DNA from: Agrobacterium sp. AGB01
GTDB lineage: Bacteria; Pseudomonadota; Alphaproteobacteria; Rhizobiales; Rhizobiaceae
Direction: 5' to 3'
Assembly: GCF_014851585.1 (NCBI RefSeq)
Contig: NZ_JACVAB010000001.1
Coordinates: 310,001-374,000, forward strand
DNA: 64,000 bases
Part shown: piece by piece, positions 1-64,000 of the stretch
Layout: each line of letters starts with the position of its first letter
Position numbering within the stretch: position 1 is the first letter of the stretch
Notes under the pieces: generated by a model
The model's database searches: none
Seen by the model: only the letters and a program-made list of their open reading frames with translations
What the model was told of the DNA's origin: nothing
Translations under genes and position numbers: made by a program

Positions 1-81
1 GGAGATAGGAAATCAGGCGGCGTTGCGCAACGGGGGAATGAGACTGCGCAACACATGCTTTGCCGAAAATACGGCCGGTTA

Positions 82-1374
82 TTAGTCGCTGATGCGCTCG
101 ACAAGCGCGCCGCAACGGGTCAGTTTTTCTTCAAGCCGCTCGAAACCACGGTCAAGGTGGTAGACGCGGGAAACGATTGTCTCACCTTCGGCTGCGAGAC
201 CGGCAATGACCAGCGAAACAGAGGCGCGAAGGTCTGTTGCCATGACCGGTGCGCCACGCAGGCGCTCGGTGCCCTCAATGCGGGCCGTCTGGCCGGAGAG
301 GGTGATCTTTGCGCCAAGCCGCGCCAGTTCCTGCACATGCATGAACCGGTTTTCGAAAATGGTTTCCGTCACATGGGCCACGCCCTGCGAGCGGGTCATC
401 AGCGCCATGAACTGTGCCTGCAGGTCGGTCGGGAAACCGGGGAAAGGTTCGGTGACAATATCAACCGGCTGAATGCCATTGCCGTTGCGCACCACACGCA
501 GACCGCTTTCGGTCTCGGTAATGGTGGCGCCAGAGCGGCGAATGGTCTCAAGGGCTGTGTCCAGCAGGGCAGCAGTGGTGCCTTCCAGCACAACGTCACC
601 ACCGGTCATGGCCACAGCCATGGCATAGGTGCCAGTTTCAATGCGGTCTGGCAGCACGCGGTGGCGCGCACCGGAAAGCGACGTCACGCCTTCAATGGTA
701 ATCGTGGATGTGCCAGCGCCTTCAATTTTTGCGCCCATGGCGGTCAGGCACTTGGCGAGATCAACAACTTCCGGCTCCTTGGCCGCGTTGTGAATAACCG
801 TCGTACCCTTGGCGAGTGTGGCCGCCATCAGCATGACATGCGTGGCACCGACCGAAACTTTCGGGAAAGTGTAGCTGTTGCCAACAAGGCCACCCTTGGG
901 GGCAGTGGCAGTGATGTAGCCACCATCGATTTCCATGGTTGCGCCGAGCGCTTCCAGGCCGTCAATGAACAAATCGACCGGTCGCGTACCGATGGCACAG
1001 CCGCCGGGAAGCGAAACGCGGGCTCTGCCTTCACGGGCAAGCAACGGGCCAATAACCCAGAAGCTGGCGCGCATCTTGGAAACCAGTTCGTAAGGTGCGG
1101 TCGTGTCGACAACGGTGCGGCAGGTGAAGTGAACGGTACGCGAGTAAGATTCACCTTGGCTTTCGCGGCGACCATTGACGGAAATATCAACGCCATGGTT
1201 GCCGAGAATGCGGATCAACTGCTCCACGTCGGCCAGATGCGGCACGTTCTCAAGTGTCAGTGTATCACTGGTAAGCAGCGAGGCGATCATTAACGGCAGG
1301 GCAGCATTCTTGGCACCCGAAATAGGGATAATGCCGTTAAGTTTGTTGCCGCCGGTTACTTTGATGCGATCCAT
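82..1374 (-). CDS. murA: UDP-N-acetylglucosamine 1-carboxyvinyltransferase
   Basis: First committed step of peptidoglycan synthesis in the cytoplasm: transfers enolpyruvate from PEP to UDP-GlcNAc. The 430-residue product has the EPSP-synthase-like fold of MurA. Visible family marks are the N-terminal GAKNAALPL segment with K22-N23 and the loop [12 protein letters not shown], whose C126 corresponds to the PEP-binding, fosfomycin-target cysteine (Cys115 in E. coli). It is about ten residues longer than the E. coli enzyme, with extra sequence around residues 68-80. Full length, no defect seen. It lies 104 nt downstream of a small hypothetical gene on the same strand. Very secure. Confidence 0.97.
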
Positions 1375-1478
1375 ACGTCCCTACGGGCTTTGCGCCCGCC
1401 TTTCTCGTGCCTTTGTGAAGGATTGGTGTCCTTAGACGAAATCCTGCAGCGTTGCAATTTTGGCAGTCAGATTTCTTG

Positions 1479-1742
1479 TCAGCACGATTCGTCCGTTTTT
1501 GCGGCAGGCAAACCGATTGTTTCATCTTCTGCACCGGAACGTCGTGCCCGGGCCTGATGTTTGCGCCGCTGCAGGTTCTCGCGCAGCTTTTGTGCCGCCC
1601 GCGCCCTGCGCTGCTCCTCACGTTCTTTCACCTGATCTTTGCGGTCGCCCTTTTTCGCAATTTTTTGCTCAAGGGTATGTGCTGTGTCATCAGCGGCGGA
1701 GGAAATGGGCTCGAGCCCTTGTTTTGTGGTGTCTTCAGTCAT
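1479..1742 (-). CDS. Small charged hypothetical protein
   Basis: 87-residue product that I do not recognise as a named family. From about residue 25 to 70 it is dominated by Lys, Arg, Glu and Gln, with a pattern expected of a long helix or coiled coil (KEREEQRRARAAQKLRENLQ). No signal peptide, membrane segment or cysteine pair. It precedes murA on the same strand with a 104-nt gap, so co-transcription is possible. The Shine-Dalgarno before the ATG is weak. Kept because its codon use looks like its neighbours and the alternative frames are worse. Confidence 0.6.
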   Translation of the reverse strand: MTEDTTKQGLEPISSAADDTAHTLEQKIAKKGDRKDQVKEREEQRRARAAQKLRENLQRRKHQARARRSGAEDETIGLPAAKTDESC

Positions 1743-1896
1743 GTTTCGACATTATCGGAAAAATCCTCAAATCCATAGAGCCGGCTATTTTTTGCACCAC
1801 TATGTGAATAACTATCAAATTGCTGCTTGCGCTCGGGAAAAACCTATGGCAATAGGCGCCACGCTTGAAGTGTCGAGACCAAGTCAGACACCAGAT

Positions 1897-1971
1897 GCTG
1901 CTATAGCTCAGGGGTAGAGCACTCCCTTGGTAAGGGAGAGGCCGAGAGTTCAAATCTCTCTAGCAGCACCA
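1897..1971 (+). tRNA. tRNA-Thr (anticodon GGT)
   Basis: Full cloverleaf: acceptor arms GCTGCTA/TAGCAGC, D-arm with AGCTCAGGGGTAGAGC, anticodon stem CTCCC/GGGAG closing loop TTGGTAA (anticodon GGT), T-arm with GTTCAAATC. The 3' CCA is encoded. Reads ACC/ACU threonine codons. Confidence 0.95.
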
Positions 1972-2110
1972 TTTACCTCCTTAAAATAACTGATGATTTT
2001 CCGTTTAACCGGAATTCGGTTTATTGCGTCAAATCGCGCACTTGTCCGCAAACAGACAGGCGAAGTAGCCCCTCACGTCAAAACGATTCTTCCCAAGATC
2101 CGGAAAAGCC

Positions 2111-3283
2111 TTATTGGCCTGGCAGAATGCGCACCGAATAAATATTGATTGGCAAGCCGTTGCCATCGATATCGCTATTGATCAGCAGCTGGCCGGGAGA
2201 GTTTGGCACCAGTGACCGTTCAAACGTTGCGCGGAACAGCAGGTCAGCCTTTTCAGGCGTCGCCGTGAAGCGGTGGCGTGAGCAATCACCCAGGCTTGAG
2301 AAATCACAGCTGATGGCTACCTGCGTCTGGCGATCGGTCGAGGATTGCAGCGTCACCGCAATCGTTGAGGATTTGCCAGCCATTTCCTGCAGCACATTAA
2401 CGGGCACTTCAATGCTGACGTTGCCCTGTTCCGACGGCGTTCTGGACGTGATGCGGCTGGCTACGCCTGCGGCCGTGGCAATCTGCTCGATGCTGGCGTT
2501 GGAACCGGCCTTCATGCCCTGTCCGCGCTTGTCGGCATGGTAGATCTCGACCCAGTCATCAGAAAAACCACGTGCCGGATCAAAAGCAGGCGTAGGGGCG
2601 TTGCCCTGAAAATCCTCCGATTCGACCTGCGCTGGTGGGTTCGGCACGCTGGTGTCGCGCTCCGCTTCGCTGAGCAGCAGCCCGGAGGAATACACCCACC
2701 ATGCACCCATGCCGATAAAGGCAAGGGTAACGGAGGTCAGCAGAAGACGTGCAAAAAAGCCGCGTCGTTTTCTAGGGCGGACTGCACGTTCTGGCTTGAA
2801 GGCCAGCGAGCCGCCCTCAGACGGCGCTGTGCGCTGTTGCGCTGGTTCAGCTGCGTAAACATCGCGGGATGGCGCTTCAGGCTGCGGATAATGCCTGTCG
2901 TGATCATCAAGGCTAGGCGCCTCGTCATACTCATCCACTGGAGCGGAGCGCATATCTGGCTCAACGGATTCCGTGAAGGTTGGCGCGGTTTTCTGCGCCG
3001 AGACGGCTGGCGCAACGGCAGGGGCCACCGGTGATGAGGGCCTGATCATATGAGACTCGATCTTGTCGAGCAGCCTGTCGCGTTCCTGGGTTTCTATCTC
3101 GCGGATCAGTGTTTCCAAACGGTGACGTTGCTGGGCAATGACCTCTGGGTCATTTATGCCTTGCTTACGCATGCCCGCTTCGAGGGCCTGACGGGATGAC
3201 TGGTAAATGCGCGCGCGAACCTCAGGATTTGCCCGGTCCGATTTCTCAAGCGCATTGCGAATTGCCGTTTCCAGTCCGCTCAC
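2111..3283 (-). CDS. Membrane-anchored hypothetical protein with long periplasmic part
   Basis: 390 residues from the GTG at 3283, chosen because AAAGGA lies about seven bases upstream and the product then begins MSGLETAIRNALEKSDRANP, which I associate with a conserved rhizobial family; an ATG at 3346 would add 21 unlikely residues. Layout: N-terminal helical region with several Arg/Glu-rich stretches (1-80), a disordered Pro/Ala/Glu-rich linker (80-165), a basic stop RPRKRR, one membrane helix (about 173-195), and a C-terminal domain of about 195 residues facing the periplasm. No catalytic motif seen. Function unknown. Stands alone between a tRNA gene and the divergent nitronate monooxygenase. 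Confidence 0.8.
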   Translation of the reverse strand: MSGLETAIRNALEKSDRANPEVRARIYQSSRQALEAGMRKQGINDPEVIAQQRHRLETLIREIETQERDRLLDKIESHMIRPSSPVAPAVAPAVSAQKTAPTFTESVEPDMRSAPVDEYDEAPSLDDHDRHYPQPEAPSRDVYAAEPAQQRTAPSEGGSLAFKPERAVRPRKRRGFFARLLLTSVTLAFIGMGAWWVYSSGLLLSEAERDTSVPNPPAQVESEDFQGNAPTPAFDPARGFSDDWVEIYHADKRGQGMKAGSNASIEQIATAAGVASRITSRTPSEQGNVSIEVPVNVLQEMAGKSSTIAVTLQSSTDRQTQVAISCDFSSLGDCSRHRFTATPEKADLLFRATFERSLVPNSPGQLLINSDIDGNGLPINIYSVRILPGQ

Positions 3284-3444
3284 AAAGGGTCCTTTTTTGA
3301 CGTCACAGTTGATTCTTTTGCAATCGCTACCGTCAGATTTTGGCAATCACAAGCTTCAAGCTAATCAAATGCATCATTGGTCCCGGGAAAACAAGCACTC
3401 TGGCCTTTGGATAGCCGCGCAAAACACTGAAGCTATCAATGATT

Positions 3445-3475
3445 TTGACTTGTGTGGCACGTTCACTCTTATATT
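3445..3475 (+). promoter_or_regulatory. Candidate sigma-70 promoter of the nitronate monooxygenase gene
   Basis: TTGACT (3445-3450) and TATATT (3470-3475), 19-base spacer; TTATAT one base earlier gives 18. Start codon follows at 3512. Judged by eye only. Confidence 0.45.
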
Positions 3476-3511
3476 GTTGACGTGTGCGTAAACGTAAGTT
3501 GGAGGAAACGA

Positions 3512-4468
3512 ATGCTGCCAGATGTGCTGAAAAACAATGTGAGGCTGCCTGTCGTGGCATCGCCGCTGTTCATTATTTCGCATCCGCAGTTGACGCTGGC
3601 GCAATGCAAGGCCGGTGTCATTGGCGCGTTTCCCGCTTTGAATGCCCGCCCGGAAAGCCAGCTGGATGAGTGGCTGGCCCAGCTGACAGAAGAACTTGCG
3701 ACACATAATGCGGCGCATCCCGAACGCCCAGCCGCGCCATTTGCCGTGAACCAGATTGTGCATACCTCCAACAAGCGCCTTGAGCACGATCTTATGCTTT
3801 GCGTGAAATATAAGGTGCCGGTGGTGATTTCTTCACTGGGCGCGGTTCCAGAGGTCAATGCCGCCATTCATTCATACGGTGGCATTGTCCTGCATGACAT
3901 TATCAACAATCGCCACGCACAGTCTGCCATTCGCAAGGGGGCGGACGGCTTGATTGCCGTGGCAACCGGCGCCGGCGGCCACGCCGGCACATTGTCGCCC
4001 TTCGCGCTGGTTCAGGAAATACGCAGCTGGTTTGATGGCCCACTATTGCTGGCCGGTGCGATTGCCACAGGCGGCGGAATTCTGGCAGCGCAGGCCATGG
4101 GTGCTGATATGGCCTATATCGGCACGCCATTCATCGCCACAGAAGAGGCCCGCGCCACGGACGCCTACAAGCAGGCGCTGGTCGAGGCGCGTGCCGGTGA
4201 TATTGTCTACTCCAACTATTTTACCGGCATTCACGGTAACTATCTGAAATCGTCGATCACGGCTGCCGGGCTTGATCCTGACAATCTGCCCTCGGCTGAT
4301 CCCTCGAAGATGGATTTCGGCGCTGCCGTCACCGGTGCCAAGGCCTGGAAAGACATTTGGGGTGCCGGGCAGGGCGTTGGTTCCATTGATGGTGTGGGCA
4401 GTGTTGCCGCCCTTGTGGACCGGCTGGAGGCTGAATACCGCGAGGCACGTCAACGTCTGGCGCTATGA
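3512..4468 (+). CDS. Nitronate monooxygenase (2-nitropropane dioxygenase family)
   Basis: 318-residue FMN-dependent TIM-barrel enzyme expected to oxidise alkyl nitronates such as propionate 3-nitronate in the cytoplasm. Start chosen at 3512 because GGAGGAA sits at 3501-3507; a start at 3452 would add 20 residues with no ribosome site. Family marks: N-terminal PVVASPLFIISHP, the NQIV strand segment, the GAGGHAGT loop that binds FMN phosphate and carries the conserved histidine, and AGAIATGGGILAA followed by MGADMAYIGTPFIAT. Some relatives are enoyl-ACP-reductase-like (FabK) or act on other substrates, so the family call is firmer than the substrate. Confidence 0.9.
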   Translation: MLPDVLKNNVRLPVVASPLFIISHPQLTLAQCKAGVIGAFPALNARPESQLDEWLAQLTEELATHNAAHPERPAAPFAVNQIVHTSNKRLEHDLMLCVKYKVPVVISSLGAVPEVNAAIHSYGGIVLHDIINNRHAQSAIRKGADGLIAVATGAGGHAGTLSPFALVQEIRSWFDGPLLLAGAIATGGGILAAQAMGADMAYIGTPFIATEEARATDAYKQALVEARAGDIVYSNYFTGIHGNYLKSSITAAGLDPDNLPSADPSKMDFGAAVTGAKAWKDIWGAGQGVGSIDGVGSVAALVDRLEAEYREARQRLAL

Positions 4469-4520
4469 AATCTTGCCGCTTCTGACGGGTCTCTGGCGCT
4501 CGAAAAATGCGCTCGGAATG

Positions 4521-4543
4521 TGCCGCCAACATTAACGGCGGCA
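4521..4543. repeat. Inverted repeat downstream of the nitronate monooxygenase gene
   Basis: TGCCGCC and GGCGGCA arms around a nine-base loop, 52 bases after the stop codon. There is no T-run after it, so a terminator role is only a possibility. Nothing else is evident between 4469 and the tRNA at 4714. Confidence 0.35.
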
Positions 4544-4713
4544 TGCTCCCGACTGGCAAATTTGACGTTAGGCAGATGGGGCTTTGCGTCGCTCAAATTG
4601 GCGGTGGCATGGCAATGGAAAATTGACCTGCGGTTATTTCAGCACTTGAAATCCACCGTCATTATCTGTATCAGCCCCCGCATGATGTTTATCCGTTCGC
4701 GGATAACAAAAGT

Positions 4714-4789
4714 GCCGCTTTAGCTCAGTTGGTAGAGCACGTCATTCGTAATGACGGGGTCACGTGTTCGAGTCACGTAAGCGGCACCA
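4714..4789 (+). tRNA. tRNA-Thr (anticodon CGT)
   Basis: Acceptor arms GCCGCTT/AAGCGGC, D-arm TAGCTCAGTTGGTAGAGC, anticodon stem CGTCA/TGACG around TTCGTAA (anticodon CGT), T-arm GTTCGAGTC, encoded CCA. Reads ACG. It is the second threonine isoacceptor in 3 kb. Confidence 0.95.
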
Positions 4790-4959
4790 TTTCTTCCCGA
4801 TATCAAAAACTTAATATCTGCTGACGCCGAGTTTTGCGGGGGGGCGTCTCGTGTGCGTTCATTGCGCGTGGTCGAGCTAGATAGGGAGAATAATTGAGAC
4901 CAAGCATGATCGGACAATCAGCAGGCTGTTGCTGTGTTGAAAGTCTTTGAGAAAATAAG

Positions 4960-5035
4960 TGGTGCCCGAACGCGGATTTGAACCACGGACACGCGGATTT
5001 TCAATCCGCTGCTCTACCAACTGAGCTATTCGGGC
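4960..5035 (-). tRNA. tRNA-Phe (anticodon GAA)
   Basis: On the minus strand: acceptor GCCCGAA/TTCGGGC, D-arm TAGCTCAGTTGGTAGAGC, anticodon loop TTGAAAA with anticodon GAA, T-arm GGTTCAAATCC, encoded CCA. Appears to be the only phenylalanine tRNA here. Confidence 0.95.
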
Positions 5036-5103
5036 ACTTTGCCTCGTGTGAGGCTCGACCTTTTCAGGTCACCGAGAGTTTTGCTCTCCCGAAAGTGAGC
5101 GGG

Positions 5104-5131
5104 GTTATAACATCTTGTTCGGCCATGTCCA
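5104..5131 (-). promoter_or_regulatory. Candidate promoter of tRNA-Phe
   Basis: On the minus strand TGGACA (5131-5126), 16-base spacer, TATAAC (5109-5104), about 70 bases before the mature tRNA. The leader between contains short inverted repeats (AGAG...CTCT). By eye only. Confidence 0.4.
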
Positions 5132-5168
5132 GCGCCTGAAAGCATTTTTTTTGAGGAATTTCACGGTT

Positions 5169-5195
5169 AAAAAAAATGACGGCTGATTGGCCGCC
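5169..5195 (-). terminator. Rho-independent terminator of the cyo operon
   Basis: Reading the minus strand: GGCGGC, loop CAATCA, GCCGTC, then A and eight T. It lies about 43 bases after the SURF1 stop codon. Confidence 0.75.
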
Positions 5196-5237
5196 AAAGT
5201 TTTCGCTAGTCCCGTGATAAATATGGGCTTTCCGTTA

Positions 5238-6017
5238 TTAATCTTCCACAGCTGGCTTATGGCGGGTGTTCATATTCCGGCGCACATACCATGTTGCAAC
5301 CGCAACCATCAGCGCAAGTAGATACCAAGTGATGGCGTAGGAGAGGTGGCTGTTGGGAAATTTCAACTGTGTCAGGCCGCCGATCGGCACGCCGCCATCA
5401 TTTGGGGTGGCATCGGCATCAATGTAAAATGGCGCAGTGTCGCTCAGCGCATTCGCGGCAGCTATCTCTTCAATATTGCGCGAATACCAGCGGGCATTGG
5501 CGGGATCATTCGTCCGCAGGAAAAGCCCACCATGTTCCGGTGCGCGCATCAGGCCAACCACCGTCGCAGAACCGGTTATCTGGCCCTGCTGGCGCGTTTC
5601 GGCCAAGCGTTTGTCCGTCGGCACGAAACCGCGGTTGATGATCACTGTCGAGCCATCCTCGAGCCGCAGTGGCGTCAAGATCCAGTAGCCTGGGCCATAA
5701 TCGGTAACAGTATATACGGCCGCTTCCTTGTCATTCTGGAATTCACCAGAAAGCTGAACGCGTCGATATTCATAATCTTCGGGCTTGAGTGTCGCCCATT
5801 CAGTGCGTGCGGGTGGTGCAACAGGCTCGGCATGCACACGCGCATTGATGCGCTCAATAAGATCCAGCTTCCAGCCAAGCCGCTGTACCTGCCAAGTGCC
5901 GAGCGCCAACAGTGAGGTGATAAGGCAGGCTGACAGCGTATAGAGAACAGCAACAGCCAGACGTGAAGGGCTGGTACGGTGCGCAACTGGCGTGGAATGG
6001 GGCGTAGGGGTGGTCAT
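5238..6017 (-). CDS. SURF1-family oxidase assembly protein
   Basis: 259-residue inner-membrane protein predicted to help insert or deliver haem to a haem-copper oxidase. One N-terminal helix (about residues 20-42, VAVLYTLSACLITSLLALGTW, containing the typical GTWQVQRLGWK end) and one C-terminal helix (SYAITWYLLALMVAVATWY), with a periplasmic domain between; these are the standard SURF1 landmarks, as is INRGFVP. Start set at 6017, preceded by AGGAAAG; the longer reading frame to 6083 adds an unlikely tail. Last gene of the cyo operon, about 100 bases after cyoD, implying it serves the bo3 oxidase rather than an aa3 oxidase. Confidence 0.9.
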   Translation of the reverse strand: MTTPTPHSTPVAHRTSPSRLAVAVLYTLSACLITSLLALGTWQVQRLGWKLDLIERINARVHAEPVAPPARTEWATLKPEDYEYRRVQLSGEFQNDKEAAVYTVTDYGPGYWILTPLRLEDGSTVIINRGFVPTDKRLAETRQQGQITGSATVVGLMRAPEHGGLFLRTNDPANARWYSRNIEEIAAANALSDTAPFYIDADATPNDGGVPIGGLTQLKFPNSHLSYAITWYLLALMVAVATWYVRRNMNTRHKPAVED

Positions 6018-6120
6018 GGGGATCTTTCCTGCCTGTTCCGGCCCTGCACTCAAGTCTGTGCCGGAAAGAAAAACGCCGTGCATTCGGGTGAATGCACGGC
6101 GCTGACGTTGCCCTGAAAGA

Positions 6121-6513
6121 TCAGGGCAAGTTTCGCATTTGCTCGATTGTCATGGTCGGCATCATGTTCTTGTTCATGTTGTACATGACCCAGAGCGAAC
6201 CGATCAGCGTGATCATCACCACAACAACGGTGAAAATCAGTGCCATGAAGGTCCAGCCGCCTTCAGACTTCGTGTTCATATGGAGGAAGTAGATCATATG
6301 AACGAAAATCTGGATGACGCCGAGGCCCATGATCAGCAGGACTGTAAAGGTCTTGTTATCAAGAACGTCGCCCATAACCAGCCAGAACGGAACAGCTGTC
6401 AGAAGAACCGACAGGATGAAGCCGATCATATAGGACTTGAAGCTGCCGTGATCTGCGCCATCGTGATGATCGTGGTCATGATCATCGTGGTGTGCGTGTG
6501 TTTCGGAACCCAT
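6121..6513 (-). CDS. cyoD: Cytochrome bo3 ubiquinol oxidase subunit IV
   Basis: 130-residue accessory membrane subunit of the quinol oxidase. The N-terminus is a histidine/aspartate-rich stretch (residues 5-22), then three membrane helices typical of CyoD: SYMIGFILSVLLTAVPFWLV, a second containing GLGVIQIFVHMIYFLHM, and a third ending ITLIGSLWVMYNMN. Start at the ATG 6513, which overlaps the cyoC stop as TGATG; a GTG three bases upstream is possible. The histidine-rich tail is longer than in E. coli and might bind metal, but that is speculative. Confidence 0.95.
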   Translation of the reverse strand: MGSETHAHHDDHDHDHHDGADHGSFKSYMIGFILSVLLTAVPFWLVMGDVLDNKTFTVLLIMGLGVIQIFVHMIYFLHMNTKSEGGWTFMALIFTVVVVMITLIGSLWVMYNMNKNMMPTMTIEQMRNLP

Positions 6514-7139
6514 CACAGAACTCCCATCAGATATACGAAGGAAAATACGCCGATCCAGACCACGTCAAGGAAGTGCCAGAACATCGACAGGCACATCAGA
6601 CGACGCTTGTTGGCCGGGATAAGGCCGTGCTTGCCAACCTGGAACATCAAAGTGACCAGCCAGATGACGCCGAAGGTCACGTGCAGACCGTGTGTACCAA
6701 CCAGCGCGAAGAACGCCGAGAGGAACGCGGAGCGCTGCGGTGTCGCACCTTCGTGGATCAGGTGGTAGAACTCATAAAGTTCAACACATAGGAAGGCGAG
6801 GCCGAACACGCCGGTAATGCCGAGCCATATCAACGTTGTCTTGATCTTCTTCTTTTCCGATTCCAGCATGGCAAAGCCATAGGTGATCGAGGAAAGCAGC
6901 AGGAATGCCGTGTTGATGGCAACCAGCTTCAGGTCGAACAGGTCTGCACCGGAAGGACCGGCCGCATAACTGCGGCCGAGCACGGCATAGGTTGCAAACA
7001 GGGTTGCGAAGATGAGGCAGTCGCTCATCAGGTAGAGCCAGAAACCCAGCGAGGTGCCGTTTTCCGGGTGGTGGTCTTCCTTCAGGTAAAAGACCGGCGC
7101 TTCGCCTGTATCGGCGGTTGGTGCGTGTGTCTGGGCCAT
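6513..7139 (-). CDS. cyoC: Cytochrome bo3 ubiquinol oxidase subunit III
   Basis: 208-residue subunit III with five predicted helices, homologous to cytochrome c oxidase subunit III but lacking its first two helices, as is normal for CyoC. Diagnostic segments: LGFWLYLMSDCLIFATLFATY, the VGTHGLHVTFG helix, and the C-terminal FLDVVWIGVFSFVYLMG. It supports subunit I stability and proton/oxygen paths. Starts four bases after the cyoB stop; its own stop overlaps the cyoD start. Confidence 0.97.
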   Translation of the reverse strand: MAQTHAPTADTGEAPVFYLKEDHHPENGTSLGFWLYLMSDCLIFATLFATYAVLGRSYAAGPSGADLFDLKLVAINTAFLLLSSITYGFAMLESEKKKIKTTLIWLGITGVFGLAFLCVELYEFYHLIHEGATPQRSAFLSAFFALVGTHGLHVTFGVIWLVTLMFQVGKHGLIPANKRRLMCLSMFWHFLDVVWIGVFSFVYLMGVL

Positions 7140-7143
7140 TCTG

Positions 7144-9147
7144 TTACGCCTGTTCTGCGAGCAGCTTGGTGCGCTCCGCTTCTACTTTGGTCACGTCCGA
7201 AGCCGGAATGTAGTAGTCGCGATTGTAGTTGAAGGTATGAGCGATGGAGACGCCGATGATGGCAAGCAATGATAGCGCAGCCAACCACCAGATATGCCAC
7301 ACCAGAGCAAAGCCAAGTGCAATGCTGATGGCGCTGAGAATGACGCCCGTACCGGTGTTCTTTGGCATGTGAATGGGGATGAACCCTTCCACAGGACGTT
7401 CTGCACCGCGCTTCTTCATGTCGGCCCAGGCATCGACTTCATGCACGACAGGCGTGAAAGCGAAGTTATAGGCCGGTGGCGGAGAAGACGTCGACCATTC
7501 CAGCGTACGACCGTTGAAGGGGTCGCCGGTCACGTCACGCAACTGTTCACGCTTCAGGAAGCTTACGAAGAGCTGGATCAGGAAGCAGGCAATGCCGAGT
7601 GCGATAAGGAATGCACCGAATGCGGCAATGATGAACCAGATCTGCAAGGACGTGTCTTCGAACTGGCTGAGGCGGCGGGTTACGCCCATCAGGCCGAGAA
7701 CGTAGAGCGGCATGAAGGCGAAGTAGAAGCCGACAAACCAGAACCAGAAGGACAGTTTGCCCCAAAACGGATCAAGACGGTAACCGAATGCCTTCGGGAA
7801 CCAGTAGACGATGCCGGCGAGAACGCCGAACAGCACGCCGCCGATGATCACGTTATGGAAATGGGCAATCAGGAACAGCGAATTGTGCAGCACGAAGTCT
7901 GCTGGAGGAACGGCAAGAAGAACGCCCGTCATGCCACCGATGACGAAGGTGATCATGAAACCGATGGTCCACAGCATGGGGACATCGAAATTGATGCGGC
8001 CCTTATACATGGTGAACAGCCAGTTGAAGATCTTGGCACCCGTGGGGATGGAGATAATCATCGTCGTTATGCCGAAGAAAGCATTGACACTGGCGCCGGA
8101 CCCCATGGTGAAGAAGTGGTGCAGCCAAACGATATAGGCCAGAATGGTGATCACCACCGACGCGTAAACCATCGAAGCGTAACCGAAGAGACGCTTGCGC
8201 GAGAAGGTCGAGACGATTTCGGAGAAAACGCCGAAGGCAGGCAGGATCAGAATGTAGACTTCCGGGTGGCCCCAGATCCAGATGAGGTTGACGTACATCA
8301 TCGGGTTGCCGCCGAGATCGTTGGTGAAGAAGTTCGTACCAACGTAACGGTCAAGCGTCAGCAGGGCGATCGTTCCGGTCAGGATCGGGAACGAGGCCAC
8401 GATCAGGATGTTGGAACACAGCGATGTCCAGACGAAAATCGGCAGGCGCATCATGGTCATGCCCGGCGCGCGCATCTTGATGATGGTGACGATCAGGTTG
8501 ATACCTGACAGCGTCGTTCCCACACCGGCGATCTGTAGACCCCAGATGTAATAATCCACGCCAACGCCGGGACTGCCCTCAATGCCGGAAAGCGGCGGAT
8601 AGGCCAGCCAGCCTGTCTGTGCATATTCACCGATGAACAACGAGATCATGGTGATGATAGCGCCAGCTGTGGTCATCCAGAAGGAGAAGTTGTTGAGGAA
8701 GGGGAAAGAAACGTCACGCGCACCGATTTGCAAGGGAATGACGAAGTTCATCAAACCGGTAATCATCGGCATTGCCACGAACAAGATCATGATCACGCCG
8801 TGTGCCGTGAAGATCTGGTCATAGTGGTGCGGGTTGAGATAACCTTCGGATCCACCTGAAGCGATGGCCTGCTGGATGCGCATCATAATGGCGTCGGCAA
8901 AGCCGCGCAGCAGCATCACGAGGGCAAGAATGATGTACATGATACCGATCTTCTTGTGATCGATACTGGTAAACCATTCTTTCCACAGGTAGCCCCAAAC
9001 GCGAAAGTAGGTGAGAATACCGAGAAGTGCCGCGCCACCGAGGGCAACGGCCGCGAAAGTTACAACGAGAATTGGCTCGTGGAGCGGGATGGACTCCCAC
9101 GTCAGCTTCCCGAAAAGGAAGGACGTTTGATCGGAATTGACGACCAT
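7144..9147 (-). CDS. cyoB: Cytochrome bo3 ubiquinol oxidase subunit I
   Basis: Catalytic 667-residue subunit: oxidises ubiquinol, reduces oxygen to water and pumps protons. Fifteen-helix CyoB form. Visible key sites: quinol-site residues in RGFADAIMM and [11 protein letters not shown], the CuB/Tyr cross-link motif [12 protein letters not shown], the HH pair in WLHHFFTMG, the K-channel lysine region [11 protein letters not shown], and the haem-ligand helix [10 protein letters not shown]. All essential residues appear present. Between cyoA (70-base gap) and cyoC (4-base gap). Confidence 0.98.
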
Positions 9148-9217
9148 TTTAGCCTCTTGCGATTCAAAACAAATGTCGGCGCGGGGTTTCCGCGCCGTTG
9201 AAAGTCAGTGACGCCAG

Positions 9218-10318
9218 TCAGCCGGCAACCGGTTTGCTTTCCGGCAGGGCAGCCTTGATGTCAGGCAGAGCAGCAGGAACGAATGTCTGGCCTTCGATAG
9301 CCGCCGGCGTGGACTGCGAACCGGACGCCATGCCGTAAGGCGAAAGCGGGGTGCAGATCACGGAGTTCAGCGCCTTGGCGATATCGATGCCTTCCTTGCC
9401 GCCGCCGCCATTGGCGTCGATGTGCATCATGTCACGCATGCAAAGCTTGTTTGGCTCTACGCAGCGGTTGAGGATTGCGTCATACAGTTGTGGGTCGACA
9501 CTGGCGAAGTACTCGACAGGATTACGCTCGCTCGGCTTGGCGAATTCGAGGTATTCCATCCGGCCGAAGCCCTTGCCGCCGTCCTTGACCTTGGCAACCC
9601 ACTGGTCGAAGCCTTCATTGCTCAGACCGTGGAACTTGAAGCGCATGTGCGAGAAGCCAGGGCCGGAGAAGTTCGCCGAGAAGCCGTCATAAACGCCTTC
9701 CTTGTTGATGACTGCGTGCAGCTTGGTCTGCATGCCGCCCATGGCGTAAATCTGGCCAGCCAGTGCAGGCACGTAAAATGAGTTCATCGCCGTGGTGCCG
9801 GTAATTTTGAAGTTGATCGGAACATCGATCGGGGCAGCAAATTCATTGACGCTGCCAATGCCCAGCTCTGGGTAGAAGAACAGCCACTTCCAGTCCATAG
9901 CCACAACCTCGACCGTCAGGGTCTTGGTTTCAGCTGTCACAGGACGGTCCGCATCAATGCGGTCGATCGGGCGGTAAGGATCCAGACGGTGGGTTGCGAT
10001 CCACGTCACGGTTCCCAACATGAGAATGATGGCAACGGGAGCAGACCAGATCACCATTTCAAGGCGCGTGGAGTGGTGCCACTCTGGATCGTAATCTTCA
10101 GCCTTCGCCGATTCACGGTACTTCCATGCAAAGAACAGCGTCAATGCAAGAACCGGAACGATGATGAGCAGCATCAACACAGTTGAGGTGATGATGAGAT
10201 CACGTTGCTGGATGGCAATGTCCCCGGAAGGGTTCATAACCACGAGATCGCAGCCGCTGAGCAGCAGCAACGACGAAAATGCCATGAAGGCAGAAGAAAA
10301 TTTCTTGATCGTGGGCAC
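9218..10318 (-). CDS. cyoA: Cytochrome bo3 ubiquinol oxidase subunit II (lipoprotein)
   Basis: 366-residue subunit II. Lipoprotein signal ends LLLLSGC with lipidated C23; two further membrane helices follow (around residues 42-65 and 85-108), then a periplasmic cupredoxin domain. It lacks the cysteine/histidine CuA ligands, as expected for a quinol rather than cytochrome c oxidase. The C-terminal extension contains ILNRCVEPNKLCMRDMMHID and a Pro/Ala-rich tail. First gene of cyoABCD-SURF1. In proteobacteria this oxidase is usually favoured at high oxygen. Confidence 0.97.
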   Translation of the reverse strand: MPTIKKFSSAFMAFSSLLLLSGCDLVVMNPSGDIAIQQRDLIITSTVLMLLIIVPVLALTLFFAWKYRESAKAEDYDPEWHHSTRLEMVIWSAPVAIILMLGTVTWIATHRLDPYRPIDRIDADRPVTAETKTLTVEVVAMDWKWLFFYPELGIGSVNEFAAPIDVPINFKITGTTAMNSFYVPALAGQIYAMGGMQTKLHAVINKEGVYDGFSANFSGPGFSHMRFKFHGLSNEGFDQWVAKVKDGGKGFGRMEYLEFAKPSERNPVEYFASVDPQLYDAILNRCVEPNKLCMRDMMHIDANGGGGKEGIDIAKALNSVICTPLSPYGMASGSQSTPAAIEGQTFVPAALPDIKAALPESKPVAG

Positions 10319-10342
10319 GTTCTTAAAACTCGTACTGTTTCA

Positions 10343-10372
10343 ATTGTACCGCGAATAATTGCCAAACGTCAT
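10343..10372 (-). promoter_or_regulatory. Candidate promoter of the cyo operon
   Basis: On the minus strand ATGACG (10372-10367), 18-base spacer, TACAAT (10348-10343), 24 bases upstream of the cyoA ATG. The short leader makes this uncertain. The 278-base gap 10319-10596 otherwise holds only the divergent candidate promoter at 10493. Confidence 0.35.
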
Positions 10373-10492
10373 TATTGTAATGAGGTATTTTGTCGCGGTG
10401 CAGCGGGATCGCCGCAGCGCAACAGCCACGGCATGGCTGGGTGCATTATCTCATAGAAGGCCCTTGGAGCAAGTCCTTCCTGCAATCTTCAT

Positions 10493-10522
10493 TTGACGGC
10501 TGTGCGCAGACTGTGTGACAAT
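10493..10522 (+). promoter_or_regulatory. Candidate promoter of the MFS transporter gene
   Basis: TTGACG (10493-10498), 18-base spacer, GACAAT (10517-10522). The gene follows at 10597 with a strong AGGAGGAA ribosome site six bases before the ATG. Confidence 0.45.
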
Positions 10523-10596
10523 CCGCCGCAGGTAACGCAACGGAAGAGGAGCCAGCGCGTTACCCAACATGGTGCGCCATACGCAGGAGGAATAAA

Positions 10597-11892
10597 ATGA
10601 GTTATATCAATAGTTCGCAGACCTATCCTGAAACACCTGCGACAGTCGATCCGGACCGCATCACCATCGCGGTCATTCTGGCAAGAATGACAGAGTTTTT
10701 TGACTTCTTTGTCTATGCCATCGCATCGGCATTGGTTTTTCCCTACGTCTTCTTCTCATACGCAGATCCGCTGACAGCAACTCTTTATTCCTTCGCAGTC
10801 TTCTCACTGGCCTTTATTGCCCGCCCCATCGGCTCAATGATTTCGCTGCAGATCGACAGAAAGTTTGGGCGTGCGGCGAAATTGACCGTCGCATTGTTCA
10901 CACTCTGTGGTTCCACCATGGCGATCAGCTTCCTGCCGTCCTTTGCGGACGCTGGCATGTTGGCGCCAGTCCTGCTCGCCGTGTTCCGTATAGGTCAGGG
11001 ACTTGGTCTGGGTGGTGCGTGGGACGGACTGACCTCGCTTCTGGCGATGAACGCACCTGCGAAACAACGTGGCTGGTATGCCATGATGCCGCAGATCGGT
11101 GCGGCCATGGGTTTTGGTCTGGCAAGCGCCTTCTTCATCGTTTTCTTCACTCAGCTTTCACATGCTGAATTCCTGGCATGGGGCTGGCGCTTCCCGTTCT
11201 TCGTGGCATTGGCACTTAATGTGCTGGCGCTGTTTGCCCGCCTTCGCATGATTGTGACGCCGGAATTTCAGGCCATGGTGCAAAGCCATGAGTTGGAACC
11301 AAAGCCGGTTTTCGAAATGCTGCGGTCGCAGTCACGCATCGTTCTGACCGGTGCCTTCGTTCCGCTGGCCAGCTTTGCACTGTTCCATTTGGTCACTGTG
11401 TTCCCGCTTAGCTGGGTCACGCTCAACACCAACCAGAAGATTTCAGACTTCCTGTTCGTACAGTTCGTTAGCGCCATCATCTGTGGTGGCATGATTGTCG
11501 TGTCCGGCGTACTGGCTGACAAATTCGGCCGTCGCAAACTGCTCGGCGTGGCCGCCATTCTTATCGCGCTCTTCAGTCTCGTAACGCCACTGCTGCTTAA
11601 CTCGGGTGATATTGGCCGTTACCTATTCGTGTTGATCGGCTTTTCGCTGCTCGGTCTGTCCTTCGGTCAGGCAAGTGGTGCGCTGGCTTCGCGTTTCAGC
11701 CGTGAATACCGCTACACCGGTGCGTCTCTGACGTCGGATATCTCTTGGCTCATCGGTGCCGGTTTCGCACCGCTGGTGGCTCTCGGGTTCTCGTCAGAAT
11801 TTGGTCTCATAGCGGCCGGACTTTATTTGCTCTCCGGCGCAGTCGCGACACTTATTGCCCTTGCATTCAGCACGACGCTTGATGCGACCTGA
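10597..11892 (+). CDS. MFS transporter, metabolite:H+ symporter (MHS) type
   Basis: 431-residue inner-membrane permease with about twelve helices. MHS subfamily marks: opening ARMTEFFDFFVYAIASALVF, the RPIGSMI loop, the FRIGQGLGLGGAWDG helix-5 motif and the ADKFGRRKLLG loop between helices 8 and 9. Relatives carry organic acids, osmolytes or shikimate; the substrate here cannot be read from sequence. Own promoter and terminator suggest a single-gene unit, separated by 393 bases from the downstream glutamate synthase gene, so a functional link with it is not established. Confidence 0.9.
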   Translation: MSYINSSQTYPETPATVDPDRITIAVILARMTEFFDFFVYAIASALVFPYVFFSYADPLTATLYSFAVFSLAFIARPIGSMISLQIDRKFGRAAKLTVALFTLCGSTMAISFLPSFADAGMLAPVLLAVFRIGQGLGLGGAWDGLTSLLAMNAPAKQRGWYAMMPQIGAAMGFGLASAFFIVFFTQLSHAEFLAWGWRFPFFVALALNVLALFARLRMIVTPEFQAMVQSHELEPKPVFEMLRSQSRIVLTGAFVPLASFALFHLVTVFPLSWVTLNTNQKISDFLFVQFVSAIICGGMIVVSGVLADKFGRRKLLGVAAILIALFSLVTPLLLNSGDIGRYLFVLIGFSLLGLSFGQASGALASRFSREYRYTGASLTSDISWLIGAGFAPLVALGFSSEFGLIAAGLYLLSGAVATLIALAFSTTLDAT

Positions 11893-11926
11893 TTGATTTT
11901 AGCAACAAACTAACCTGAGTAACCTT

Positions 11927-11965
11927 AAAGCCGTGAAATTCGTAAAGGATTTCACGGCTTTTCGT
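11927..11965 (+). terminator. Terminator of the MFS gene
   Basis: Perfect 12-base arms AAGCCGTGAAAT and ATTTCACGGCTT around a nine-base loop, followed by TTCGTATTTTTATT. Begins 35 bases after the stop codon. Confidence 0.8.
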
Positions 11966-11993
11966 ATTTTTATTGCGCGGACGTTAATTAATC

Positions 11994-12010
11994 TTGATTT
12001 CTGAAATCAA
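11994..12010. promoter_or_regulatory. Palindrome upstream of the gltB-like gene
   Basis: TTGATTTCTGAAATCAA: perfect seven-base arms around CTG, 276 bases before the gltB-like start. The size suits a dimeric regulator operator; no regulator can be named. The rest of 11966-12285 has no convincing gene. Confidence 0.3.
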
Positions 12011-12213
12011 CATAGATATGTAAGTCATGCTGACATAAATTGGCACGGTGTTCGTGTCGACAGCACAATTTGGCGCGGGTCATGAAATACGTTTCGACCA
12101 TAAAATCGATGAAAGCGGCAATTGCCGGCACCGCGGTGCCAGCCAATACGCGCACGTCGATTATTCGCGCCGCGAAACGCCGATAACAGAAATCTGAAAA
12201 GGAGCAGTCAGGT

Positions 12214-12237
12214 CACCTGCGGCTCCGCCTGCGGGTG
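12214..12237 (+). other. Leader hairpin before the gltB-like start
   Basis: CACCTGCGG pairs with CTGCGGGTG (nine pairs including G-T) around a six-base loop, ending 49 bases before the ATG. A smaller GCGC...GCGC fold follows. It could be a leader structure affecting translation, but matches no riboswitch I recognise. Confidence 0.3.
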
Positions 12238-12285
12238 AAAAAGGTGACGCCTCGCTGCGCAACTGCGCCGGAACGGGAGATACCG

Positions 12286-15200
12286 ATGAGCGTGAATGAC
12301 CCTGATTATGGCCTTTATGACATTGCTGCCGAAAAGAGCAGCTGCGGCGTTGGCTTTATTACGCGCAAAGACGGTTTGCAGACCCATGACGTGCTGAAGC
12401 GTGGCCACGAGGCGCTTTGTGCTGTGCCGCATCGTGGTGGCATGTCGGCAGAGGGCGTTGGTGATGGTGCCGGTATCTCGGTGGATCTGTCCCTGTCTTT
12501 TTTTCGTCAACTGACCGGCTCTGTCGAACTGGAAGCCGGTCGGTTTGGTGTCGGTAATTTCTTCCTGCCGCAAAACGCCGCCTTCCATGATGAGGCTATT
12601 GAGATCATCGAAAAGGCACTTGAAGAACAGGGTTTCTCCGTGCTTCTGGTGCGCGATGTGCCGGTTGATAACAGCGCCATTCGTGAAGCTGCGGTTCGTT
12701 ACCAGCTTCCCATTCGCCAATGGGTGTTTTCGGCCCATGCAGGTTGCCGCGCTCGTGGCGAGTTTGACTGGCGTATCCATAAGGCCTTGCTGGCTATCGA
12801 AGCCATTGCCTACACGCGCCCGGAACTGTCGGGTTTTTATCCGCTGTCGCTGAGTGCCCGCACCCAGGTTTTCAAAGGTCGTCTCAATTCGACGGAAGTC
12901 ATGCCATACTTCTGCGACCTGGTGGACCCGCGCCATGAAGTACACACAATGTACTTTCACACCCGCTTCTCCACCAACACCGACCCGCATCCGTCCATGG
13001 CGCAGCCATTCCGCCTGATGGCGCATAATGGCGAACTGAACACCGACAAGAAGAACCGCCTTTCGGAAGCTGCTGTCGCCTTGGCACGCAATGCCAGCAT
13101 CATTCGCCCCAAGGGGCAGTCGGATAGCTGCCGTCTCGACCAGACGCTGCAGGCCCGCGTTATGGAAGACGGGCTTGATCTGGTAACTGCTGTCGTTTCG
13201 ATGATGCCGCCAGCCTGGGAAAATGACGAGACATTGTCGCCGCAAGTGCGGGCGATGTTTGAATATTTCTCCCTTTACGAAGAGAAGAACGATGGTCCCG
13301 CCGCGCTGATCTTTGGCGATGGCACCATCGTCGGTGCACGCCTGGACCGTCTGGGCTTACGCCCACTGCGCACCGTCGAAACAGACGAGTATCTCTGCGT
13401 AATGTCAGAAGCAGGCCAGATTGCCTTCCCACCGGAAAGCGTCATCCATCGCGGCCGTATCGAAGCCGGCGGCATGCTGTATTTCGATCAGGCCGAGCGC
13501 CGTGCATGGTCGACCGTCGAAGCGCTGGAAATGCTGGCATCGCGCCGCGATTATTCAACATTGCTGCGTGAAGCCCGTGTCACGCTGGAAGAGCTGCCTG
13601 AGGTTCCCGCAGAAAATCAGGGATCGCCCCAGCGTTACAATGGCGATCTGGAACGCCATCAGCGTTATGTCGCTTATTCGCACAATCAGGAAAGCTTCAA
13701 GTTCCTGATGGACCCGATGCTGGCGACTGGCGCTGAAAAAATTTCCGCCATGGGGTATGGCAACGCCATCAATGCGCTGTCGGATCAGGAAGGCGGCGTC
13801 GCGAAATATTTCTCGCAGCGTTTTGCGCAGGTCACCAATCCGCCGCTCGACAGTATCCGTGAAGCCGACGGCATGACGTTGCGCGTTGCGCTGGGCGCCA
13901 AGCCCAATATCGGCGCAAAGGCTGCCCGCCAGATCGTCGTGCGCTCTCCGATCCTGACCCATCTCGACATGTTGAAAATCCGTGAGCAGACGGAAACGCC
14001 GGTTCGTCGTTTTGAGATGCTCTACACCCCGATTTACAACGATCCCAAGGCCAACGAGGCCGCGTTGCAGGCGGGTATCGACAGTGTTTGCAACAAGGTC
14101 GCAGCCTTCGCTGCCGAAGAGGGTGGCATTGCTGTCATCACCGATCGCCACGTTGCCACTGATCGCGCTGCCCTGCCGATGATCATTGTGATCTCCGCAT
14201 TAAACCAGAAGCTGATCGAGGAAGGCCTGCGCCTTCGCGTGTCGCTGATTGCCGAAAGCGGTCAGTTCTCCTCGTCGCATCACATTGCAGCGGCTCTCGG
14301 CTTTGGTGCATCCGGCGTTTATCCGCTCGGTGTGCAGTTCCGCGCCGAGGAAAAGTTTGGTGCAGATGCCGACAAGGCCTTCAAGCGTTTCGCCAAGGCT
14401 GCTGAAAAGTCTCTGATGAAGACCATGGGCAAAGTCGGGCTCTGCACCGCTGAAAGCTATATCGGCGGTGAGTTCTTTGAACCAAACTTTCTCGACACCA
14501 ACGACCCGGTGCTGAAAAAGTACTTTCCCAACGTCAAGACGCCGGTTGGTGGTGTCAACTTTGCCGTTATCGCGCAGGCCGTCGCCGACTGGCACCGCAA
14601 GGCGTTGACCGTCAAGGGTGAGAGCGACATTCCGCTGCTTGGCCTGTTCAAGGAACGTGCCGAAGGTGCTGGCCATTCCTATGGCACCACGGCTGTGCGT
14701 GGCTTCGTTGACATGACCGAGGAAAAGATCGCGTTCCACAAGGACGCCGAAAACAGCGTTGGCGAAAACGAGGACATGTTGCGCCTGCTGCCGCTCAACC
14801 GTCTGGAAGATGCCTTCGGCCTCAACGATTCCGCCTATTACCACAACAGCTTCGACCGCCTGACACCTGAGGCAATCGACAAGTTCCAGATCACACCGGG
14901 TTATCGTGCCTTTACCCGCATGATGAGCGAAGAACGCATGCGCCGTCCATCTGCGTTGCGTGATGTGCTGGACCTGCCGGCTGACGTCACCTTTGCCAAC
15001 TCGCCTGCAGAATTCCGCAAGGAAATGGGCCGTTTTTCGCGCAAGGGCAATAACAGCTTCATGGTGCGTGGCCTGACCGTTGAGAGCGTTGGTGACGAAG
15101 AGTTCCGCCTGCGCCTCACCGGTCCGTCCGGCGGTGATCTGACACGGCTTGCAGCCCTTGGCCAATCACTGGTCATCCGTTTCGGGCAGGATATCGTCGG

Positions 15201-17796
15201 TCATTGGTTGGAAGGCGGCGCATTGGCCGTTCAAGTCAAGGGACAGGCACTGGATTACCTGTCGCTGATCCACACCGCCCCTGCCAGCATCCCGCTTGAG
15301 GATGTTCAAAAGGCAAGTGACATCACCAGACTTCTGGCCTCCGGTGCCATGAGCCATGGCGCGCTGGTTGCCGCCGCTCATGAAGCGGTGGCGCATGGCA
15401 CCAACATGGTTGGCGGCATGTCCAACTCCGGCGAAGGTGGTGAGCATATCTCGCGTTACGGCACCATACGTGCCTCGCGTATCAAGCAGTTCGCGTCCGG
15501 TCGTTTTGGCGTCTGGGCAGGTTATCTAGCTGACCCGATGCTGGAAGAGATCGAGATCAAGATCGGTCAGGGCGCAAAGCCGGGCGAGGGTGGTCAGCTG
15601 CCTTCACCAAAGGTCACGGTGGAAATCGCCGCAGCCCGTGGCGGCACACCGGGCGTTGAACTGGTTTCGCCACCACCGCACCACGACACCTATTCGATCG
15701 AGGATCTGGCGCAGCTGATCCATGATGCCAAGGCGGCGCGTGTGCGAGTTATCGTCAAGCTAGTATCGTCGGAAGGCATCGGCACGATTGCGGTTGGCGT
15801 TGCCAAGGCCGGTGCAGATGTCATCAACGTTGCCGGCAACACCGGCGGCACGGGTGCGGCTGCCGTTACCAGCCTGAAATATACCGGCCGTTCGGCGGAA
15901 ATCGGCATTGCCGAAGTGCACCAGGCACTCTGCGCCAATGGTCTGCGTGCCAAGGTTCTGCTGCGATGCTCCGGCGCACATCAGACCGCAAGTGATGTCG
16001 TCAAGTCAGCCCTCCTAGGTGGCGACAGCTTCGAATTCGGCACCACGGCGCTGATGATGCTGAAATGCGTCATGGCCAAGAACTGCAACATCAAGTGCCC
16101 GGCTGGTCTCACCACCAACCAGGAAGTGTTCAATGGTGATCCGCGCGCTCTGGCGCAGTATCTGATGAACATTGCCCACGAAACACGCGAGATCCTGGCG
16201 GCCCTTGGTCTGCAGTCTCTGGCGCAGGCACGTGGCCGTTCCGATCTTCTTCACCTTCTCGACCACCCATCCAGCGTTGGCCAGCTTGACCTCCGGGCAA
16301 TGTTGACTGTGGTTGAGGAGGTGAAGATCGCCAACCCGGTTTACATGGAAAAGGACTTCGCACTGGATGATGCTTTCATCGAACTGGTGCGTTCGGCCCT
16401 GGTCGACGGCAAGCGTGACAACATCGAGCTTGGTGGCAACCGCTTCCTCAACAACTGCAACAAGAGTGTTGGCGGTCAGCTTGCGGTCGATATCGAGCGC
16501 ATTCTGAACCATGAACTGAGCGATGAGCAGGTGGCGACACTGCCTGCCGTCCGCCAGGATGAACGTGGTCGTCGTTTTCTGGAGCCCGGTGCCGTGCGTA
16601 TCGCCACATCGGGGTCTGCCGGTCAATCCTTCGGTGCCTTCTGCAATGACGGCATGGTCATGGTCCACACCGGCACCTGCAATGACGGTGTTGGCAAGAG
16701 CGCCTGCGGCGGTACCATTGTCGTGCGTTCGCCAGGTGGTGGTTCGGCCGAGGCTGGTGGCAATGTTCTAGTTGGCAACTTCGCCCTGTTCGGTGCAACG
16801 GGTGGCCGCACCTTTGTTGAAGGGCAGGCGGGTGACCGTTTTGCGGTGCGTAACTCCGGTGCGACAGCGGTTGTTGAAGGTGTGGGCGACTTTGCCTGCG
16901 AATACATGACCAATGGTGCGGTCCTGAACCTTGGCAGCTTCGGCAAGGGTTTCGGAAACGGCATGAGTGGCGGTTTCGTTTACCAGTATGACCCCTATGG
17001 CGATCTGCCAAAGAAGGTCAGCCACGATTCCATTCTTCTGGGCTCTATCACGGGTGATGATGAACAGGCCGCGATCCATAATCAGGCCGTTCACCAGCTG
17101 CTAAGCTGGCATGTTGCCGAAACCGGTTCTGCCAAGGCCGCATGGCTTCTGGAAAACTGGGAGAGCGAGCAGCATAACTTCGTGTACGGAATGCCGCGCG
17201 CCCTGCTGCTCTACCAGGACAGCAACGAAATCCTGAAGGCAAAGCCACGCAAGGAACTGCTTGAAGAACTGGCAACGGCGCTTGCAGCCCATCAGGTTCG
17301 CAAGTTCAAGCTGGCCTATCGTGACAAGCGGGCGGTACTGAACGGTTCGGTACCTGGTTATGGCGAGACCGATACCGAGGAGATGTACGCGCTCCTCAAC
17401 AATTACACGGTGCTGAGCATGGCGCAGGCCATTGCCATGCAGCGTGTACCGCTAGCGCGCGGTCCGTCCGACCCGGCGATTGAAAAGGCGGTACGCAACC
17501 TCATTCTGACCGAAGATTTTGCGCTGATGCAACGTCTGCTGAAATATGCACGTGAAGCATTGGCCGGCCACAATGACGAGCAGCTTGCTGTTATGATCGC
17601 CGCCAAGCGACTGGACGACTACAGGCAGGCGCTTTCCAAGCGCAACATCCTGTCTATGGACAGCCCGGGCACCTATGGCTGGATCATTCAGCAGAACGCC
17701 AGAAACATTGAAAAGATCGGACGCCTGCCGGGCTTCGAGGAACTGTTCGCAGCCAATGCGTTGCCGGACCTTGCCCTCGCAGCCAGACAGAACTGA
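12286..17796 (+). CDS. gltB: Glutamate synthase large-subunit-like protein, enlarged form
   Basis: 1836 residues from the ATG at 12286 (GGGAGA five bases upstream; a GTG at 12235 is less likely). Order: short propeptide then catalytic Cys20 (SSCGVGF) of the class-II glutaminase domain (20 to about 430), central domain, FMN/(3Fe-4S) synthase domain with GQGAKPGEGGQLP and PPPHHDTYSIEDL, cluster cysteines C1261, C1267, C1271, and a GXGXG helix domain (about 1430-1580). Family role: glutamine + 2-oxoglutarate + 2 e- to two glutamates. Odd points: bacterial GltB is about 1500 residues; here roughly 140 extra residues lie before the cluster and about 190 after the usual C-terminus, and the cysteine spacing is x5/x3 rather than x5/x4. 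No gltD is adjacent; a CysJ-type reductase follows by 28 bases. It may be a paralogue with a different donor or substrate. Confidence 0.85.
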   Translation: MSVNDPDYGLYDIAAEKSSCGVGFITRKDGLQTHDVLKRGHEALCAVPHRGGMSAEGVGDGAGISVDLSLSFFRQLTGSVELEAGRFGVGNFFLPQNAAFHDEAIEIIEKALEEQGFSVLLVRDVPVDNSAIREAAVRYQLPIRQWVFSAHAGCRARGEFDWRIHKALLAIEAIAYTRPELSGFYPLSLSARTQVFKGRLNSTEVMPYFCDLVDPRHEVHTMYFHTRFSTNTDPHPSMAQPFRLMAHNGELNTDKKNRLSEAAVALARNASIIRPKGQSDSCRLDQTLQARVMEDGLDLVTAVVSMMPPAWENDETLSPQVRAMFEYFSLYEEKNDGPAALIFGDGTIVGARLDRLGLRPLRTVETDEYLCVMSEAGQIAFPPESVIHRGRIEAGGMLYFDQAERRAWSTVEALEMLASRRDYSTLLREARVTLEELPEVPAENQGSPQRYNGDLERHQRYVAYSHNQESFKFLMDPMLATGAEKISAMGYGNAINALSDQEGGVAKYFSQRFAQVTNPPLDSIREADGMTLRVALGAKPNIGAKAARQIVVRSPILTHLDMLKIREQTETPVRRFEMLYTPIYNDPKANEAALQAGIDSVCNKVAAFAAEEGGIAVITDRHVATDRAALPMIIVISALNQKLIEEGLRLRVSLIAESGQFSSSHHIAAALGFGASGVYPLGVQFRAEEKFGADADKAFKRFAKAAEKSLMKTMGKVGLCTAESYIGGEFFEPNFLDTNDPVLKKYFPNVKTPVGGVNFAVIAQAVADWHRKALTVKGESDIPLLGLFKERAEGAGHSYGTTAVRGFVDMTEEKIAFHKDAENSVGENEDMLRLLPLNRLEDAFGLNDSAYYHNSFDRLTPEAIDKFQITPGYRAFTRMMSEERMRRPSALRDVLDLPADVTFANSPAEFRKEMGRFSRKGNNSFMVRGLTVESVGDEEFRLRLTGPSGGDLTRLAALGQSLVIRFGQDIVGHWLEGGALAVQVKGQALDYLSLIHTAPASIPLEDVQKASDITRLLASGAMSHGALVAAAHEAVAHGTNMVGGMSNSGEGGEHISRYGTIRASRIKQFASGRFGVWAGYLADPMLEEIEIKIGQGAKPGEGGQLPSPKVTVEIAAARGGTPGVELVSPPPHHDTYSIEDLAQLIHDAKAARVRVIVKLVSSEGIGTIAVGVAKAGADVINVAGNTGGTGAAAVTSLKYTGRSAEIGIAEVHQALCANGLRAKVLLRCSGAHQTASDVVKSALLGGDSFEFGTTALMMLKCVMAKNCNIKCPAGLTTNQEVFNGDPRALAQYLMNIAHETREILAALGLQSLAQARGRSDLLHLLDHPSSVGQLDLRAMLTVVEEVKIANPVYMEKDFALDDAFIELVRSALVDGKRDNIELGGNRFLNNCNKSVGGQLAVDIERILNHELSDEQVATLPAVRQDERGRRFLEPGAVRIATSGSAGQSFGAFCNDGMVMVHTGTCNDGVGKSACGGTIVVRSPGGGSAEAGGNVLVGNFALFGATGGRTFVEGQAGDRFAVRNSGATAVVEGVGDFACEYMTNGAVLNLGSFGKGFGNGMSGGFVYQYDPYGDLPKKVSHDSILLGSITGDDEQAAIHNQAVHQLLSWHVAETGSAKAAWLLENWESEQHNFVYGMPRALLLYQDSNEILKAKPRKELLEELATALAAHQVRKFKLAYRDKRAVLNGSVPGYGETDTEEMYALLNNYTVLSMAQAIAMQRVPLARGPSDPAIEKAVRNLILTEDFALMQRLLKYAREALAGHNDEQLAVMIAAKRLDDYRQALSKRNILSMDSPGTYGWIIQQNARNIEKIGRLPGFEELFAANALPDLALAARQN

Positions 17797-17824
17797 CTGA
17801 GACAGATTGAACTGAGTGAGAACG

Positions 17825-19600
17825 ATGAAGATACCTTACATTCCAGAAGATGCTCCGTTCAATGGCGACCAGCGTGCATGGTTGTCAGGTTTTCTGGCCG
17901 GCCTGCACTCACGCATCAGTATTGGTGGTGAAGGCTCTACAGCCGTGGCCGCAGGTCAGTCTCCGAAGGCCGCAGCTGCGGTACTGAATGTACTCTACGG
18001 CACGCAAACAGGTAATGCCGAAGGACTGGCGATGGACATAGCGGCCGCTGCCCGCACACAGGGCATGCAGCCAGTTGTCACCGCATTGGACGATATTTCC
18101 ATGGAAAACCTCGCTGTTATGAAGCGGGTGATCGTGGTTGCCTCGACCTATGGCGAAGGTGAAATGCCCGACAATGCCCAACTGTTCTGGGATGCGCTTT
18201 CCGCCGATACCGCGCCACGGTTGGAAACCGTCAATTTTGCGGTGCTGGCGCTGGGTGACACCGGCTATGACGGCTTTTGCCAGGCTGGCAAACTGATCGA
18301 TACACGCTTTGAGCAACTGGGTGCCAAGCGCCTGCATGCCCGCCTTGATTGCGATATCGATTATGAAGATGCCGCTGCCGCTTGGATTGGTGAGGCACTG
18401 CCCGTCGCTGGCGCTATCGATGGTGGTGATGTCGCTGCGAATGCAGTTCCAGTCGCTGCTGCGGAACCGGCTAGGGCGAAGTCCGCATGGAACCGCAAGA
18501 ACCCGTTCTCTTCGGTTGTCTCGGTCAATCGTCGCCTGTCGGGTATCGATTCCGCCAAGGAAATCCGTCACTATGAATTCGATCTCGGTGACAGTGGTCT
18601 GGAATATGAAGCCGGTGACGCCTTGGGTGTTGTCCCGTTCAATGACCCGGCACTGGTTGACGCCATTCTCCAGCGTCTTGGTGCCAAAGCTGATGATGCC
18701 GTTGCCGGCCTCGATCAGCCACTTGGCGATGCCCTGCTGAAACAGTTTGAAATTTCGACCCCGTCTCGCGAACTGGTGCAGGATGTTGGCAAGCGTGCCA
18801 ATCATGAAGAGCTGAACCATATCTTGCGCAATGGTGACAAGCAGGCGCTGGACGCCTTCCTATGGAGCAAGGACACACTTGATCTCCTGTCGCTTAACTC
18901 GGCGATGGATTTGAACGTGGCAGATTTTGTGAAGCTGCTGAAGCCGCTGCAGCATCGCGCTTATTCCATCTCGTCCAGCCCATTTGCCGCCGAAGGTAGC
19001 GTACATCTCACCATTGCCAGCGTGCGTTACCACGCGCAGGGTCGTGATCATGGTGGTGTTTGCTCAACCTATCTGGCCGACCGCGTTGCGCAGGGGGAAA
19101 ATGCCGGTATCTTCGTGTCGCAGAACAAGGCCTTTCGTGTGCCAGCCAACAATGACGCACCCATGATCATGGTTGGTCCCGGTACCGGCATTGCACCATT
19201 CCGTGCCTTCCTGCAGGAACGGCAGCAGCGTGGTGCCAAGGGCAAGAACTGGCTATTCTTCGGTGATCAGCATCGTGCCAATGACTTCATATACGAGCAG
19301 GAACTGGGCGAAATGAGCAGCAACGGCGTTTTGACACGCCTTGATCTGGCTTTCTCCCGCGATCAGGCAGAAAAAATCTACGTGCAGACCCGCATGAAGG
19401 AAAACGGCAAGGCGCTCTATGCCTGGTTGGAAGAAGGCGGCCATTTCTACGTTTGCGGTGATGCAACACGCATGGCCAAGGATGTCGACGATGCCTTGCA
19501 TGATATCGTTGCCAGCCATGGCGGCCTGTCAGCGGAAGCCGCGGGTGATTACGTCAATGGGCTGAAGCGCGAGAAGCGATATCTGCGCGACGTTTATTGA
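17825..19600 (+). CDS. cysJ: CysJ-type NADPH diflavin reductase
   Basis: 591 residues from ATG 17825 (a GTG at 17816 would add three). Same layout and length as E. coli CysJ: N-terminal helix region with AWLSGFLAG, flavodoxin FMN domain with YGTQTGNAEG (58-67), STYGEGEMPDN and LGDTGYDGFCQ, FAD domain with HRAYSISSSP, NADPH domain with VGPGTGIAPFRAF, YVCGDATRMAKDV and the terminal YLRDVY. CysJ passes NADPH electrons via FAD and FMN to the sulfite reductase haemoprotein CysI. No cysI lies here; instead the gene follows the gltB-like gene by 28 bases with no terminator between. It may feed that synthase, or may serve a CysI encoded elsewhere. Family assignment is firm, partner is inference. Confidence 0.88.
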   Translation: MKIPYIPEDAPFNGDQRAWLSGFLAGLHSRISIGGEGSTAVAAGQSPKAAAAVLNVLYGTQTGNAEGLAMDIAAAARTQGMQPVVTALDDISMENLAVMKRVIVVASTYGEGEMPDNAQLFWDALSADTAPRLETVNFAVLALGDTGYDGFCQAGKLIDTRFEQLGAKRLHARLDCDIDYEDAAAAWIGEALPVAGAIDGGDVAANAVPVAAAEPARAKSAWNRKNPFSSVVSVNRRLSGIDSAKEIRHYEFDLGDSGLEYEAGDALGVVPFNDPALVDAILQRLGAKADDAVAGLDQPLGDALLKQFEISTPSRELVQDVGKRANHEELNHILRNGDKQALDAFLWSKDTLDLLSLNSAMDLNVADFVKLLKPLQHRAYSISSSPFAAEGSVHLTIASVRYHAQGRDHGGVCSTYLADRVAQGENAGIFVSQNKAFRVPANNDAPMIMVGPGTGIAPFRAFLQERQQRGAKGKNWLFFGDQHRANDFIYEQELGEMSSNGVLTRLDLAFSRDQAEKIYVQTRMKENGKALYAWLEEGGHFYVCGDATRMAKDVDDALHDIVASHGGLSAEAAGDYVNGLKREKRYLRDVY

Positions 19601-19614
19601 TTGCCTTGAAAGAA

Positions 19615-19648
19615 AAAATCCTCAGGGGCGGCCTCGAGGATTTTACGG
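19615..19648 (+). terminator. Terminator of the gltB-cysJ unit
   Basis: Arms AAAATCCTC (19615-19623) and GAGGATTTT (19636-19644) around a twelve-base GC-rich loop, fifteen bases after the cysJ stop. The only terminator in the pair, supporting a two-gene transcript; could also serve the converging tad-like gene. Confidence 0.65.
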
Positions 19649-19676
19649 ATCTTTGCTGCGGATCTCCCTGGATTGA

Positions 19677-20246
19677 TCAGCAATTTGTGCAGGCAAGCGT
19701 CGTACCAGCACGCTGACGGAAGAAGTCTTCCCGCGAGATATTCACCGTCTTGACCTGCGGCGGCATAACGCTTGGCATGAACATCAGCAATTCATGCGGA
19801 ATGGTCAGTTCCGAGCGAACAAGGAACGTATTGGCAACGGTAAGGGCGCTTGGAATGGTAACGGCCGCACCCACAGCATAAGGCCGTGAGTCATCCTGTG
19901 CCCAGGACCAGGCGACTGTCGGTTTTGATGACGCATCAATGGAAATACCGGTGATTTTCAGCTTGAGGCCGGTGATGCCGTAAGGCTCGAAAATGCCGTC
20001 GGCAGCATTGATCATGGTTTTCAGATAGGTCTTGTTGACGCTGGTCTGCTGCGTGACGATATCGGCGATTGAGCCGGAGGCACGCGTCGCACGTTTTGCA
20101 ACGCTCAAGCCAATCGTCAGCTCGAAAGATGTGATGTAGACCATCAGCAAAATGGGCACGATAATTGCAAACTCGACGGCACCCATGCCCTCGCGATCTT
20201 TCACCAGTCTTCTGAATATTCCGGAAAAGCTACGTTGTTGCTTCAT
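19677..20246 (-). CDS. TadE/TadG-like pseudopilin-type membrane protein
   Basis: 189 residues from ATG 20246, which lies eight bases after the stop of the preceding TadE-like gene; ATGs at 20273 and 20297 would overlap that gene. A basic stretch, then a TadE-type motif and helix (GMGAVEFAIIVPILLMVYITSFEL), then a globular exported part ending in a CTNC motif. TadE-like proteins are minor pilins or assembly factors of Flp (tad) pili processed after the Gly of the G-x(4)-E motif. No other tad genes are present, so the pair may act with a tad locus elsewhere. Confidence 0.8.
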   Translation of the reverse strand: MKQQRSFSGIFRRLVKDREGMGAVEFAIIVPILLMVYITSFELTIGLSVAKRATRASGSIADIVTQQTSVNKTYLKTMINAADGIFEPYGITGLKLKITGISIDASSKPTVAWSWAQDDSRPYAVGAAVTIPSALTVANTFLVRSELTIPHELLMFMPSVMPPQVKTVNISREDFFRQRAGTTLACTNC

Positions 20247-20253
20247 CGTCCGC

Positions 20254-20847
20254 TCAATTGAATCGTGGTTCATTCTGGTAGGCCGATGTTGCGACAATCA
20301 GAAAATAGGACGGTACGGAGGCATCCGTCGGGCGAATATTGCTGATATAAGGCCGGATAAGGTCAGTAATGACCTGCCACTTGTAATAGGCGCGCAGCAT
20401 GTTGATCGTGCCGGGACCGCCGGGTTCATATTTAAATGCCGACGTGTCGAGATCACCGTTCTTGACGGGCACTGAGCTTGGCATATCGGCAAAATTGGTA
20501 AAGGTACGTGCGTCGATAAACAGCTTTTGTGGTGTCTTTGCCTCCGTCGTGGAGCAAGTGATCATGATGGCAATTTCATTGCAGAACAGCTGGCGAAACT
20601 GTTCGGCTTCCTTGTCCGTCGTGGAATCGATCTTGTAGGTGATCTGCCCCGTGCGCAATTTGCGCGACATGTTTTCAACGGCATTGGAAACCAGCTGTTC
20701 GCCGGTAAAGGCAATGAAGGTTTCAACGATCGCAAAGATGATCATGAAATAGGGAATGGCAAGAATTGCGAATTCTATCGCGGCGGCGCCATCGCTCGAT
20801 TTCCGCAGTTTTCTGATCTGTCCGAAAAATCTGAATACTGAACGCAT
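20254..20847 (-). CDS. TadE-like pseudopilin-type membrane protein
   Basis: 197 residues. N-terminal SSDGAAAIEFAILAIPYFMI matches the TadE prepilin-like signature: a small residue, conserved Glu five positions later and a long hydrophobic helix. The remainder is an exported domain with two cysteines (FCNEIAIMITC) that could form a disulfide. Directly upstream of the second TadE-like gene; the two probably form an operon and their products a heterodimer or minor-pilin pair. No pilus ATPase or peptidase nearby. Confidence 0.82.
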   Translation of the reverse strand: MRSVFRFFGQIRKLRKSSDGAAAIEFAILAIPYFMIIFAIVETFIAFTGEQLVSNAVENMSRKLRTGQITYKIDSTTDKEAEQFRQLFCNEIAIMITCSTTEAKTPQKLFIDARTFTNFADMPSSVPVKNGDLDTSAFKYEPGGPGTINMLRAYYKWQVITDLIRPYISNIRPTDASVPSYFLIVATSAYQNEPRFN

Positions 20848-20978
20848 GAGGCGTGACTATCTTCATGATGCATGGCGCCTGCCGATGCTCATCAACGGCA
20901 ATACGCGGTCACGTTAGAAGCTCAATGTTTAAAATATCTTGCGCTGGTCGGAAGAATGCGACGCAAATGTAGCTTTAA

Positions 20979-21004
20979 CGGTCATTTTTTTGCTGAAATG
21001 ACCG
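20979..21004. repeat. Inverted repeat between tadE-like genes and fabI
   Basis: Arms CGGTCATTT and AAATGACCG around an eight-base loop, just beyond the fabI terminator and 130 bases upstream of the TadE-like gene. May be part of the tad-like control region. Confidence 0.3.
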
Positions 21005-21007
21005 GTT

Positions 21008-21045
21008 TCAAAACAAAAAGCCTGCCGTTGATAAAACGGCAGGCT
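21008..21045 (-). terminator. Terminator of the fabA-fabB-fabI operon
   Basis: Reading the minus strand: AGCCTGCCGTT, loop TTATC, AACGGCAGGCT, then TTTTTGTTTTG. Begins 25 bases after the fabI stop. Confidence 0.9.
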
Positions 21046-21069
21046 CTCATCGTGTCGTCTGAAACTGGA

Positions 21070-21876
21070 TCAGTCGTGATCGGCTTTCGACAGTACCTCA
21101 AGCGTTGGCGTCGAGGTGATGTTGAAGCCGCAGTCGACGTAATGACATTCACCGGTCACGCCACGTGATAGGTTGGACAACAGGTAAAGTGCAGATCCAC
21201 CGATATCCTCGATGTCGGCGGTGCGACGAAGCGGAGCGTTTTTCTGGTTCCAGGCAAAGATGGCGCGTGCATCGGAAATGCCTGCGCCAGCAAGTGTGCG
21301 TACCGGGCCGGCAGAGATCGCGTTGACGCGAATATCGCGCGGACCGTAATCCGCAGCCAGATAACGTACAGACGCTTCAAGAGCGGCCTTGGCAACGCCC
21401 ATGACGTTGTAGTTCGGGATTACACGCTGCGAACCATTATAGGTCAGGGTCAGCATGGAACCGCCATCGGTCATCAGTTCAGCGGCGCGCTTGGCAATTT
21501 CCGTAAACGAGAAGCAGGAAATGACCATGGTACGGCTGAAGTTTTCACGCGTCGTATCGGCGTAAAGGCCCTTCAGCTCGTTCTTGTCGGAAAAGCCGAT
21601 GGCGTGAACGACGAAATCGATCTTGCCCCAACGTTCTTTCAAAGTCGCAAAAAGCGCGTCGACAGAAGCAATGTCTTCAACATCGCATGGCACCACGAAA
21701 TCAGAATTCAGCTCTGCAGCAAGCGGTCTTACGCGCTTGCCCAGTGCTTCGCCCTGATAGGTAAAGGCAAGCTCAGCGCCCTGTGCAGAGAGCGCCTTGG
21801 AGATACCCCAGGCAATAGAATGGTTGTTGGCCACACCCATGATGAGGCCACGTTTTCCCTGCATGATGCCATTCAT
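21070..21876 (-). CDS. fabI: Enoyl-[acyl-carrier-protein] reductase (NADH)
   Basis: 268-residue short-chain dehydrogenase-type enzyme that reduces trans-2-enoyl-ACP in the last step of each fatty-acid elongation round. N-terminal nucleotide site RGLIMGVANNHSIAWG, and catalytic residues exactly placed as in FabI: Y146, Y156 and K163 in TYNGSQRVIPNYNVMGVAK. Five bases follow the fabB stop, so it is the last gene of the fabA-fabB-fabI operon. Rhizobiales often carry two FabI proteins; this is the copy linked to the unsaturated fatty-acid genes. Confidence 0.96.
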   Translation of the reverse strand: MNGIMQGKRGLIMGVANNHSIAWGISKALSAQGAELAFTYQGEALGKRVRPLAAELNSDFVVPCDVEDIASVDALFATLKERWGKIDFVVHAIGFSDKNELKGLYADTTRENFSRTMVISCFSFTEIAKRAAELMTDGGSMLTLTYNGSQRVIPNYNVMGVAKAALEASVRYLAADYGPRDIRVNAISAGPVRTLAGAGISDARAIFAWNQKNAPLRRTADIEDIGGSALYLLSNLSRGVTGECHYVDCGFNITSTPTLEVLSKADHD

Positions 21877-21881
21877 GGCTT

Positions 21882-23105
21882 TTATCCGTTGTAGCGCTGG
21901 AATACGAGCGTAGCGTTGGTACCACCGAAACCGAAGGAGTTGGACAGAACGGTATCGATCTTTGCATTGTCGATACGGTTGCGAACGATCGGTACGCCAT
22001 TAAATTCCGGGTCAAGCTCGGAAATATGGGCGCTCTCGCCGATGAAACGCTCCTGCATCATCAACAGGCCATAGATGGATTCCTGTACGCCAGCAGCGCC
22101 GAGGGAGTGACCCGTGAGCGACTTGGTGGACTGGATGTGCGGGATGTTGGAACCGAACACTTCGCGGATCGCGCCGATTTCCTTGCTGTCGCCAACAGGG
22201 GTCGAGGTGCCGTGTGTGTTGATGTAGTCAACGTCACCCTTTACGGTCGACAGAGCCTGACGCATGCAGCGGATCGCGCCTTCGCCCGACGGAGCAACCA
22301 TGTCGTAACCGTCAGAGGTTGCGCCGTAACCGACGACTTCAGCGTAAATCTTTGCGCCGCGTGCCTTGGCATGTTCCAGCTCTTCCAGAACCAGGACGCC
22401 CGCGCCGCCGGCGATGACGAAACCGTCGCGGTTTGCGTCATAAGCGCGCGAAGCCGTTTCAGGTGTGTCGTTGTACTTGGAAGACATTGCGCCCATGGCG
22501 TCGAACAGGTTGGACATCGACCAGTCGAGGTCTTCATGACCGCCAGCAAACATGATGTCCTGCTTGCCCCACTGGATCATTTCAGCAGCATTGCCGATGC
22601 AGTGTGCGGATGTCGAGCAGGCCGAAGAGATCGAGTAGTTGACGCCGTGGATCTTGAACCAGGTGGCAAGTGTCGCGGACGCGGTTGAAGACATCGCCTT
22701 CGGCACGGCGAACGGGCCGATGCGCTTCGGGCTGTTGTTCTTCAGTGTGATGTCGGATGCTTCAACGATGGTGCGCGTCGATGGACCGCCGGAACCCATG
22801 ATGATGCCGGTGCGCTCGTTTTCGCTGATGTCCTTGTCCTCAAGACCGGAATCCGCAATCGCCTGCTTCATGGCAACATGGTTCCATGCACCGCCCTGGC
22901 TGAGGAAGCGCATGGCCCGACGATCAACCAGGTCGGTTGGGTCGAGCGAAGGCTTGCCCCATACCTGGCATTTGAAACCGTGTTCGGCGAAGTCTGGCGA
23001 GAATGAAATGCCGGACTTTGCGCCTCTGAGGGATGCTGTTACCTCTGCGGCATCGCTGCCGATGGAAGAAACAATGCCGAGGCCGGTGACAACTACGCGT
23101 CTCAT
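21882..23105 (-). CDS. fabB: 3-oxoacyl-[acyl-carrier-protein] synthase I
   Basis: 407-residue condensing enzyme needed to elongate cis-unsaturated acyl chains. Catalytic triad visible: C163 in SACSTSAHC, the first histidine in [11 protein letters not shown] (about residue 300) and the second in [10 protein letters not shown] (about 335). Context between fabA and fabI distinguishes it from FabF. 78 bases downstream of fabA. Confidence 0.96.
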
Positions 23106-23183
23106 GAACGTGGACCTTTTCTTTAGATTGTCGCTTGGCGGTCAAAATACCGCCGGGCGCCTGTCAGACTCTAACTGCCAGGT

Positions 23184-23699
23184 TCAGGCAGTCTTTTCTT
23201 TCGAAAGACCAACCCGAAGGTCGGATGCCTGGTAAATGGTTTCGCCATCGGCTTTCAGCCAGCCATCTGCGGTGCCCAGTACAAGGCGACCACGCATGAC
23301 GCGCTTGAAGTCGATGCCGTATTCAAGAAGCTTGGTGTGCGGGCGAACCATACCCTTGAACTTCACTTCGCCGGTGGAAAGCGCCATGCCGCGGCCTTCT
23401 TCACCCAGCCAGCCAAGGAAGAAGCCAGTCAGCTGCCACATGCCATCGAGGCCAAGGCAGCCAGGCATGATTGGGTTGCCCTGGAAATGGCAAGGGAAAT
23501 ACCAGTCGTCAGGGCTGACATCGTAAGCTGCACGAATAAAGCCCTTATCGAAGGCGCCGCCGGTTTCGGATATTTCAGTAATGCGGTGAACCATAAGCAT
23601 GGGAGGCAGAGGGAGCTGCGCGTTGCCGGGGCCGAAAAGCTCTCCACGGCCGCATGCCAGGATTTCCTCGTAATTGTAGCTTGATTGCCTCGTCGTCAT
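23184..23699 (-). CDS. fabA: 3-hydroxydecanoyl-[acyl-carrier-protein] dehydratase/isomerase
   Basis: 171-residue hot-dog enzyme that dehydrates 3-hydroxydecanoyl-ACP and isomerises the product to cis-3-decenoyl-ACP, the branch to unsaturated fatty acids. Catalytic H71 in [12 protein letters not shown] and D85 in [10 protein letters not shown]. Start placed at 23699 with AAAGAG upstream; the frame extends to 23729 but those ten residues lack a ribosome site. First gene of the operon and divergent from irr, an arrangement common in Rhizobiales. Confidence 0.97.
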
Positions 23700-23857
23700 G
23701 CTCTTTTCCGTTTCCCCAATACTGTTCAACTCAAATCTGTCTAGAGCATGTGAGGTTCAAAATGAAGCGTTGCAAGGGGTCGGCGGCGCGTCATCATGAT
23801 GCATGCAAATAACAAATCCTAATGTTCTTTCCGGTCCGCATACAGGAAGCAGTCCTT

Positions 23858-23932
23858 ATGAACCAGAGAAAAAATCAAAAACAAGGCCAATTCACAGGTG
23901 TTGCAGCTTCTGCAGGCTATAGAAGCTATTGA
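23858..23932 (+). CDS. Possible 24-residue small ORF in the fabA-irr gap
   Basis: ATG at 23858 preceded by AGGAAG with an eight-base spacer, stop TGA at 23930. The product is basic and Gln-rich at the start (MNQRKNQKQGQF), then Gly/Ala/Ser-rich, ending in YRSY. The stop overlaps the predicted irr -35. Could be a leader or regulatory peptide, or chance. No homologue recognised. Confidence 0.25.
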   Translation: MNQRKNQKQGQFTGVAASAGYRSY

Positions 23933-23956
23933 AACGTATTCTTGTAAAAGTTATAT
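23929..23956 (+). promoter_or_regulatory. Candidate promoter of irr
   Basis: TTGAAA (23929-23934), 16-base spacer, TTATAT (23951-23956), about 49 bases before the irr start. No clear ICE or RirA operator was seen next to it. Confidence 0.45.
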
Positions 23957-24004
23957 GCTTTAAGAGATTAACCTGAAATTGGATGGTTTTTAGGAACGGC
24001 CTGT

Positions 24005-24424
24005 ATGTCACTAGACGCAAATATCGATATCGGTTCCCGGCTTCGCCGTTATGGCTTGCGCCCGACACGGCAGCGTGTTGCGCTGGGTGACCTGTTGTTT
24101 GCCAAGGGTGACCGCCACCTGACAGTCGAAGAACTGCATGAAGAAGCCGTGTTGGCTGGCGTGCCGGTTTCTCTGGCTACCGTCTATAATACGCTTCACC
24201 AGTTTACCGAAGCCGGGCTTATCCGTGTGTTGGCCATGGAAGGCGCGCGCACCTATTTCGATACCAACGTGTCTGACCACCACCACTTCTTTGTCGAAGA
24301 CGACAATGAAGTGCTCGACATCCCGGTCAGCAACATTCAGATCGATAACCTGCCGGAGCCTCCTCCGGGTATGGAAATCGCCCATGTGGATGTTGTCATC
24401 AGGCTTCGCCGCACCCGCGATTGA
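24005..24424 (+). CDS. irr: Iron response regulator Irr (Fur family)
   Basis: 139-residue Fur-superfamily regulator. Irr accumulates when iron or haem is low and binds ICE operators, mostly repressing haem and iron-using genes. Winged-helix region LRRYGLRPTRQRVALGDLLF to LATVYNTLHQFTEAGLIR, then the haem-sensing histidine cluster H92-H93-H94 in SDHHHFFVED. It lacks the N-terminal Cys-Pro haem motif of the Bradyrhizobium protein, as usual for Rhizobium and Brucella. AGGAA lies before the ATG. Divergent from fabA. A probable target is rirA at the other end of this window. Confidence 0.95.
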   Translation: MSLDANIDIGSRLRRYGLRPTRQRVALGDLLFAKGDRHLTVEELHEEAVLAGVPVSLATVYNTLHQFTEAGLIRVLAMEGARTYFDTNVSDHHHFFVEDDNEVLDIPVSNIQIDNLPEPPPGMEIAHVDVVIRLRRTRD

Positions 24425-24452
24425 ACCGCGAATTTCCGACTTTCTTGTCTTT

Positions 24453-25088
24453 TTATAGAATATCTTCCGGCGGTCTGCCTGGACGTGTGCGATAACGCGG
24501 GAAAGTCCAGCCGAAAATCAATGCGCCGCTTCTGATCGCAAAGGCAGTCGTCACGCCAGCGGCCGATGCAGCATAAAGCGGAAAGCCCATGGTATTGGCT
24601 GCTGTGAAAACGCAGGCACCTGCCAGTGCGCAGGTTATATAGACCTCAGGGCGCAGCAACACAGATGGTTCTCCCGCAAGAAGATCACGCAAGATGCCAC
24701 CGAATGTTGCGGTCAGTGTGCCGGTAACAATGGCAACGGTCGGTGAACCGGTGGCCGCAAGGCCTTTGGCGGCGCCCATCACGCAATAGGCCGACAGACC
24801 GATGGCATCGAGCCAGATCAGCAGACGGTAGCGTGACTCGAACAAGTGCGCGGTAAAAAACACCAGGATAGCCACCGAGACACAAACGAGAATGAATGTC
24901 GGGTTGAGGACCCAGAAGACCGGTGCGCGACCAAGGACCAGATCACGCAACGTGCCGCCGCCAATACCTGTTACGGCAGCTAGAAACATGAAGCCGATAA
25001 AGTCGAGCTGTTTGCGGGATGCGGCAAGAGCGCCCGTCGCGGCAAACACGGCGACGCCTGCATAATCAAGAAAACCGAGCAGGGTCAT
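24453..25088 (-). CDS. TRIC/UPF0126-family membrane channel
   Basis: 211-residue inner-membrane protein with about seven helices in two repeats; each repeat carries the family motif, GIGGGTLRDLVLG and ATFGGILRDLLAG. Members are trimeric cation channels (TRIC) or, as E. coli YicG, proposed glycine transporters; substrate is not predictable here. Converges on irr with a 28-base gap. Confidence 0.9.
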   Translation of the reverse strand: MTLLGFLDYAGVAVFAATGALAASRKQLDFIGFMFLAAVTGIGGGTLRDLVLGRAPVFWVLNPTFILVCVSVAILVFFTAHLFESRYRLLIWLDAIGLSAYCVMGAAKGLAATGSPTVAIVTGTLTATFGGILRDLLAGEPSVLLRPEVYITCALAGACVFTAANTMGFPLYAASAAGVTTAFAIRSGALIFGWTFPRYRTRPGRPPEDIL

Positions 25089-25204
25089 GCAATTTACCTC
25101 GAATTCAGAAAAACGGCGTCAGTGTCACGCAAGCACAATGGCTTAATATCTTGGGCCAAGCTTCGCAGACATCCATAGCGGAAAGCAATGCAAAGGAAAA
25201 TGCC

Positions 25205-25681
25205 GTGAGATTGCCAATCGTAATCCTGCTTCAGTTGATATTCATGTTGCCCTTTTTTTCGCAAGGAGCGATGGCGCAGCAGGAACTGGTGCGGGATCCT
25301 GCCGAATATGAACAAGCCCACTTCAGCAAGGTCTGCGAGAAAGTGGAGTTTGGGGATGACTTCATTACGCAACTGGACATCAATAATGACGGCCTGATGG
25401 ATGTGGTTACCAATCACGGCGCAATCACCTGCGACGGTGAGAAGGGCATGAACTGCACGGACGAAGGTTGCCCCTACAACTTCTATGTCCAGGTTCAGGA
25501 AGGCGGTCATATCATGATCGCAACGGCGCAGCTCTACAGCTATGACTTCATCAAGCGTTTCGGCAACATGGTCTTCGTGTTCAAGATGCACCCGAAATAT
25601 TGCGACCGGACCGATGAGCGCCAGTGCGAGATGACGGTTCGCGTGCGCGGCACCCGTTTTGTGACCATTTCCAAGAACTGA
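25205..25681 (+). CDS. Small exported protein with calcium-binding-like loop
   Basis: 158 residues from GTG 25205, with AAAGGAAAA upstream. Signal peptide VRLPIVILLQLIFMLPFFS to AMAQQ, cleavage probably after AMA. The mature part contains DINNDGLMDVVTNHG, which resembles an EF-hand or FG-GAP calcium loop (D-x-N-x-D-G), and six cysteines in CEKVEF, ITCDGEKGMNCTDEGCP and KYCDRTDERQC, likely forming disulfides in the periplasm. No family recognised. Start overlaps nothing; the coding frame extending upstream to 25019 lies over the TRIC gene and is ignored. Confidence 0.75.
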   Translation: MRLPIVILLQLIFMLPFFSQGAMAQQELVRDPAEYEQAHFSKVCEKVEFGDDFITQLDINNDGLMDVVTNHGAITCDGEKGMNCTDEGCPYNFYVQVQEGGHIMIATAQLYSYDFIKRFGNMVFVFKMHPKYCDRTDERQCEMTVRVRGTRFVTISKN

Positions 25682-25697
25682 TCCGGTTGCACCCGGT

Positions 25698-26411
25698 TCA
25701 GGGGGCAGGCATTTTTCTTATTGTCACGCCCTGATTGTAACGATGCCGCAGCGAGCGCGGCATCAGCATGGTGATGAAGGCCAGAAGCGTGACGATGGCG
25801 GCAACGATCCAAAGGGACGCATAGTCCATATACGCCCCGACAACAGCACCACATAAAGCCCCGCTCAACATGCCAAGCCACGGCACAATTTGGATGGTCC
25901 AGTCCATCTTGCGCTCACCGATCAGCCAGCGGCCAATGCCACGCCCGAAGCGGGAGAGCGCCCCGGTCACATAGGTCAGGCCGATCGGCAGGCCTTCGAC
26001 ATGCTCGACGGCGGCATTGATCATGCCCATGGCCAGAACCACCATATAGAATTGTACAAGCGGCAGGTCCGTGGTCGGTATGACCGAGGCGACGGCCAAT
26101 GTTGCACCAACTGCGGCAAGCACCGCAAAGATGCGGTTGTCGGCCCTGTGCGCAATGACAATCCCCACCGCATTTCCCAGCACAAAGGTCGCAATAGCCC
26201 CCAACAGTTTCAGGGTATGGCCCCAGTTACCGTCCTGCAAGGACATGGCTGCCCGTGTTGTGTTGCCTGTCATGAAGGAGACGAAGTCGCCGGACATGCG
26301 AAGGCCTATGGCGTCCGTCATGCCGGCGATAAAGGAAAGGGCAGCGACGAGCGCAATACCCATGCCGGTGCGTTTGGCCTTGATAAGAGAGCGGCGTCTT
26401 TGTCGTGTCAT
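25698..26411 (-). CDS. DUF1275 (YoaK-family) membrane protein
   Basis: 237 residues with about six helices. Opening pattern ALSFIAGMTDAIGLRMSGDFVSFMTGNTT is the DUF1275 hallmark. The family is widespread, poorly characterised and sometimes linked to transport or oxalate/anion handling; no function is claimed. Converges on the exported-protein gene, 16 bases apart. Confidence 0.88.
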   Translation of the reverse strand: MTRQRRRSLIKAKRTGMGIALVAALSFIAGMTDAIGLRMSGDFVSFMTGNTTRAAMSLQDGNWGHTLKLLGAIATFVLGNAVGIVIAHRADNRIFAVLAAVGATLAVASVIPTTDLPLVQFYMVVLAMGMINAAVEHVEGLPIGLTYVTGALSRFGRGIGRWLIGERKMDWTIQIVPWLGMLSGALCGAVVGAYMDYASLWIVAAIVTLLAFITMLMPRSLRHRYNQGVTIRKMPAP

Positions 26412-26861
26412 GATCTGCTCGACTGCGAATAGGTTTCGCGGGCCGGCGAGCCGTGGTGATGCGCGGGTCGGGTCCGACTCAAATTAGAGTGCTTGAGCTT
26501 TTGTTGTAGGCTCATTCCCCTGATCACCGCAACTTTACATCGCAGCTTCCCCGTTCAATCCGCTTTGTACGCGAGGGATAAGGTCGCAATTTACCTTGCC
26601 TGAGGTTGTGGTCGCGCTACACCAACTTGTGATTTTCACATCGGCTTGTGGGCGCATCCCCAGGTCAAGGTCCAGCTTCGTACAAAAACATCCAAAAAGT
26701 ACAAGACTCTGCAAATCGGTAAATATATAGTTGCCAAATGTACTCATGTTTATTATCGGACTGCTATGAAAGAGAGCCGGGGCATCCTCGCTCAATTGAG
26801 CCAAAGGCTTGACGGTATTCATGGGTGCTCTTTTTTTACGGTAGACCGGGAAACCAATATC
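26412..26861. other. 450-base intergenic region upstream of exbB
   Basis: No convincing gene. It holds two short palindromes: TGTGATTTTCACA (26628-26640) and GCTCAATTGAGC (26790-26801), the latter just before TTGACG (26809), which with TTTTTA 18 bases later could be a promoter. No clear ICE or RirA operator found, although iron control of exbB would be expected. Confidence 0.35.
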
Positions 26862-28094
<1,233 letters not shown>

Positions 28095-28099
28095 GGGCT

Positions 28100-28594
28100 A
28101 TGGCTGGCGGTATTCGTGAAGAAAGCGGCGACGATCTCTCCGAAAACCATGAGATCAATGTCACGCCATTTATCGACGTCATGCTGGTGCTGCTCATCAT
28201 CTTCATGGTGGCAGCACCTCTGGCCACGGTCGACGTCAATGTTGACCTGCCGGCCTCGACGGCCAAACCTGCAGAGCGTCCCGATGAACCGATCTATCTG
28301 ACGGTGAAGGAAGACTTGAGCCTTAATCTTGGCAATGATCCCGTCGAAAAGGCCAATCTTGCCTCGATGCTGGATGGCAAGACGCAGGGCAACAAGGATG
28401 CCCGCATTTTTCTGCGCGCAGACAAAACTGTCGATTACGGGCAGTTCATGGAAGTCATGAATGCGCTGCGTGATGCTGGTTATCTCAAGATCGCATTGGT
28501 CGGGCTTGAAACATTGCCCGCACCGGTTTCTCAAACAGCGCCGGGTGAAACCGGAACTGCGCCAAACGCTGGAACAACGGGAACGGCTCAATGA
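28100..28594 (+). CDS. exbD: TonB-system energiser subunit ExbD
   Basis: 164 residues. Single helix INVTPFIDVMLVLLIIFMV with the essential membrane aspartate (in FIDV), followed by a periplasmic domain and a low-complexity tail rich in Thr, Ala, Gly and Pro that E. coli ExbD lacks. Five bases after exbB and overlapping tonB by four bases (ATGA). Confidence 0.95.
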   Translation: MAGGIREESGDDLSENHEINVTPFIDVMLVLLIIFMVAAPLATVDVNVDLPASTAKPAERPDEPIYLTVKEDLSLNLGNDPVEKANLASMLDGKTQGNKDARIFLRADKTVDYGQFMEVMNALRDAGYLKIALVGLETLPAPVSQTAPGETGTAPNAGTTGTAQ

Positions 28595-29544
28595 CAACGC
28601 TCCGTCAGCCGCAGGCAAGACATTCCAGAGCAGGAGAAATCCTGGTCTGGTCTTTCGCTGCCGTCGTTATGCTTTCGGCACATGCAGGGCTTGCGGCACT
28701 GCTGTTGCTGGAACCAGTACCGACTGCGGCACAGGACGCGCCTCCGGCAGCAATCATGATTGAAATGGCTGCCCTGCCGGAATCGGTTGATACGACGGAA
28801 AATGTCATCAATCCCGATACGGCTGAAGCAGAAGATATCAAGAGTGACACGGTAGAACCTGTCGAAGAAGTGACCGACGTTCCTCCGCCCCCTGAGCCGC
28901 AACCCGAGCCAGAGCCTATCCCGGAGCCTGTTGTCGAGGAAACACCACCTGAGCCGGTAGAAGAGGTTGCAGAACCTCTGCCGGAAGAATTGCCGGAACC
29001 GATCGAAGAAATTGATCCGATTCAGCAGGAAATGGTTGCTGCGCTTGAAAATGTGGAAGTACCACTTCCGGTCAGCCGTCCGCCGCCTCCTGTTGAAAAG
29101 AAGGCTGAAGTAAAGAAGGTCGAAGACAAGAAAAAGAAGCCTGACACGCAGCCTAAAAAACCGCCGCCAGCTTCAAAGTCTTCGCAGATGGCCAAGGTCG
29201 ATGCGACTGAGTCCAATCGTACAGCGGCCCAGAAGACCAGTGTTGGTTCATCTTCGTCTTCCGTGTCACCTGCACGTTGGCAGAACCGTGTAATGGCGCA
29301 TCTTGAGCGTCGCAAGCGTTACCCGTCAGATGCTCGCTCCCGCAAGGAACAGGGAACGGCCTATGTGCGGTTCCAGATTGATGAGGGCGGCAATGTCCTG
29401 TCGGTTTCGCTGTCGCGTTCTTCCGGTTCTGCTGCACTGGACGAAGAAGTCGTTTCCATGGTCCGTCGTGCCTCACCGGTTCCGGCCCCGCCACCTGGCG
29501 TCAGCAAGACGATTGTCGCACCGGTCCAGTTCACCATTCGCTGA
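28591..29544 (+). CDS. tonB: TonB energy-transducing protein
   Basis: 317 residues. N-terminal anchor helix (about 19-41), a long Pro/Glu-rich spanning region from about 85 to 155 (PPPPEPQPEPEPIPEP), a Lys-rich stretch (KKVEDKKKKPDTQPKKP), and a C-terminal TonB box-binding domain with WQNRVMAHLERRKRYP, GTAYVRFQIDEGGNV and the closing VAPVQFTIR. Carries proton-motive energy from ExbBD to siderophore/haem receptors. No receptor gene is adjacent. Confidence 0.94.
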   Translation: MTTLRQPQARHSRAGEILVWSFAAVVMLSAHAGLAALLLLEPVPTAAQDAPPAAIMIEMAALPESVDTTENVINPDTAEAEDIKSDTVEPVEEVTDVPPPPEPQPEPEPIPEPVVEETPPEPVEEVAEPLPEELPEPIEEIDPIQQEMVAALENVEVPLPVSRPPPPVEKKAEVKKVEDKKKKPDTQPKKPPPASKSSQMAKVDATESNRTAAQKTSVGSSSSSVSPARWQNRVMAHLERRKRYPSDARSRKEQGTAYVRFQIDEGGNVLSVSLSRSSGSAALDEEVVSMVRRASPVPAPPPGVSKTIVAPVQFTIR

Positions 29545-29588
29545 GTGGTGAACTGCATTTACAACGGATGATCCCGAATGCTCGTCTG

Positions 29589-29625
29589 GTCATGACAAGG
29601 GTAGCTTGCTATCGCTTGTCATGAC
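29589..29625 (+). terminator. Long perfect hairpin after tonB
   Basis: GTCATGACAAG and CTTGTCATGAC (11 base pairs) enclose GGTAGC/GCTATC with loop TT. It lies 45 bases after the tonB stop; the following GTGCTTTTCC is only a weak T-run. Confidence 0.5.
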
Positions 29626-29679
29626 GTGCTTTTCCGTAGACGTTTGTTTGCGGTGCAGTTGAGAAAAGGCCAGCATTTT

Positions 29680-30669
29680 ATGAAGTTCAGTATTTCCGAT
29701 GCGGAAGATTTTGTTTCCGATATTTTTGAACAGAATGGTGTGATTTCCACCAGCGCCCGCTCTACCGCAAAAGCGCTTGTTGCAGCAGAAGCTGCCGGGC
29801 AGGGCGGTCACGGGTTCAGACGCATTCCGGCCTACGTCAAACAGACACGCGCTGGCAAGGTTGACGGCAAGGCTGTCGTGACAACGAGACGTTTGAAACC
29901 GGGCGTCCTGGCCATTGACGCCGCTCATGGCTATGCCTATCCGGCGCTGGATGCAGCGGTTGCGGAACTGCCAGCTATTGCCAGGGAGCAGGGCATTGCC
30001 TTGGCGGCCATTTCGCGCTCACACCACGCCGGTGTCATGGCCCTGACGGTCGAACGTTTTGCCGAGCAGGGTCTGGTGGCACTGATGGTCGCCAATGCTC
30101 CCGCGGCAATTGCACCATGGGGTGGCACCAAACCACTATTTGGCACCAACCCGATTGCCTTTGCGGCGCCGGTTTCCGGTCAGGATCCGCTGGTTATCGA
30201 TCTGGCATTGTCCAAAGTAGCGCGCGGAAAGGTCATGGCCGCCCGGCAGAAAGGCGTAAAAATCCCCGAGGGCTGGGCGCTCGATATCGATGGCAAACCA
30301 ACGACCGATGCAGATGCGGCAATGGCGGGCACGATGATCCCGGCGGGTGACGCAAAGGGGGCAGCACTCGCCTTCATGGTGGAGATTATGGCGGCAGGCC
30401 TGACCGGTGGGGACTTCGCGTTTGAATCGCCATCTCTGTTTGATGAAAAGAGCCGTTCTGTTGCGCTGGGTCACACCATCATCGTCATTGATCCGTCGGT
30501 GACGGCCGGAGATATGTTTACCAGCCGTCTGGCAATGTTTGCCGCAGAGATCGAGGCGCAACCGGAGGCGCGTTTGCCGGGGCGGCGCAGTCAAGGAAAC
30601 CGCAAGCGCGCATATGATGACGGTATCATCATTGAAAGTGACATTCTGGAAGAGATCGCCGCGCTCTGA
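29680..30669 (+). CDS. Ldh-family (malate/L-lactate type) dehydrogenase
   Basis: 329 residues from ATG 29680 with AAAAGG upstream. NAD(P)-dependent 2-hydroxy-acid oxidoreductase of the malate/sulfolactate/ureidoglycolate dehydrogenase fold, unrelated to Rossmann lactate dehydrogenase. Visible marks: AEAAGQGGHGFRRIPAYV (substrate side), SRSHHAGVM with the catalytic histidine, and GGTKPLFGTNPIAFAAP cofactor loop, then DLALSKVARGKV. Substrate not predictable. Downstream of tonB, but with a hairpin between, so iron control is not implied. Confidence 0.88.
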   Translation: MKFSISDAEDFVSDIFEQNGVISTSARSTAKALVAAEAAGQGGHGFRRIPAYVKQTRAGKVDGKAVVTTRRLKPGVLAIDAAHGYAYPALDAAVAELPAIAREQGIALAAISRSHHAGVMALTVERFAEQGLVALMVANAPAAIAPWGGTKPLFGTNPIAFAAPVSGQDPLVIDLALSKVARGKVMAARQKGVKIPEGWALDIDGKPTTDADAAMAGTMIPAGDAKGAALAFMVEIMAAGLTGGDFAFESPSLFDEKSRSVALGHTIIVIDPSVTAGDMFTSRLAMFAAEIEAQPEARLPGRRSQGNRKRAYDDGIIIESDILEEIAAL

Positions 30670-30703
30670 TCTGTAACGTGTCGGTTTCTTGCAAAAACTA
30701 GGC

Positions 30704-30737
30704 GGCCTGGTGAGGCAATCATTCACCTCACCAGGCC
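30704..30737. terminator. Strong 12-bp hairpin, probable terminator
   Basis: GGCCTGGTGAGG and CCTCACCAGGCC around a ten-base loop. On the minus strand it is followed by GCCTAGTTTTTGC, so it best terminates minus-strand transcription; 34 bases beyond the dehydrogenase stop on the plus strand it may also serve that gene. Confidence 0.6.
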
Positions 30738-30740
30738 GTC

Positions 30741-31032
30741 AACCGCAAGTGCGATCCGCCACCGGGTAAACCCGGCCACTGCGGTTACGTATGGCACCGA
30801 AGACGTCATCGCCTCGAAAAAACCACACGGGCTGCGCTGCAAACGCAAAACTTGGCAGCGAAGATACATACATCCCTCCCCAATGTGGTTCCCGAATCCG
30901 GGTAGAGGGCATGTGATACGAAAACTAAAGCATGCTCACCGAACACAACTACCCGTTTTGGGGTGGGGACATGCAATAAGCAGAGAAAACGGCTATTTTC
31001 CGCTAATACACAACGGGGTTGAGCGGAAAATA
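30741..31032 (-). ncRNA. Structured intergenic region, possible non-coding RNA
   Basis: 376 bases without a convincing long gene. Elements: a nested fold at 30741-30786 (AACCGCAAGTG/CACTGCGGTT enclosing CCGGGTAAACCCGG); two imperfect tandem copies of CATG-pyrimidine-rich-ACCC-loop-GGG on the minus strand (about 30880-30975); and perfect arms TATTTTCCGCT/AGCGGAAAATA at 30994-31032, 14 bases after the LuxR-type gene. Two overlapping minus-strand ORFs of 44 and 48 codons begin near GGGGAGGG around 30878 but neither resembles a known protein. An RNA ending at the 30704 terminator is a reasonable guess. Confidence 0.3.
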
Positions 31033-31045
31033 CTTTTGTCGCGGA

Positions 31046-31297
31046 TCAGATGTCGCGCTCGATAATACCCTTGAGCAGGGCTATGCTGATAGCGTGCAAC
31101 AGATTGTTCGCGCCAAGCTTTTGACGTGCACTCGCAAGTGCCGCCTGAACTTCATCTTCTGATTTTTCAAGATTTTTGGCGATAATCGAAGGGTGAGTGC
31201 CCTCCGCCGCCATGGTGAGATAGGTTTTTTCACAGTCGGTCAGCGTTTCAGGGCGTGCGAAATCGCCCGCATGCTGTTTATGCGGAGACATGGTCAT
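31046..31297 (-). CDS. Short LuxR-type helix-turn-helix protein
   Basis: 83 residues from ATG 31297 (AAAAGA upstream; 31291 and 31330 are alternatives). The body is one LuxR/GerE-type DNA-binding domain: LTDCEKTYLTMAAEGTHPSI then IAKNLEKSEDEVQAALASA and KLGANNLLHAISIALLKGII, lining up with the usual LTPRE...GLSNKEIA...KLGARNR pattern. The helix usually reading DNA is altered (KSEDEVQAAL) and no sensor domain is present, so it may be a stand-alone regulator or an antagonist of a full-length protein. Followed by an inverted repeat. Confidence 0.7.
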   Translation of the reverse strand: MTMSPHKQHAGDFARPETLTDCEKTYLTMAAEGTHPSIIAKNLEKSEDEVQAALASARQKLGANNLLHAISIALLKGIIERDI

Positions 31298-31512
31298 TCT
31301 TTTCAATACCATTCTGACAAACATGCTCATCGCCCGCTTGGGCGGGTCGGTGGTTTTGTCGTTATTCCAAGAATTAGGAAGTATGCTGCCAAATGCAGCA
31401 CAACTTCAGCGACTGTCATGAGTGAAAAGGCACGGCGCGACGTTGCGTCCGGTCATTCAGTTGCGGAGCCTAATATACAGAGGGAGATGGGAAATATATA
31501 ACCTCAGGCGCC

Positions 31513-31539
31513 AAAAAATGTACTCGAGAGACATTTTTT
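31513..31539. terminator. Bidirectional terminator between the LuxR-type and AraC genes
   Basis: AAAAAATGT and ACATTTTTT with inner CTC/GAG pairing. The T-run works in both directions; it lies 108 bases past the AraC stop on the minus strand. The rest of 31298-31646 shows no gene. Confidence 0.6.
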
Positions 31540-31646
31540 AGTGATGTGTTGTCCCAATTTGGATCAATTCACAGAATTTCCTGATTTTTATCGAACATGT
31601 CAAGCAACTTTACGATGTTTTGCTGCGTCAAAGCGGGTTGTGTTAT

Positions 31647-32684
31647 TCAATAATTTCGTGACATACTTTCGCGCAGGGCTTTTGGGGTCATGCCAAACCA
31701 GCGCGACACCGATCGCGAAAAGGCACTTGGCGCCGAATAACCCAGCCGGTAACAGATGTCCGCAATAGGTAATTCGCTTTCGGTCAGAAGCGTATGGCTG
31801 GCTTCACGCCTGACCTCGTCCCGCAATGTGTTGAGGTTGGTCCCGGCTTCCGCAAGCCGCCGCTGAAAAGTACGGGCCGACAGGCTGAAATAGGGTGATA
31901 TCTCCTCAAGAGAAATATCGCGCTCATTCATGCGCATCTGCATGTAACGCCGAACCTGACTGACAAAGTTCTGCTCGGATAAAGATGAAATTTCCGGCCG
32001 CATGGCCCGACACTGCAAATCCATCAGCGTAAACAGGCGAATATCACCTTTGGGGTTTACCGCGTCCAGTAGATGTACCGGCACATGTACGCGGTTGATA
32101 CGCCGTGAATATTCGATGTGTTTGGAGAAAGCTTTTTTGAAAAGGTTGGTGTTTTTAGGCTTAGGCCGTTCCAACTCGACCAGAAGAGTGTCAATTTCGT
32201 CGCCAATAATCTGCCGCAACCGGTTAAACGCCATCGCAAGCGACATATCGGTATATTGGTCGCGTTTGGCAATCACAGGCGCAAAAGTCCACGAGAGACT
32301 GGCGAACTTCTCGCCAAACTCCAGCTGTGTATCGCTGGCATTGGTCGCGTAATAGAGATGTTCGTCCACGAATTTCAGGTAATCGCGCACAGTTGGCGCA
32401 CTCATCAGGCCATATCCGAATGGTCCAGTTGCACCAGGGGTGAGAAAACCCGCACACTGCAAACCAAATGTGTCATCATCCGCCAGCGTCGCGCAGGTCT
32501 CCAGAAGGCGGCACAAGCGATCAAGACTGACACGTGCCGTCATGCTCTGCAAAACGTCAGGATCAATGTCCAAGGACTTGGCAATCGGCTTGATATCGAT
32601 GCCAAGGGATTGCGCATAGCCGGAAATAGCCGATCCTAAACCGGCCACAATCGTTATCTCGTCTATGAGCCTTAGATGGGGCAT
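31647..32684 (-). CDS. AraC-family transcriptional regulator
   Basis: 345 residues. N-terminal Arabinose_bd-like domain (about 20-210, with GYAQSLGIDIKPIAKSLDI) and C-terminal double HTH (about 245-340) containing LEEISPYFSLSARTFQRRLA and ADICYRLGYSAPSAFSRSVSRWFGMTP. This arrangement matches the OruR/VirS group of AraC proteins, which respond to amino-acid, fatty-acid or unknown ligands. It stands alone with no nearby target gene apparent. Confidence 0.9.
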   Translation of the reverse strand: MPHLRLIDEITIVAGLGSAISGYAQSLGIDIKPIAKSLDIDPDVLQSMTARVSLDRLCRLLETCATLADDDTFGLQCAGFLTPGATGPFGYGLMSAPTVRDYLKFVDEHLYYATNASDTQLEFGEKFASLSWTFAPVIAKRDQYTDMSLAMAFNRLRQIIGDEIDTLLVELERPKPKNTNLFKKAFSKHIEYSRRINRVHVPVHLLDAVNPKGDIRLFTLMDLQCRAMRPEISSLSEQNFVSQVRRYMQMRMNERDISLEEISPYFSLSARTFQRRLAEAGTNLNTLRDEVRREASHTLLTESELPIADICYRLGYSAPSAFSRSVSRWFGMTPKALRESMSRNY

Positions 32685-32838
32685 AGCACAATTGGCGTGT
32701 GATGTTTAACAAATGTCGCCAAATGGTAATCGCGATATTGCTAGATGTCGAGTGGTTTTGAAATTTTCTTTCGCGAAGTACCCGGAATTTTACCGACTTG
32801 AACTAAAGCAGTTTTGAGGGCTCAAGAAGCCTTAAGAT

Positions 32839-33432
32839 TTATCTTTGACGGTAGTCTTCCAGCATCCCAACGAGCGCTTGCGCAGCTGTCTCAAGATCGC
32901 CGCTATTGTCGATCGTGGCAACATTAAAGTTGGCGGGGATGTCAAAAACACTGCGCTGTAGCCGCAAGAGAATGTCGGCCTTGCTTTCACGGCCGCGCTT
33001 CTCGAGCCGTTCCGCCAAAACCTCGGTCCGCGCCGTAATGTTGATGACCTGCAAACGAGCAAAGGCTGACTGGAAGTCGGGCAGGGTGGAGCGCGATCCG
33101 TTGACGATGACAAGGTCGCCCTTCTCCAACTGCGAGAAGACGTAAGCCGGAACACCGTAGCTAAGGCCGTGGGCTTTCCAGCACACCGCAAACTTATCCT
33201 GCGCCTCAAGCGCTGCAAATTCGTCTGATGTGACGCTGTCGTGATCCTCACCGCCAGCATCCTTGCTGCGGGTAATGACCCGGCGCACGAAATGCACATC
33301 CGGGCAGTCCTGGAAATGCTCTGCCGCCAGCGCCAGCAAGCTGTCCTTGCCGGCACCGCTGGGGCCGACCACGGCAACCAGTGTTCCGTGTCTGCCTTGT
33401 GTCATGGACTGGGCGGAAGGGTCGATGTCCAT
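32839..33432 (-). CDS. phnN: Ribose 1,5-bisphosphate phosphokinase
   Basis: 197-residue guanylate-kinase-like enzyme that phosphorylates ribose 1,5-bisphosphate to PRPP, the last step of the C-P lyase route. Walker A VVGPSGAGKDS (about 21-31) and the RVITRSKDAGGEDHDSV segment. Its ATG overlaps the phnM stop (TGATG), so the two are translationally coupled. Last gene of the phn cluster; no clear terminator seen after it. Confidence 0.95.
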   Translation of the reverse strand: MDIDPSAQSMTQGRHGTLVAVVGPSGAGKDSLLALAAEHFQDCPDVHFVRRVITRSKDAGGEDHDSVTSDEFAALEAQDKFAVCWKAHGLSYGVPAYVFSQLEKGDLVIVNGSRSTLPDFQSAFARLQVINITARTEVLAERLEKRGRESKADILLRLQRSVFDIPANFNVATIDNSGDLETAAQALVGMLEDYRQR

Positions 33433-34571
33433 CAGGCGACGCGACGTCCCTGACGCCAGACGGAACGAACCACTGGTACGCCTTCTTCGCGGTGTACACG
33501 TACCAGATCGGCGCGCAGGCCGGTGCGTATAGCGCCACGGTCATCAAGGCTGACAGAGCGTGCTGGATTGGTCGTCACGAATGCAAGTGCCTGCGGCAAC
33601 GATATGCTTTCTACCGAATCTGCGATGATAAACGGCGCGTATAGCAGGCTGAATGGAACGTAATCGGATGACAACACATCAAGTACACCCAGCTCTGCCA
33701 GATCCTTGGCCGCAATATTTCCGGAGTGGGACTGTCCGCGCACAATGTTCGGCGCACCCATCAGCACGCTCATGCCGGCCTCGTGCGAGGCGCGGGCGGC
33801 TTCGATGCTGGTTGGGAATTCCGCAACCTTGACACCATGGCTGATAGCTTCCTGCACATGTGCGGTGGTGGCATCGTCATGGCTGGCGACGGTAATGCCG
33901 CGTTCTGCACAGCGCGCCGCCAGATAGTCACGATGCGGGGCGGAATATTGCGCCGACGCCGATTTGCGACGTTCGACAAAACGGGCAAATGCCTCGTCGC
34001 TCAGGCCACGCTTCTTCTGGTAGTAGAGGATATACTGATCGAGCGACTGGAACTGGCGCTGGCCCGGGGAGTGGTCCATCAACGAAATCAGCTTCACATT
34101 CGGATCGCTTTCGAAATCCTCGAAATGTTCCAGCACGTCGGATGACGCCACTTCGCAGCGCAGGTGCAGAAGGTGCTCGGCGCGCAGACGGTTCTGGCTG
34201 GCGGCGTGCTCAATGGCATCAGCCATTTCACGCATCTCGCCTTTTTTGAAACCACCATCCTCGTCGGAGCCAAGGCGCAGGCAGTCAAACACCGTGGTAA
34301 TGCCAGACGCTGCGACCTGCGCATCGTGAGCCTGCACGGCGGCTGTTTTGTTCCAGGTCACGCCTGGACGTGGCGAATAGTGCTGCTCCAGATGGTCAGT
34401 ATGGAGTTCAACGAGGCCGGGGATGAGGTAATCACCTTCGAGATCCTCACCGGTAGTAGAAGGGCCAGCGCTGATATCAGCGATAAGCCCGTCACGGATC
34501 AGGACCGAACCTGAAATGATATCGTCTTCAAGGACGATACGGGCGTTGGAAAGAACCTGTTCGGAACGCAT
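33432..34571 (-). CDS. phnM: Alpha-D-ribose 1-methylphosphonate 5-triphosphate diphosphatase
   Basis: 379-residue amidohydrolase-superfamily enzyme removing pyrophosphate from the PhnGHI/L product before C-P cleavage. Metal-binding LVELHTDHLEQH near residue 52, then SHDDATTAHV and a C-terminal LSSDYVPFSLL aspartate region. Length matches E. coli PhnM (378) when starting at 34571; the frame runs to 34658 but those residues would overlap the preceding gene. Confidence 0.96.
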   Translation of the reverse strand: MRSEQVLSNARIVLEDDIISGSVLIRDGLIADISAGPSTTGEDLEGDYLIPGLVELHTDHLEQHYSPRPGVTWNKTAAVQAHDAQVAASGITTVFDCLRLGSDEDGGFKKGEMREMADAIEHAASQNRLRAEHLLHLRCEVASSDVLEHFEDFESDPNVKLISLMDHSPGQRQFQSLDQYILYYQKKRGLSDEAFARFVERRKSASAQYSAPHRDYLAARCAERGITVASHDDATTAHVQEAISHGVKVAEFPTSIEAARASHEAGMSVLMGAPNIVRGQSHSGNIAAKDLAELGVLDVLSSDYVPFSLLYAPFIIADSVESISLPQALAFVTTNPARSVSLDDRGAIRTGLRADLVRVHREEGVPVVRSVWRQGRRVA

Positions 34572-34584
34572 TGCTGGTGTCTTT

Positions 34585-35268
34585 CTATCGGGTGGCAAGC
34601 GAGTGCCAGGAGTGAACTTTAAAAGGCTCTCCACGCTGTTCTTCAACAAAAAGCGCAAGGCCGGTAATTGGGAGTGGACGGTTGATAAATTCTGAAAAAT
34701 GCCCGTTGAGCACGGAATGAATATCAGGGCGATCCGGCTCTTCGGTCGGACCAGTCAGGGTCATGTGGAAGCGAAACTCTTCCATCACATGCGGGTAACC
34801 CCACAGCATGAGATTGTCGCGCTGCTTGGGTGTGAGATTTTGTGGGCGGCGGCGGGCGATGTCGGAGTCAGAAAGCGGTGCGCGGAATTCATCGAAAAAA
34901 TCGACGATATCAGCGGCAAAATCCTGCAATGGCCCGTGCACGGAATGCGGCACAAGCGCGAAAAAAGGGCCGAGCTGACCAACCACGATCTGCGGAATAT
35001 CAAATGCCGTGCGCATTTCAGCGAAGTTTTTGACAGCGGCAATCAATTGCGCTTCGGTCTTTTTTTCCGACAGCTCGAATGGCGCTTTCAGCGTAGCATG
35101 AAAACCGTAACGTCGTGGCTCGGCCGTCAGCTCTTCGCGCGCTTCATTGTCGGCGTGGATCTCACCGGTGAAGGCATCTCGCCCCAACCAACGGGCTGCG
35201 GCAAGGTTCAAAGGGTGTGTCTGCGGAGGTGTGAAATAAACAGCGTATCGCACTGTGGGATCTTTCAA
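34585..35268 (-). CDS. DUF1045 phosphonate-operon protein, 2H phosphoesterase type
   Basis: 227 residues of the phn-operon DUF1045 family. It carries the paired H-x-T motifs of the 2H phosphoesterase fold: H57-A-T in YGFHATLKAPF and H168-M-T in FRFHMTLTGP. 2H enzymes open cyclic phosphodiesters. In this cluster the PhnP enzyme, which opens 5-phosphoribosyl 1,2-cyclic phosphate after C-P cleavage, is missing; by position between phnE and phnM and by fold, this protein is a good candidate for that step. Thirteen bases before phnM. Confidence 0.88.
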   Translation of the reverse strand: MKDPTVRYAVYFTPPQTHPLNLAAARWLGRDAFTGEIHADNEAREELTAEPRRYGFHATLKAPFELSEKKTEAQLIAAVKNFAEMRTAFDIPQIVVGQLGPFFALVPHSVHGPLQDFAADIVDFFDEFRAPLSDSDIARRRPQNLTPKQRDNLMLWGYPHVMEEFRFHMTLTGPTEEPDRPDIHSVLNGHFSEFINRPLPITGLALFVEEQRGEPFKVHSWHSLATR

Positions 35269-35385
35269 ACATCATGGGAACTACAGCGAACCTCATTTGA
35301 AGCCAAAGCCGGGTTCGCTGCAAGTCAGGCCATGCGCCTAAATGATTTCCATGACAGAATGATGATGCTGTTTACGTCTCGATCG

Positions 35386-36735
35386 TTAATGTGCGGTTTT
35401 GCCGATCAGTCGCGAGCGAATGGCGTTGGAAATGCCATCGAAGAGGAAGACCACAAACAGGATCAGCAGCACCATATAGGCAACCTTGTCCCAGTCGGCG
35501 TTGGTGCCCATGGCCTCGAGCAATTTGAGACCGATACCGCCGGCACCCACGGCGCCGATGATGGTGGCAGAACGTGTGTTGCTTTCCCAGAAATACAGGG
35601 ACTGTGAAATGAACACTGGCAGCACCTGCGGCACCACGCCGTAACGATTGACCACCGCAGGTGACGCACCCACCGACTTGACGCCCTCGCGCTGCTTGTC
35701 ATCGACATTTTCCAGCGCCTCGGCATAAACCTTACCAAGCGCGCCAGTGTCGGTGAAAAAGATAGCCGCAATACCCGGAATTGGCCCAGGACCAAAGCTG
35801 CGGGTAAAGAACAGCGCCCAGATCAGCATATCAATGGAGCGAAGGAAATCGAAGGCGCGCTTCATGCCCCAGTTGGCAAGGCGGTTTGGCGTAATGTTGC
35901 GCGCCGCAATGAAGGCGAAGGGGAACGCGACCAGAGTACCCAGCAGGGTACCGACAAAAGCCATGACCAGCGTCTGCATCAGCTTGGATAGAATGTCTGC
36001 ATGCTGCCAGACCTTGTTGTTGAGGAAATCGTCGGTCATGTTGGCGATGTTGGACTGGTTCGGATCCAGCCGTTCACCAACCGTCGCCAGCGCAATCAGC
36101 TCACCGACGCTTTTGCCCCAGAATTCCGACTGTGTATCGAAGAAAAAGTTGGCCCAGCCCATGAAACGACGCTGCACGTAAACCTGGCTGTCGCGAATTT
36201 CCGCCTGACCTTCGAAACCGTAGTTGACGATGACCTTGCTTCCATCCTGCTGGATGGCGGCTGGTGCATCAACCGGGGCAGTGACCATGTCCTGTGAGAT
36301 GGTGACCGTGTAAGGCGTCCCGGCAACGTAAACCTCGACCTTGTCGGTGGTAATGTCCAGCCGGTCATCCATGCTGCCATAGGTTACCGTATAGCTGCCA
36401 TTCTGATCGGGGATCAACCAGTCGATTTCAGCGCCCGCCGGATATTGTCCGCGGCTCGACCATTGTGGCACCACGGCACCGTCCTGGAAGCGCAGGCGCG
36501 GTTGCGCGCGCCAGGAGTACCAATCCTGAATATAGGACGATGCACGGTCCCAGCGGCCCTGCATCAGCGCGGGGCCAACGTTGAAGAATACGAAGCACAG
36601 CGCCAGATAGGAGACCACGGCCCCAAGGCTGATGAGCAGGCCATAGCGCTGCATGAAGCTCTTGTGGAACACGTGAGGGTAGGTCTTTGTCAGGCGCTCG
36701 CGCTCGGAGGCGTGGATCGATGGTGTGGACTTCAT
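35386..36735 (-). CDS. phnE: Phosphonate ABC transporter permease (long form)
   Basis: 449 residues. Inner-membrane permease of the PhnCDE importer. After the first helix (about 30-52) there is an inserted soluble region of about 180 residues rich in beta-type sequence (QNGSYTVTYGSMDDRL), probably periplasmic, then the usual five helices with the EAA-type loop EGVKSVGASPAVVNRYGVVPQ contacting PhnC. Such a long PhnE is common next to a short PhnE in rhizobia, the two acting as a heterodimer. Its start overlaps the stop of the preceding phnE. Confidence 0.93.
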   Translation of the reverse strand: MKSTPSIHASERERLTKTYPHVFHKSFMQRYGLLISLGAVVSYLALCFVFFNVGPALMQGRWDRASSYIQDWYSWRAQPRLRFQDGAVVPQWSSRGQYPAGAEIDWLIPDQNGSYTVTYGSMDDRLDITTDKVEVYVAGTPYTVTISQDMVTAPVDAPAAIQQDGSKVIVNYGFEGQAEIRDSQVYVQRRFMGWANFFFDTQSEFWGKSVGELIALATVGERLDPNQSNIANMTDDFLNNKVWQHADILSKLMQTLVMAFVGTLLGTLVAFPFAFIAARNITPNRLANWGMKRAFDFLRSIDMLIWALFFTRSFGPGPIPGIAAIFFTDTGALGKVYAEALENVDDKQREGVKSVGASPAVVNRYGVVPQVLPVFISQSLYFWESNTRSATIIGAVGAGGIGLKLLEAMGTNADWDKVAYMVLLILFVVFLFDGISNAIRSRLIGKTAH

Positions 36736-37715
36736 CAGACTGTTCCTTGCGCGCTGTCAAATGCCTGCTGGCCAATCAGCCGACGGCGAAGCCATGACGA
36801 AAACTGGTCCACTGCGATGATGGTGATCAGCAGCAGGATAATGATGGCGTAGGTCTTCGCGGCATGATCGCGGCCAATGGCCAAACGGAACACCTCACCA
36901 ATACCGCCGCCGCCGACCGCGCCGATAATGGTGGAGGCACGCACGTTGATTTCAGCGCGCAGCAATGCGTAGGAAACGAAGTTTGGCAGCACCTGCGGCA
37001 CGATGGCGTAGCGGACGCGTTCCAGCCAGTTGGCACCGGCGGCACGTAGGCCTTCATCGGGGCGCATATCTGCATTCTCGACCACTTCGAAGAACAGCTT
37101 GCCCAGCGCGCCCACGGTGTGGATGGTGATGGCAACGATAGCGGCAATCGGACCGATAGACAGGATGGCGGTCAGCAGACCGGCGACCACGATTTCCGGG
37201 AAGGCGCGCATCACTTCCATGATACGGCGCACAACCCAGCGCACAATTCCGGCACCAACCAGATTGGTCGACGCGAAAAAGCACAGGATGAATGCAAAGC
37301 CGGTGCCGATCAGTGTCGAAACAAGCGCGATATTCAGGGTGATGATCAACTGGTAGATGAAAAACGGAATATAGAAATTGTCCGTCACATACACCCGGTC
37401 GGCGGTGTAGTTGTATTTGAGTGAGCCATCATCATAGGGCGATGGCAGGTCGAACATGGCGCGGAAAATTTCCAGCGGACTATCCGGCACGAATGTCTTG
37501 ATGAAATCGAACAGGTAAGGAAGACGTTCAAAGAACTTGCCCGAATTTGCATTATTCGCGAAGTTCAGCGATGCGCCGAGCGCGATCAGGAAAACGACGA
37601 TCGAAATGGCCGTATAGATCCGTCGTGTTCTCAACTGCTGCTGATAATGACGCATGACGGTGGACGCGGATTGTCCCAGCCCGCCCAGTGTCGAAGTCGT
37701 CGAATGTCCGCTCAT
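36735..37715 (-). CDS. phnE: Phosphonate ABC transporter permease
   Basis: 326 residues with about six helices. EAA loop DEGLRAAGANWLERVRYAIVPQ near residue 220-240, followed by RASTIIGAVGGGGIGEVF typical of PhnE. Pairs with the longer permease encoded immediately downstream (four-base overlap). Preceded by a strong hairpin after phnD, so its level may differ from PhnD. Confidence 0.94.
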   Translation of the reverse strand: MSGHSTTSTLGGLGQSASTVMRHYQQQLRTRRIYTAISIVVFLIALGASLNFANNANSGKFFERLPYLFDFIKTFVPDSPLEIFRAMFDLPSPYDDGSLKYNYTADRVYVTDNFYIPFFIYQLIITLNIALVSTLIGTGFAFILCFFASTNLVGAGIVRWVVRRIMEVMRAFPEIVVAGLLTAILSIGPIAAIVAITIHTVGALGKLFFEVVENADMRPDEGLRAAGANWLERVRYAIVPQVLPNFVSYALLRAEINVRASTIIGAVGGGGIGEVFRLAIGRDHAAKTYAIIILLLITIIAVDQFSSWLRRRLIGQQAFDSAQGTV

Positions 37716-37734
37716 GCTGCATCTTCCTGTTGCG

Positions 37735-37764
37735 AAAAAAAGCGGCGGCTTAGAAGCCGCCGCT
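37735..37764 (-). terminator. Intercistronic hairpin between phnD and phnE
   Basis: AGCGGCGGCTT and AAGCCGCCGCT, eleven perfect pairs with a two-base gap, followed on the minus strand by TTTTTTTCGC. It begins 20 bases after the phnD stop. Likely partial terminator or 3' stabiliser that makes more binding protein than permease. Confidence 0.7.
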
Positions 37765-37783
37765 CTGTTTTTATCCGTACCAA

Positions 37784-38689
37784 TCAGCCGCCGATAACGG
37801 ACTTACGGGCGTCGATGATGGTCTGGTAGAAGGAAGCATCAACCTTGATGTATTCCTTGTTGTCGCCCTGTGTGAACGCCTTGAAGCAAGCATTGTCGTT
37901 CTTTGGCAGAGCCAGGAAGAAGTCTTCAACCTTGGTCTTCATTTCTTCGCCGACCTTGTTGGAAACCATCAGCGGGCCGTTAGGGATCAGAGGGGACTTC
38001 CAGACTTCGACGATATCGTCCATGTCGAGGTTGCCCTTGTTGACCATCTGGTGAAGGTTGCCACCGGTGTAGCCTTCTTCCCACTTGCCAACGCCCGAAC
38101 CGAAGGTCGTGCCAACGTCGAACTTCTTGTCGAGAACGGCGAGAACGAGGTTTTCATGGCCGCCGCCGAAGCCGCTTTCAGAGAAGTATTCCTTGACGGA
38201 AGCGCCGATTTCCTTTGGCAGGGCGACGTTTGGAACGAGGTAGCCAGAGGTGCTGTCAGGGTCAGCAAAGCCGATCTTCTTGCCCTTGGCGTCAGCCAGA
38301 GACTTGATACCGCTGTCCTTGCGGGCAACCATGATGGAGTAGTAACCGGAAGAGCCATCAGCCTGGGTATAGGTGAGGATCGGGTCAACAGCGTTTGGAT
38401 CTGTCAGAGCGATCTTGGCGTAGGAAGACGCGCCCATGGAAGCGATGTCGATGGTGCCGCCGAGCAGGCCCTGGATAACGCCGTTGTAGTCAGGCGATGG
38501 GAAGATCTGAACTTCGGAAACGCCGGTCGCAGCCTTCAGACCTTCAACCAGGCACTGGGTGTTGCGGATCTGGTCGGCTTCGTTTTCAGAACCGTCGAGA
38601 CCGATGCGCAGAACCTTGACGTCCTGAGCCATAGCGGCACTTGCAAGCATACCAACGGCAGTCGCCGCGAGAAGAGCTTTCTTGAACAT
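37784..38689 (-). CDS. phnD: Phosphonate-binding periplasmic protein
   Basis: 301 residues from ATG 38689, preceded by AGGAG. Signal peptide MFKKALLAATAVGMLASAAMA, then a type-II periplasmic binding fold: KVLRIGLDGSENEADQIRN opening, SPDYNGVIQGLLGGTIDIA, and GKKIGFADPDSTSGYLVPN, the segment that in PhnD contacts the phosphonate. The mature domain is full length. Between phnC and phnE; the longer frame to 38830 runs into phnC and is rejected. Confidence 0.96.
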   Translation of the reverse strand: MFKKALLAATAVGMLASAAMAQDVKVLRIGLDGSENEADQIRNTQCLVEGLKAATGVSEVQIFPSPDYNGVIQGLLGGTIDIASMGASSYAKIALTDPNAVDPILTYTQADGSSGYYSIMVARKDSGIKSLADAKGKKIGFADPDSTSGYLVPNVALPKEIGASVKEYFSESGFGGGHENLVLAVLDKKFDVGTTFGSGVGKWEEGYTGGNLHQMVNKGNLDMDDIVEVWKSPLIPNGPLMVSNKVGEEMKTKVEDFFLALPKNDNACFKAFTQGDNKEYIKVDASFYQTIIDARKSVIGG

Positions 38690-38771
38690 GAGATCATCTC
38701 CTGATGTCCGGTTGCCCGGTTTTGCTGATGAGTGATGCCCTTGACGCGGGCGTAACGATACTGTGCGGTCT

Positions 38772-39629
38772 TCAAACCCCGGCGACAGCCAGAGGCTCCA
38801 GACCGGCAGATTGCTTTGCATCGGCTTCAAGCCGAGCTCCTGGTATGGTGATGCTGGTGGAGGTCATGCTCTCGTCGATGCCTGCCCCATGCGAATCCGT
38901 ACCGTAAATTTCCTTGACGGCGGCAGCCGTCAGTTCCGAAGGTGTGCCGTCAAAAACCACACGGCCAGCCGACATGCCGATGATGCGTTCGCAGTAATTG
39001 CGCGCCGTATCCAGCGTATGCAGGTTGGTCAGTACGGTAATGCCTTCGCGCTCGTTGATATCGCGCAGGGCGTCCATCACGATCTTGGCGTTGAGCGGAT
39101 CGAGCGACGCGATCGGCTCATCGGCCAGTACCATCTTTGGAGACTGCATCAGGGCGCGGGCAATCGCCACACGTTGCTGCTGACCACCCGACAGGGTGCC
39201 TGCGGCCTGTAGGGCCACATGTTCGATGCCAAGGCGCTCAAGTGCGGAAATCGCCATGATGCGTTCGTCATGGGAAAAAATGCTGAGGAGGCTGAGCACG
39301 GTCGAACGATGGTTCAGGCGGCCCAGCATAACATTGGTCAGCACGTCGAGACGTGGCACAAGGTTGAACTGCTGGAAAATCATTGCGCAGTCGCGTTGCC
39401 AGTTGCGCAGCGAGGAGCCGCGCAGGCTGGACACTTCCGTGCCATTGAAGCGGATGGAACCGTCGGTCGGATCGACCAGACGGTTGATCATGCGCAGCAG
39501 CGTGGACTTGCCGGCGCCCGAACGTCCGATGACGCCGACCATCTGTCCTTGAGGAATTTCCACGTTCACAGCATTTACAGCAACGTGATTGCCGAACCGG
39601 CGTGTGACGTGTTGAAGTTCAAGGCTCAT
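38772..39629 (-). CDS. phnC: Phosphonate ABC transporter ATP-binding protein
   Basis: 285 residues. Walker [13 protein letters not shown]-loop [12 protein letters not shown], signature [15 protein letters not shown], Walker [13 protein letters not shown]. Dimer drives uptake through the two PhnE permeases. First of phnC-D-E-E, 97 bases after the acetyltransferase gene, where a weak Pho-box-like repeat lies. Confidence 0.96.
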
Positions 39630-39699
39630 TGTCTGTCCCGTACGCTATTGCTTCGGGACTTGGACCTAACACCACCCTGTGAAGCGGAAGTGTCAGTTT

Positions 39700-39720
39700 G
39701 GTGAAGAAATTGTTACAAAC
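39700..39720 (-). promoter_or_regulatory. Possible second Pho box upstream of phnC
   Basis: On the minus strand TTGTAACAATTTCTTCAC reads as two degenerate seven-base units four bases apart, 71 bases before phnC. Weaker than the one at 45152. A separate phnCDEE promoter would be consistent with the gap. Confidence 0.3.
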
Positions 39721-39726
39721 GCCAGA

Positions 39727-40356
39727 TCAGCCCGCCGCGCGATGTTCATATCGATCAACGAAGGATTGCGCATCCATCGAACGAAAATCCCCAAGCGCGG
39801 ACCGAAGCGTCTGGTGGTCCCAGTTCCACCATGCCAGGCGGTCCATGCGCTCACCCAGTTCCTGTGAAAAACGCTCGCGGATCAATTTGGCCGGAACACC
39901 ACCGACAATGGTGTAGGGTGCGACATCCTTGGACACCACGGCACCCGCACCAATCACCGCACCATTGCCGATTTTGACACCGGGCAACACGGTAACACCG
40001 TGACCGATCCAGACATCATGGCCGATGACGACGCGCCGTTGTCGGCGGGCAGCAAAGAAATCTGTCTCGTCTTCGGCATCGTCCCAATAGCTGGCGGCGC
40101 GGTAGGTAAAATGGTGCAGCGTGGCGCGCTCCACCGGATGGTTGGTGGCGTTGATACGCACCGAGGCGGCAATATTGGCAAAGCGGCCAATAGTCGCGCA
40201 CCAGATTGCGCCGTCCTGCATCACATAGGAGTAGTCGCCCATCTCCACTTCATGAATGCGGCAGCGTTCGGATATCTCCGTGTAGCGACCAATGGTCGAA
40301 TTCTGCACATCGGCCGTCGGGTGGATAACGGGTTGAAGACCAACCTTTACACTCAT
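39727..40356 (-). CDS. Hexapeptide-repeat acetyltransferase of the phn cluster
   Basis: 209 residues, left-handed beta-helix type (DapH/CatB-like): repeats of I-G-x-x-x with [21 protein letters not shown] and [28 protein letters not shown]. Members linked to C-P lyase genes form a recognised phosphonate subfamily; they may N-acetylate an aminophosphonate, as PhnO does, though the fold differs and no substrate is proven. Its start overlaps the phnL stop by four bases. Confidence 0.87.
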
Positions 40357-41060
40357 GCTGCAATCTTTCTCGGTGAGAATTGGGCCACGTCAATGATGCG
40401 GTCGGCAACCGCTTCACGCACTTCTTCGTCATGGAAAATGCCGAGCAGCGCGACGCCCTGCTGTTTCTTCTTCTGGATCATGTCGATGACAACGCGGCGG
40501 TTGCGTGCATCGAGTGAAGCCGTCGGTTCGTCCAGCAGCAGGATGGAATGGTCGGTAATGAAACCGCGGGCAATGTTGACGCGCTGTTGCTCACCACCGG
40601 AGAAGGTGGCAGGTGGCAACAGCCACAATGCCTCCGGCAGATTGAGGGCGCACAGCAGTGCCCGTGCCCGTTCACGTGCATCTTCCAATGGCACCTGTCT
40701 TGCCAGCAGTGGTTCGGCAACAACGTCGAGTGCGGAGACACGCGGCACGGTGCGCAGGAACTGGCTGACATAGCCGATGGTGCTTTTGCGCACTTCCAGC
40801 ACGGTGCGCGGCGGCGCAATGGCAATATCGATCACCCGGCCTTCATGGCTGATCAGGATCTGCCCGCTGTCGATGGCATAGTTGCCGTAGAGCATTTTCA
40901 GGATCGAGCTTTTGCCGATACCGGATGGCCCCCCCAGCACGGCACATTCGCCGGTGGCGACTGAAAAATTGACATTCTCGACCACGGGCAGAACGATGCC
41001 GTCGCGAAGATGCATGGTGAAGCTTTTGAAGACTTCTGAAACCACGAGAGGCGTTGTCAT
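40353..41060 (-). CDS. phnL: C-P lyase ABC-type subunit
   Basis: 235 residues from ATG 41060 with AAAGGC upstream. ATP-binding-cassette protein that, with PhnGHI, is tied to ribosylation of the phosphonate by ATP and not to transport. Walker [13 protein letters not shown], signature [14 protein letters not shown], Walker [13 protein letters not shown]. Fourteen bases after phnK. Confidence 0.95.
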
Positions 41061-41073
41061 GAGAGTGTGCCTT

Positions 41074-41853
41074 TCAGACTTGCAGGATCGAGGAAACGAG
41101 CAATTGTGTGTAGGGCTGGCGAGGGTCATCCAGCACACGGTCCGTCAGACCATGTTCGATGACGTGGCCGTCCTTCATCACCATCATGCGATGTGACAGA
41201 AGACGTGCAACTGCCAGGTCGTGAGTAACAACGATAACCGCAAGGCCGAGATCGTTGACCAGTCCGCGAACCAGATCGAGCAGACGGGCCTGCACCGACA
41301 CATCCAGACCACCGGTTGGTTCATCCATGAACACAAGACGTGGCGAGGTCACGAGATTGCGGGCAATCTGCAGGCGCTGACGCATACCGCCAGAAAAGGA
41401 GCGAGGCTGGTCGTCAATGCGGTCAATGCCGATTTCCACCCGTTGTAGCCAGTCCGACGCCGTATCGCGGATGTTGCCGTAGTGGCGTGCGCCAACCGCC
41501 ATCAGCCGCTCGCCGACATTGCCTCCAGCCGAAACGGTCATTCGCAGGCCATCGGCAGGGTTCTGGTGCACGAAACCCCAGTCGGTGCGCATCAGCAAGC
41601 GGCGTTCTGCTTCGTTGATATGGTAGAGATTGCGGGTCACGTCGTCGCGCATGCGATATTCAACTGTGCCGGCGGTCGGCAGAAGGCGCGTCGAGATACA
41701 GTTGAGCAATGTCGTCTTGCCCGAACCGGATTCACCGACGATGGCCAGCACTTCACCGGGCCATAGTTCGAAAGACACATCCTTGCAGCCAATCCGGCCA
41801 CCGTAAAACTTGGAGACATTGCTGACTTTCAGCAAAGGCGTATCGCTGTTCAT
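41074..41853 (-). CDS. phnK: C-P lyase ABC-type subunit
   Basis: 259 residues. Walker [13 protein letters not shown], signature FSGGMRQRLQIARN, Walker B LVFMDEPTGGLD. In the E. coli complex PhnK binds the PhnGHIJ core at PhnJ and couples ATP hydrolysis to opening of the active site. Overlaps phnJ by four bases. Confidence 0.96.
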   Translation of the reverse strand: MNSDTPLLKVSNVSKFYGGRIGCKDVSFELWPGEVLAIVGESGSGKTTLLNCISTRLLPTAGTVEYRMRDDVTRNLYHINEAERRLLMRTDWGFVHQNPADGLRMTVSAGGNVGERLMAVGARHYGNIRDTASDWLQRVEIGIDRIDDQPRSFSGGMRQRLQIARNLVTSPRLVFMDEPTGGLDVSVQARLLDLVRGLVNDLGLAVIVVTHDLAVARLLSHRMMVMKDGHVIEHGLTDRVLDDPRQPYTQLLVSSILQV

Positions 41854-42752
41854 TCTGCTGCCTCCGGCATGTCTGGTGAAAGGTGACCGCGATGGCCGTG
41901 TTCACGACGGTCCTCGCAGTGGTCGGTATCCGAGCAGACGAACATGCGTCCGCCCGCATCATCCAGAATGACTTCATCCAGATAAACATTGTCAGCGCCG
42001 CACAGCGCGCAGGGCTTGTCGAATGTCTGGATCTCAAACGGGTGGTCGTCGAAATCGAGGCTGACAACCTCGGTATAGGGCGGGACCGCGTAAATGCGTT
42101 TTTCACGACCCGCACCAAACAGCTGCAAGGCATCGGACATGTGCATTTTCGGATTGTCGAACTTTGGCGTCGGCGAGGGGTCCATGACGTAGCGGCCGGC
42201 AACTTTCACCGGGTAGGCATAGGTGCGGGAGATACGGCCATTATGGGCAATGTCTTCATACAGACGTACATGCATGAGACCATATTCTTCGAGCGCATGC
42301 ATGACACGGGTTTCCGTTTCACGTGGCTCAAGGAAACGCAACGGTTCGGGGATCGGTACCTGATAGACGAGCACCTGACCTGCCGTCAGTTTTTCCTCTG
42401 GAATACGGTGACGGGTCTGGATGATCGTTGCTTCGCTGGTATGGGTGGTTACAGCGACATTGGCCACCTTCTGGAAGAAGGCGCGGATGGAGACCGCATT
42501 GGTGGTGTCGTCGGCCCCCTGGTCGATAACTTTCAGCGTGTCGTCCAGTCCGATGATGGCAGCTGTGACCTGCACACCACCGGTGCCCCAACCGTATGGC
42601 ATGGGCATTTCGCGGGATGCAAATGGTACCTGATAACCCGGCACGGCGATGGCTTTGAGAATAGCGCGGCGGATCATTCGCTTGGTCTGTTCATCCAGAT
42701 AAGCGAAGTTGTAACCGGCCAAATCATCCTTGAATGAAACTTCAGGCGGCAT
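41850..42752 (-). CDS. phnJ: Carbon-phosphorus lyase, radical SAM subunit
   Basis: 300 residues. Cleaves alpha-D-ribose 1-methylphosphonate 5-phosphate to the 1,2-cyclic phosphate plus methane (or R-H). The unusual PhnJ cysteine set is intact: C248-x2-C251-x21-C273-x5-C279, the first three binding the 4Fe-4S cluster and the last supplying the thiyl radical. N-terminal SFKDDLAGYNFAYLDEQTKR is typical. AAGGGA precedes the ATG. Uniquely in this tightly packed operon, 140 bases separate it from phnI. Confidence 0.98.
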   Translation of the reverse strand: MPPEVSFKDDLAGYNFAYLDEQTKRMIRRAILKAIAVPGYQVPFASREMPMPYGWGTGGVQVTAAIIGLDDTLKVIDQGADDTTNAVSIRAFFQKVANVAVTTHTSEATIIQTRHRIPEEKLTAGQVLVYQVPIPEPLRFLEPRETETRVMHALEEYGLMHVRLYEDIAHNGRISRTYAYPVKVAGRYVMDPSPTPKFDNPKMHMSDALQLFGAGREKRIYAVPPYTEVVSLDFDDHPFEIQTFDKPCALCGADNVYLDEVILDDAGGRMFVCSDTDHCEDRREHGHRGHLSPDMPEAAE

Positions 42753-42789
42753 TGTGCGTTATCCCTTCATGTAAAAGGAGTACAAGCTC

Positions 42790-42924
42790 ATGGATACTGG
42801 AATTCTGATTGGTTTGTTCTTTGCACTGTTCATTGCGCTGAACATCGTTTGTGCAGTTTGGTATGCGGAAAGCCTGCGTAGCAGGAACAAGCTCATTCAG
42901 CAGCATCGGCAATACTTCCCGTAA
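42790..42924 (+). CDS. Candidate antisense small membrane protein in the phnI-phnJ gap
   Basis: 44-residue ORF on the strand opposite to phn. The ATG at 42790 follows AAGGAG with a nine-base spacer, an unusually good ribosome site. The product has one hydrophobic helix (GILIGLFFALFIALNIVCAV, residues 4-23), then WYAESLRSRNKL and a short basic tail, as expected of a single-pass small membrane protein. Its 3' end overlaps the last 32 bases of phnI in antisense. No family recognised. It may be a real gene or chance. Confidence 0.35.
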   Translation: MDTGILIGLFFALFIALNIVCAVWYAESLRSRNKLIQQHRQYFP

Positions 42925-44014
42925 TATTGGCCGACACGCTGTTTTTTGACGCCTGATAGTCGGAGCGCATTTTTCGCACCAACGCGAGTTCCGCTTGAAA
43001 ATCCACGTAATGCGGCAGCTTAAGGTGCTCGACAAAACCGGTTGCCTGAACATTGTCTGCGTGGGAAATGACGAATTCCTCATCCTGCGCGGGGGCGGTT
43101 ACATCCTCGCCAAATTCGTCGGCGCGAAGCGCGCGGTCCACCAGTGACATAGACATGGCTTTGCGTTCGCTCTGGCCGAACACCAGCCCATAACCGCGGG
43201 TAAACTGCGGTGGCGCCTTGGAAGAACCCTTGAACTGGTTGACCATTTGGCATTCCGTGACGCGGATTTCTCCAAGCGAGACAGCAAAGCCGAGTTCCGG
43301 CACGTCGATTTCTACTTCGACCTCGCCGATACGCACCTCACCCACAAAGGGGTGGTTACGGCCGTAGCCACGCTGCGTGGAGTAGGCGAGTGCGAGCAGA
43401 AAACCCTCATCGCCACGTGCCAGCGATTGCAGACGCAAGTCGCGCGCCATCGGGAACTCCATCGGCTCGCGCGTCAGGTCACCGGCCTTGTGGTCCAAGG
43501 GCATTTCGCCATCGGTTTCAATCAGGCCTTCGGCTGCTAGAATGTCGGACACTTTGGAAACAGGGTCGATGCCATTGCTTTCGAGCGCCGCTTCTTCAAC
43601 AAAGCCGTCTTCCAGCAGCGATGGGTCAAGCAGACGGTGCGTATAGTCGAAGGTTGGGCCAAGCAACTGACCACCGGGCAAATCCTTGTAGGTGGCGGAA
43701 ACGCGGCGTTCGACCCGCATGTTTCCCGTTTCAATCGGTTTCGATGTACCGAAGCGCGGCAGTGTCGTGCGGTAGGCGCGCAGCAGGAAGATCGCCTCGA
43801 TCATGTCGCCGCGCGATTGTTTGATGGCCAGTGCTGCAAGTGCAGTATCGTGAAGCGAAGCTTCGGCCATGACGCGGTCAACCGCGAGGCCAAGCTGCGC
43901 AACGATCTGCTCAATGGTCAAAGCTGGCACGGAACGGTCGCCGCGACGGCGGTCGGCCAGCAGGCGATGGGCATTGGCAATGGCGGTCTCTCCGCCTTTG
44001 ACGGCAACATACAT
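42893..44014 (-). CDS. phnI: C-P lyase core subunit
   Basis: 373 residues. Nucleosidase/ribosylating core subunit that transfers the ribose triphosphate of ATP onto phosphonate, with PhnG, PhnH and PhnL. MYVAVKGGETAIANAHRLL opening and LIETDGEMPLDHKAGDLTREPMEFP-region (start IETDGEMP) are family-specific. The C-terminal tail is about 20 residues longer than in E. coli and overlaps a small antisense ORF. Confidence 0.95.
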   Translation of the reverse strand: MYVAVKGGETAIANAHRLLADRRRGDRSVPALTIEQIVAQLGLAVDRVMAEASLHDTALAALAIKQSRGDMIEAIFLLRAYRTTLPRFGTSKPIETGNMRVERRVSATYKDLPGGQLLGPTFDYTHRLLDPSLLEDGFVEEAALESNGIDPVSKVSDILAAEGLIETDGEMPLDHKAGDLTREPMEFPMARDLRLQSLARGDEGFLLALAYSTQRGYGRNHPFVGEVRIGEVEVEIDVPELGFAVSLGEIRVTECQMVNQFKGSSKAPPQFTRGYGLVFGQSERKAMSMSLVDRALRADEFGEDVTAPAQDEEFVISHADNVQATGFVEHLKLPHYVDFQAELALVRKMRSDYQASKNSVSANITGSIADAAE

Positions 44015-44017
44015 CGA

Positions 44018-44626
44018 TCAATTCTCCATCAGGTCTATGCGCGTGCTGCGCGGCAGGCAGAGGAAACTGTCACCACTTGTCAGGATGACATCGATACCGC
44101 GTGGAAAGGCCAGTCGGTTTTCCGCCCACATATGCAGGAACGCCTGCGGCAATCCTTGCGGGGCAATCTGGCGCTCGTCGCGAATACCGGGACCGGTCAA
44201 CCGAAGAGGTGATCCACCATCGAGCGCCGCAACCTCGATCAACACTGTCGTCGAGCGGTCCGGATATTCCTGCGTGCCGACTGAAAACAAGCCAAGCGAG
44301 GTCAGGGCGGCGCCAGCTTCAAACACCGCGAAACGGGCTCCACTCTTGTCGGTTTCCAGTTCGGCACCAGTATGGAATGAAAGCCAGCCGGGAACGCCTG
44401 ACTTGGCCAGCTCACCGTTCATCCAGAATGGCGTGTCGTGATCGCAAAGCGTCAGCAACACGGCACCTGCGGCCTTGCCCAGCGGTGCTGGCGGTTTGAC
44501 ACGGGCGTCAGCCACATGAATGGTTCCGGGCTGCGCCATGCCATCCATCAGCTTGCGGAATACGCCCTGGGATTCGAAAACGGGATCGGCAAAACCACCC
44601 GACAGAATATCGCCCTTGTGGTCCAT
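44018..44626 (-). CDS. phnH: C-P lyase core subunit
   Basis: 202 residues. PhnH is a PLP-transferase-like fold without cofactor that dimerises and sits in the PhnGHIJ core. GGFADPVFESQGVFRKLMDG and MAQPGTI near the N-terminus match the family. One base overlap with phnG and a three-base gap to phnI. Confidence 0.94.
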   Translation of the reverse strand: MDHKGDILSGGFADPVFESQGVFRKLMDGMAQPGTIHVADARVKPPAPLGKAAGAVLLTLCDHDTPFWMNGELAKSGVPGWLSFHTGAELETDKSGARFAVFEAGAALTSLGLFSVGTQEYPDRSTTVLIEVAALDGGSPLRLTGPGIRDERQIAPQGLPQAFLHMWAENRLAFPRGIDVILTSGDSFLCLPRSTRIDLMEN

Positions 44627-45087
44627 CAGTCGTCTCCCCGAACCATGGTGAAGAAATTGACGCGCGTTGCCGCGGTCTCCTGTTTCTTTTGGTTGGCGGT
44701 GGCCTGAAGGCGCTGTTCAACCGGCGACAGCAGATTGGCTTCAATCATGTCCCGCGTTGCCGGCTCCTGCCAAAGGGCGTCGAAGATCGCGGAAACCCAG
44801 GCTTTCTTCTTGTTGGTGCCAAGTGCATGTGCGTGACCGACCGTGCCGGAGGCCAGGCGGATCGTGGCACGTGTCATGGTTGCTTCACCAAGGTTGAATG
44901 CATCGCCACCGCCGCCAATGCGGCCGCGTACCATGACGAGGCCGGTTTCCGGCCCACGCACCTTTTCAGCTTCGGGCGACTGTTCCAGTCCGCCCCACAC
45001 GCTCATCAGTTCTTCCATGCTGGCGCGTGCGAGCAGGGCTGCGACCCGCTGACGACCTTCAATCGATGGTATGTTCTCTGTTTGCAT
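44626..45087 (-). CDS. phnG: C-P lyase core subunit
   Basis: 153 residues. First gene of the minus-strand phn operon, 12 bases from the palindromic operator. PhnG family pattern RQRVAALLARASMEEL and ETGLVMVRGRIGGGGDAFNLGE, TRATIRL...GHAHALGTNKKKA. Needed with PhnH, PhnI and PhnL for ribose 1-phosphonate triphosphate formation. Confidence 0.95.
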   Translation of the reverse strand: MQTENIPSIEGRQRVAALLARASMEELMSVWGGLEQSPEAEKVRGPETGLVMVRGRIGGGGDAFNLGEATMTRATIRLASGTVGHAHALGTNKKKAWVSAIFDALWQEPATRDMIEANLLSPVEQRLQATANQKKQETAATRVNFFTMVRGDD

Positions 45088-45099
45088 CTTATCCTCAAA

Positions 45100-45117
45100 T
45101 GTCTATTGATATAGACA
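45100..45117. promoter_or_regulatory. Probable PhnF (GntR) operator
   Basis: TGTCTAT, TGAT, ATAGACA: perfect seven-base arms, in the divergent phnG-phnF gap. Size and T/A-rich symmetric form fit a HutC-type GntR dimer site, and the divergent regulator gene is the natural binder. Confidence 0.6.
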
Positions 45118-45151
45118 ACCATACAAGATAGGATATTGCTATCCGACTGAC

Positions 45152-45169
45152 ATGACAAGCGTGTGACAT
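45152..45169 (-). promoter_or_regulatory. Pho-box-like direct repeat upstream of phnG
   Basis: On the minus strand ATGTCAC, ACGC, TTGTCAT: two TGTCA units eleven bases apart as in PhoB boxes (CTGTCAT-n4-CTGTCAT). It abuts the phnF start codon at 45170, so PhoB could serve both directions. Confidence 0.55.
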
Positions 45170-45919
45170 ATGACTGTAACGGCCTCGATGGGCGCCAATG
45201 TGCGCAGGAAAAACGGCGTCGCTCTCTGGCGGCAGATTGCCGACCGTATCCGGCAATCTATTCTGGCCGGTGAGTATGATGCTGCTGGCATGCTTCCCCC
45301 CGAAATGGTGCTGTCTGAAACCTTCAGCGTCAACCGGCACACGGTACGTAGCGCCATCTCGGCCTTGGCGGATGAGGGGATCGTTCAGCCACTGCAAGGT
45401 CGTGGCACGATGATTGTGCGCAAGGATCGGCTGAGTTTCCCGATTTCAAAACGAACCCGCTTTTCTGAAGGGGTTGGCGACCAGGTTCGCGAAATGCAGG
45501 GGCTGCTGTTGTCGTCATCAATTGAGACGGCACCAATCGAAGTCGCCCGACAACTGGGACTTGTGCAGGGTGCGACCGTCATCTGTCTCGAACTGTTGCG
45601 CAAGGCCGACCGTCGCCCGGTATCACGCTCCACCACCTGGTTTCCTGCCGACCGGTTTGAAGGCATTGCCGCAGCCTACGAAAAAAGCGGATCGATTACT
45701 GCGGCTTTCAAGGCGGTGGGCCTCAATGACTATATGCGCGCCTCGACAAAGATTTCTGCCATGCATGCCAGCGCCGATGATCTCGCCGCACTTGAGCTTT
45801 CACCGGGGGCGATCCTTTTGGTGACGCATGCGCTGAACACCGATCTGGATGGCAAACCGGTGCAATATGCCATCAGCCGTTTTCCGGCAGACACGGTAGA
45901 ATTCCGGATGGAGAACTGA
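45170..45919 (+). CDS. phnF: Phosphonate-operon GntR-family regulator
   Basis: 249 residues. N-terminal winged HTH (about 18-85) LWRQIADRIRQSILAGEY, LPPEMVLSETFSVNRHTVRSAI, ALADEGIVQPLQGRGT, then a UTRA/HutC ligand domain ending VTHALNTDLDGKPVQYAISRFPAD. Divergent from phnG, with an operator between. PhnF in other bacteria is a repressor of phn genes. No good ribosome site before the first ATG; 45188 is an alternative. Confidence 0.93.
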   Translation: MTVTASMGANVRRKNGVALWRQIADRIRQSILAGEYDAAGMLPPEMVLSETFSVNRHTVRSAISALADEGIVQPLQGRGTMIVRKDRLSFPISKRTRFSEGVGDQVREMQGLLLSSSIETAPIEVARQLGLVQGATVICLELLRKADRRPVSRSTTWFPADRFEGIAAAYEKSGSITAAFKAVGLNDYMRASTKISAMHASADDLAALELSPGAILLVTHALNTDLDGKPVQYAISRFPADTVEFRMEN

Positions 45920-45952
45920 TTTTCAGGACTGACACATTCAACGATGTCACAT

Positions 45953-45990
45953 AAAAAAGGTCGGAGCGCAGAACGCCCCGACCTTTTAAA
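45953..45990. terminator. Bidirectional terminator between phnF and gpmA
   Basis: AAAAGGTCGG and CCGACCTTTT, ten perfect pairs plus an inner GCG/CGC, with A and T runs on both sides. Lies between converging phnF and gpmA. Confidence 0.88.
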
Positions 45991-46008
45991 TTTCCGTGCT
46001 GCCAGGAC

Positions 46009-46644
46009 TCAGTGCGCGGCGGACATGTCGCCGAGAACGTCCTTGGAGATAACGGTGGAATCCGCTTTCAGCTTGTAAACCATCGGGACACCGGTCGCGA
46101 GGTTGAGCTTGAGGATCTCTTCCTTGCTCAGGCGATCCAGAACCATCACCAGCGAACGCAGCGAATTGCCGTGAGCGGCAACCAGTACGTTTTCACCACG
46201 CAGCACACGCGGCAGAATTTCGGTGAGGTAATAAGGCCAGACGCGCGCACCCGTGTCGCGCAGGCTTTCGCCGCCCGGAGGTGGTACGTCATAGGAACGG
46301 CGCCAGATGTGAACCTGTTCTTCGCCCCACTTTTCGCGGGCGTCGTCCTTGTTCAGGCCCGAGAGATCGCCATAGTCGCGCTCGTTCAGCGCCTGGTCGC
46401 GGATCGTTGTCAGGTCAGGCTGGCCAACATTGTTGAGAACGATCTGGCAGGTGTTCTGCGCACGGGTCAGGTCCGATGTAAAAGCGATGTCGAACTTGAT
46501 GCCGTAATCAGCCAGTGCCTTACCGCCTGCATTGGCTTCCTGCACGCCAAGCTCGGTCAGGTCGGGGTCACGCCAGCCGGTGAAAAGGTTCTTCAGGTTC
46601 CAGTCGCTCTGGCCGTGGCGAACAAGCACGAGAGTTCCGCTCAT
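46009..46644 (-). CDS. gpmA: 2,3-bisphosphoglycerate-dependent phosphoglycerate mutase
   Basis: 211 residues. Interconverts 3- and 2-phosphoglycerate. Catalytic histidine in [20 protein letters not shown], conserved [20 protein letters not shown] and the second histidine in [12 protein letters not shown]. Somewhat shorter than the E. coli enzyme (250), as is usual in Rhizobiales. Start taken at 46644; an ATG at 46650 is equally close. Thirty bases after dapB. Confidence 0.96.
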
Positions 46645-46674
46645 AGTCAATTCCCTCCGTAAAAATGAAAATTA

Positions 46675-47499
46675 TCAGGCTTCAGATAGCCCCAAAACAT
46701 CAAGCATCGAATAAAGACCGGGCTTCTGGCCACGTGCCCATATGGCTGCTGCCAGTGCGCCGCGTGCAAAAATCGAACGGTCGCCAGCATAATGCGACAG
46801 CGTTACGCGCTCGCCTTCGCCTGCAAAAATCACTGAATGGTCGCCAATAACCGAACCGCCGCGCAGCGCTGCAAAACCGATCGTGCCTTCGACGCGTGCG
46901 CCAGTATGGCCGTCACGCACCCGCACCGATGATGACGCCAGATCGATCCCACGACCTATTGCTGCTTCATTACCCAGAAGCAATGCGGTGCCGGACGGTG
47001 CGTCAACCTTGTGTTTGTGGTGCATTTCAACCACCTCAATGTCCCACGCATTGGCGGGCAGAGCCTTTGCCGTCTGGCGGGCCAGCACACCGAGAAGATT
47101 AACACCAAGGCTCATATTGCCTGACTTGACGACGCGGGCATGACGGGCCGCCGCTTCAAACTTGGCTTCATCTTCCGGCGAGCAACCGGTAGTGCCGATC
47201 ACGTGCACGATGCGGGCCTGTGCTGCAAGTGCAGCAAAGGTGACGCTTGAGGCAGGGGAGGTAAAATCGATCACACCTTCTGCATTCACGAATGCTTCCA
47301 GCGGATCGCTGGTGATCGCAACACCGTTCACGCCAAGGCCGGCGATCTCACCGGCATCCTTGCCGATGAAGGCAGAGGTTTCGCGTTCAATGGCAGCATG
47401 CAGCGTGACACCCGGGGTCTCGTGAATAAGACGGATCAGGGTTTGTCCCATACGACCGGCAGCGCCGACCACAACCAGTTTCATGTCGTTGCTGCTCAT
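46675..47499 (-). CDS. dapB: 4-hydroxy-tetrahydrodipicolinate reductase
   Basis: 274 residues. Second step of the lysine/diaminopimelate branch. N-terminal NAD(P) site [14 protein letters not shown]; signature [20 protein letters not shown] with the catalytic histidines and lysine. Nine bases after the ABC exporter gene, so part of the same minus-strand run. Confidence 0.97.
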
Positions 47500-47508
47500 G
47501 CGTCAGTT

Positions 47509-49311
47509 TCACTCTTCTGCGGATGACTTCAGACCGCTGCCGGTCGATTGAAGATTATTGAGGTGAGCGTAAAGCCCGTTTTCCTGCTTCGCAAGCTCTT
47601 CATGCGTGCCTTGCTCAAGCACCTGGCCGTCATGCATCACAACGATCTTGTCGGCTCGGACAACGGTGGAAAGACGGTGGGCAATCACGATCACGGTGCG
47701 TCCGTTCATCGTCGTTTCCAAGGCTTTCTGCACGTAGGATTCCGATTCCGTGTCCAGTGCCGAGGTCGCCTCATCGAGAAGCAGGATCGCCGCATTGCGA
47801 ACCAGCGCGCGAGCAATTGACAGACGCTGGCGCTGGCCGCCGGAAAGGCTCATGCCATTTTCACCAACCGGTGTGTCATACCCCATCGGTTGTGCCATGA
47901 TGAAATCATGCGCATAGGCCTGTCTTGCCGCATCTTCAATCTCGGCATCGGTCGCATCGGGGCGGCCATAACGGATATTGTCGCGAATGGTGCCTTCAAA
48001 CAGATAAGGCTGCTGCGACACATAAGCGATGTGGTGGCGCAGCGATGCCTTTTTGACATCGGCAATATTCTGCCCATCAACCAGAATTTCACCCTCCAGC
48101 GGGTCGTAAAACCGTGGGATGAGGTTGATGATGGTCGACTTGCCAGCGCCTGAAGGACCAACCAGCGCGGTAGTCTTCCCACCTTCCGCCACGAAAGACA
48201 CGTTACGGAGAATGGAATTTTCCTTGTTGTAACCGAAGGACACGTTGCGCAGCTCGATTGTCGCATTGGCAACCGTCAGCTCACCGGCATCCGGCTTGTC
48301 ACGCTGCAGCGGCTGCAAATCCAAGAGCTCGTAGATCATACGGGCGTTGACAGTTGCCTGTTCCATCTGCACCTGCAGGCGAGCCAGACGGCGGGCTGGG
48401 TCGTACGCCATCAGCAGCGCGGTGACGAAGGAGAAAAATGCACCGGGTGCAACGCCGCCGTAAATCGACCGGAAGGCGGCATAAGCCAGCACGCTGGAAA
48501 TCGCGAGACCGGCAAATGTTTCGGTCAGAGGTGCAGTCCGTTCGGTCAGCCGGGCAATGCGGTTCGCGCGCCCTTCGGCCGATTTGATGACCTCGTTGAC
48601 CTTCTCTTCCAGCTGCTTTTCCATCGTGAAGGCTTTGACGATGGCCATGCCCTGAATGGTTTCCTGCGTCGCGCCCAGAACGCGGCTGTTGAGCACGATG
48701 GCGTCACGCGTGGCACTGCGCAGGCGTTTGGAAATGTAACGAAGACCAATCAGCAGCGGTGGTGCAACCACCAGAATGACCAGCGAAAGCAGGGCATCCT
48801 TGGACACCATGACGCCGATCAGCGCGATTAGCGTCAGCAAGTCACGTGCAATCGAGGTGACGGTCAGGTTGAGAACATCACGCACGCCGCTGACATTCTG
48901 GGTGATCTGTGCGGCAAGATGCGCCGAACGGGCTTCGTTGAAAAAACCGACCGAAAGCGTCATCAGATGCGAATAGATACGCTTCTGATATCCGGCGACA
49001 ATGTTGTTGCCGATCTTTGACAGCAGCACTGACTGGCCATAAGTCGCAAAACCGCGTAGCACGAACGCTGCGAAAATGCTGGAGCATATGATGATGACGA
49101 GGTCGGCGCGCTTGTTGGCGAAGGCTTCGTTGATCACCGATTCCATGATCCAGGCCGTAAAAGCCGTCGTTGCTGCCACCACGAGTAGGCAGGAAATGGC
49201 AAGAATGTAATTGCGCAAATGCGCACGGCCATTTTCAGCAATAATACGTTTCAGGATTCCCGAAACCTTTTCGGAATCCATCGGCTTTTTTGTGCGTACG
49301 GTAGAGTTCAA
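47509..49311 (-). CDS. ABC exporter, MsbA-like half-transporter
   Basis: 600 residues: six-helix transmembrane domain (about 30-330) fused to an ATPase. Walker A GPSGAGKSTIINLIP, Q-loop YVSQQPYLFEG, signature [16 protein letters not shown], Walker B ILLLDEATSALD, H-loop IAHRLSTV. All ATPase motifs intact, so it should be an active homodimeric exporter. Homologues carry lipid A, lipids, glucans or drugs; this one is not assigned a substrate. Downstream of glk, 95 bases away. Confidence 0.93.
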   Translation of the reverse strand: MNSTVRTKKPMDSEKVSGILKRIIAENGRAHLRNYILAISCLLVVAATTAFTAWIMESVINEAFANKRADLVIIICSSIFAAFVLRGFATYGQSVLLSKIGNNIVAGYQKRIYSHLMTLSVGFFNEARSAHLAAQITQNVSGVRDVLNLTVTSIARDLLTLIALIGVMVSKDALLSLVILVVAPPLLIGLRYISKRLRSATRDAIVLNSRVLGATQETIQGMAIVKAFTMEKQLEEKVNEVIKSAEGRANRIARLTERTAPLTETFAGLAISSVLAYAAFRSIYGGVAPGAFFSFVTALLMAYDPARRLARLQVQMEQATVNARMIYELLDLQPLQRDKPDAGELTVANATIELRNVSFGYNKENSILRNVSFVAEGGKTTALVGPSGAGKSTIINLIPRFYDPLEGEILVDGQNIADVKKASLRHHIAYVSQQPYLFEGTIRDNIRYGRPDATDAEIEDAARQAYAHDFIMAQPMGYDTPVGENGMSLSGGQRQRLSIARALVRNAAILLLDEATSALDTESESYVQKALETTMNGRTVIVIAHRLSTVVRADKIVVMHDGQVLEQGTHEELAKQENGLYAHLNNLQSTGSGLKSSAEE

Positions 49312-49406
49312 ACGCTGATCTGCCTTGTTAGTGTGCGGCCTCCCGCTTTTGAGGCGGTTCTATAACCAGTCGAGGCGCTTTTGGCCATAGACAAGTTAAT
49401 GCGCAG

Positions 49407-50429
49407 TCACACCACCCAACGCCGTCCTTCAAGCGTAAGGCCATAGTTTTCAGGCGAACGAGCAAAGGTTGCAAGCCCTGCGAGTGCAGCCTGCGAATGA
49501 GTCACCACATAGGTAGGGATGGTCGAGAGCAGGGCGTTATGTGGAGCCTTGTCTTCAAAGGCTGCGCGGAACTCTCCCTGTTTAAGTGCGGGGATGATTT
49601 TCTGAGAAATACCACCCGCCAGATAAACGCCACCGCGCGCCATGAAGATCAGCGCAAGGTCACCTGCCAGACGCCCGAGATAGGTGCTGAACAGGGTCAA
49701 TGTTTCGGCAGCCTGTGTGTCGTCACCAGCCAGGCCATGCGAGGTGATGTCAGCCGGGTCCTTGAAGGCGGGCTTGACGCCATCCGCAGCGCAAACCGCG
49801 TTATAAAGGTAAACCAGCCCGCGTCCGCACAGGATCTGTTCGCCAGAGATACGGCCCTCGATGGGCTCGAGATGCGGAAAAATCTGGAAATCACGTTCGC
49901 TTCTTGGGCCGATATCGACATGGCCGCCTTCACCGGGAACCGGGAACCACATGTTGCGGGCATGGACGAGGCCGGCAACGCCAAGGCCAGTACCAGGGCC
50001 AAGCACGACACGTGATGCAATCATGTCCTTGTTGTCAGGGCCGATAATGTCGCGGTTTTCATTATCGAGTGCCGAAATCGCCAGGGCCTGCGCTTCAAAG
50101 TCATTGATGACAATGATGTCTTCAAGGCCAAGCTTTTCCAGCATCTGCTGAGGACGTACCACCCAGTCGCAATTGGTCAGTGGAATTTCATCGCTTTCGA
50201 TAGGACCAGCGACAGCCAGAATGGCCGAACGCGGCTGCACTGAAGTTTTGTCGAGGATCGATGTCTGGATTGCGTCATCAATGGTGGCGAAGTCGGCGGT
50301 CTTGACGCTGACGAACTGCCGAGGTTCTGCAAAGGCATCCAGGAGAATGGAAAAACGGGCATTGGTGCCGCCAATGTCGCCGATCAGAATTGGAAACGGG
50401 AGATGATCTTTTTCGATATTTTTTGACAT
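49407..50429 (-). CDS. glk: Glucokinase
   Basis: 340 residues, ATP-dependent hexokinase-fold kinase forming glucose 6-phosphate. ATP/phosphate loop [12 protein letters not shown], sugar contacts [12 protein letters not shown] and [16 protein letters not shown], and LAGGISQKI. Start taken at 50429. Member of the mgsA-glk-exporter-dapB-gpmA block. Confidence 0.96.
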
Positions 50430-50481
50430 GGATGCTCTCACCGTGGAATTTGAAACAGGGCGTGACCGGAAACGAATTTAA

Positions 50482-50874
50482 TTAAAGCTGGAAATCGACC
50501 AGTTTTTCCGCAGTCGCCCGATTGAGCGCCATGGGAATGTCGTAGACGGTTGCAAGTCGCGTCAAGGCTTTTACATCGACATCATGAGGCATTGATGTCA
50601 GTGGATCGACAAAGAAAATCAGCATATGCACTTCGCCTTGCGCAATCATCGCGCCGATCTGTTGGTCGCCGCCAAGGGGACCGCTCTTCAGACGCGTGAC
50701 GTTGAGGTCAGGGCAGGCATCCTGCACGCGGCCGCCGGTGGTACCGGTGGCGACAATGCGCCATTTGGCCAGAGACGCGCTGTGCTGGCGGGCAAAATCC
50801 GCCATGTCGTCCTTTTTCTGATCGTGGGCAATCAGGGCGATGCACTGTTCGGATGCCATGCCATCAACTTTCAT
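50482..50874 (-). CDS. mgsA: Methylglyoxal synthase
   Basis: 130 residues. Converts dihydroxyacetone phosphate to methylglyoxal, relieving sugar-phosphate build-up. [11 protein letters not shown] start, [19 protein letters not shown] with the catalytic aspartate, [18 protein letters not shown] and closing [11 protein letters not shown] all match. ATG at 50874 or 50859 (product [13 protein letters not shown]); the ribosome site is weak at both. Confidence 0.95.
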
Positions 50875-50954
50875 GTCATGAATTCAATCGATTTGATTTC
50901 TTCTATAACAGCTTGTTGCCATTTGAAAAGCCGGGTTTGCCCGATCCGTTGAAT

Positions 50955-52007
50955 TCAATTCACCGGACGGGCAAGTGGTATCGGTACACCGGCAGGGGCA
51001 CTGCCGCTGACAGCATCTTGCGAAATAATCGCCTCGATCTGCGAAGAAGGCTGTGATGGCGCAGAATAGGCGCTTGGCAGTGCAGAGTTAACCGACGCAA
51101 TGGATGGAGCCGCCAAGACCGAAGAACAGGCCTTTGGCAAATCCGACAGCATCATTGGACGCGGTTTGACCGGTTTTGCATTCGGGTCTTTTTTCGGCGG
51201 AGCCCATGGTTCTTTGGTGAACCACCAGGCGAGTGACTTGTCGCAACCGTCGCCGGCTGGAACAGCCGCCTGCGGTTTGCAACCGGCAGCACCGGCCGGG
51301 CACTTGATACGAATATGGAAATGTTCGTCATGGCCGTAAATTGGTCTGATTTTGCCCATGTCGGAGCGGTCACCCGACCATGTTTCACAAAGCTTCTTTT
51401 TGATGGCAGGGTTTACGAAAACCCGGTCTACCTGCGGATAGCTGGCAGCCTGCATCACAAGACGTGCGTGGGTAGAGGTCCAGCGATGCGGATTGACGGT
51501 CAGGAACTTGTTCTTGTCCAGCATAGAGGTGAACGGCAGGTTGTCACGCTCCTGCGGTGTCATCACGCGGTTTGGCATCGGCGTAAACCAGATGTCGGCA
51601 TCAAGGCCGATCTGGTGCGATGCGTGACCGGACAACATGGGGCCACCACGTGGCTGCGAAATATCGCCCACCAGCAATCCCGGCCAGCCGATTTTCTGCG
51701 CATCCTGTGAAAACTGTTCTAGCAATGCAATCAACTGCGGCTGACCCCAGTTGCGATTGCGCGACGGACGCATGGCCTGCCAGCCCGGCCCATCCTTGGG
51801 CAGGGCAACGGCACCCGACTGGCAACCCTTGGCATAAGATCCATAAGGCGACGAGGCGTTGGCATTGGGCAGGAGCGCTGCGCCAAACAATTCCTTGGCA
51901 GGTTTGTCATCTAAAGCGTAGGCAGTGCCGCCCATGCCAATGTTGGATGAGAGGACCGCCAGCGCGACAACGCCGGTACGCCAGATGCCATCAAGTGTCG
52001 TTTTCAT
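50955..52007 (-). CDS. mepA: Penicillin-insensitive murein endopeptidase
   Basis: 350 residues from ATG 52007. LAS-family metallopeptidase cutting D-alanyl-meso-diaminopimelyl cross-links in the periplasm. Signal-type N-terminus VVALAVLSSNIGMGGTAYA; zinc ligands in MLSGHASHQIGLDADIWF and in GHDEHFHIRIKCP, six cysteines as in MepA. The C-terminal 70 residues are a Pro/Ser/Ala-rich tail. Divergent from yejA. Confidence 0.94.
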   Translation of the reverse strand: MKTTLDGIWRTGVVALAVLSSNIGMGGTAYALDDKPAKELFGAALLPNANASSPYGSYAKGCQSGAVALPKDGPGWQAMRPSRNRNWGQPQLIALLEQFSQDAQKIGWPGLLVGDISQPRGGPMLSGHASHQIGLDADIWFTPMPNRVMTPQERDNLPFTSMLDKNKFLTVNPHRWTSTHARLVMQAASYPQVDRVFVNPAIKKKLCETWSGDRSDMGKIRPIYGHDEHFHIRIKCPAGAAGCKPQAAVPAGDGCDKSLAWWFTKEPWAPPKKDPNAKPVKPRPMMLSDLPKACSSVLAAPSIASVNSALPSAYSAPSQPSSQIEAIISQDAVSGSAPAGVPIPLARPVN

Positions 52008-52210
52008 TCTCGTCTGCCGCATGTGAAAGTGATTTGCCCACAAGTCTAACTGAAAAGCGCATCAAGCTGAAACATCATTTTGGTGAAACAATGGTTCTGA
52101 CGCCTCTGGAGACCGATCCGGATAATTAGCTTGTGAGCCACCCGCCTCTATATTTTGCCGCACTTTCGCTTATGCTTCTGGCACGCGATGACAAAATGGA
52201 GATGGACTGC

Positions 52211-54055
52211 ATGCTATTTAACAGGCTGAAACCCTGCCTCATCACCTTGAGCGCATTATCGGTGTTGTCGACACCTTTTTCAGCCTCGGCGCAGGACGCC
52301 GACAAGTGGCGCAGCGGTGTTTCCGCGATCGGCGAACTCAAATATCCCGAGGGGTTCGAACGTTTTGCTTATGTCAACCCCGACGCGCCCAAAGGTGGCA
52401 CGTTGCGTTTGTCGGCTAATGGCACGTTCGATACGCTTAATCTGTTGCTTGACAAAGGTGAGGCTGCCAACGGCTTGGGCCTCGTTTACGATACGCTGAT
52501 GGTAAGCTCGGAAGAGGAATTGTCAGCCTCTTACGGGCTTTTGGCGGAGGCTGTGAGCTTCCCCGATGATATCTCGAAAGCAGTTTTTCGTCTGCGAAAA
52601 GAAGCAAAATGGGCGGATGGCCAGCCTGTGACGCCAGAAGATGTCGTTTTCAGTTTTGAGAAAACCAAGGAGCTCAGCACCAGTAAGGCGAATTATTACG
52701 CCCACGTCAGCAAGGCCGAAGTCACAGGCGAGCGCGAAGTGACCTTCACCTTCGATGAGGCAAACAACAAGGAATTACCGCAGATTGTCGGGCAATTGGC
52801 CATCGTGCCCAAACATTGGTGGGAGGGCACCGGTCCGGATGGCAAGCAACGCGATATTTCTCGCGTGACGCTGGAGCCGGTTATGGGGTCCGGTCCCTAC
52901 AAGGTCGCATCCGTCTCGTCAGGGTCTACGTTGACCTATGAATTGCGCGACGATTATTGGGGCAAGGACCTCAACGTTAATGTCGGGCAGAACAACTTCA
53001 AGACCATCAGCTACAGCTTCTTTACCGACCAGGATGTGGAATTTCAGGCCTTCAAATCCGGCACGATTGATTTCCGCCAGGAGCAGTCTTCTAGCCGTTG
53101 GGTCAAGCAATATGATTTTCCCGCCGTCAAGGATGGTCGGATAACAAAAGAAGAACTGCCGAATGTCTATCGCGCTGCTGGCATCATGCAGGCTTTTGTA
53201 CCGAACCAGAGACGTGAAAAATTCCAGAACCCGAATATGCGAAAGGCACTGAATTACGCCTTCGATTTCGAGGATTTGAACAAGACACTGGCCTTCGGTC
53301 AGTTCCAGCGCATCAACAGTTTCTTCATGGGAAGCGAACTGGCGTCTTCCGGTTTGCCGACAGGCCGGGAGTTGGAAATTCTGACGGAGCTGAAGGATCA
53401 GGTTCCACCTGAGGTTTTCACCGCGGAATATCAAAACCCTGTTGCTGGTGATCCCGGCAAACAGCGGACTAATCTTCTTGAGGCGAAGAAGCTGATGGAA
53501 CTGGCCGGTTATGAATTGCGCGGCAACAAGATGGTCAATGCGCAAACCGGCAAACAGCTTGATATCGAACTGCTGATCGATTCAGTTGGTATGGAGCGTA
53601 CGGTCACGCCGTTCATCCAAAATCTGAAAAGGATCGGCGTCAACGCAACGCTGCGTACAGTAGATGCATCGCAATACGCCAACCGCGTGCGCAGCTTCGA
53701 TTTTGACATGATCGTCAAACTTTGGGGAACCTCGGCCAGCCCAGGCAATGAGCAGGCTGATTACTGGGGATCGGCAGCAGCAGACCGCCCAGGGTCGGGG
53801 AACGTGGGCGGCATTAAGAACCCTGCCGTGGACGCCTTGGTACGAAAGGTCATTTTTGCTCCAAACCGTGATGAACAGGTGGCTGCTGCCCGTGCACTGG
53901 ACCGTGTTCTGCTGGCAAACGCCTATGTGGTGCCGCAGTTTTATCGCGGCTTCAGTTCCATTGCCTATTGGAACACGCTGGTTCACCCGAAAGAATTGCC
54001 TGAATATGGGCTTGGTTTCCCCAATGCCTGGTGGTCCGCCAGCGCCGGAAAATGA
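52211..54055 (+). CDS. yejA: ABC transporter substrate-binding protein, YejA type
   Basis: 614 residues from ATG 52211 with GGAG upstream. Signal peptide PCLITLSALSVLSTPFSASA, then a type-II (SBP_bac_5) oligopeptide-binding fold with SYGLLAEAVSFPDDISKAVF and RKALNYAFDFEDLNK. YejA in other bacteria feeds peptides such as microcin C or host defence peptides to YejBEF. First gene of yejABEF; the frame further upstream has no ribosome site. Confidence 0.94.
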   Translation: MLFNRLKPCLITLSALSVLSTPFSASAQDADKWRSGVSAIGELKYPEGFERFAYVNPDAPKGGTLRLSANGTFDTLNLLLDKGEAANGLGLVYDTLMVSSEEELSASYGLLAEAVSFPDDISKAVFRLRKEAKWADGQPVTPEDVVFSFEKTKELSTSKANYYAHVSKAEVTGEREVTFTFDEANNKELPQIVGQLAIVPKHWWEGTGPDGKQRDISRVTLEPVMGSGPYKVASVSSGSTLTYELRDDYWGKDLNVNVGQNNFKTISYSFFTDQDVEFQAFKSGTIDFRQEQSSSRWVKQYDFPAVKDGRITKEELPNVYRAAGIMQAFVPNQRREKFQNPNMRKALNYAFDFEDLNKTLAFGQFQRINSFFMGSELASSGLPTGRELEILTELKDQVPPEVFTAEYQNPVAGDPGKQRTNLLEAKKLMELAGYELRGNKMVNAQTGKQLDIELLIDSVGMERTVTPFIQNLKRIGVNATLRTVDASQYANRVRSFDFDMIVKLWGTSASPGNEQADYWGSAAADRPGSGNVGGIKNPAVDALVRKVIFAPNRDEQVAAARALDRVLLANAYVVPQFYRGFSSIAYWNTLVHPKELPEYGLGFPNAWWSASAGK

Positions 54056-54200
54056 TGCGGGTCTTGCTTTATAAGCCAAGCCTTGATTCACATAGCAAAT
54101 TACGAATCATACAGTGTGCGGGATCTGCCGCACTCCGGAAAGGAAACGGTTTGACGCAGCCGATGACAGCCGAACCCAACTCCCTGAAGCGGAGCACCTG

Positions 54201-55295
54201 ATGGGAGCTTATATTCTGCGGCGTCTGGCCCTGATGATACCGACGATTGTCGGCATCATGGGCATTTCCTTCCTCGTCATCCAGTTTGCCCCGGGCGGGC
54301 CGGTGGAGCAGGTTATTGCCCAGCTTTCCGGTTCGGGTGACAGTGCTGCGGACAGGCTTTCCGGTGGTGGCAACATGCTCGGGCAGGCTGGCGCGTTTGA
54401 TGAGGGTGGCGCCACCTATCGAGGTGCTCAGGGTCTCGACCCAGAGCTGATCGCCAAGCTGGAAAAGCAGTTCGGTTTCGACAAGCCGCCTTTGACCCGC
54501 TTTCTTGATATGATGTGGAATTATATCCGCTTCGATTTCGGCGAAAGTTTCTTCAAGGGCCGTTCGGTGGTGGATCTCATCATCGAAAAAATGCCCGTCT
54601 CCATCTCGCTCGGCATCTGGATAATGATCATTTCCTATATGATCTCCATTCCGCTCGGCATCAAAAAGGCGGTATCGGATGGTTCGACCTTTGACGTCTG
54701 GACGTCGGGCATCATCATCATCGGTTACGCTGTTCCAAGCTTTCTGTTTGGTATTCTGCTGATTGTGTTGTTTGCCGGTGGCTCGTTTTTTGACTGGTTT
54801 CCGCTGCGCGGCTTGGTCTCGGATAATTTTGTTTCCCTTCCATGGTGGGAAAAGATCATCGACTATTTCTGGCACCTGGCGCTGCCGTTGACCGCGCTGT
54901 CGCTGTCGGCCTTTGCGACAACGACCTTGTTGACGAAGAATTCCTTCATTGACGAGATCAAGAAGCAATATGTCGTCACGGCAAGGGCCAAGGGATTGTC
55001 CGAACGCAAGGTCCTGTACGGCCATGTGTTCCGGAACGCCATGCTGATCGTGATTGCCGGTTTTCCTGGCGCATTCATTTCAGCCTTCTTCACCGGATCT
55101 CTATTGATCGAGAATATCTTCTCGCTGGATGGTCTTGGCCGTCTCGGTTATCTCGCGGTCATTGAGCGCGATTATCCGATCGTCTTTGGAACGCTGTTCA
55201 TCTTTTCGCTGATGGGGCTTGTTGTCGGGCTGGTGTCCGACGTCCTCTATACATGGATTGATCCTCGGATCGATTTCGAACGGAGGGACGTGTAA
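54201..55295 (+). CDS. yejB: Peptide ABC transporter permease, YejB type
   Basis: 364 residues from ATG 54201 (GGAGCACC upstream), same length as E. coli YejB. MGAYILRRLALMIPTIVGIM opening, an insert typical of YejB around 55-100, EAA loop KQYVVTARAKGLSERKVLYG, and C-terminal TWIDPRIDFE. 145 bases after yejA; this gap has no clear hairpin. Confidence 0.96.
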   Translation: MGAYILRRLALMIPTIVGIMGISFLVIQFAPGGPVEQVIAQLSGSGDSAADRLSGGGNMLGQAGAFDEGGATYRGAQGLDPELIAKLEKQFGFDKPPLTRFLDMMWNYIRFDFGESFFKGRSVVDLIIEKMPVSISLGIWIMIISYMISIPLGIKKAVSDGSTFDVWTSGIIIIGYAVPSFLFGILLIVLFAGGSFFDWFPLRGLVSDNFVSLPWWEKIIDYFWHLALPLTALSLSAFATTTLLTKNSFIDEIKKQYVVTARAKGLSERKVLYGHVFRNAMLIVIAGFPGAFISAFFTGSLLIENIFSLDGLGRLGYLAVIERDYPIVFGTLFIFSLMGLVVGLVSDVLYTWIDPRIDFERRDV

Positions 55296-56440
55296 TGACC
55301 GACGTCACCTCGGGCATCGAAACTACAGCTGCAAAGCCGGACAAACCTTGGTTCTCTCCCACCACCAAACGCCGTTGGCAGAATTTTAAAGCCAACAGAC
55401 GCGGATACTGGTCGTTCTGGTTGTTCCTGTTTCTGTTTATCGGCAGCCTTTTTGCCGAATTCATCGCCAACGATAAACCGATCCTCGCCTCCTACAAAGG
55501 CGAATTGCTGGTACCGGTTCTGGTGGATTATCCTGAAGAAAAGTTCGGCGGTTTTCTTGCACAGACGGATTACAAGTCATCCTTCATCCGTGAGGAAATT
55601 GAGAACAATGGCTGGATCATCTGGCCACCGATCCGCTATTCCTATCAGACGGTGAATTCCAATATTCCAAGTTCGGCACCCACGGCACCTTTCTGGATGC
55701 TGGACAGTGCGGAGCGTTGCAGTGCCTATCCGCTGGGTGACAAGGATCCGGACTGCACGCTTGGCAACATGAACTGGCTGGGCACCGATAATCAGGCACG
55801 CGACGTGACCTCACGTATGATTTACGGCTTCCGTATCTCGGTTTTGTTTGGTCTGGCTCTGACCATTGCCTCGGCTATCGTCGGTGTGACGGCCGGTGCC
55901 GTGCAGGGTTATTTTGGTGGCTGGACCGACCTTTTGATGCAACGTTTCATCGAAATCTGGTCGTCCATGCCGGTGCTTTATATCCTGCTGATCATCGCAT
56001 CGATCTTGCCGCCCGGCTTCTTTATTCTGCTCGGTATCCTGCTGTTGTTTTCATGGGTTGGGTTTGTCGGCATTGTGCGCGCCGAATTCCTGCGCGCCAG
56101 AAACTTTGAATATGTCAATGCCGCACGCGCACTGGGTGTCGGCAACTGGACAATCATGTTCCGCCACCTGTTGCCCAATGCCATGGTGGCTACACTGACC
56201 TTCCTGCCATTCATCCTGTCGGGATCAATTACCACGCTGACATCGCTGGATTTCCTTGGTTTCGGCATGCCGCCGGGTTCGCCTTCGCTGGGGGAAATGA
56301 TCTCTCAGGGTAAAAACAACCTGCAGGCACCCTGGCTTGGACTGACGGCATTCTTCACCATGTCCATCATGCTTTCACTGCTGATCTTTGTCGGCGAGGC
56401 CGTGCGCGATGCCTTTGATCCGCGCAAGACATTCCGGTGA
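55295..56440 (+). CDS. yejE: Peptide ABC transporter permease, YejE type
   Basis: 381 residues. Cytoplasmic N-tail, first helix at about 48-68, an external loop holding NGWIIWPPIRYSYQTVNSN, then five helices; EAA loop in FEYVNAARALGVGNWTIMFR and FLPFILSGSITTLTSLDFLG. Starts in TAATG overlapping the yejB stop. Confidence 0.96.
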   Translation: MTDVTSGIETTAAKPDKPWFSPTTKRRWQNFKANRRGYWSFWLFLFLFIGSLFAEFIANDKPILASYKGELLVPVLVDYPEEKFGGFLAQTDYKSSFIREEIENNGWIIWPPIRYSYQTVNSNIPSSAPTAPFWMLDSAERCSAYPLGDKDPDCTLGNMNWLGTDNQARDVTSRMIYGFRISVLFGLALTIASAIVGVTAGAVQGYFGGWTDLLMQRFIEIWSSMPVLYILLIIASILPPGFFILLGILLLFSWVGFVGIVRAEFLRARNFEYVNAARALGVGNWTIMFRHLLPNAMVATLTFLPFILSGSITTLTSLDFLGFGMPPGSPSLGEMISQGKNNLQAPWLGLTAFFTMSIMLSLLIFVGEAVRDAFDPRKTFR

Positions 56441-56445
56441 GCGCG

Positions 56446-58098
56446 ATGTCGAACAAAGTGGCCGATACAATGACCAAACCAATTCTTTCCGTCCGTAACC
56501 TGTCGGTAGCGTTTCATCAGGGCGGCAGCCAAAGCATTGCTGTCGACGGCGTGTCCTTCGATATCATGCCGGGCGAAGTGGTGGCGCTTGTCGGGGAATC
56601 CGGGTCCGGAAAATCAGTGACAGCAAACTCGATTTTGAAATTGCTGCCTTATCCGGCCGCCAGCCATCCATCAGGCGAAATCCTGTTTGAAGACAAGGAT
56701 ATGCTGAAGCTGCCGGAGCGCGAATTGCGTGCCGTGCGCGGCAACGACATCACCATGATTTTTCAGGAGCCGATGACCTCGCTTAATCCACTGCACACGA
56801 TTGAGCGGCAGATTGGCGAAATTCTGGAACTGCATCAGGCCATGACAGGCACGCAGGCGCGTGCACGCATCCTGGAACTGTTGTTGCAGGTGGGTATTCG
56901 TGACCCCGAGAAACGCCTGAAAGCCTATCCGCACGAACTCTCGGGTGGCCAACGCCAGCGTGTGATGATCGCCATGGCGCTAGCCAACCGGCCAAAGTTG
57001 CTGATTGCCGACGAACCGACGACAGCGCTTGACGTGACAGTACAGGCCCAAATTCTGGAACTGCTGCGTAATCTGAAAGAACAGCACAGCATGTCCATGC
57101 TGTTCATTACCCACGACCTCGGCATTGTTCGCAAATTCGCCGACCGTGTCTGCGTGATGACCAAGGGCAAGATCGTTGAAACGGGTCCTGTCGAGCAAGT
57201 GTTCAACACACCACAACATGCCTATACCCGCCATCTCCTGGCTGCCGAACCGAAGGGTGAGCCGCCCCATTCGGATGACAGCAAACCGGTGGTGATGCAG
57301 GGCGATGACATCAAGGTCTGGTTCCCGATCAAGGCTGGCCTGATGCGCAGGGTTGTTGATCATGTCAAGGCTGTCGATGGTATCGATCTAACGCTACGGG
57401 CAGGGCAGACACTCGGTGTTGTTGGTGAATCCGGCTCTGGCAAGACCACGCTCGGCTTGGCGCTGGCGCGCTTGATAAGGTCACAAGGGCGGATCAGCTT
57501 TCTTGGAAACCAGATCGACGGTTATTCCTTCGAAGATATGAAACCGCTCAGAAACCGCTTGCAGGTGGTGTTTCAGGATCCGTACGGATCGCTGAGCCCG
57601 CGCATGTCGGTGGGTGAGATCGTCGCTGAAGGCCTGAAAGTGCATGAAAAGGCACTGTCGTCGGAAGAGCGTGACCGGCGTGTTGCATCAGTGCTGGAGG
57701 AGGTGGGGCTTGATCCGGCAACCCGCTGGCGTTACCCGCACGAGTTCTCCGGCGGGCAGCGGCAGCGTATCGCCATTGCACGCGCCATGGTGCTAAAGCC
57801 TCGTTTCGTCATGCTGGATGAGCCGACGTCAGCGCTTGATATGAGCGTGCAGGCGCAGGTGGTGGACCTGCTGCGTGACCTGCAGGCCAAACATGATCTC
57901 GCTTATCTGTTCATCAGCCATGACCTGAAAGTGGTCAAGGCACTGGCCAATGAGGTCATCGTCATGCGGCAGGGCAAGGTGGTGGAAAAAGGTCCATCCA
58001 CCCAGATCTTCAACGCCCCGCAGCAGGATTATACCAAGGCGCTGATGGCAGCGGCCTTTAATATCGAGGCCGTGGAAACACCAGCCGTCAATCAATAA
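56446..58098 (+). CDS. yejF: Peptide ABC transporter ATP-binding protein, YejF type
   Basis: 550 residues: two complete ATPase domains in one chain. First Walker [12 protein letters not shown] and signature [15 protein letters not shown]; second Walker [13 protein letters not shown] and signature [15 protein letters not shown], Walker [12 protein letters not shown]. Such tandem architecture is standard for YejF. Start ATG 56446, just after the yejE stop; a GTG at 56437 would overlap. YejABEF is needed for resistance to host antimicrobial peptides in Brucella and Sinorhizobium. Confidence 0.95.
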
Positions 58099-58111
58099 TT
58101 GGCAAGTCCTG

Positions 58112-58140
58112 ACCCGGTGCGGGCTTTGTCCCGTGCCGGT
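58112..58140 (+). terminator. Probable terminator of yejABEF
   Basis: ACCCGGTGCGGG pairs with CCCGTGCCGGT (11 pairs, two wobble, one bulge) around CTTTGT, 14 bases after the yejF stop; followed by TGTTATT. Confidence 0.5.
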
Positions 58141-58244
58141 TGTTATTCCCGCGTTATGGCGTGATTTTGCCATTGCTTTCAGTTGGTGGCCGCCGCATGT
58201 TCCTCTCATCAGAGGAAGATGATGCGGGTAATGGGACTGGTGGA

Positions 58245-59492
58245 ATGACAGCAGATGTAATCGTATTGGGTGCCGGTATCGTCGGCGTTTCCACGGCGCT
58301 GCAACTGGCACGCAAGGGCAAGAGTGTCGTTCTTGTTGACCGGCGTGAACCGGGTGAAGAAACCTCATTTGGCAATGCCGGGCTTATCCAGCGTGAAGGT
58401 GTTGTGCCATACGGTTTTCCGCAGGATCCGGGAAAAATCCTCCGTTACGCATTAAACAATAGTATCGACGCACATTACCACCTGTCCGCTTTGCCATCGG
58501 TGGTCTCGTTCCTGACCAGATACTGGTGGAACTCCAATGCATCGCGTCATCAGGCGATCGCCCGTGCCTATGCGCCGCTGATCGAACATTCGATTTCCGA
58601 ACATCAGATATTGATTGAAGCGGCTGGCGCAGGGCACCTGATCGCCAAGAATGGCTGGATGGAGGCGTATCGAACACCTGAAAAGCGCGATGCCGAATAT
58701 GCAGAGGCTGATCGCATTTCCGCGCAGTATGGCGTGCGTTATACCCGGTTGAGCAAGGGGGAACTGGAACAGGCGGAACCGCATCTCAGCCATGATTTTG
58801 TCGGCGCGTTGAAATGGGAAGACCCGTGGTCGGTTCTCGATCCCCGCGGCCTGACGATGGCTTATCTGGCCCTGTTCCAAAGCCTTGGCGGCAAGTTCAT
58901 AAAAGGAGATGCAACCACCCTTGCGCAAACCGCAACCGGCTGGAAAGTGCGCACGCTGGATGGAGCGGTGGAAGCTGCCGAAGTGGTTTTGGCGCTTGGA
59001 CCATGGGCGGATGAGGTCACACGTAAGCTGGGTTATCGTTTCACGCTTGGCGTAAAACGCGGTTATCACATGCATTATAATTTGCGTGATGGCGCCAAGC
59101 TGAACAACTGGCTTCTGGACGGTGAACGCGGATATTTCCTCGCGCCTATGAGTAAGGGCATTCGTATGACAACAGGCGCAGAGTTTGCGCGTCGCGATGC
59201 GCCGAAAACGCCTGTTCAGCTTGACCGCGCCGAAAAGGTTGCCCGGACGATCCTGCCGCTTGGTGACAGGCTGGATGCCGAACCTTGGATGGGTGCGCGA
59301 CCCTGCACCACAGACATGATGCCGATTATCGGTCGAGCGCCGCGCCATAAAAGCCTGTGGTTTGCGTTTGGACATGCTCACCACGGATTGACGCTTGGGC
59401 CAATTACCGGTCGTATTCTGGCCGAGATGATGAATGGCGAAACGACAGTCATTCCCACCGATGCCTACCGCCCGGAACGCTTCAACCCGTGA
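58245..59492 (+). CDS. FAD-dependent D-amino-acid dehydrogenase-like oxidoreductase
   Basis: 415 residues from ATG 58245. DAO/DadA superfamily: Rossmann FAD site DVIVLGAGIVGVSTALQLA followed by DRREPGEETSFGNAGLIQ, and C-terminal GARPCTTDMMPIIG plus GHAHHGLTLGPITG. Family members oxidise D-amino or related amines via FAD. It follows yejABEF in the same direction after a hairpin, so it may use D-amino acids from imported cell-wall or peptide material; inference only. Confidence 0.88.
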   Translation: MTADVIVLGAGIVGVSTALQLARKGKSVVLVDRREPGEETSFGNAGLIQREGVVPYGFPQDPGKILRYALNNSIDAHYHLSALPSVVSFLTRYWWNSNASRHQAIARAYAPLIEHSISEHQILIEAAGAGHLIAKNGWMEAYRTPEKRDAEYAEADRISAQYGVRYTRLSKGELEQAEPHLSHDFVGALKWEDPWSVLDPRGLTMAYLALFQSLGGKFIKGDATTLAQTATGWKVRTLDGAVEAAEVVLALGPWADEVTRKLGYRFTLGVKRGYHMHYNLRDGAKLNNWLLDGERGYFLAPMSKGIRMTTGAEFARRDAPKTPVQLDRAEKVARTILPLGDRLDAEPWMGARPCTTDMMPIIGRAPRHKSLWFAFGHAHHGLTLGPITGRILAEMMNGETTVIPTDAYRPERFNP

Positions 59493-59513
59493 AGATCGGG
59501 CGGATCAATATCT

Positions 59514-59549
59514 GACCAATCAATTGATTTTTCAATCAAATGATTGGTC
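59514..59549. promoter_or_regulatory. Long inverted repeat after the DadA-like gene
   Basis: GACCAATCAATTGATT and AATCAAATGATTGGTC, 16-base arms with one mismatch, four-base loop. 21 bases after the stop codon and far upstream of the DUF898 gene. May be a terminator (weak T-run) or an operator of a dimeric regulator. The remainder of 59550-59851 shows no convincing gene. Confidence 0.4.
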
Positions 59550-59851
59550 GATTTCGTTAAGCTTGTACTTGATCACCTGAAAAAAGATCGTTTAGAAAAT
59601 GCTCTTGCATTCAGCAAGAAAACAAGACAGAAGCACTCAAGTAATGCAACCGTCTTGGGTTTTACTAACCTTAAGCGTGTGGTGGTGGGGACCGGCCCGA
59701 TAAATGTCAGGCAACCACATGACAGCGTCGTTCAGCCTTATGGCTGTTATCCAGCGACACTCAGAGTGATTGATCTTTGCATTGCGCTCGCCGGGAAGCA
59801 TTTTGTTCTCCGGCCCGATGCATGAGTAGACAAGGATGAGAGGACAAATTT

Positions 59852-60919
59852 ATGAATGAAGCTTTTGTTCCTGTCGGAAGACAGGCTGCTTTTGAACGCG
59901 GCAGCTTTACTGGGAACGCCAAGGAATATTTCGGCATCTGGATCGTCAACATTCTCCTGACGATCGTGACAATCGGCATTTATTCCGCCTGGGCAAAGGT
60001 GCGCCGCAAACGGTACTTCAATGGTAACACCGTTCTTCACGGCCGCGCCTTTGGGTATCACGCCACCGGCGGACAGATTTTCAAAGGCCGCCTGATTGCC
60101 TTTGGTTTCATCATTGTCATGAACGTCCTGGCGTTCATTATCCCGCCAGCTGCTCTCCTCTCACCGATCGCTATCCTTATTTTCCTGCCGTGGCTGATGA
60201 TGCGCAGCATTCGGTTTAACGCACGTGTCACCAGCTATCGCAATGTTCGCTTTGACTTTGTAGGCACCGCAGGCGGCGCATTTGTATCGATCATGCTCGG
60301 CAGCATGGTTGCATTCCTGTCTTTCGGTATCCTGGCGCCTTTCAGCAGCCGTTGGGCCACCAAATATGTTTTCGGCAACCTGCGTTATGGCGACCGTCCA
60401 CTCACGGCTGACCCGACGATTGGTAAGCTTTATAATGCATGGTTCATCCCGGCTGTTATGGTCGTGCTGGGCGGCATTCTGTTCAGCGCGCTTTCGGCAG
60501 TATTTCTTGCAACTCTTTCGTCTCTTGAAGGCGAGAGTTCTCAAGTCAGGTTTGCCGCTAGCCTTTACAGCACGATATTCGGTGCGTTTCTGGTCTACGG
60601 TCTTGCCGGCATCGTTTACCGCGTTGGTGTCCGCAATGTAGTCGTATCGTCTATGGTGCTGGACGGAAAACACCAGCTGGCTAGTGACCTGGGCCGTGGC
60701 CGTTATTTGTGGATCGTTATTTCAAACCTCGTCGTCAGTGTGATGACATTTGGTCTGATGCGCCCTTGGGCGGCGGTGCGCGAAGCACGTTACAGCGTCG
60801 AACACACGGCAATTCGTTTTGACGGCGATGTAGGTGAAGTTCTATCGTCCATTGAAGCAACGGGCGCTGCGGTCAGCGCCGAATATATGGACATGGAAGG
60901 CTTTGAGTTTGGTTTCTGA
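59852..60919 (+). CDS. DUF898 (YjgN-like) membrane protein
   Basis: 355 residues, about eight membrane helices. Two copies of the DUF898 pattern, in which a helix is followed by a charged Arg/Lys-rich turn: WIVNILLTIVTIGIYSAWAK and VRRKRYFNGNTVLHGRAFGY near the start, then WIVISNLVVSVMTFGLMRPW and the REARYSVEHTAI turn. GAGAGGA precedes the ATG. Function unknown. Directly upstream of an M48 peptidase gene that starts inside its stop region, so the two probably act together. Confidence 0.88.
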   Translation: MNEAFVPVGRQAAFERGSFTGNAKEYFGIWIVNILLTIVTIGIYSAWAKVRRKRYFNGNTVLHGRAFGYHATGGQIFKGRLIAFGFIIVMNVLAFIIPPAALLSPIAILIFLPWLMMRSIRFNARVTSYRNVRFDFVGTAGGAFVSIMLGSMVAFLSFGILAPFSSRWATKYVFGNLRYGDRPLTADPTIGKLYNAWFIPAVMVVLGGILFSALSAVFLATLSSLEGESSQVRFAASLYSTIFGAFLVYGLAGIVYRVGVRNVVVSSMVLDGKHQLASDLGRGRYLWIVISNLVVSVMTFGLMRPWAAVREARYSVEHTAIRFDGDVGEVLSSIEATGAAVSAEYMDMEGFEFGF

Positions 60920-61967
60920 TATCAGGAACATGGTTTCGGGCGAGTGGCATGCCGCTCGCTCGAACCTTTCAAACCCCGCACAACTCAAACTCAGTGGCCA
61001 CATGCTGCTGGTTTATGGTGCCAACGACAACAGGGTTTATGTGCAGGCTGATATCGAACTGGTCGAGGTCAGCCAGCGCGTCGGCTCTATTCCTAGGGAA
61101 ATCACCTTTCCTGATGGCTCGCTGTTTGAAACACCTGATAATGATGGCATCGACACATTGCTGCGTTATCACCGTAAAAAGGGTGTCGGCGTTGTCCATT
61201 GGCTGGAACAGTTTCGGCCTCGGCTGATTGGCATAACGGCTGCGGCAGTTTTCCTTGCTTACGCTACCTATCGGCTGGCACTGCCCGCCATGGTGGAGCT
61301 TGCGGTTGCGGTCACCCCACCCATGGTGCCGGAGTTGATGTCTTCCAGCACCATGGCAGCACTGGATCGTACGGCTTTTTCGCCGAGTGAACTGACCAAC
61401 GAAAAACAGGATGAGATCCGGCAGGACTTTGCCAAGATCGCCGCGCATGCAGAAGGGTCGCCTGAGGATTACAAGCTGAACTTCCGCAAGGGCGGGGTCA
61501 TCGGTCCCAATGCCTTTGCGCTGCCCGATGGTACACTTGTGGTCACGGATGAGCTGGTTTCATTGGCGGGCGACGATCTGCAGATGATCACCGGTGTTCT
61601 GGCCCACGAGATTGGCCATGTCGAATATGAACACAGTCTGCGCCAGCTTTACCGCGCAGCCGGTGTGGCCGGTCTGGTCATGCTGGTGGCGGGTGACGTT
61701 GGTTCCGCCATGGAAGATATCCTGACGCAGGGCGGTGGCCTTCTGGCGCTGTCGCACTCACGTGATGCCGAAGCCGAGGCTGACAGACGCTCGGTGGAAT
61801 TGATGCGGGCTGCTGGCCTTGATGCCACGGCGATTGAACGTTTCTTTGCGCTGATGGAAAAAGAGTTCGGTGATCACGACAAGACAAGCATGCTTTCAAC
61901 CCATCCCGGTACACCGGAACGGCGTGAGGCAATCATCAATTACGATAAGGAATTACAGAGCCGCTGA
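60909..61967 (+). CDS. M48-family zinc metallopeptidase
   Basis: 352 residues from TTG 60909, favoured because GGAAGG lies eight bases upstream; ATG 60930 is the alternative. A soluble N-terminal part (about 1-100) precedes one membrane helix (ITAAAVFLAYATYRLALPAM), then the peptidase domain. HEIGH motif in VLAHEIGHVEYEH and the downstream glutamate ligand in SRDAEAEADRRSVELMRAAG. Similar to HtpX/BepA-like proteins, which handle membrane or envelope quality control. Start overlaps the DUF898 stop by eleven bases. Confidence 0.85.
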   Translation: MVSDIRNMVSGEWHAARSNLSNPAQLKLSGHMLLVYGANDNRVYVQADIELVEVSQRVGSIPREITFPDGSLFETPDNDGIDTLLRYHRKKGVGVVHWLEQFRPRLIGITAAAVFLAYATYRLALPAMVELAVAVTPPMVPELMSSSTMAALDRTAFSPSELTNEKQDEIRQDFAKIAAHAEGSPEDYKLNFRKGGVIGPNAFALPDGTLVVTDELVSLAGDDLQMITGVLAHEIGHVEYEHSLRQLYRAAGVAGLVMLVAGDVGSAMEDILTQGGGLLALSHSRDAEAEADRRSVELMRAAGLDATAIERFFALMEKEFGDHDKTSMLSTHPGTPERREAIINYDKELQSR

Positions 61968-61969
61968 AT

Positions 61970-61994
61970 GCCTTGAGGCGCGGTGCCTCAAGGC
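61970..61994. terminator. Hairpin between the M48 peptidase and iron-binding protein genes
   Basis: GCCTTGAGGC and GCCTCAAGGC with a five-base loop between converging genes. No clear T-run on either side, so the terminator role is moderate. Confidence 0.5.
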
Positions 61995-62000
61995 TTCATG

Positions 62001-63050
62001 TTAGTTCGACGGGCCTTCATTGAAGCCGACTTCGTCCACCAGTTCCGAAGCTTCTTTTCTGTGGGCGGCAATTTCCGTCAGGGACAGTGGATCCGGCTTG
62101 ATCGGGCCAAAACCTTTGACGACGTCTGACGGCTGCGCACCGGGCAGAACCGGATATTCAAACACTTCCTTTGCGTAGATTTCCTGCGCCTCACCAGAGG
62201 CCAGGAATTCCATCAGCTTCAGCGCATTGTCGCGGTTCGGAGCATATTTCGTCATCGCAACGCCCGAGATATTGACGTGTGTGCCGCGATCGGCAGCATT
62301 TGGGAAGATGACCCGTACAGCACTGGCCCATTCTTTCTCTTCCGGCTCCTTGTCATTGGTCAGCATCAGGCCGACGTAATAGGTATTGCCAAGCGCGATA
62401 TCGCACTCGCCGGAAAAAATCGACTTTGCCTGGGTGCGGTCCGTGCCATCAGGCTTGCGGGCCAGATTGTTTTTCAGACCGGTCAGCCATTCGCGGGTGT
62501 AGTCGACACCGTGATGGGCAATCATCGAGGCAAACAGCGCAATATTATAGGAGTGCTGACCATCACGAATGCAGATGCGGCCTTTCCACTTGGGGTCTGA
62601 CAGTTCCTCGTAGGTGATGTCCCTTTGTGTTACGCGGTCCCTGGAAGCGTAAACGACACGGCCACGTGTCGTCAGACCGAACCACTCGCCCTCCGGGTCG
62701 CGCAGATTGGCCGGAATGTCCTTTTCAATGACCGGATCATTCAGCACAGGCTGTGTAACGCCGCCCTCCTTGGCCTCGACCAAACGTGCAATATCAACCG
62801 TCAGCAGAATATCGGCAGGAGAATTAACCCCCTCCGCTTGAATGCGCTCTACGAGCCCCTTGTCCAGAAACAGCACATTGGTTTCGATGCCGGTCTCTTT
62901 GGTAAAGGCGTCCAGCAACGGCTGAATGAGTTCCGGTTGGCGATAGGAGTAAACATTGACTTCACCGTCGGCGAAAGCTGTGGAAACACCGGAGCAAAAT
63001 AAGCATCCTGTTAACGCAGCCCAAAAAACGCGAGATTTCACGCTTGCCAT
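62001..63050 (-). CDS. fbpA: Fe(III) ABC transporter substrate-binding protein, FbpA/FutA type
   Basis: 349 residues from ATG 63050 with GGAGG eight bases upstream; ATGs at 63065 and 63095 would extend the signal. Signal peptide VFWAALTGCLFCSGVSTAFA, then periplasmic type-II iron-binding fold starting NVYSYRQPELIQPLLDAFTK. Twin tyrosines in GNTYYVGLM are the iron ligands expected in FbpA/FutA. No permease or ATPase gene is adjacent, which is unusual. Divergent from rirA. Confidence 0.9.
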   Translation of the reverse strand: MASVKSRVFWAALTGCLFCSGVSTAFADGEVNVYSYRQPELIQPLLDAFTKETGIETNVLFLDKGLVERIQAEGVNSPADILLTVDIARLVEAKEGGVTQPVLNDPVIEKDIPANLRDPEGEWFGLTTRGRVVYASRDRVTQRDITYEELSDPKWKGRICIRDGQHSYNIALFASMIAHHGVDYTREWLTGLKNNLARKPDGTDRTQAKSIFSGECDIALGNTYYVGLMLTNDKEPEEKEWASAVRVIFPNAADRGTHVNISGVAMTKYAPNRDNALKLMEFLASGEAQEIYAKEVFEYPVLPGAQPSDVVKGFGPIKPDPLSLTEIAAHRKEASELVDEVGFNEGPSN

Positions 63051-63121
63051 TGGCCTAGCCTCCATTACATTGCCATTGTTGAGTTGTTTGTTCATGATTC
63101 AAGAGAATGGTCAACACGGCT

Positions 63122-63140
63122 ATTTCAGCAATTCTGAAAT
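63122..63140. promoter_or_regulatory. Palindrome over the predicted fbpA -10
   Basis: ATTTCAG, CAATT, CTGAAAT: perfect seven-base arms. On the minus strand TTGGAA (63159-63154), 17 bases, CAGAAT (63136-63131) form a candidate promoter whose -10 lies inside the palindrome. Not a good match to ICE or to TGA-n9-TCA RirA sites. Confidence 0.45.
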
Positions 63141-63160
63141 TTAATGGAATTTTTTCCAAT

Positions 63161-63177
63161 CTTGGAATTGTTCTAAA
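63161..63177. promoter_or_regulatory. Irr box (ICE) overlapping the rirA -35
   Basis: CTTGGAATTGTTCTAAA matches the ICE pattern TTTAGAA-n3-TTCTAAA at 12 of 14 fixed positions with a perfect right half. It overlaps a candidate rirA promoter TTGTTC (63168-63173), 17-base spacer, TATATA (63191-63196). Confidence 0.6.
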
Positions 63178-63224
63178 CTGAAAAACAGACTATATAACTC
63201 CACAAAGAGAGTTAGGAGATCAGC

Positions 63225-63722
63225 ATGCGCTTGACAAAACAGACCAATTACGCCGTTCGCATGTTGATGTATTGCGCAGCGAATGACGGCAATCTTAGCC
63301 GTATCCCGGAAATCGCCAAGGCTTATGGCGTATCCGAATTGTTCCTGTTCAAGATCCTCCAGCCGCTAAACAAGGCAGGTCTGGTCGAGACGGTTCGTGG
63401 TCGTAACGGTGGTGTGCGTCTGGGCAAGCCAGCTGACAAGATCAGCCTGTTTGACGTTGTCCGCGTCACCGAAGATAGCTTTGCCATGGCAGAGTGTTTT
63501 GAAGATGGTGCTGTCGAGTGTCCACTTGTTGACAGCTGCGGCCTCAACTCAGCGCTGCGTAAGGCTCTGAATGCCTTCTTTGATGTGCTGGCAGAGTATT
63601 CCATTGATGATCTGGTCAAGGCCCGTCCACAGATTGGCTTCCTGCTCGGTCTTGATGACATGCCAGCCAGGCGTCATGCGCCAAAGACAACGGCCTCTGC
63701 GCCTGTCGCGCCTGCAGCCTGA
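63225..63722 (+). CDS. rirA: Rhizobial iron regulator RirA (Rrf2 family)
   Basis: 165-residue Rrf2-family iron-sulfur repressor that shuts iron-uptake genes when iron is plentiful. HTH region LSRIPEIAKAYGVSELFLFK and VRGRNGGVRLGKPA; cluster cysteines C91, C99 and C105 in MAECFEDGAVECPLVDSC, the same numbering as characterised RirA. C17 is also present. AGGAG precedes the ATG. The C-terminal 20 residues are a variable Ala/Pro/Thr-rich tail. Confidence 0.96.
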   Translation: MRLTKQTNYAVRMLMYCAANDGNLSRIPEIAKAYGVSELFLFKILQPLNKAGLVETVRGRNGGVRLGKPADKISLFDVVRVTEDSFAMAECFEDGAVECPLVDSCGLNSALRKALNAFFDVLAEYSIDDLVKARPQIGFLLGLDDMPARRHAPKTTASAPVAPAA

Positions 63723-63745
63723 TAATTCATAGACAGAGATTTTCA

Positions 63746-63773
63746 AAAACCCGCACTTTGTGCGGGTTTTTTA
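63746..63773 (+). terminator. Terminator of rirA
   Basis: AAACCCGCAC, loop TTT, GTGCGGGTTT, then further T: ten perfect pairs, 25 bases after the rirA stop. Confidence 0.9.
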
Positions 63774-63877
63774 TTGGCGAAAAGCAAAACCTGCTTCGCA
63801 TCTTCCGGCATAGTCGTTAGGCTGATATCAAAATATCCGCCTGTCTTGCATCGCCACATACCGATTGTTTTCCTGCC

Positions 63878-64000
63878 GTGATTACCAAACCAGAGATCCT
63901 CACCCTGCTGCTGACGGTTGTCGTTGGTACTGCCGGGGCCGCACTTGCAGCCATTGCAGGTATTCCTGCACCATTTCTTTCTGGCCCCGCACTTGCCGTT
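63878..64000 (+). CDS. AbrB-family membrane protein (5' part only)
   Basis: The first 41 codons of a gene cut by the window end, starting at GTG 63878. Hydrophobic from residue 7 on with LLLTVVVGTAGAALAAIAGI then PAPFLSGPALAV, which resembles the PLPWLLGP motif repeated in AbrB/ammonia-monooxygenase-type permeases. Ribosome site is weak. Not enough sequence for a firm function. Confidence 0.5.
   Translation, partial: MITKPEILTLLLTVVVGTAGAALAAIAGIPAPFLSGPALAV

Follow-up and report, generated by a model that had tools for sequence, protein, structure and literature searches.

When ammonium is in short supply, it enters biosynthesis mainly through glutamate synthase. The only electron inputs given for this enzyme in the available part of a 2021 review are of the GltD and ferredoxin types (PMC8097209). 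A 64,000-nucleotide stretch of Agrobacterium sp. AGB01 (hereafter the window, to which all positions refer; every feature described lies on the forward strand) raises the question of whether a further input exists, as a gltB-type gene is followed there by a gene for a CysJ-type NADPH diflavin reductase. The pair is very probably a distinct type of glutamate synthase, a single NADPH-dependent enzyme in which the adjacent reductase, and not GltD, would supply the electrons.

The first gene (12286..17796, from the ATG at 12286 to the stop at 17796) encodes an 1836-residue variant of the glutamate synthase large subunit. The second (17825..19600) encodes a reductase of 591 residues from the ATG at 17825, or of 594 from an alternative in-frame GTG at 17816, and a gap of 28 nt (17797-17824) separates the two genes. 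A previous sequence-only reading had placed both genes and the gap at these positions, and was also right that the reductase is complete and that no gltD adjoins the pair in the window. The flavodoxin (FMN) domain of the reductase is matched by Flavodoxin_1 (17990..18385), and its FAD- and NADP-binding domains by FAD_binding_1 and NAD_binding_1 (18491..19489). The claim of a single terminator after the reductase gene holds only in part. A hairpin that is a possible terminator (19615..19644) does fold, within a 63-nt stretch at -17.7 kcal/mol (z -0.98), but a consensus terminator scan called no terminator at this hairpin, which leaves this the weakest part of the claim. Upstream, a terminator-like hairpin with a 15-pair stem and a T-rich tail (11927..11961; one found in a terminator scan, against a shuffle mean of 0.6) closes a transporter gene, presumably of the MFS type judging from its sequence, and stands between that gene and the pair.

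The large protein keeps the architecture of a glutamate synthase. Domain matches to the class II glutaminase (GATase_2; residues 20-425, 12343..13560), Glu_syn_central (residues 460-732, 13663..14481), FMN/synthase (Glu_synthase; residues 997-1309, 15274..16212) and GXGXG beta-helix (residues 1423-1594, 16552..17067) domains follow the GltB order, which bears out the domains claimed for it earlier, and the protein scores 1052.8 bits against NF008730, above the cut-off of 1047. Cys20, also claimed earlier and located at the nucleophile position of the glutaminase, is present in every one of the 80 genome loci, and is only nearly invariant in a separate alignment of 18 proteins. When 18 active-site and Fe-S positions were checked, 17 were identical in all 80 loci and K1067 was identical in 79. 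Identity in 80/80 loci holds for Q1095, K1098, Q1104 and R1118, which we take to be the 2-oxoglutarate positions; the roles of the checked active-site residues are likewise assumed, apart from those of Cys1 and Met479. The roles of these two in glutamate synthase follow the available part of PMC8097209. Across 29 variant and 9 canonical rows of an alignment, 228 columns are both invariant and identical.

Like GltBD (EC 1.4.1.13) of E. coli and Azospirillum brasilense, the variant has a four-domain large subunit with the glutaminase cysteine, the FMN and 2-oxoglutarate residues and three Fe-S cysteines, and NADPH is the presumed donor of the pair too. Unlike GltBD, the pair has a diflavin reductase and no GltD partner with its two [4Fe-4S] clusters, and the variant is about 30-44% identical to canonical GltB in the aligned parts. 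The presumed [3Fe-4S] cysteines C1261, C1267 and C1271 (16066..16098) have an altered spacing, with the motif Cx5Cx3C in 89 of 89 variant loci as against Cx5Cx4C in all five canonical rows compared. Two further parts set the variant off from GltBD. One is an insert without counterpart in canonical GltB (about residues 840-985, 14803..15240; approximate limits), where alignments with PDB sequences are interrupted from about residues 777-800 to residues 990-1002. The other is a C-terminal extension (about residues 1645-1836, 17218..17793) for which no known family was found and which has no match up to E 1 among PDB sequences. Three Pfam families matched the extension at a best E of 0.003, in 3, 2 and 1 members of the 23 searched, and these matches were judged to be chance.

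In a tree, the variant sits on a long branch apart from canonical GltB. This placement, together with an insert and an extension that have no assigned function, would fit a glutamine-dependent reductive aminase that acts on another keto acid or forms another product, with glutamate synthesis as a side role. Such a function would also agree with the presence of a full-length canonical GltB next to the variant in 27 of 48 genomes tested, and of a partial one in a further genome. In 20 of the 48, however, the variant is the sole GltB, as neither a second GltB-sized match nor a truncated one appears at 1e-30. GltD gives no match at 1e-20 in 18 of these 20 genomes, and only sub-cut-off matches in longer frames in the remaining two. 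In Erwiniaceae-type loci, arcB flanks the pair on one side (17/17) and sspBA on the other (16/17), as at the location of gltBD in E. coli. The variant occupies this location in Pantoea and Erwinia, which possess a separate CysJ, and the pair appears to have taken the place of the standard glutamate synthase in some plant-associated bacteria.

Genetic data from Pantoea ananatis bear on the same point. According to the available part of a 2025 paper, which credits the result to a 2012 paper, knockout of gltB in this species leads to glutamate auxotrophy, and the P. ananatis GOGAT is 64% identical to an Agrobacterium GOGAT; sulfite reductase, cysJ and flavoprotein are not mentioned in its main text (PMC12364357). 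The copy in P. ananatis LMG 2665 is 68% identical to Agrobacterium variants and shares 32-39% identity with the canonical GltB encoded in the window's genome. The gltB that was knocked out is matched to the variant type through these identities and the 64% value, and is probably of that type. The auxotrophy, the genomes with the variant as sole GltB and the constancy of Q1095, K1098, Q1104 and R1118, whose 2-oxoglutarate roles are presumed, weigh against a different product, which is judged very unlikely. Whether a separate gltBD exists in the window's genome, a point raised by the sequence-only reading, is also settled. A canonical GltB (C17:224786) lies together with a GltD (C17:227157) on a different contig, and this counts against the preferred reading, a glutamate synthase fed by the reductase, in that genome.

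The variant and the reductase are a fixed unit. The 80 genome loci with the variant span three phyla, and the reductase lies directly downstream in 78 of them, the other two being cut by contig ends. Chance does not account for the pairing, given that 78 of 80 related loci show it. The pair occurs in Alpha-, Beta- and Gammaproteobacteria, Actinomycetota and one Verrucomicrobiales MAG, so that the adjacency first noticed in the window is not confined to a few close relatives. Within the window's genus, 23 of 39 genomes hold the variant and the same 23 hold the reductase, which is adjacent in all 22 positives other than the window's own genome. Adjacency also holds in 5/5 other positives among 398 Pseudomonadota, 2/2 among 385 genomes of the class and 4/4 annotated plasmid regions examined (five of nine close plasmid records were covered); these survey sets (loci, plasmids, genus, Pseudomonadota and class) overlap. 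Across 77 loci, which include some duplicates, the identity distances of one protein are correlated with those of the other (r 0.95), as would be expected of any linked pair. Close reductases without a variant found beside them occur in L120 and G474, a point against the preferred reading. No fusion of gltB and reductase was found, and a candidate natural fusion in G761 (a 2409-aa open frame) proved to be two genes, with a stop at 11012 and an ATG at 11028 of L127.

The sequence-only reading had offered the alternative that the reductase is a partner of sulfite reductase (CysI) whose position beside gltB is incidental. The named matches of the reductase are sulfite reductase alpha subunits, it passes NF004859 (sulfite reductase subunit alpha; 491.1 bits against a cut-off of 432), and it resembles CysJ over nearly its whole length, with the domain order flavodoxin, FAD, NADP. 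The window's genome does contain a CysI-like protein, which that reading had named as a point to check, and has no other CysJ-type protein save one inside a 1422-aa frame, presumably a NasA-type nitrate reductase. The CysJ-like C-terminal part of this frame (C17:31317-33104) resembles the reductase as a CysJ-type module in nitrogen assimilation (45% identity), but it is part of a larger protein and falls in a separate tree group. In a quick tree, 29 paired reductases separate from three NasA-fused and three CysI-paired ones (SH-aLRT 91). Unlike CysJ, the reductase is also encoded beside gltB and not cysI, and it falls below the curated cut-off of TIGR01931 (634.7 bits against 668.15). A CysI-sized PF01077 frame is present in all 39 genomes of the genus, but only 23 have the reductase; 15 lack any CysJ-type match at 1e-60 and one has only a 50% match. 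An E. coli CysI query found no match in loci L011-L106. Furthermore, 15 of 16 Erwiniaceae-type genomes tested encode a separate CysJ over the family cut-off, which lies beside CysI in the one genome inspected. Since the same 23 genomes hold the reductase and the variant, and Erwiniaceae-type genomes have a CysJ of their own, a role in sulfite reduction is disfavoured and has very little probability left. If the two proteins do work as a pair, the database naming of the reductase as a sulfite reductase subunit needs correcting.

Alternatively, the large subunit could be a true glutamate synthase that uses ferredoxin or free flavodoxin, with the reductase feeding those carriers or, for example, a HemS-like protein. 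Free carriers are possible substrates of CysJ-type reductases, and proteins of the haem-degrading HemS type depend on an electron donor. In 20 of 89 loci, the reductase gene is directly followed by a gene for a HemS-like haem protein, hinting at a link to iron, and, as with the ferredoxin-dependent enzyme of cyanobacteria and plants, no GltD adjoins the large subunit. However, 68 of the 89 loci, the window included, yielded no HemS-like gene. The adjacency in 78/80 loci, which also sets the variant apart from the ferredoxin-dependent enzyme, and the way in which the two genes occur or are missing together within the genus indicate a dedicated partner, and the reductase has a flavodoxin domain of its own. 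The variant is also longer than the ferredoxin-dependent enzyme, at 1836 residues as compared with 1520 for the PDB chain, and the alignment reveals no insertion in it at the place that we take to be the ferredoxin loop. Supply through free carriers is thus considered unlikely. A wider cluster among the neighbours comprises 38 frames scattered over 33 loci at varied distances and seems to be a single common gene class.

Upstream of the pair, an imperfect inverted repeat, GTAAGTCATGCTGAC (12020..12034), lies in a promoter-like block common to the Rhizobiaceae copies and is a possible operator; its strict pattern occurs in 12 of 23 upstream regions, that of the window among them. TTGACT/C is present in 22 of the 23, the window being the exception. 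A putative small ORF of 34 codons in the leader (12082..12186) has counterparts in part of the Rhizobiaceae in a comparison by eye. An Rfam search of the leader gave no match, and the fold of the 241-nt leader has a z of -1.28.

In the preferred reading of the pair as one NADPH-dependent glutamate synthase, glutamine would be hydrolysed at Cys20 of the large subunit, and the ammonia would be channelled to 2-oxoglutarate, with the imine reduced by the large-subunit FMN as in ordinary GltB. Electrons would pass from NADPH to the FAD of the reductase and on to its flavodoxin-domain FMN, and from there, one at a time, through the [3Fe-4S] cluster to the large-subunit FMN. The docking face would be the remodelled cluster loop, perhaps together with the insert and the C-terminal extension. 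The ferredoxin-dependent enzyme takes one-electron donors at its [3Fe-4S] cluster, as described in the available part of PMC8097209. Support for the preferred reading comes from the conserved catalytic residues, the fixed pairing, the mostly absent GltD where the variant is the sole GltB, and the gltBD position in Erwiniaceae. A search of titles and abstract openings, which took in few subscription papers, found neither a description of the pairing nor a published assay of the pair.

That the variant is paired with a flavoprotein suggests that electrons enter a core metabolic step by a route not recognised before. The pair probably represents a further electron-input class in addition to the forms that use GltD (NADPH or NADH) or ferredoxin, in which GltB has parted from GltD and a dedicated CysJ-type reductase works on a rebuilt [3Fe-4S] face, carried between phyla as a cassette and replacing gltBD in place in Erwiniaceae. 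Such a pair would need 3 iron atoms per protomer as against 11, and may be an iron-sparing or oxidant-tolerant enzyme. If this is true, a pair that carries glutamate synthesis without GltD in Pantoea, Erwinia and others would be an added electron input and an example of a core enzyme swapping its reductase, and would be relevant to P. ananatis, a biotechnology species.

The GltB variant gene (window positions 12286-17796, forward strand) encodes 1836 residues, and a CysJ-type diflavin reductase gene of 591 residues (17825-19600, forward strand) begins 28 nt downstream, as the sequence-only reading had described. All four GltB domains are found in the large protein by domain search, and it scores 1052.8 bits against the GltB equivalog model, barely over the cut-off of 1047; the reductase reaches 634.7 bits with the CysJ model, under the cut-off of 668.15. 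Alignments of the large protein to glutamate synthases in the PDB are interrupted mid-protein and end near residue 1640, marking two additions, an insert (residues ~840-985) and a C-terminal extension ~190 residues long. This extension has no match to PDB sequences up to E 1 and no convincing family in Pfam.

The adjacency of the two genes recurs across Proteobacteria, Actinomycetota and Verrucomicrobiota. A scan of genome contigs gave at least 597 pattern matches, at least 538 of them confirmed, and the best 80 loci were taken, so the set leans toward close relatives (by record title, 41 Alpha-, 20 Gamma- and 2 Betaproteobacteria, 16 Actinomycetota, 1 Verrucomicrobiota). Among these best 80 of at least 538, the reductase lies directly downstream of the variant in 78, and in the other two (L081 and L092) the contig stops within the large gene. 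Gaps range from -23 to 189 nt, excepting 1033 nt at L077, where the large-gene alignment ends early. There and in genome G458 (C1:2057159-2062650, two frames) the large gene is interrupted, by decay or sequencing error. Nine close plasmid records (at least 60% identity) were found and five examined, the fifth lacking annotation; the four annotated records carry the same pair, labelled glutamate synthase (large subunit or -related protein) and sulfite reductase alpha subunit.

Within the window's genus, the large protein occurs in 23 of 39 genomes (as two frames in G458), and those 23 carry the reductase beside it; the reductase match in a 24th (G474) is only a 50% relative. Six of 398 evenly drawn Pseudomonadota genomes, the window's own included, have the large protein at 1e-150, and the top six reductase matches all come from these genomes (49-65% for the five besides its own); all other reductase matches, in 68 further genomes and as second copies, are at most 47%. 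Three of 385 genomes of the class have the large protein, again counting the window's own, with the reductase adjoining in both others. The genome sets overlap (G226, G425 and G575 are apparently the genomes of loci L060, L066 and L095). The family is therefore patchy, in about 1-2% of sampled species. More distant relatives (G252 and G114, 52-55% identity) retain the pair, and no complete variant locus without a reductase partner was met across the sets examined. Just upstream of the pair in G114 (locus L102), a GltD-like frame clipped by the sequence end (12029-12919) indicates that the canonical and the variant genes may be neighbours there.

The sequence-only reading had also proposed checking for a separate gltBD and a cysI in the same genome; the window's genome has a CysI-like protein and, grouped on a different contig, canonical GltB and GltD. 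A PF01645 search at 1e-30 covered genomes from 48 of the 80 loci: 20 have no GltB besides the variant, and 27 also have a full-length canonical GltB. In G027 and G029, two of the 20, a frame of 445-446 aa also matches but is not long enough for a GltB; G012, with a match in a 608-aa frame read as a partial canonical GltB, is excluded from the 20. GltD (TIGR01317, E up to 1e-20) is absent from 18 of the 20, with only 41 of 42, 47 and 43 candidates scored in G027, G029 and G030; G036 and G038 have matches below cut-off in longer frames, and GltD is over cut-off in all four control genomes. Pantoea, Erwinia, Mixta and a record labelled Enterobacter ludwigii account for sixteen of the 20, and the remaining four comprise two MAGs (SAR92, HTCC2207), Methylobacillus rhizosphaerae and one Rhodospirillaceae MAG. 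Some of these absences may reflect MAG incompleteness; P. agglomerans HJS002, in the variant-only set, is titled as a complete chromosome. In the Erwiniaceae-type loci, arcB lies upstream of the pair (17 of 17) and sspB-sspA downstream (16 of 17, not L059), with no GltD match in any of the 17. The order in E. coli K-12 is arcB-yhcC-gltB-gltD-gltF ... sspB-sspA, and thus the Erwiniaceae-type pair occupies the gltBD locus.

According to the available text of PMC12364357, nothing closely homologous to E. coli GOGAT was found in P. ananatis AJ13355, the putative gltB of this strain (PAJ_RS19710) shares 64% identity with an Agrobacterium GOGAT large subunit, and gltB knockout produced glutamate auxotrophy, for which the paper cites Hara et al. 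2012; its main text makes no mention of sulfite reductase, cysJ or flavoprotein. In P. ananatis LMG 2665, the variant shares 68% identity with Agrobacterium variants, against 32-39% with the canonical GltB of the window's genome, and no other GltB is found (G030; PF01645, 1e-30). We infer from these identities, and from the lack of another GltB there, that the gene knocked out probably belongs to the variant family.

The reductase could instead serve sulfite reductase (CysI), its position beside gltB being incidental, and the window's genome does hold a CysI-like protein and just one PF00667 protein besides the reductase. However, a PF01077 match in a CysI-sized frame is present in all 39 genomes of the genus, whereas 15 of them lack any CysJ-type protein at E up to 1e-60 and a further one has only the 50% relative in G474. 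Furthermore, a separate CysJ is over cut-off in 15 of 16 Erwiniaceae-type genomes; in G031 it is divided between two frames. The two other CysJ loci inspected (Pantoea L109, SAR92 L119) have CysI next after CysJ. These observations together make a sulfite reductase role highly improbable. The CysI-like protein of the window's genome sits in a cluster of cobA-DUF2849-CysI type. That genome also has a CysJ-type module (PF00667; C17:31317-33104) within a 1422-aa frame that resembles NasA and looks like a NasA-CysJ fusion, which would be a second recruitment of a CysJ-type reductase to nitrogen assimilation. In a quick tree of 36 reductases, for which the program warns that long branches leave details uncertain, a branch (SH-aLRT 91) separates the 29 paired reductases from three NasA-fused (99) and three CysI-paired (99) ones. 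A mycobacterial protein (L120, G014:C2:25681-27291) falls among the paired reductases; it and G474:C34:43801-45471 are CysJ-type, near the paired group, with no GltB variant found beside them.

The catalytic residues of the large protein are conserved. Cys20, whose retention had been noted from the sequence, is identical in 80 of 80 loci and nearly but not fully invariant in a separate alignment of 18 proteins that includes the window's. Likewise identical in all 80 are R50, N248, G249, D280, M489, E1050, E1053, R1073 and K1092, the residues Q1095, K1098, Q1104 and R1118, which we take to be those of the 2-oxoglutarate site, and the cysteines C1261, C1267 and C1271; K1067 is shared by 79. The alignment places M489 at the methionine of the GSMGD segment, taken to be Met479 of the Azospirillum enzyme, which lies near the electron path according to the available text of PMC8097209. 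The cluster motif is Cx5Cx3C in 89 of 89 variant loci versus Cx5Cx4C in the five canonical rows shown, and the loop behind it is shortened relative to canonical rows. Therefore, the region around the cluster, the electron entry site, is altered in the variant.

In diverse genomes, neighbour clusters show a same-strand gene directly behind the reductase. With a profile from 14 proteins, a HemS/ChuX-like haem protein gene is found there in 20 of 89 loci that have the reductase and enough downstream sequence, a few genomes being duplicates (L013, L014, L025, L027, L028, L032, L033, L035, L039, L042, L046, L052, L061, L063, L065, L074, L076, L079, L082 and L086). This profile finds none in 68 of the 89, the window included, and L080 has a weak match alone, 7.7 kb away; four loci were not judgeable. 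The hosts are mycobacteria, Nocardiaceae and Tsukamurella (Actinomycetota) and Azorhizobium, Hyphomicrobium, Methylopila, Hansschlegelia, Roseibium, Rhodobacterales and two Rhizobiaceae (Alphaproteobacteria). Of eight members scanned, five exceed the Pfam HemS cut-off (PF05171), two match more weakly and one has no match, and none of the eight matches NCBIfam; the L025 match aligns over only 72 residues in its best frame. The member from Azorhizobium is similar over ~250 residues to haem-handling proteins of HemS/PhuS type with solved structures (E 4.6e-12). HemS-type proteins bind or degrade haem, so the neighbour points to iron or haem supply as the context of the pair in these hosts, leaving the odds of the proposed electron route unchanged. 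On a Ketogulonicigenium plasmid (L013), genes for a TonB-dependent siderophore receptor and an iron-siderophore binding protein lie near the pair, as does fhuB, a further hint of iron.

Upstream of the large gene, a promoter-like block that recurs before Rhizobiaceae gltB variants carries an inverted repeat (GTMAGCA..CTGAC; 12020-12034 in the window). The strict pattern precedes 12 of 23 of these variants, suggesting a possible dedicated regulator. A small ORF (12082-12186) has counterparts by eye in part of the Rhizobiaceae (L015-L019, L024, L030, L038, L047, L049, L077), with ~32-34 codons and basic C-terminal residues, and a GC-rich hairpin comes after it. The ORF may encode a leader peptide; an Rfam search of this region gave no match.

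A long branch separates variant from canonical GltB (27-row tree, 100). Within the variant tree, Actinomycetota branch among Proteobacteria and Erwiniaceae next to a betaproteobacterium, and the nearest relatives by reductase are broadly similar. The identity distances of one protein track those of the other (r 0.95, 77 loci), which fits transfer of the pair as one cassette, though linkage by itself yields such a correlation. From the conserved residues and the known enzyme, as described in the available text of PMC8097209, Cys20 would hydrolyse glutamine, and the ammonia would pass to 2-oxoglutarate to give an imine reduced by FMN. Given the pairing and GltD absence, electrons would run from NADPH through the FAD and FMN of the reductase, and singly from this FMN to the [3Fe-4S] cluster of the variant. 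According to the same text, canonical GltBD contains three clusters, one [3Fe-4S] and two [4Fe-4S], whereas one cluster is expected in the pair; hence the speculation that the pair is an iron-sparing enzyme, with the HemS-like neighbour counted in its favour. The available text gives only GltD-type NADPH/NADH and ferredoxin forms of glutamate synthase (PMC8097209), and no published description of the pair was found in the literature searched, with most subscription papers outside reach. We regard the pair as a new form of glutamate synthase, for which the comparisons strongly suggest an electron route from the reductase to GltB.
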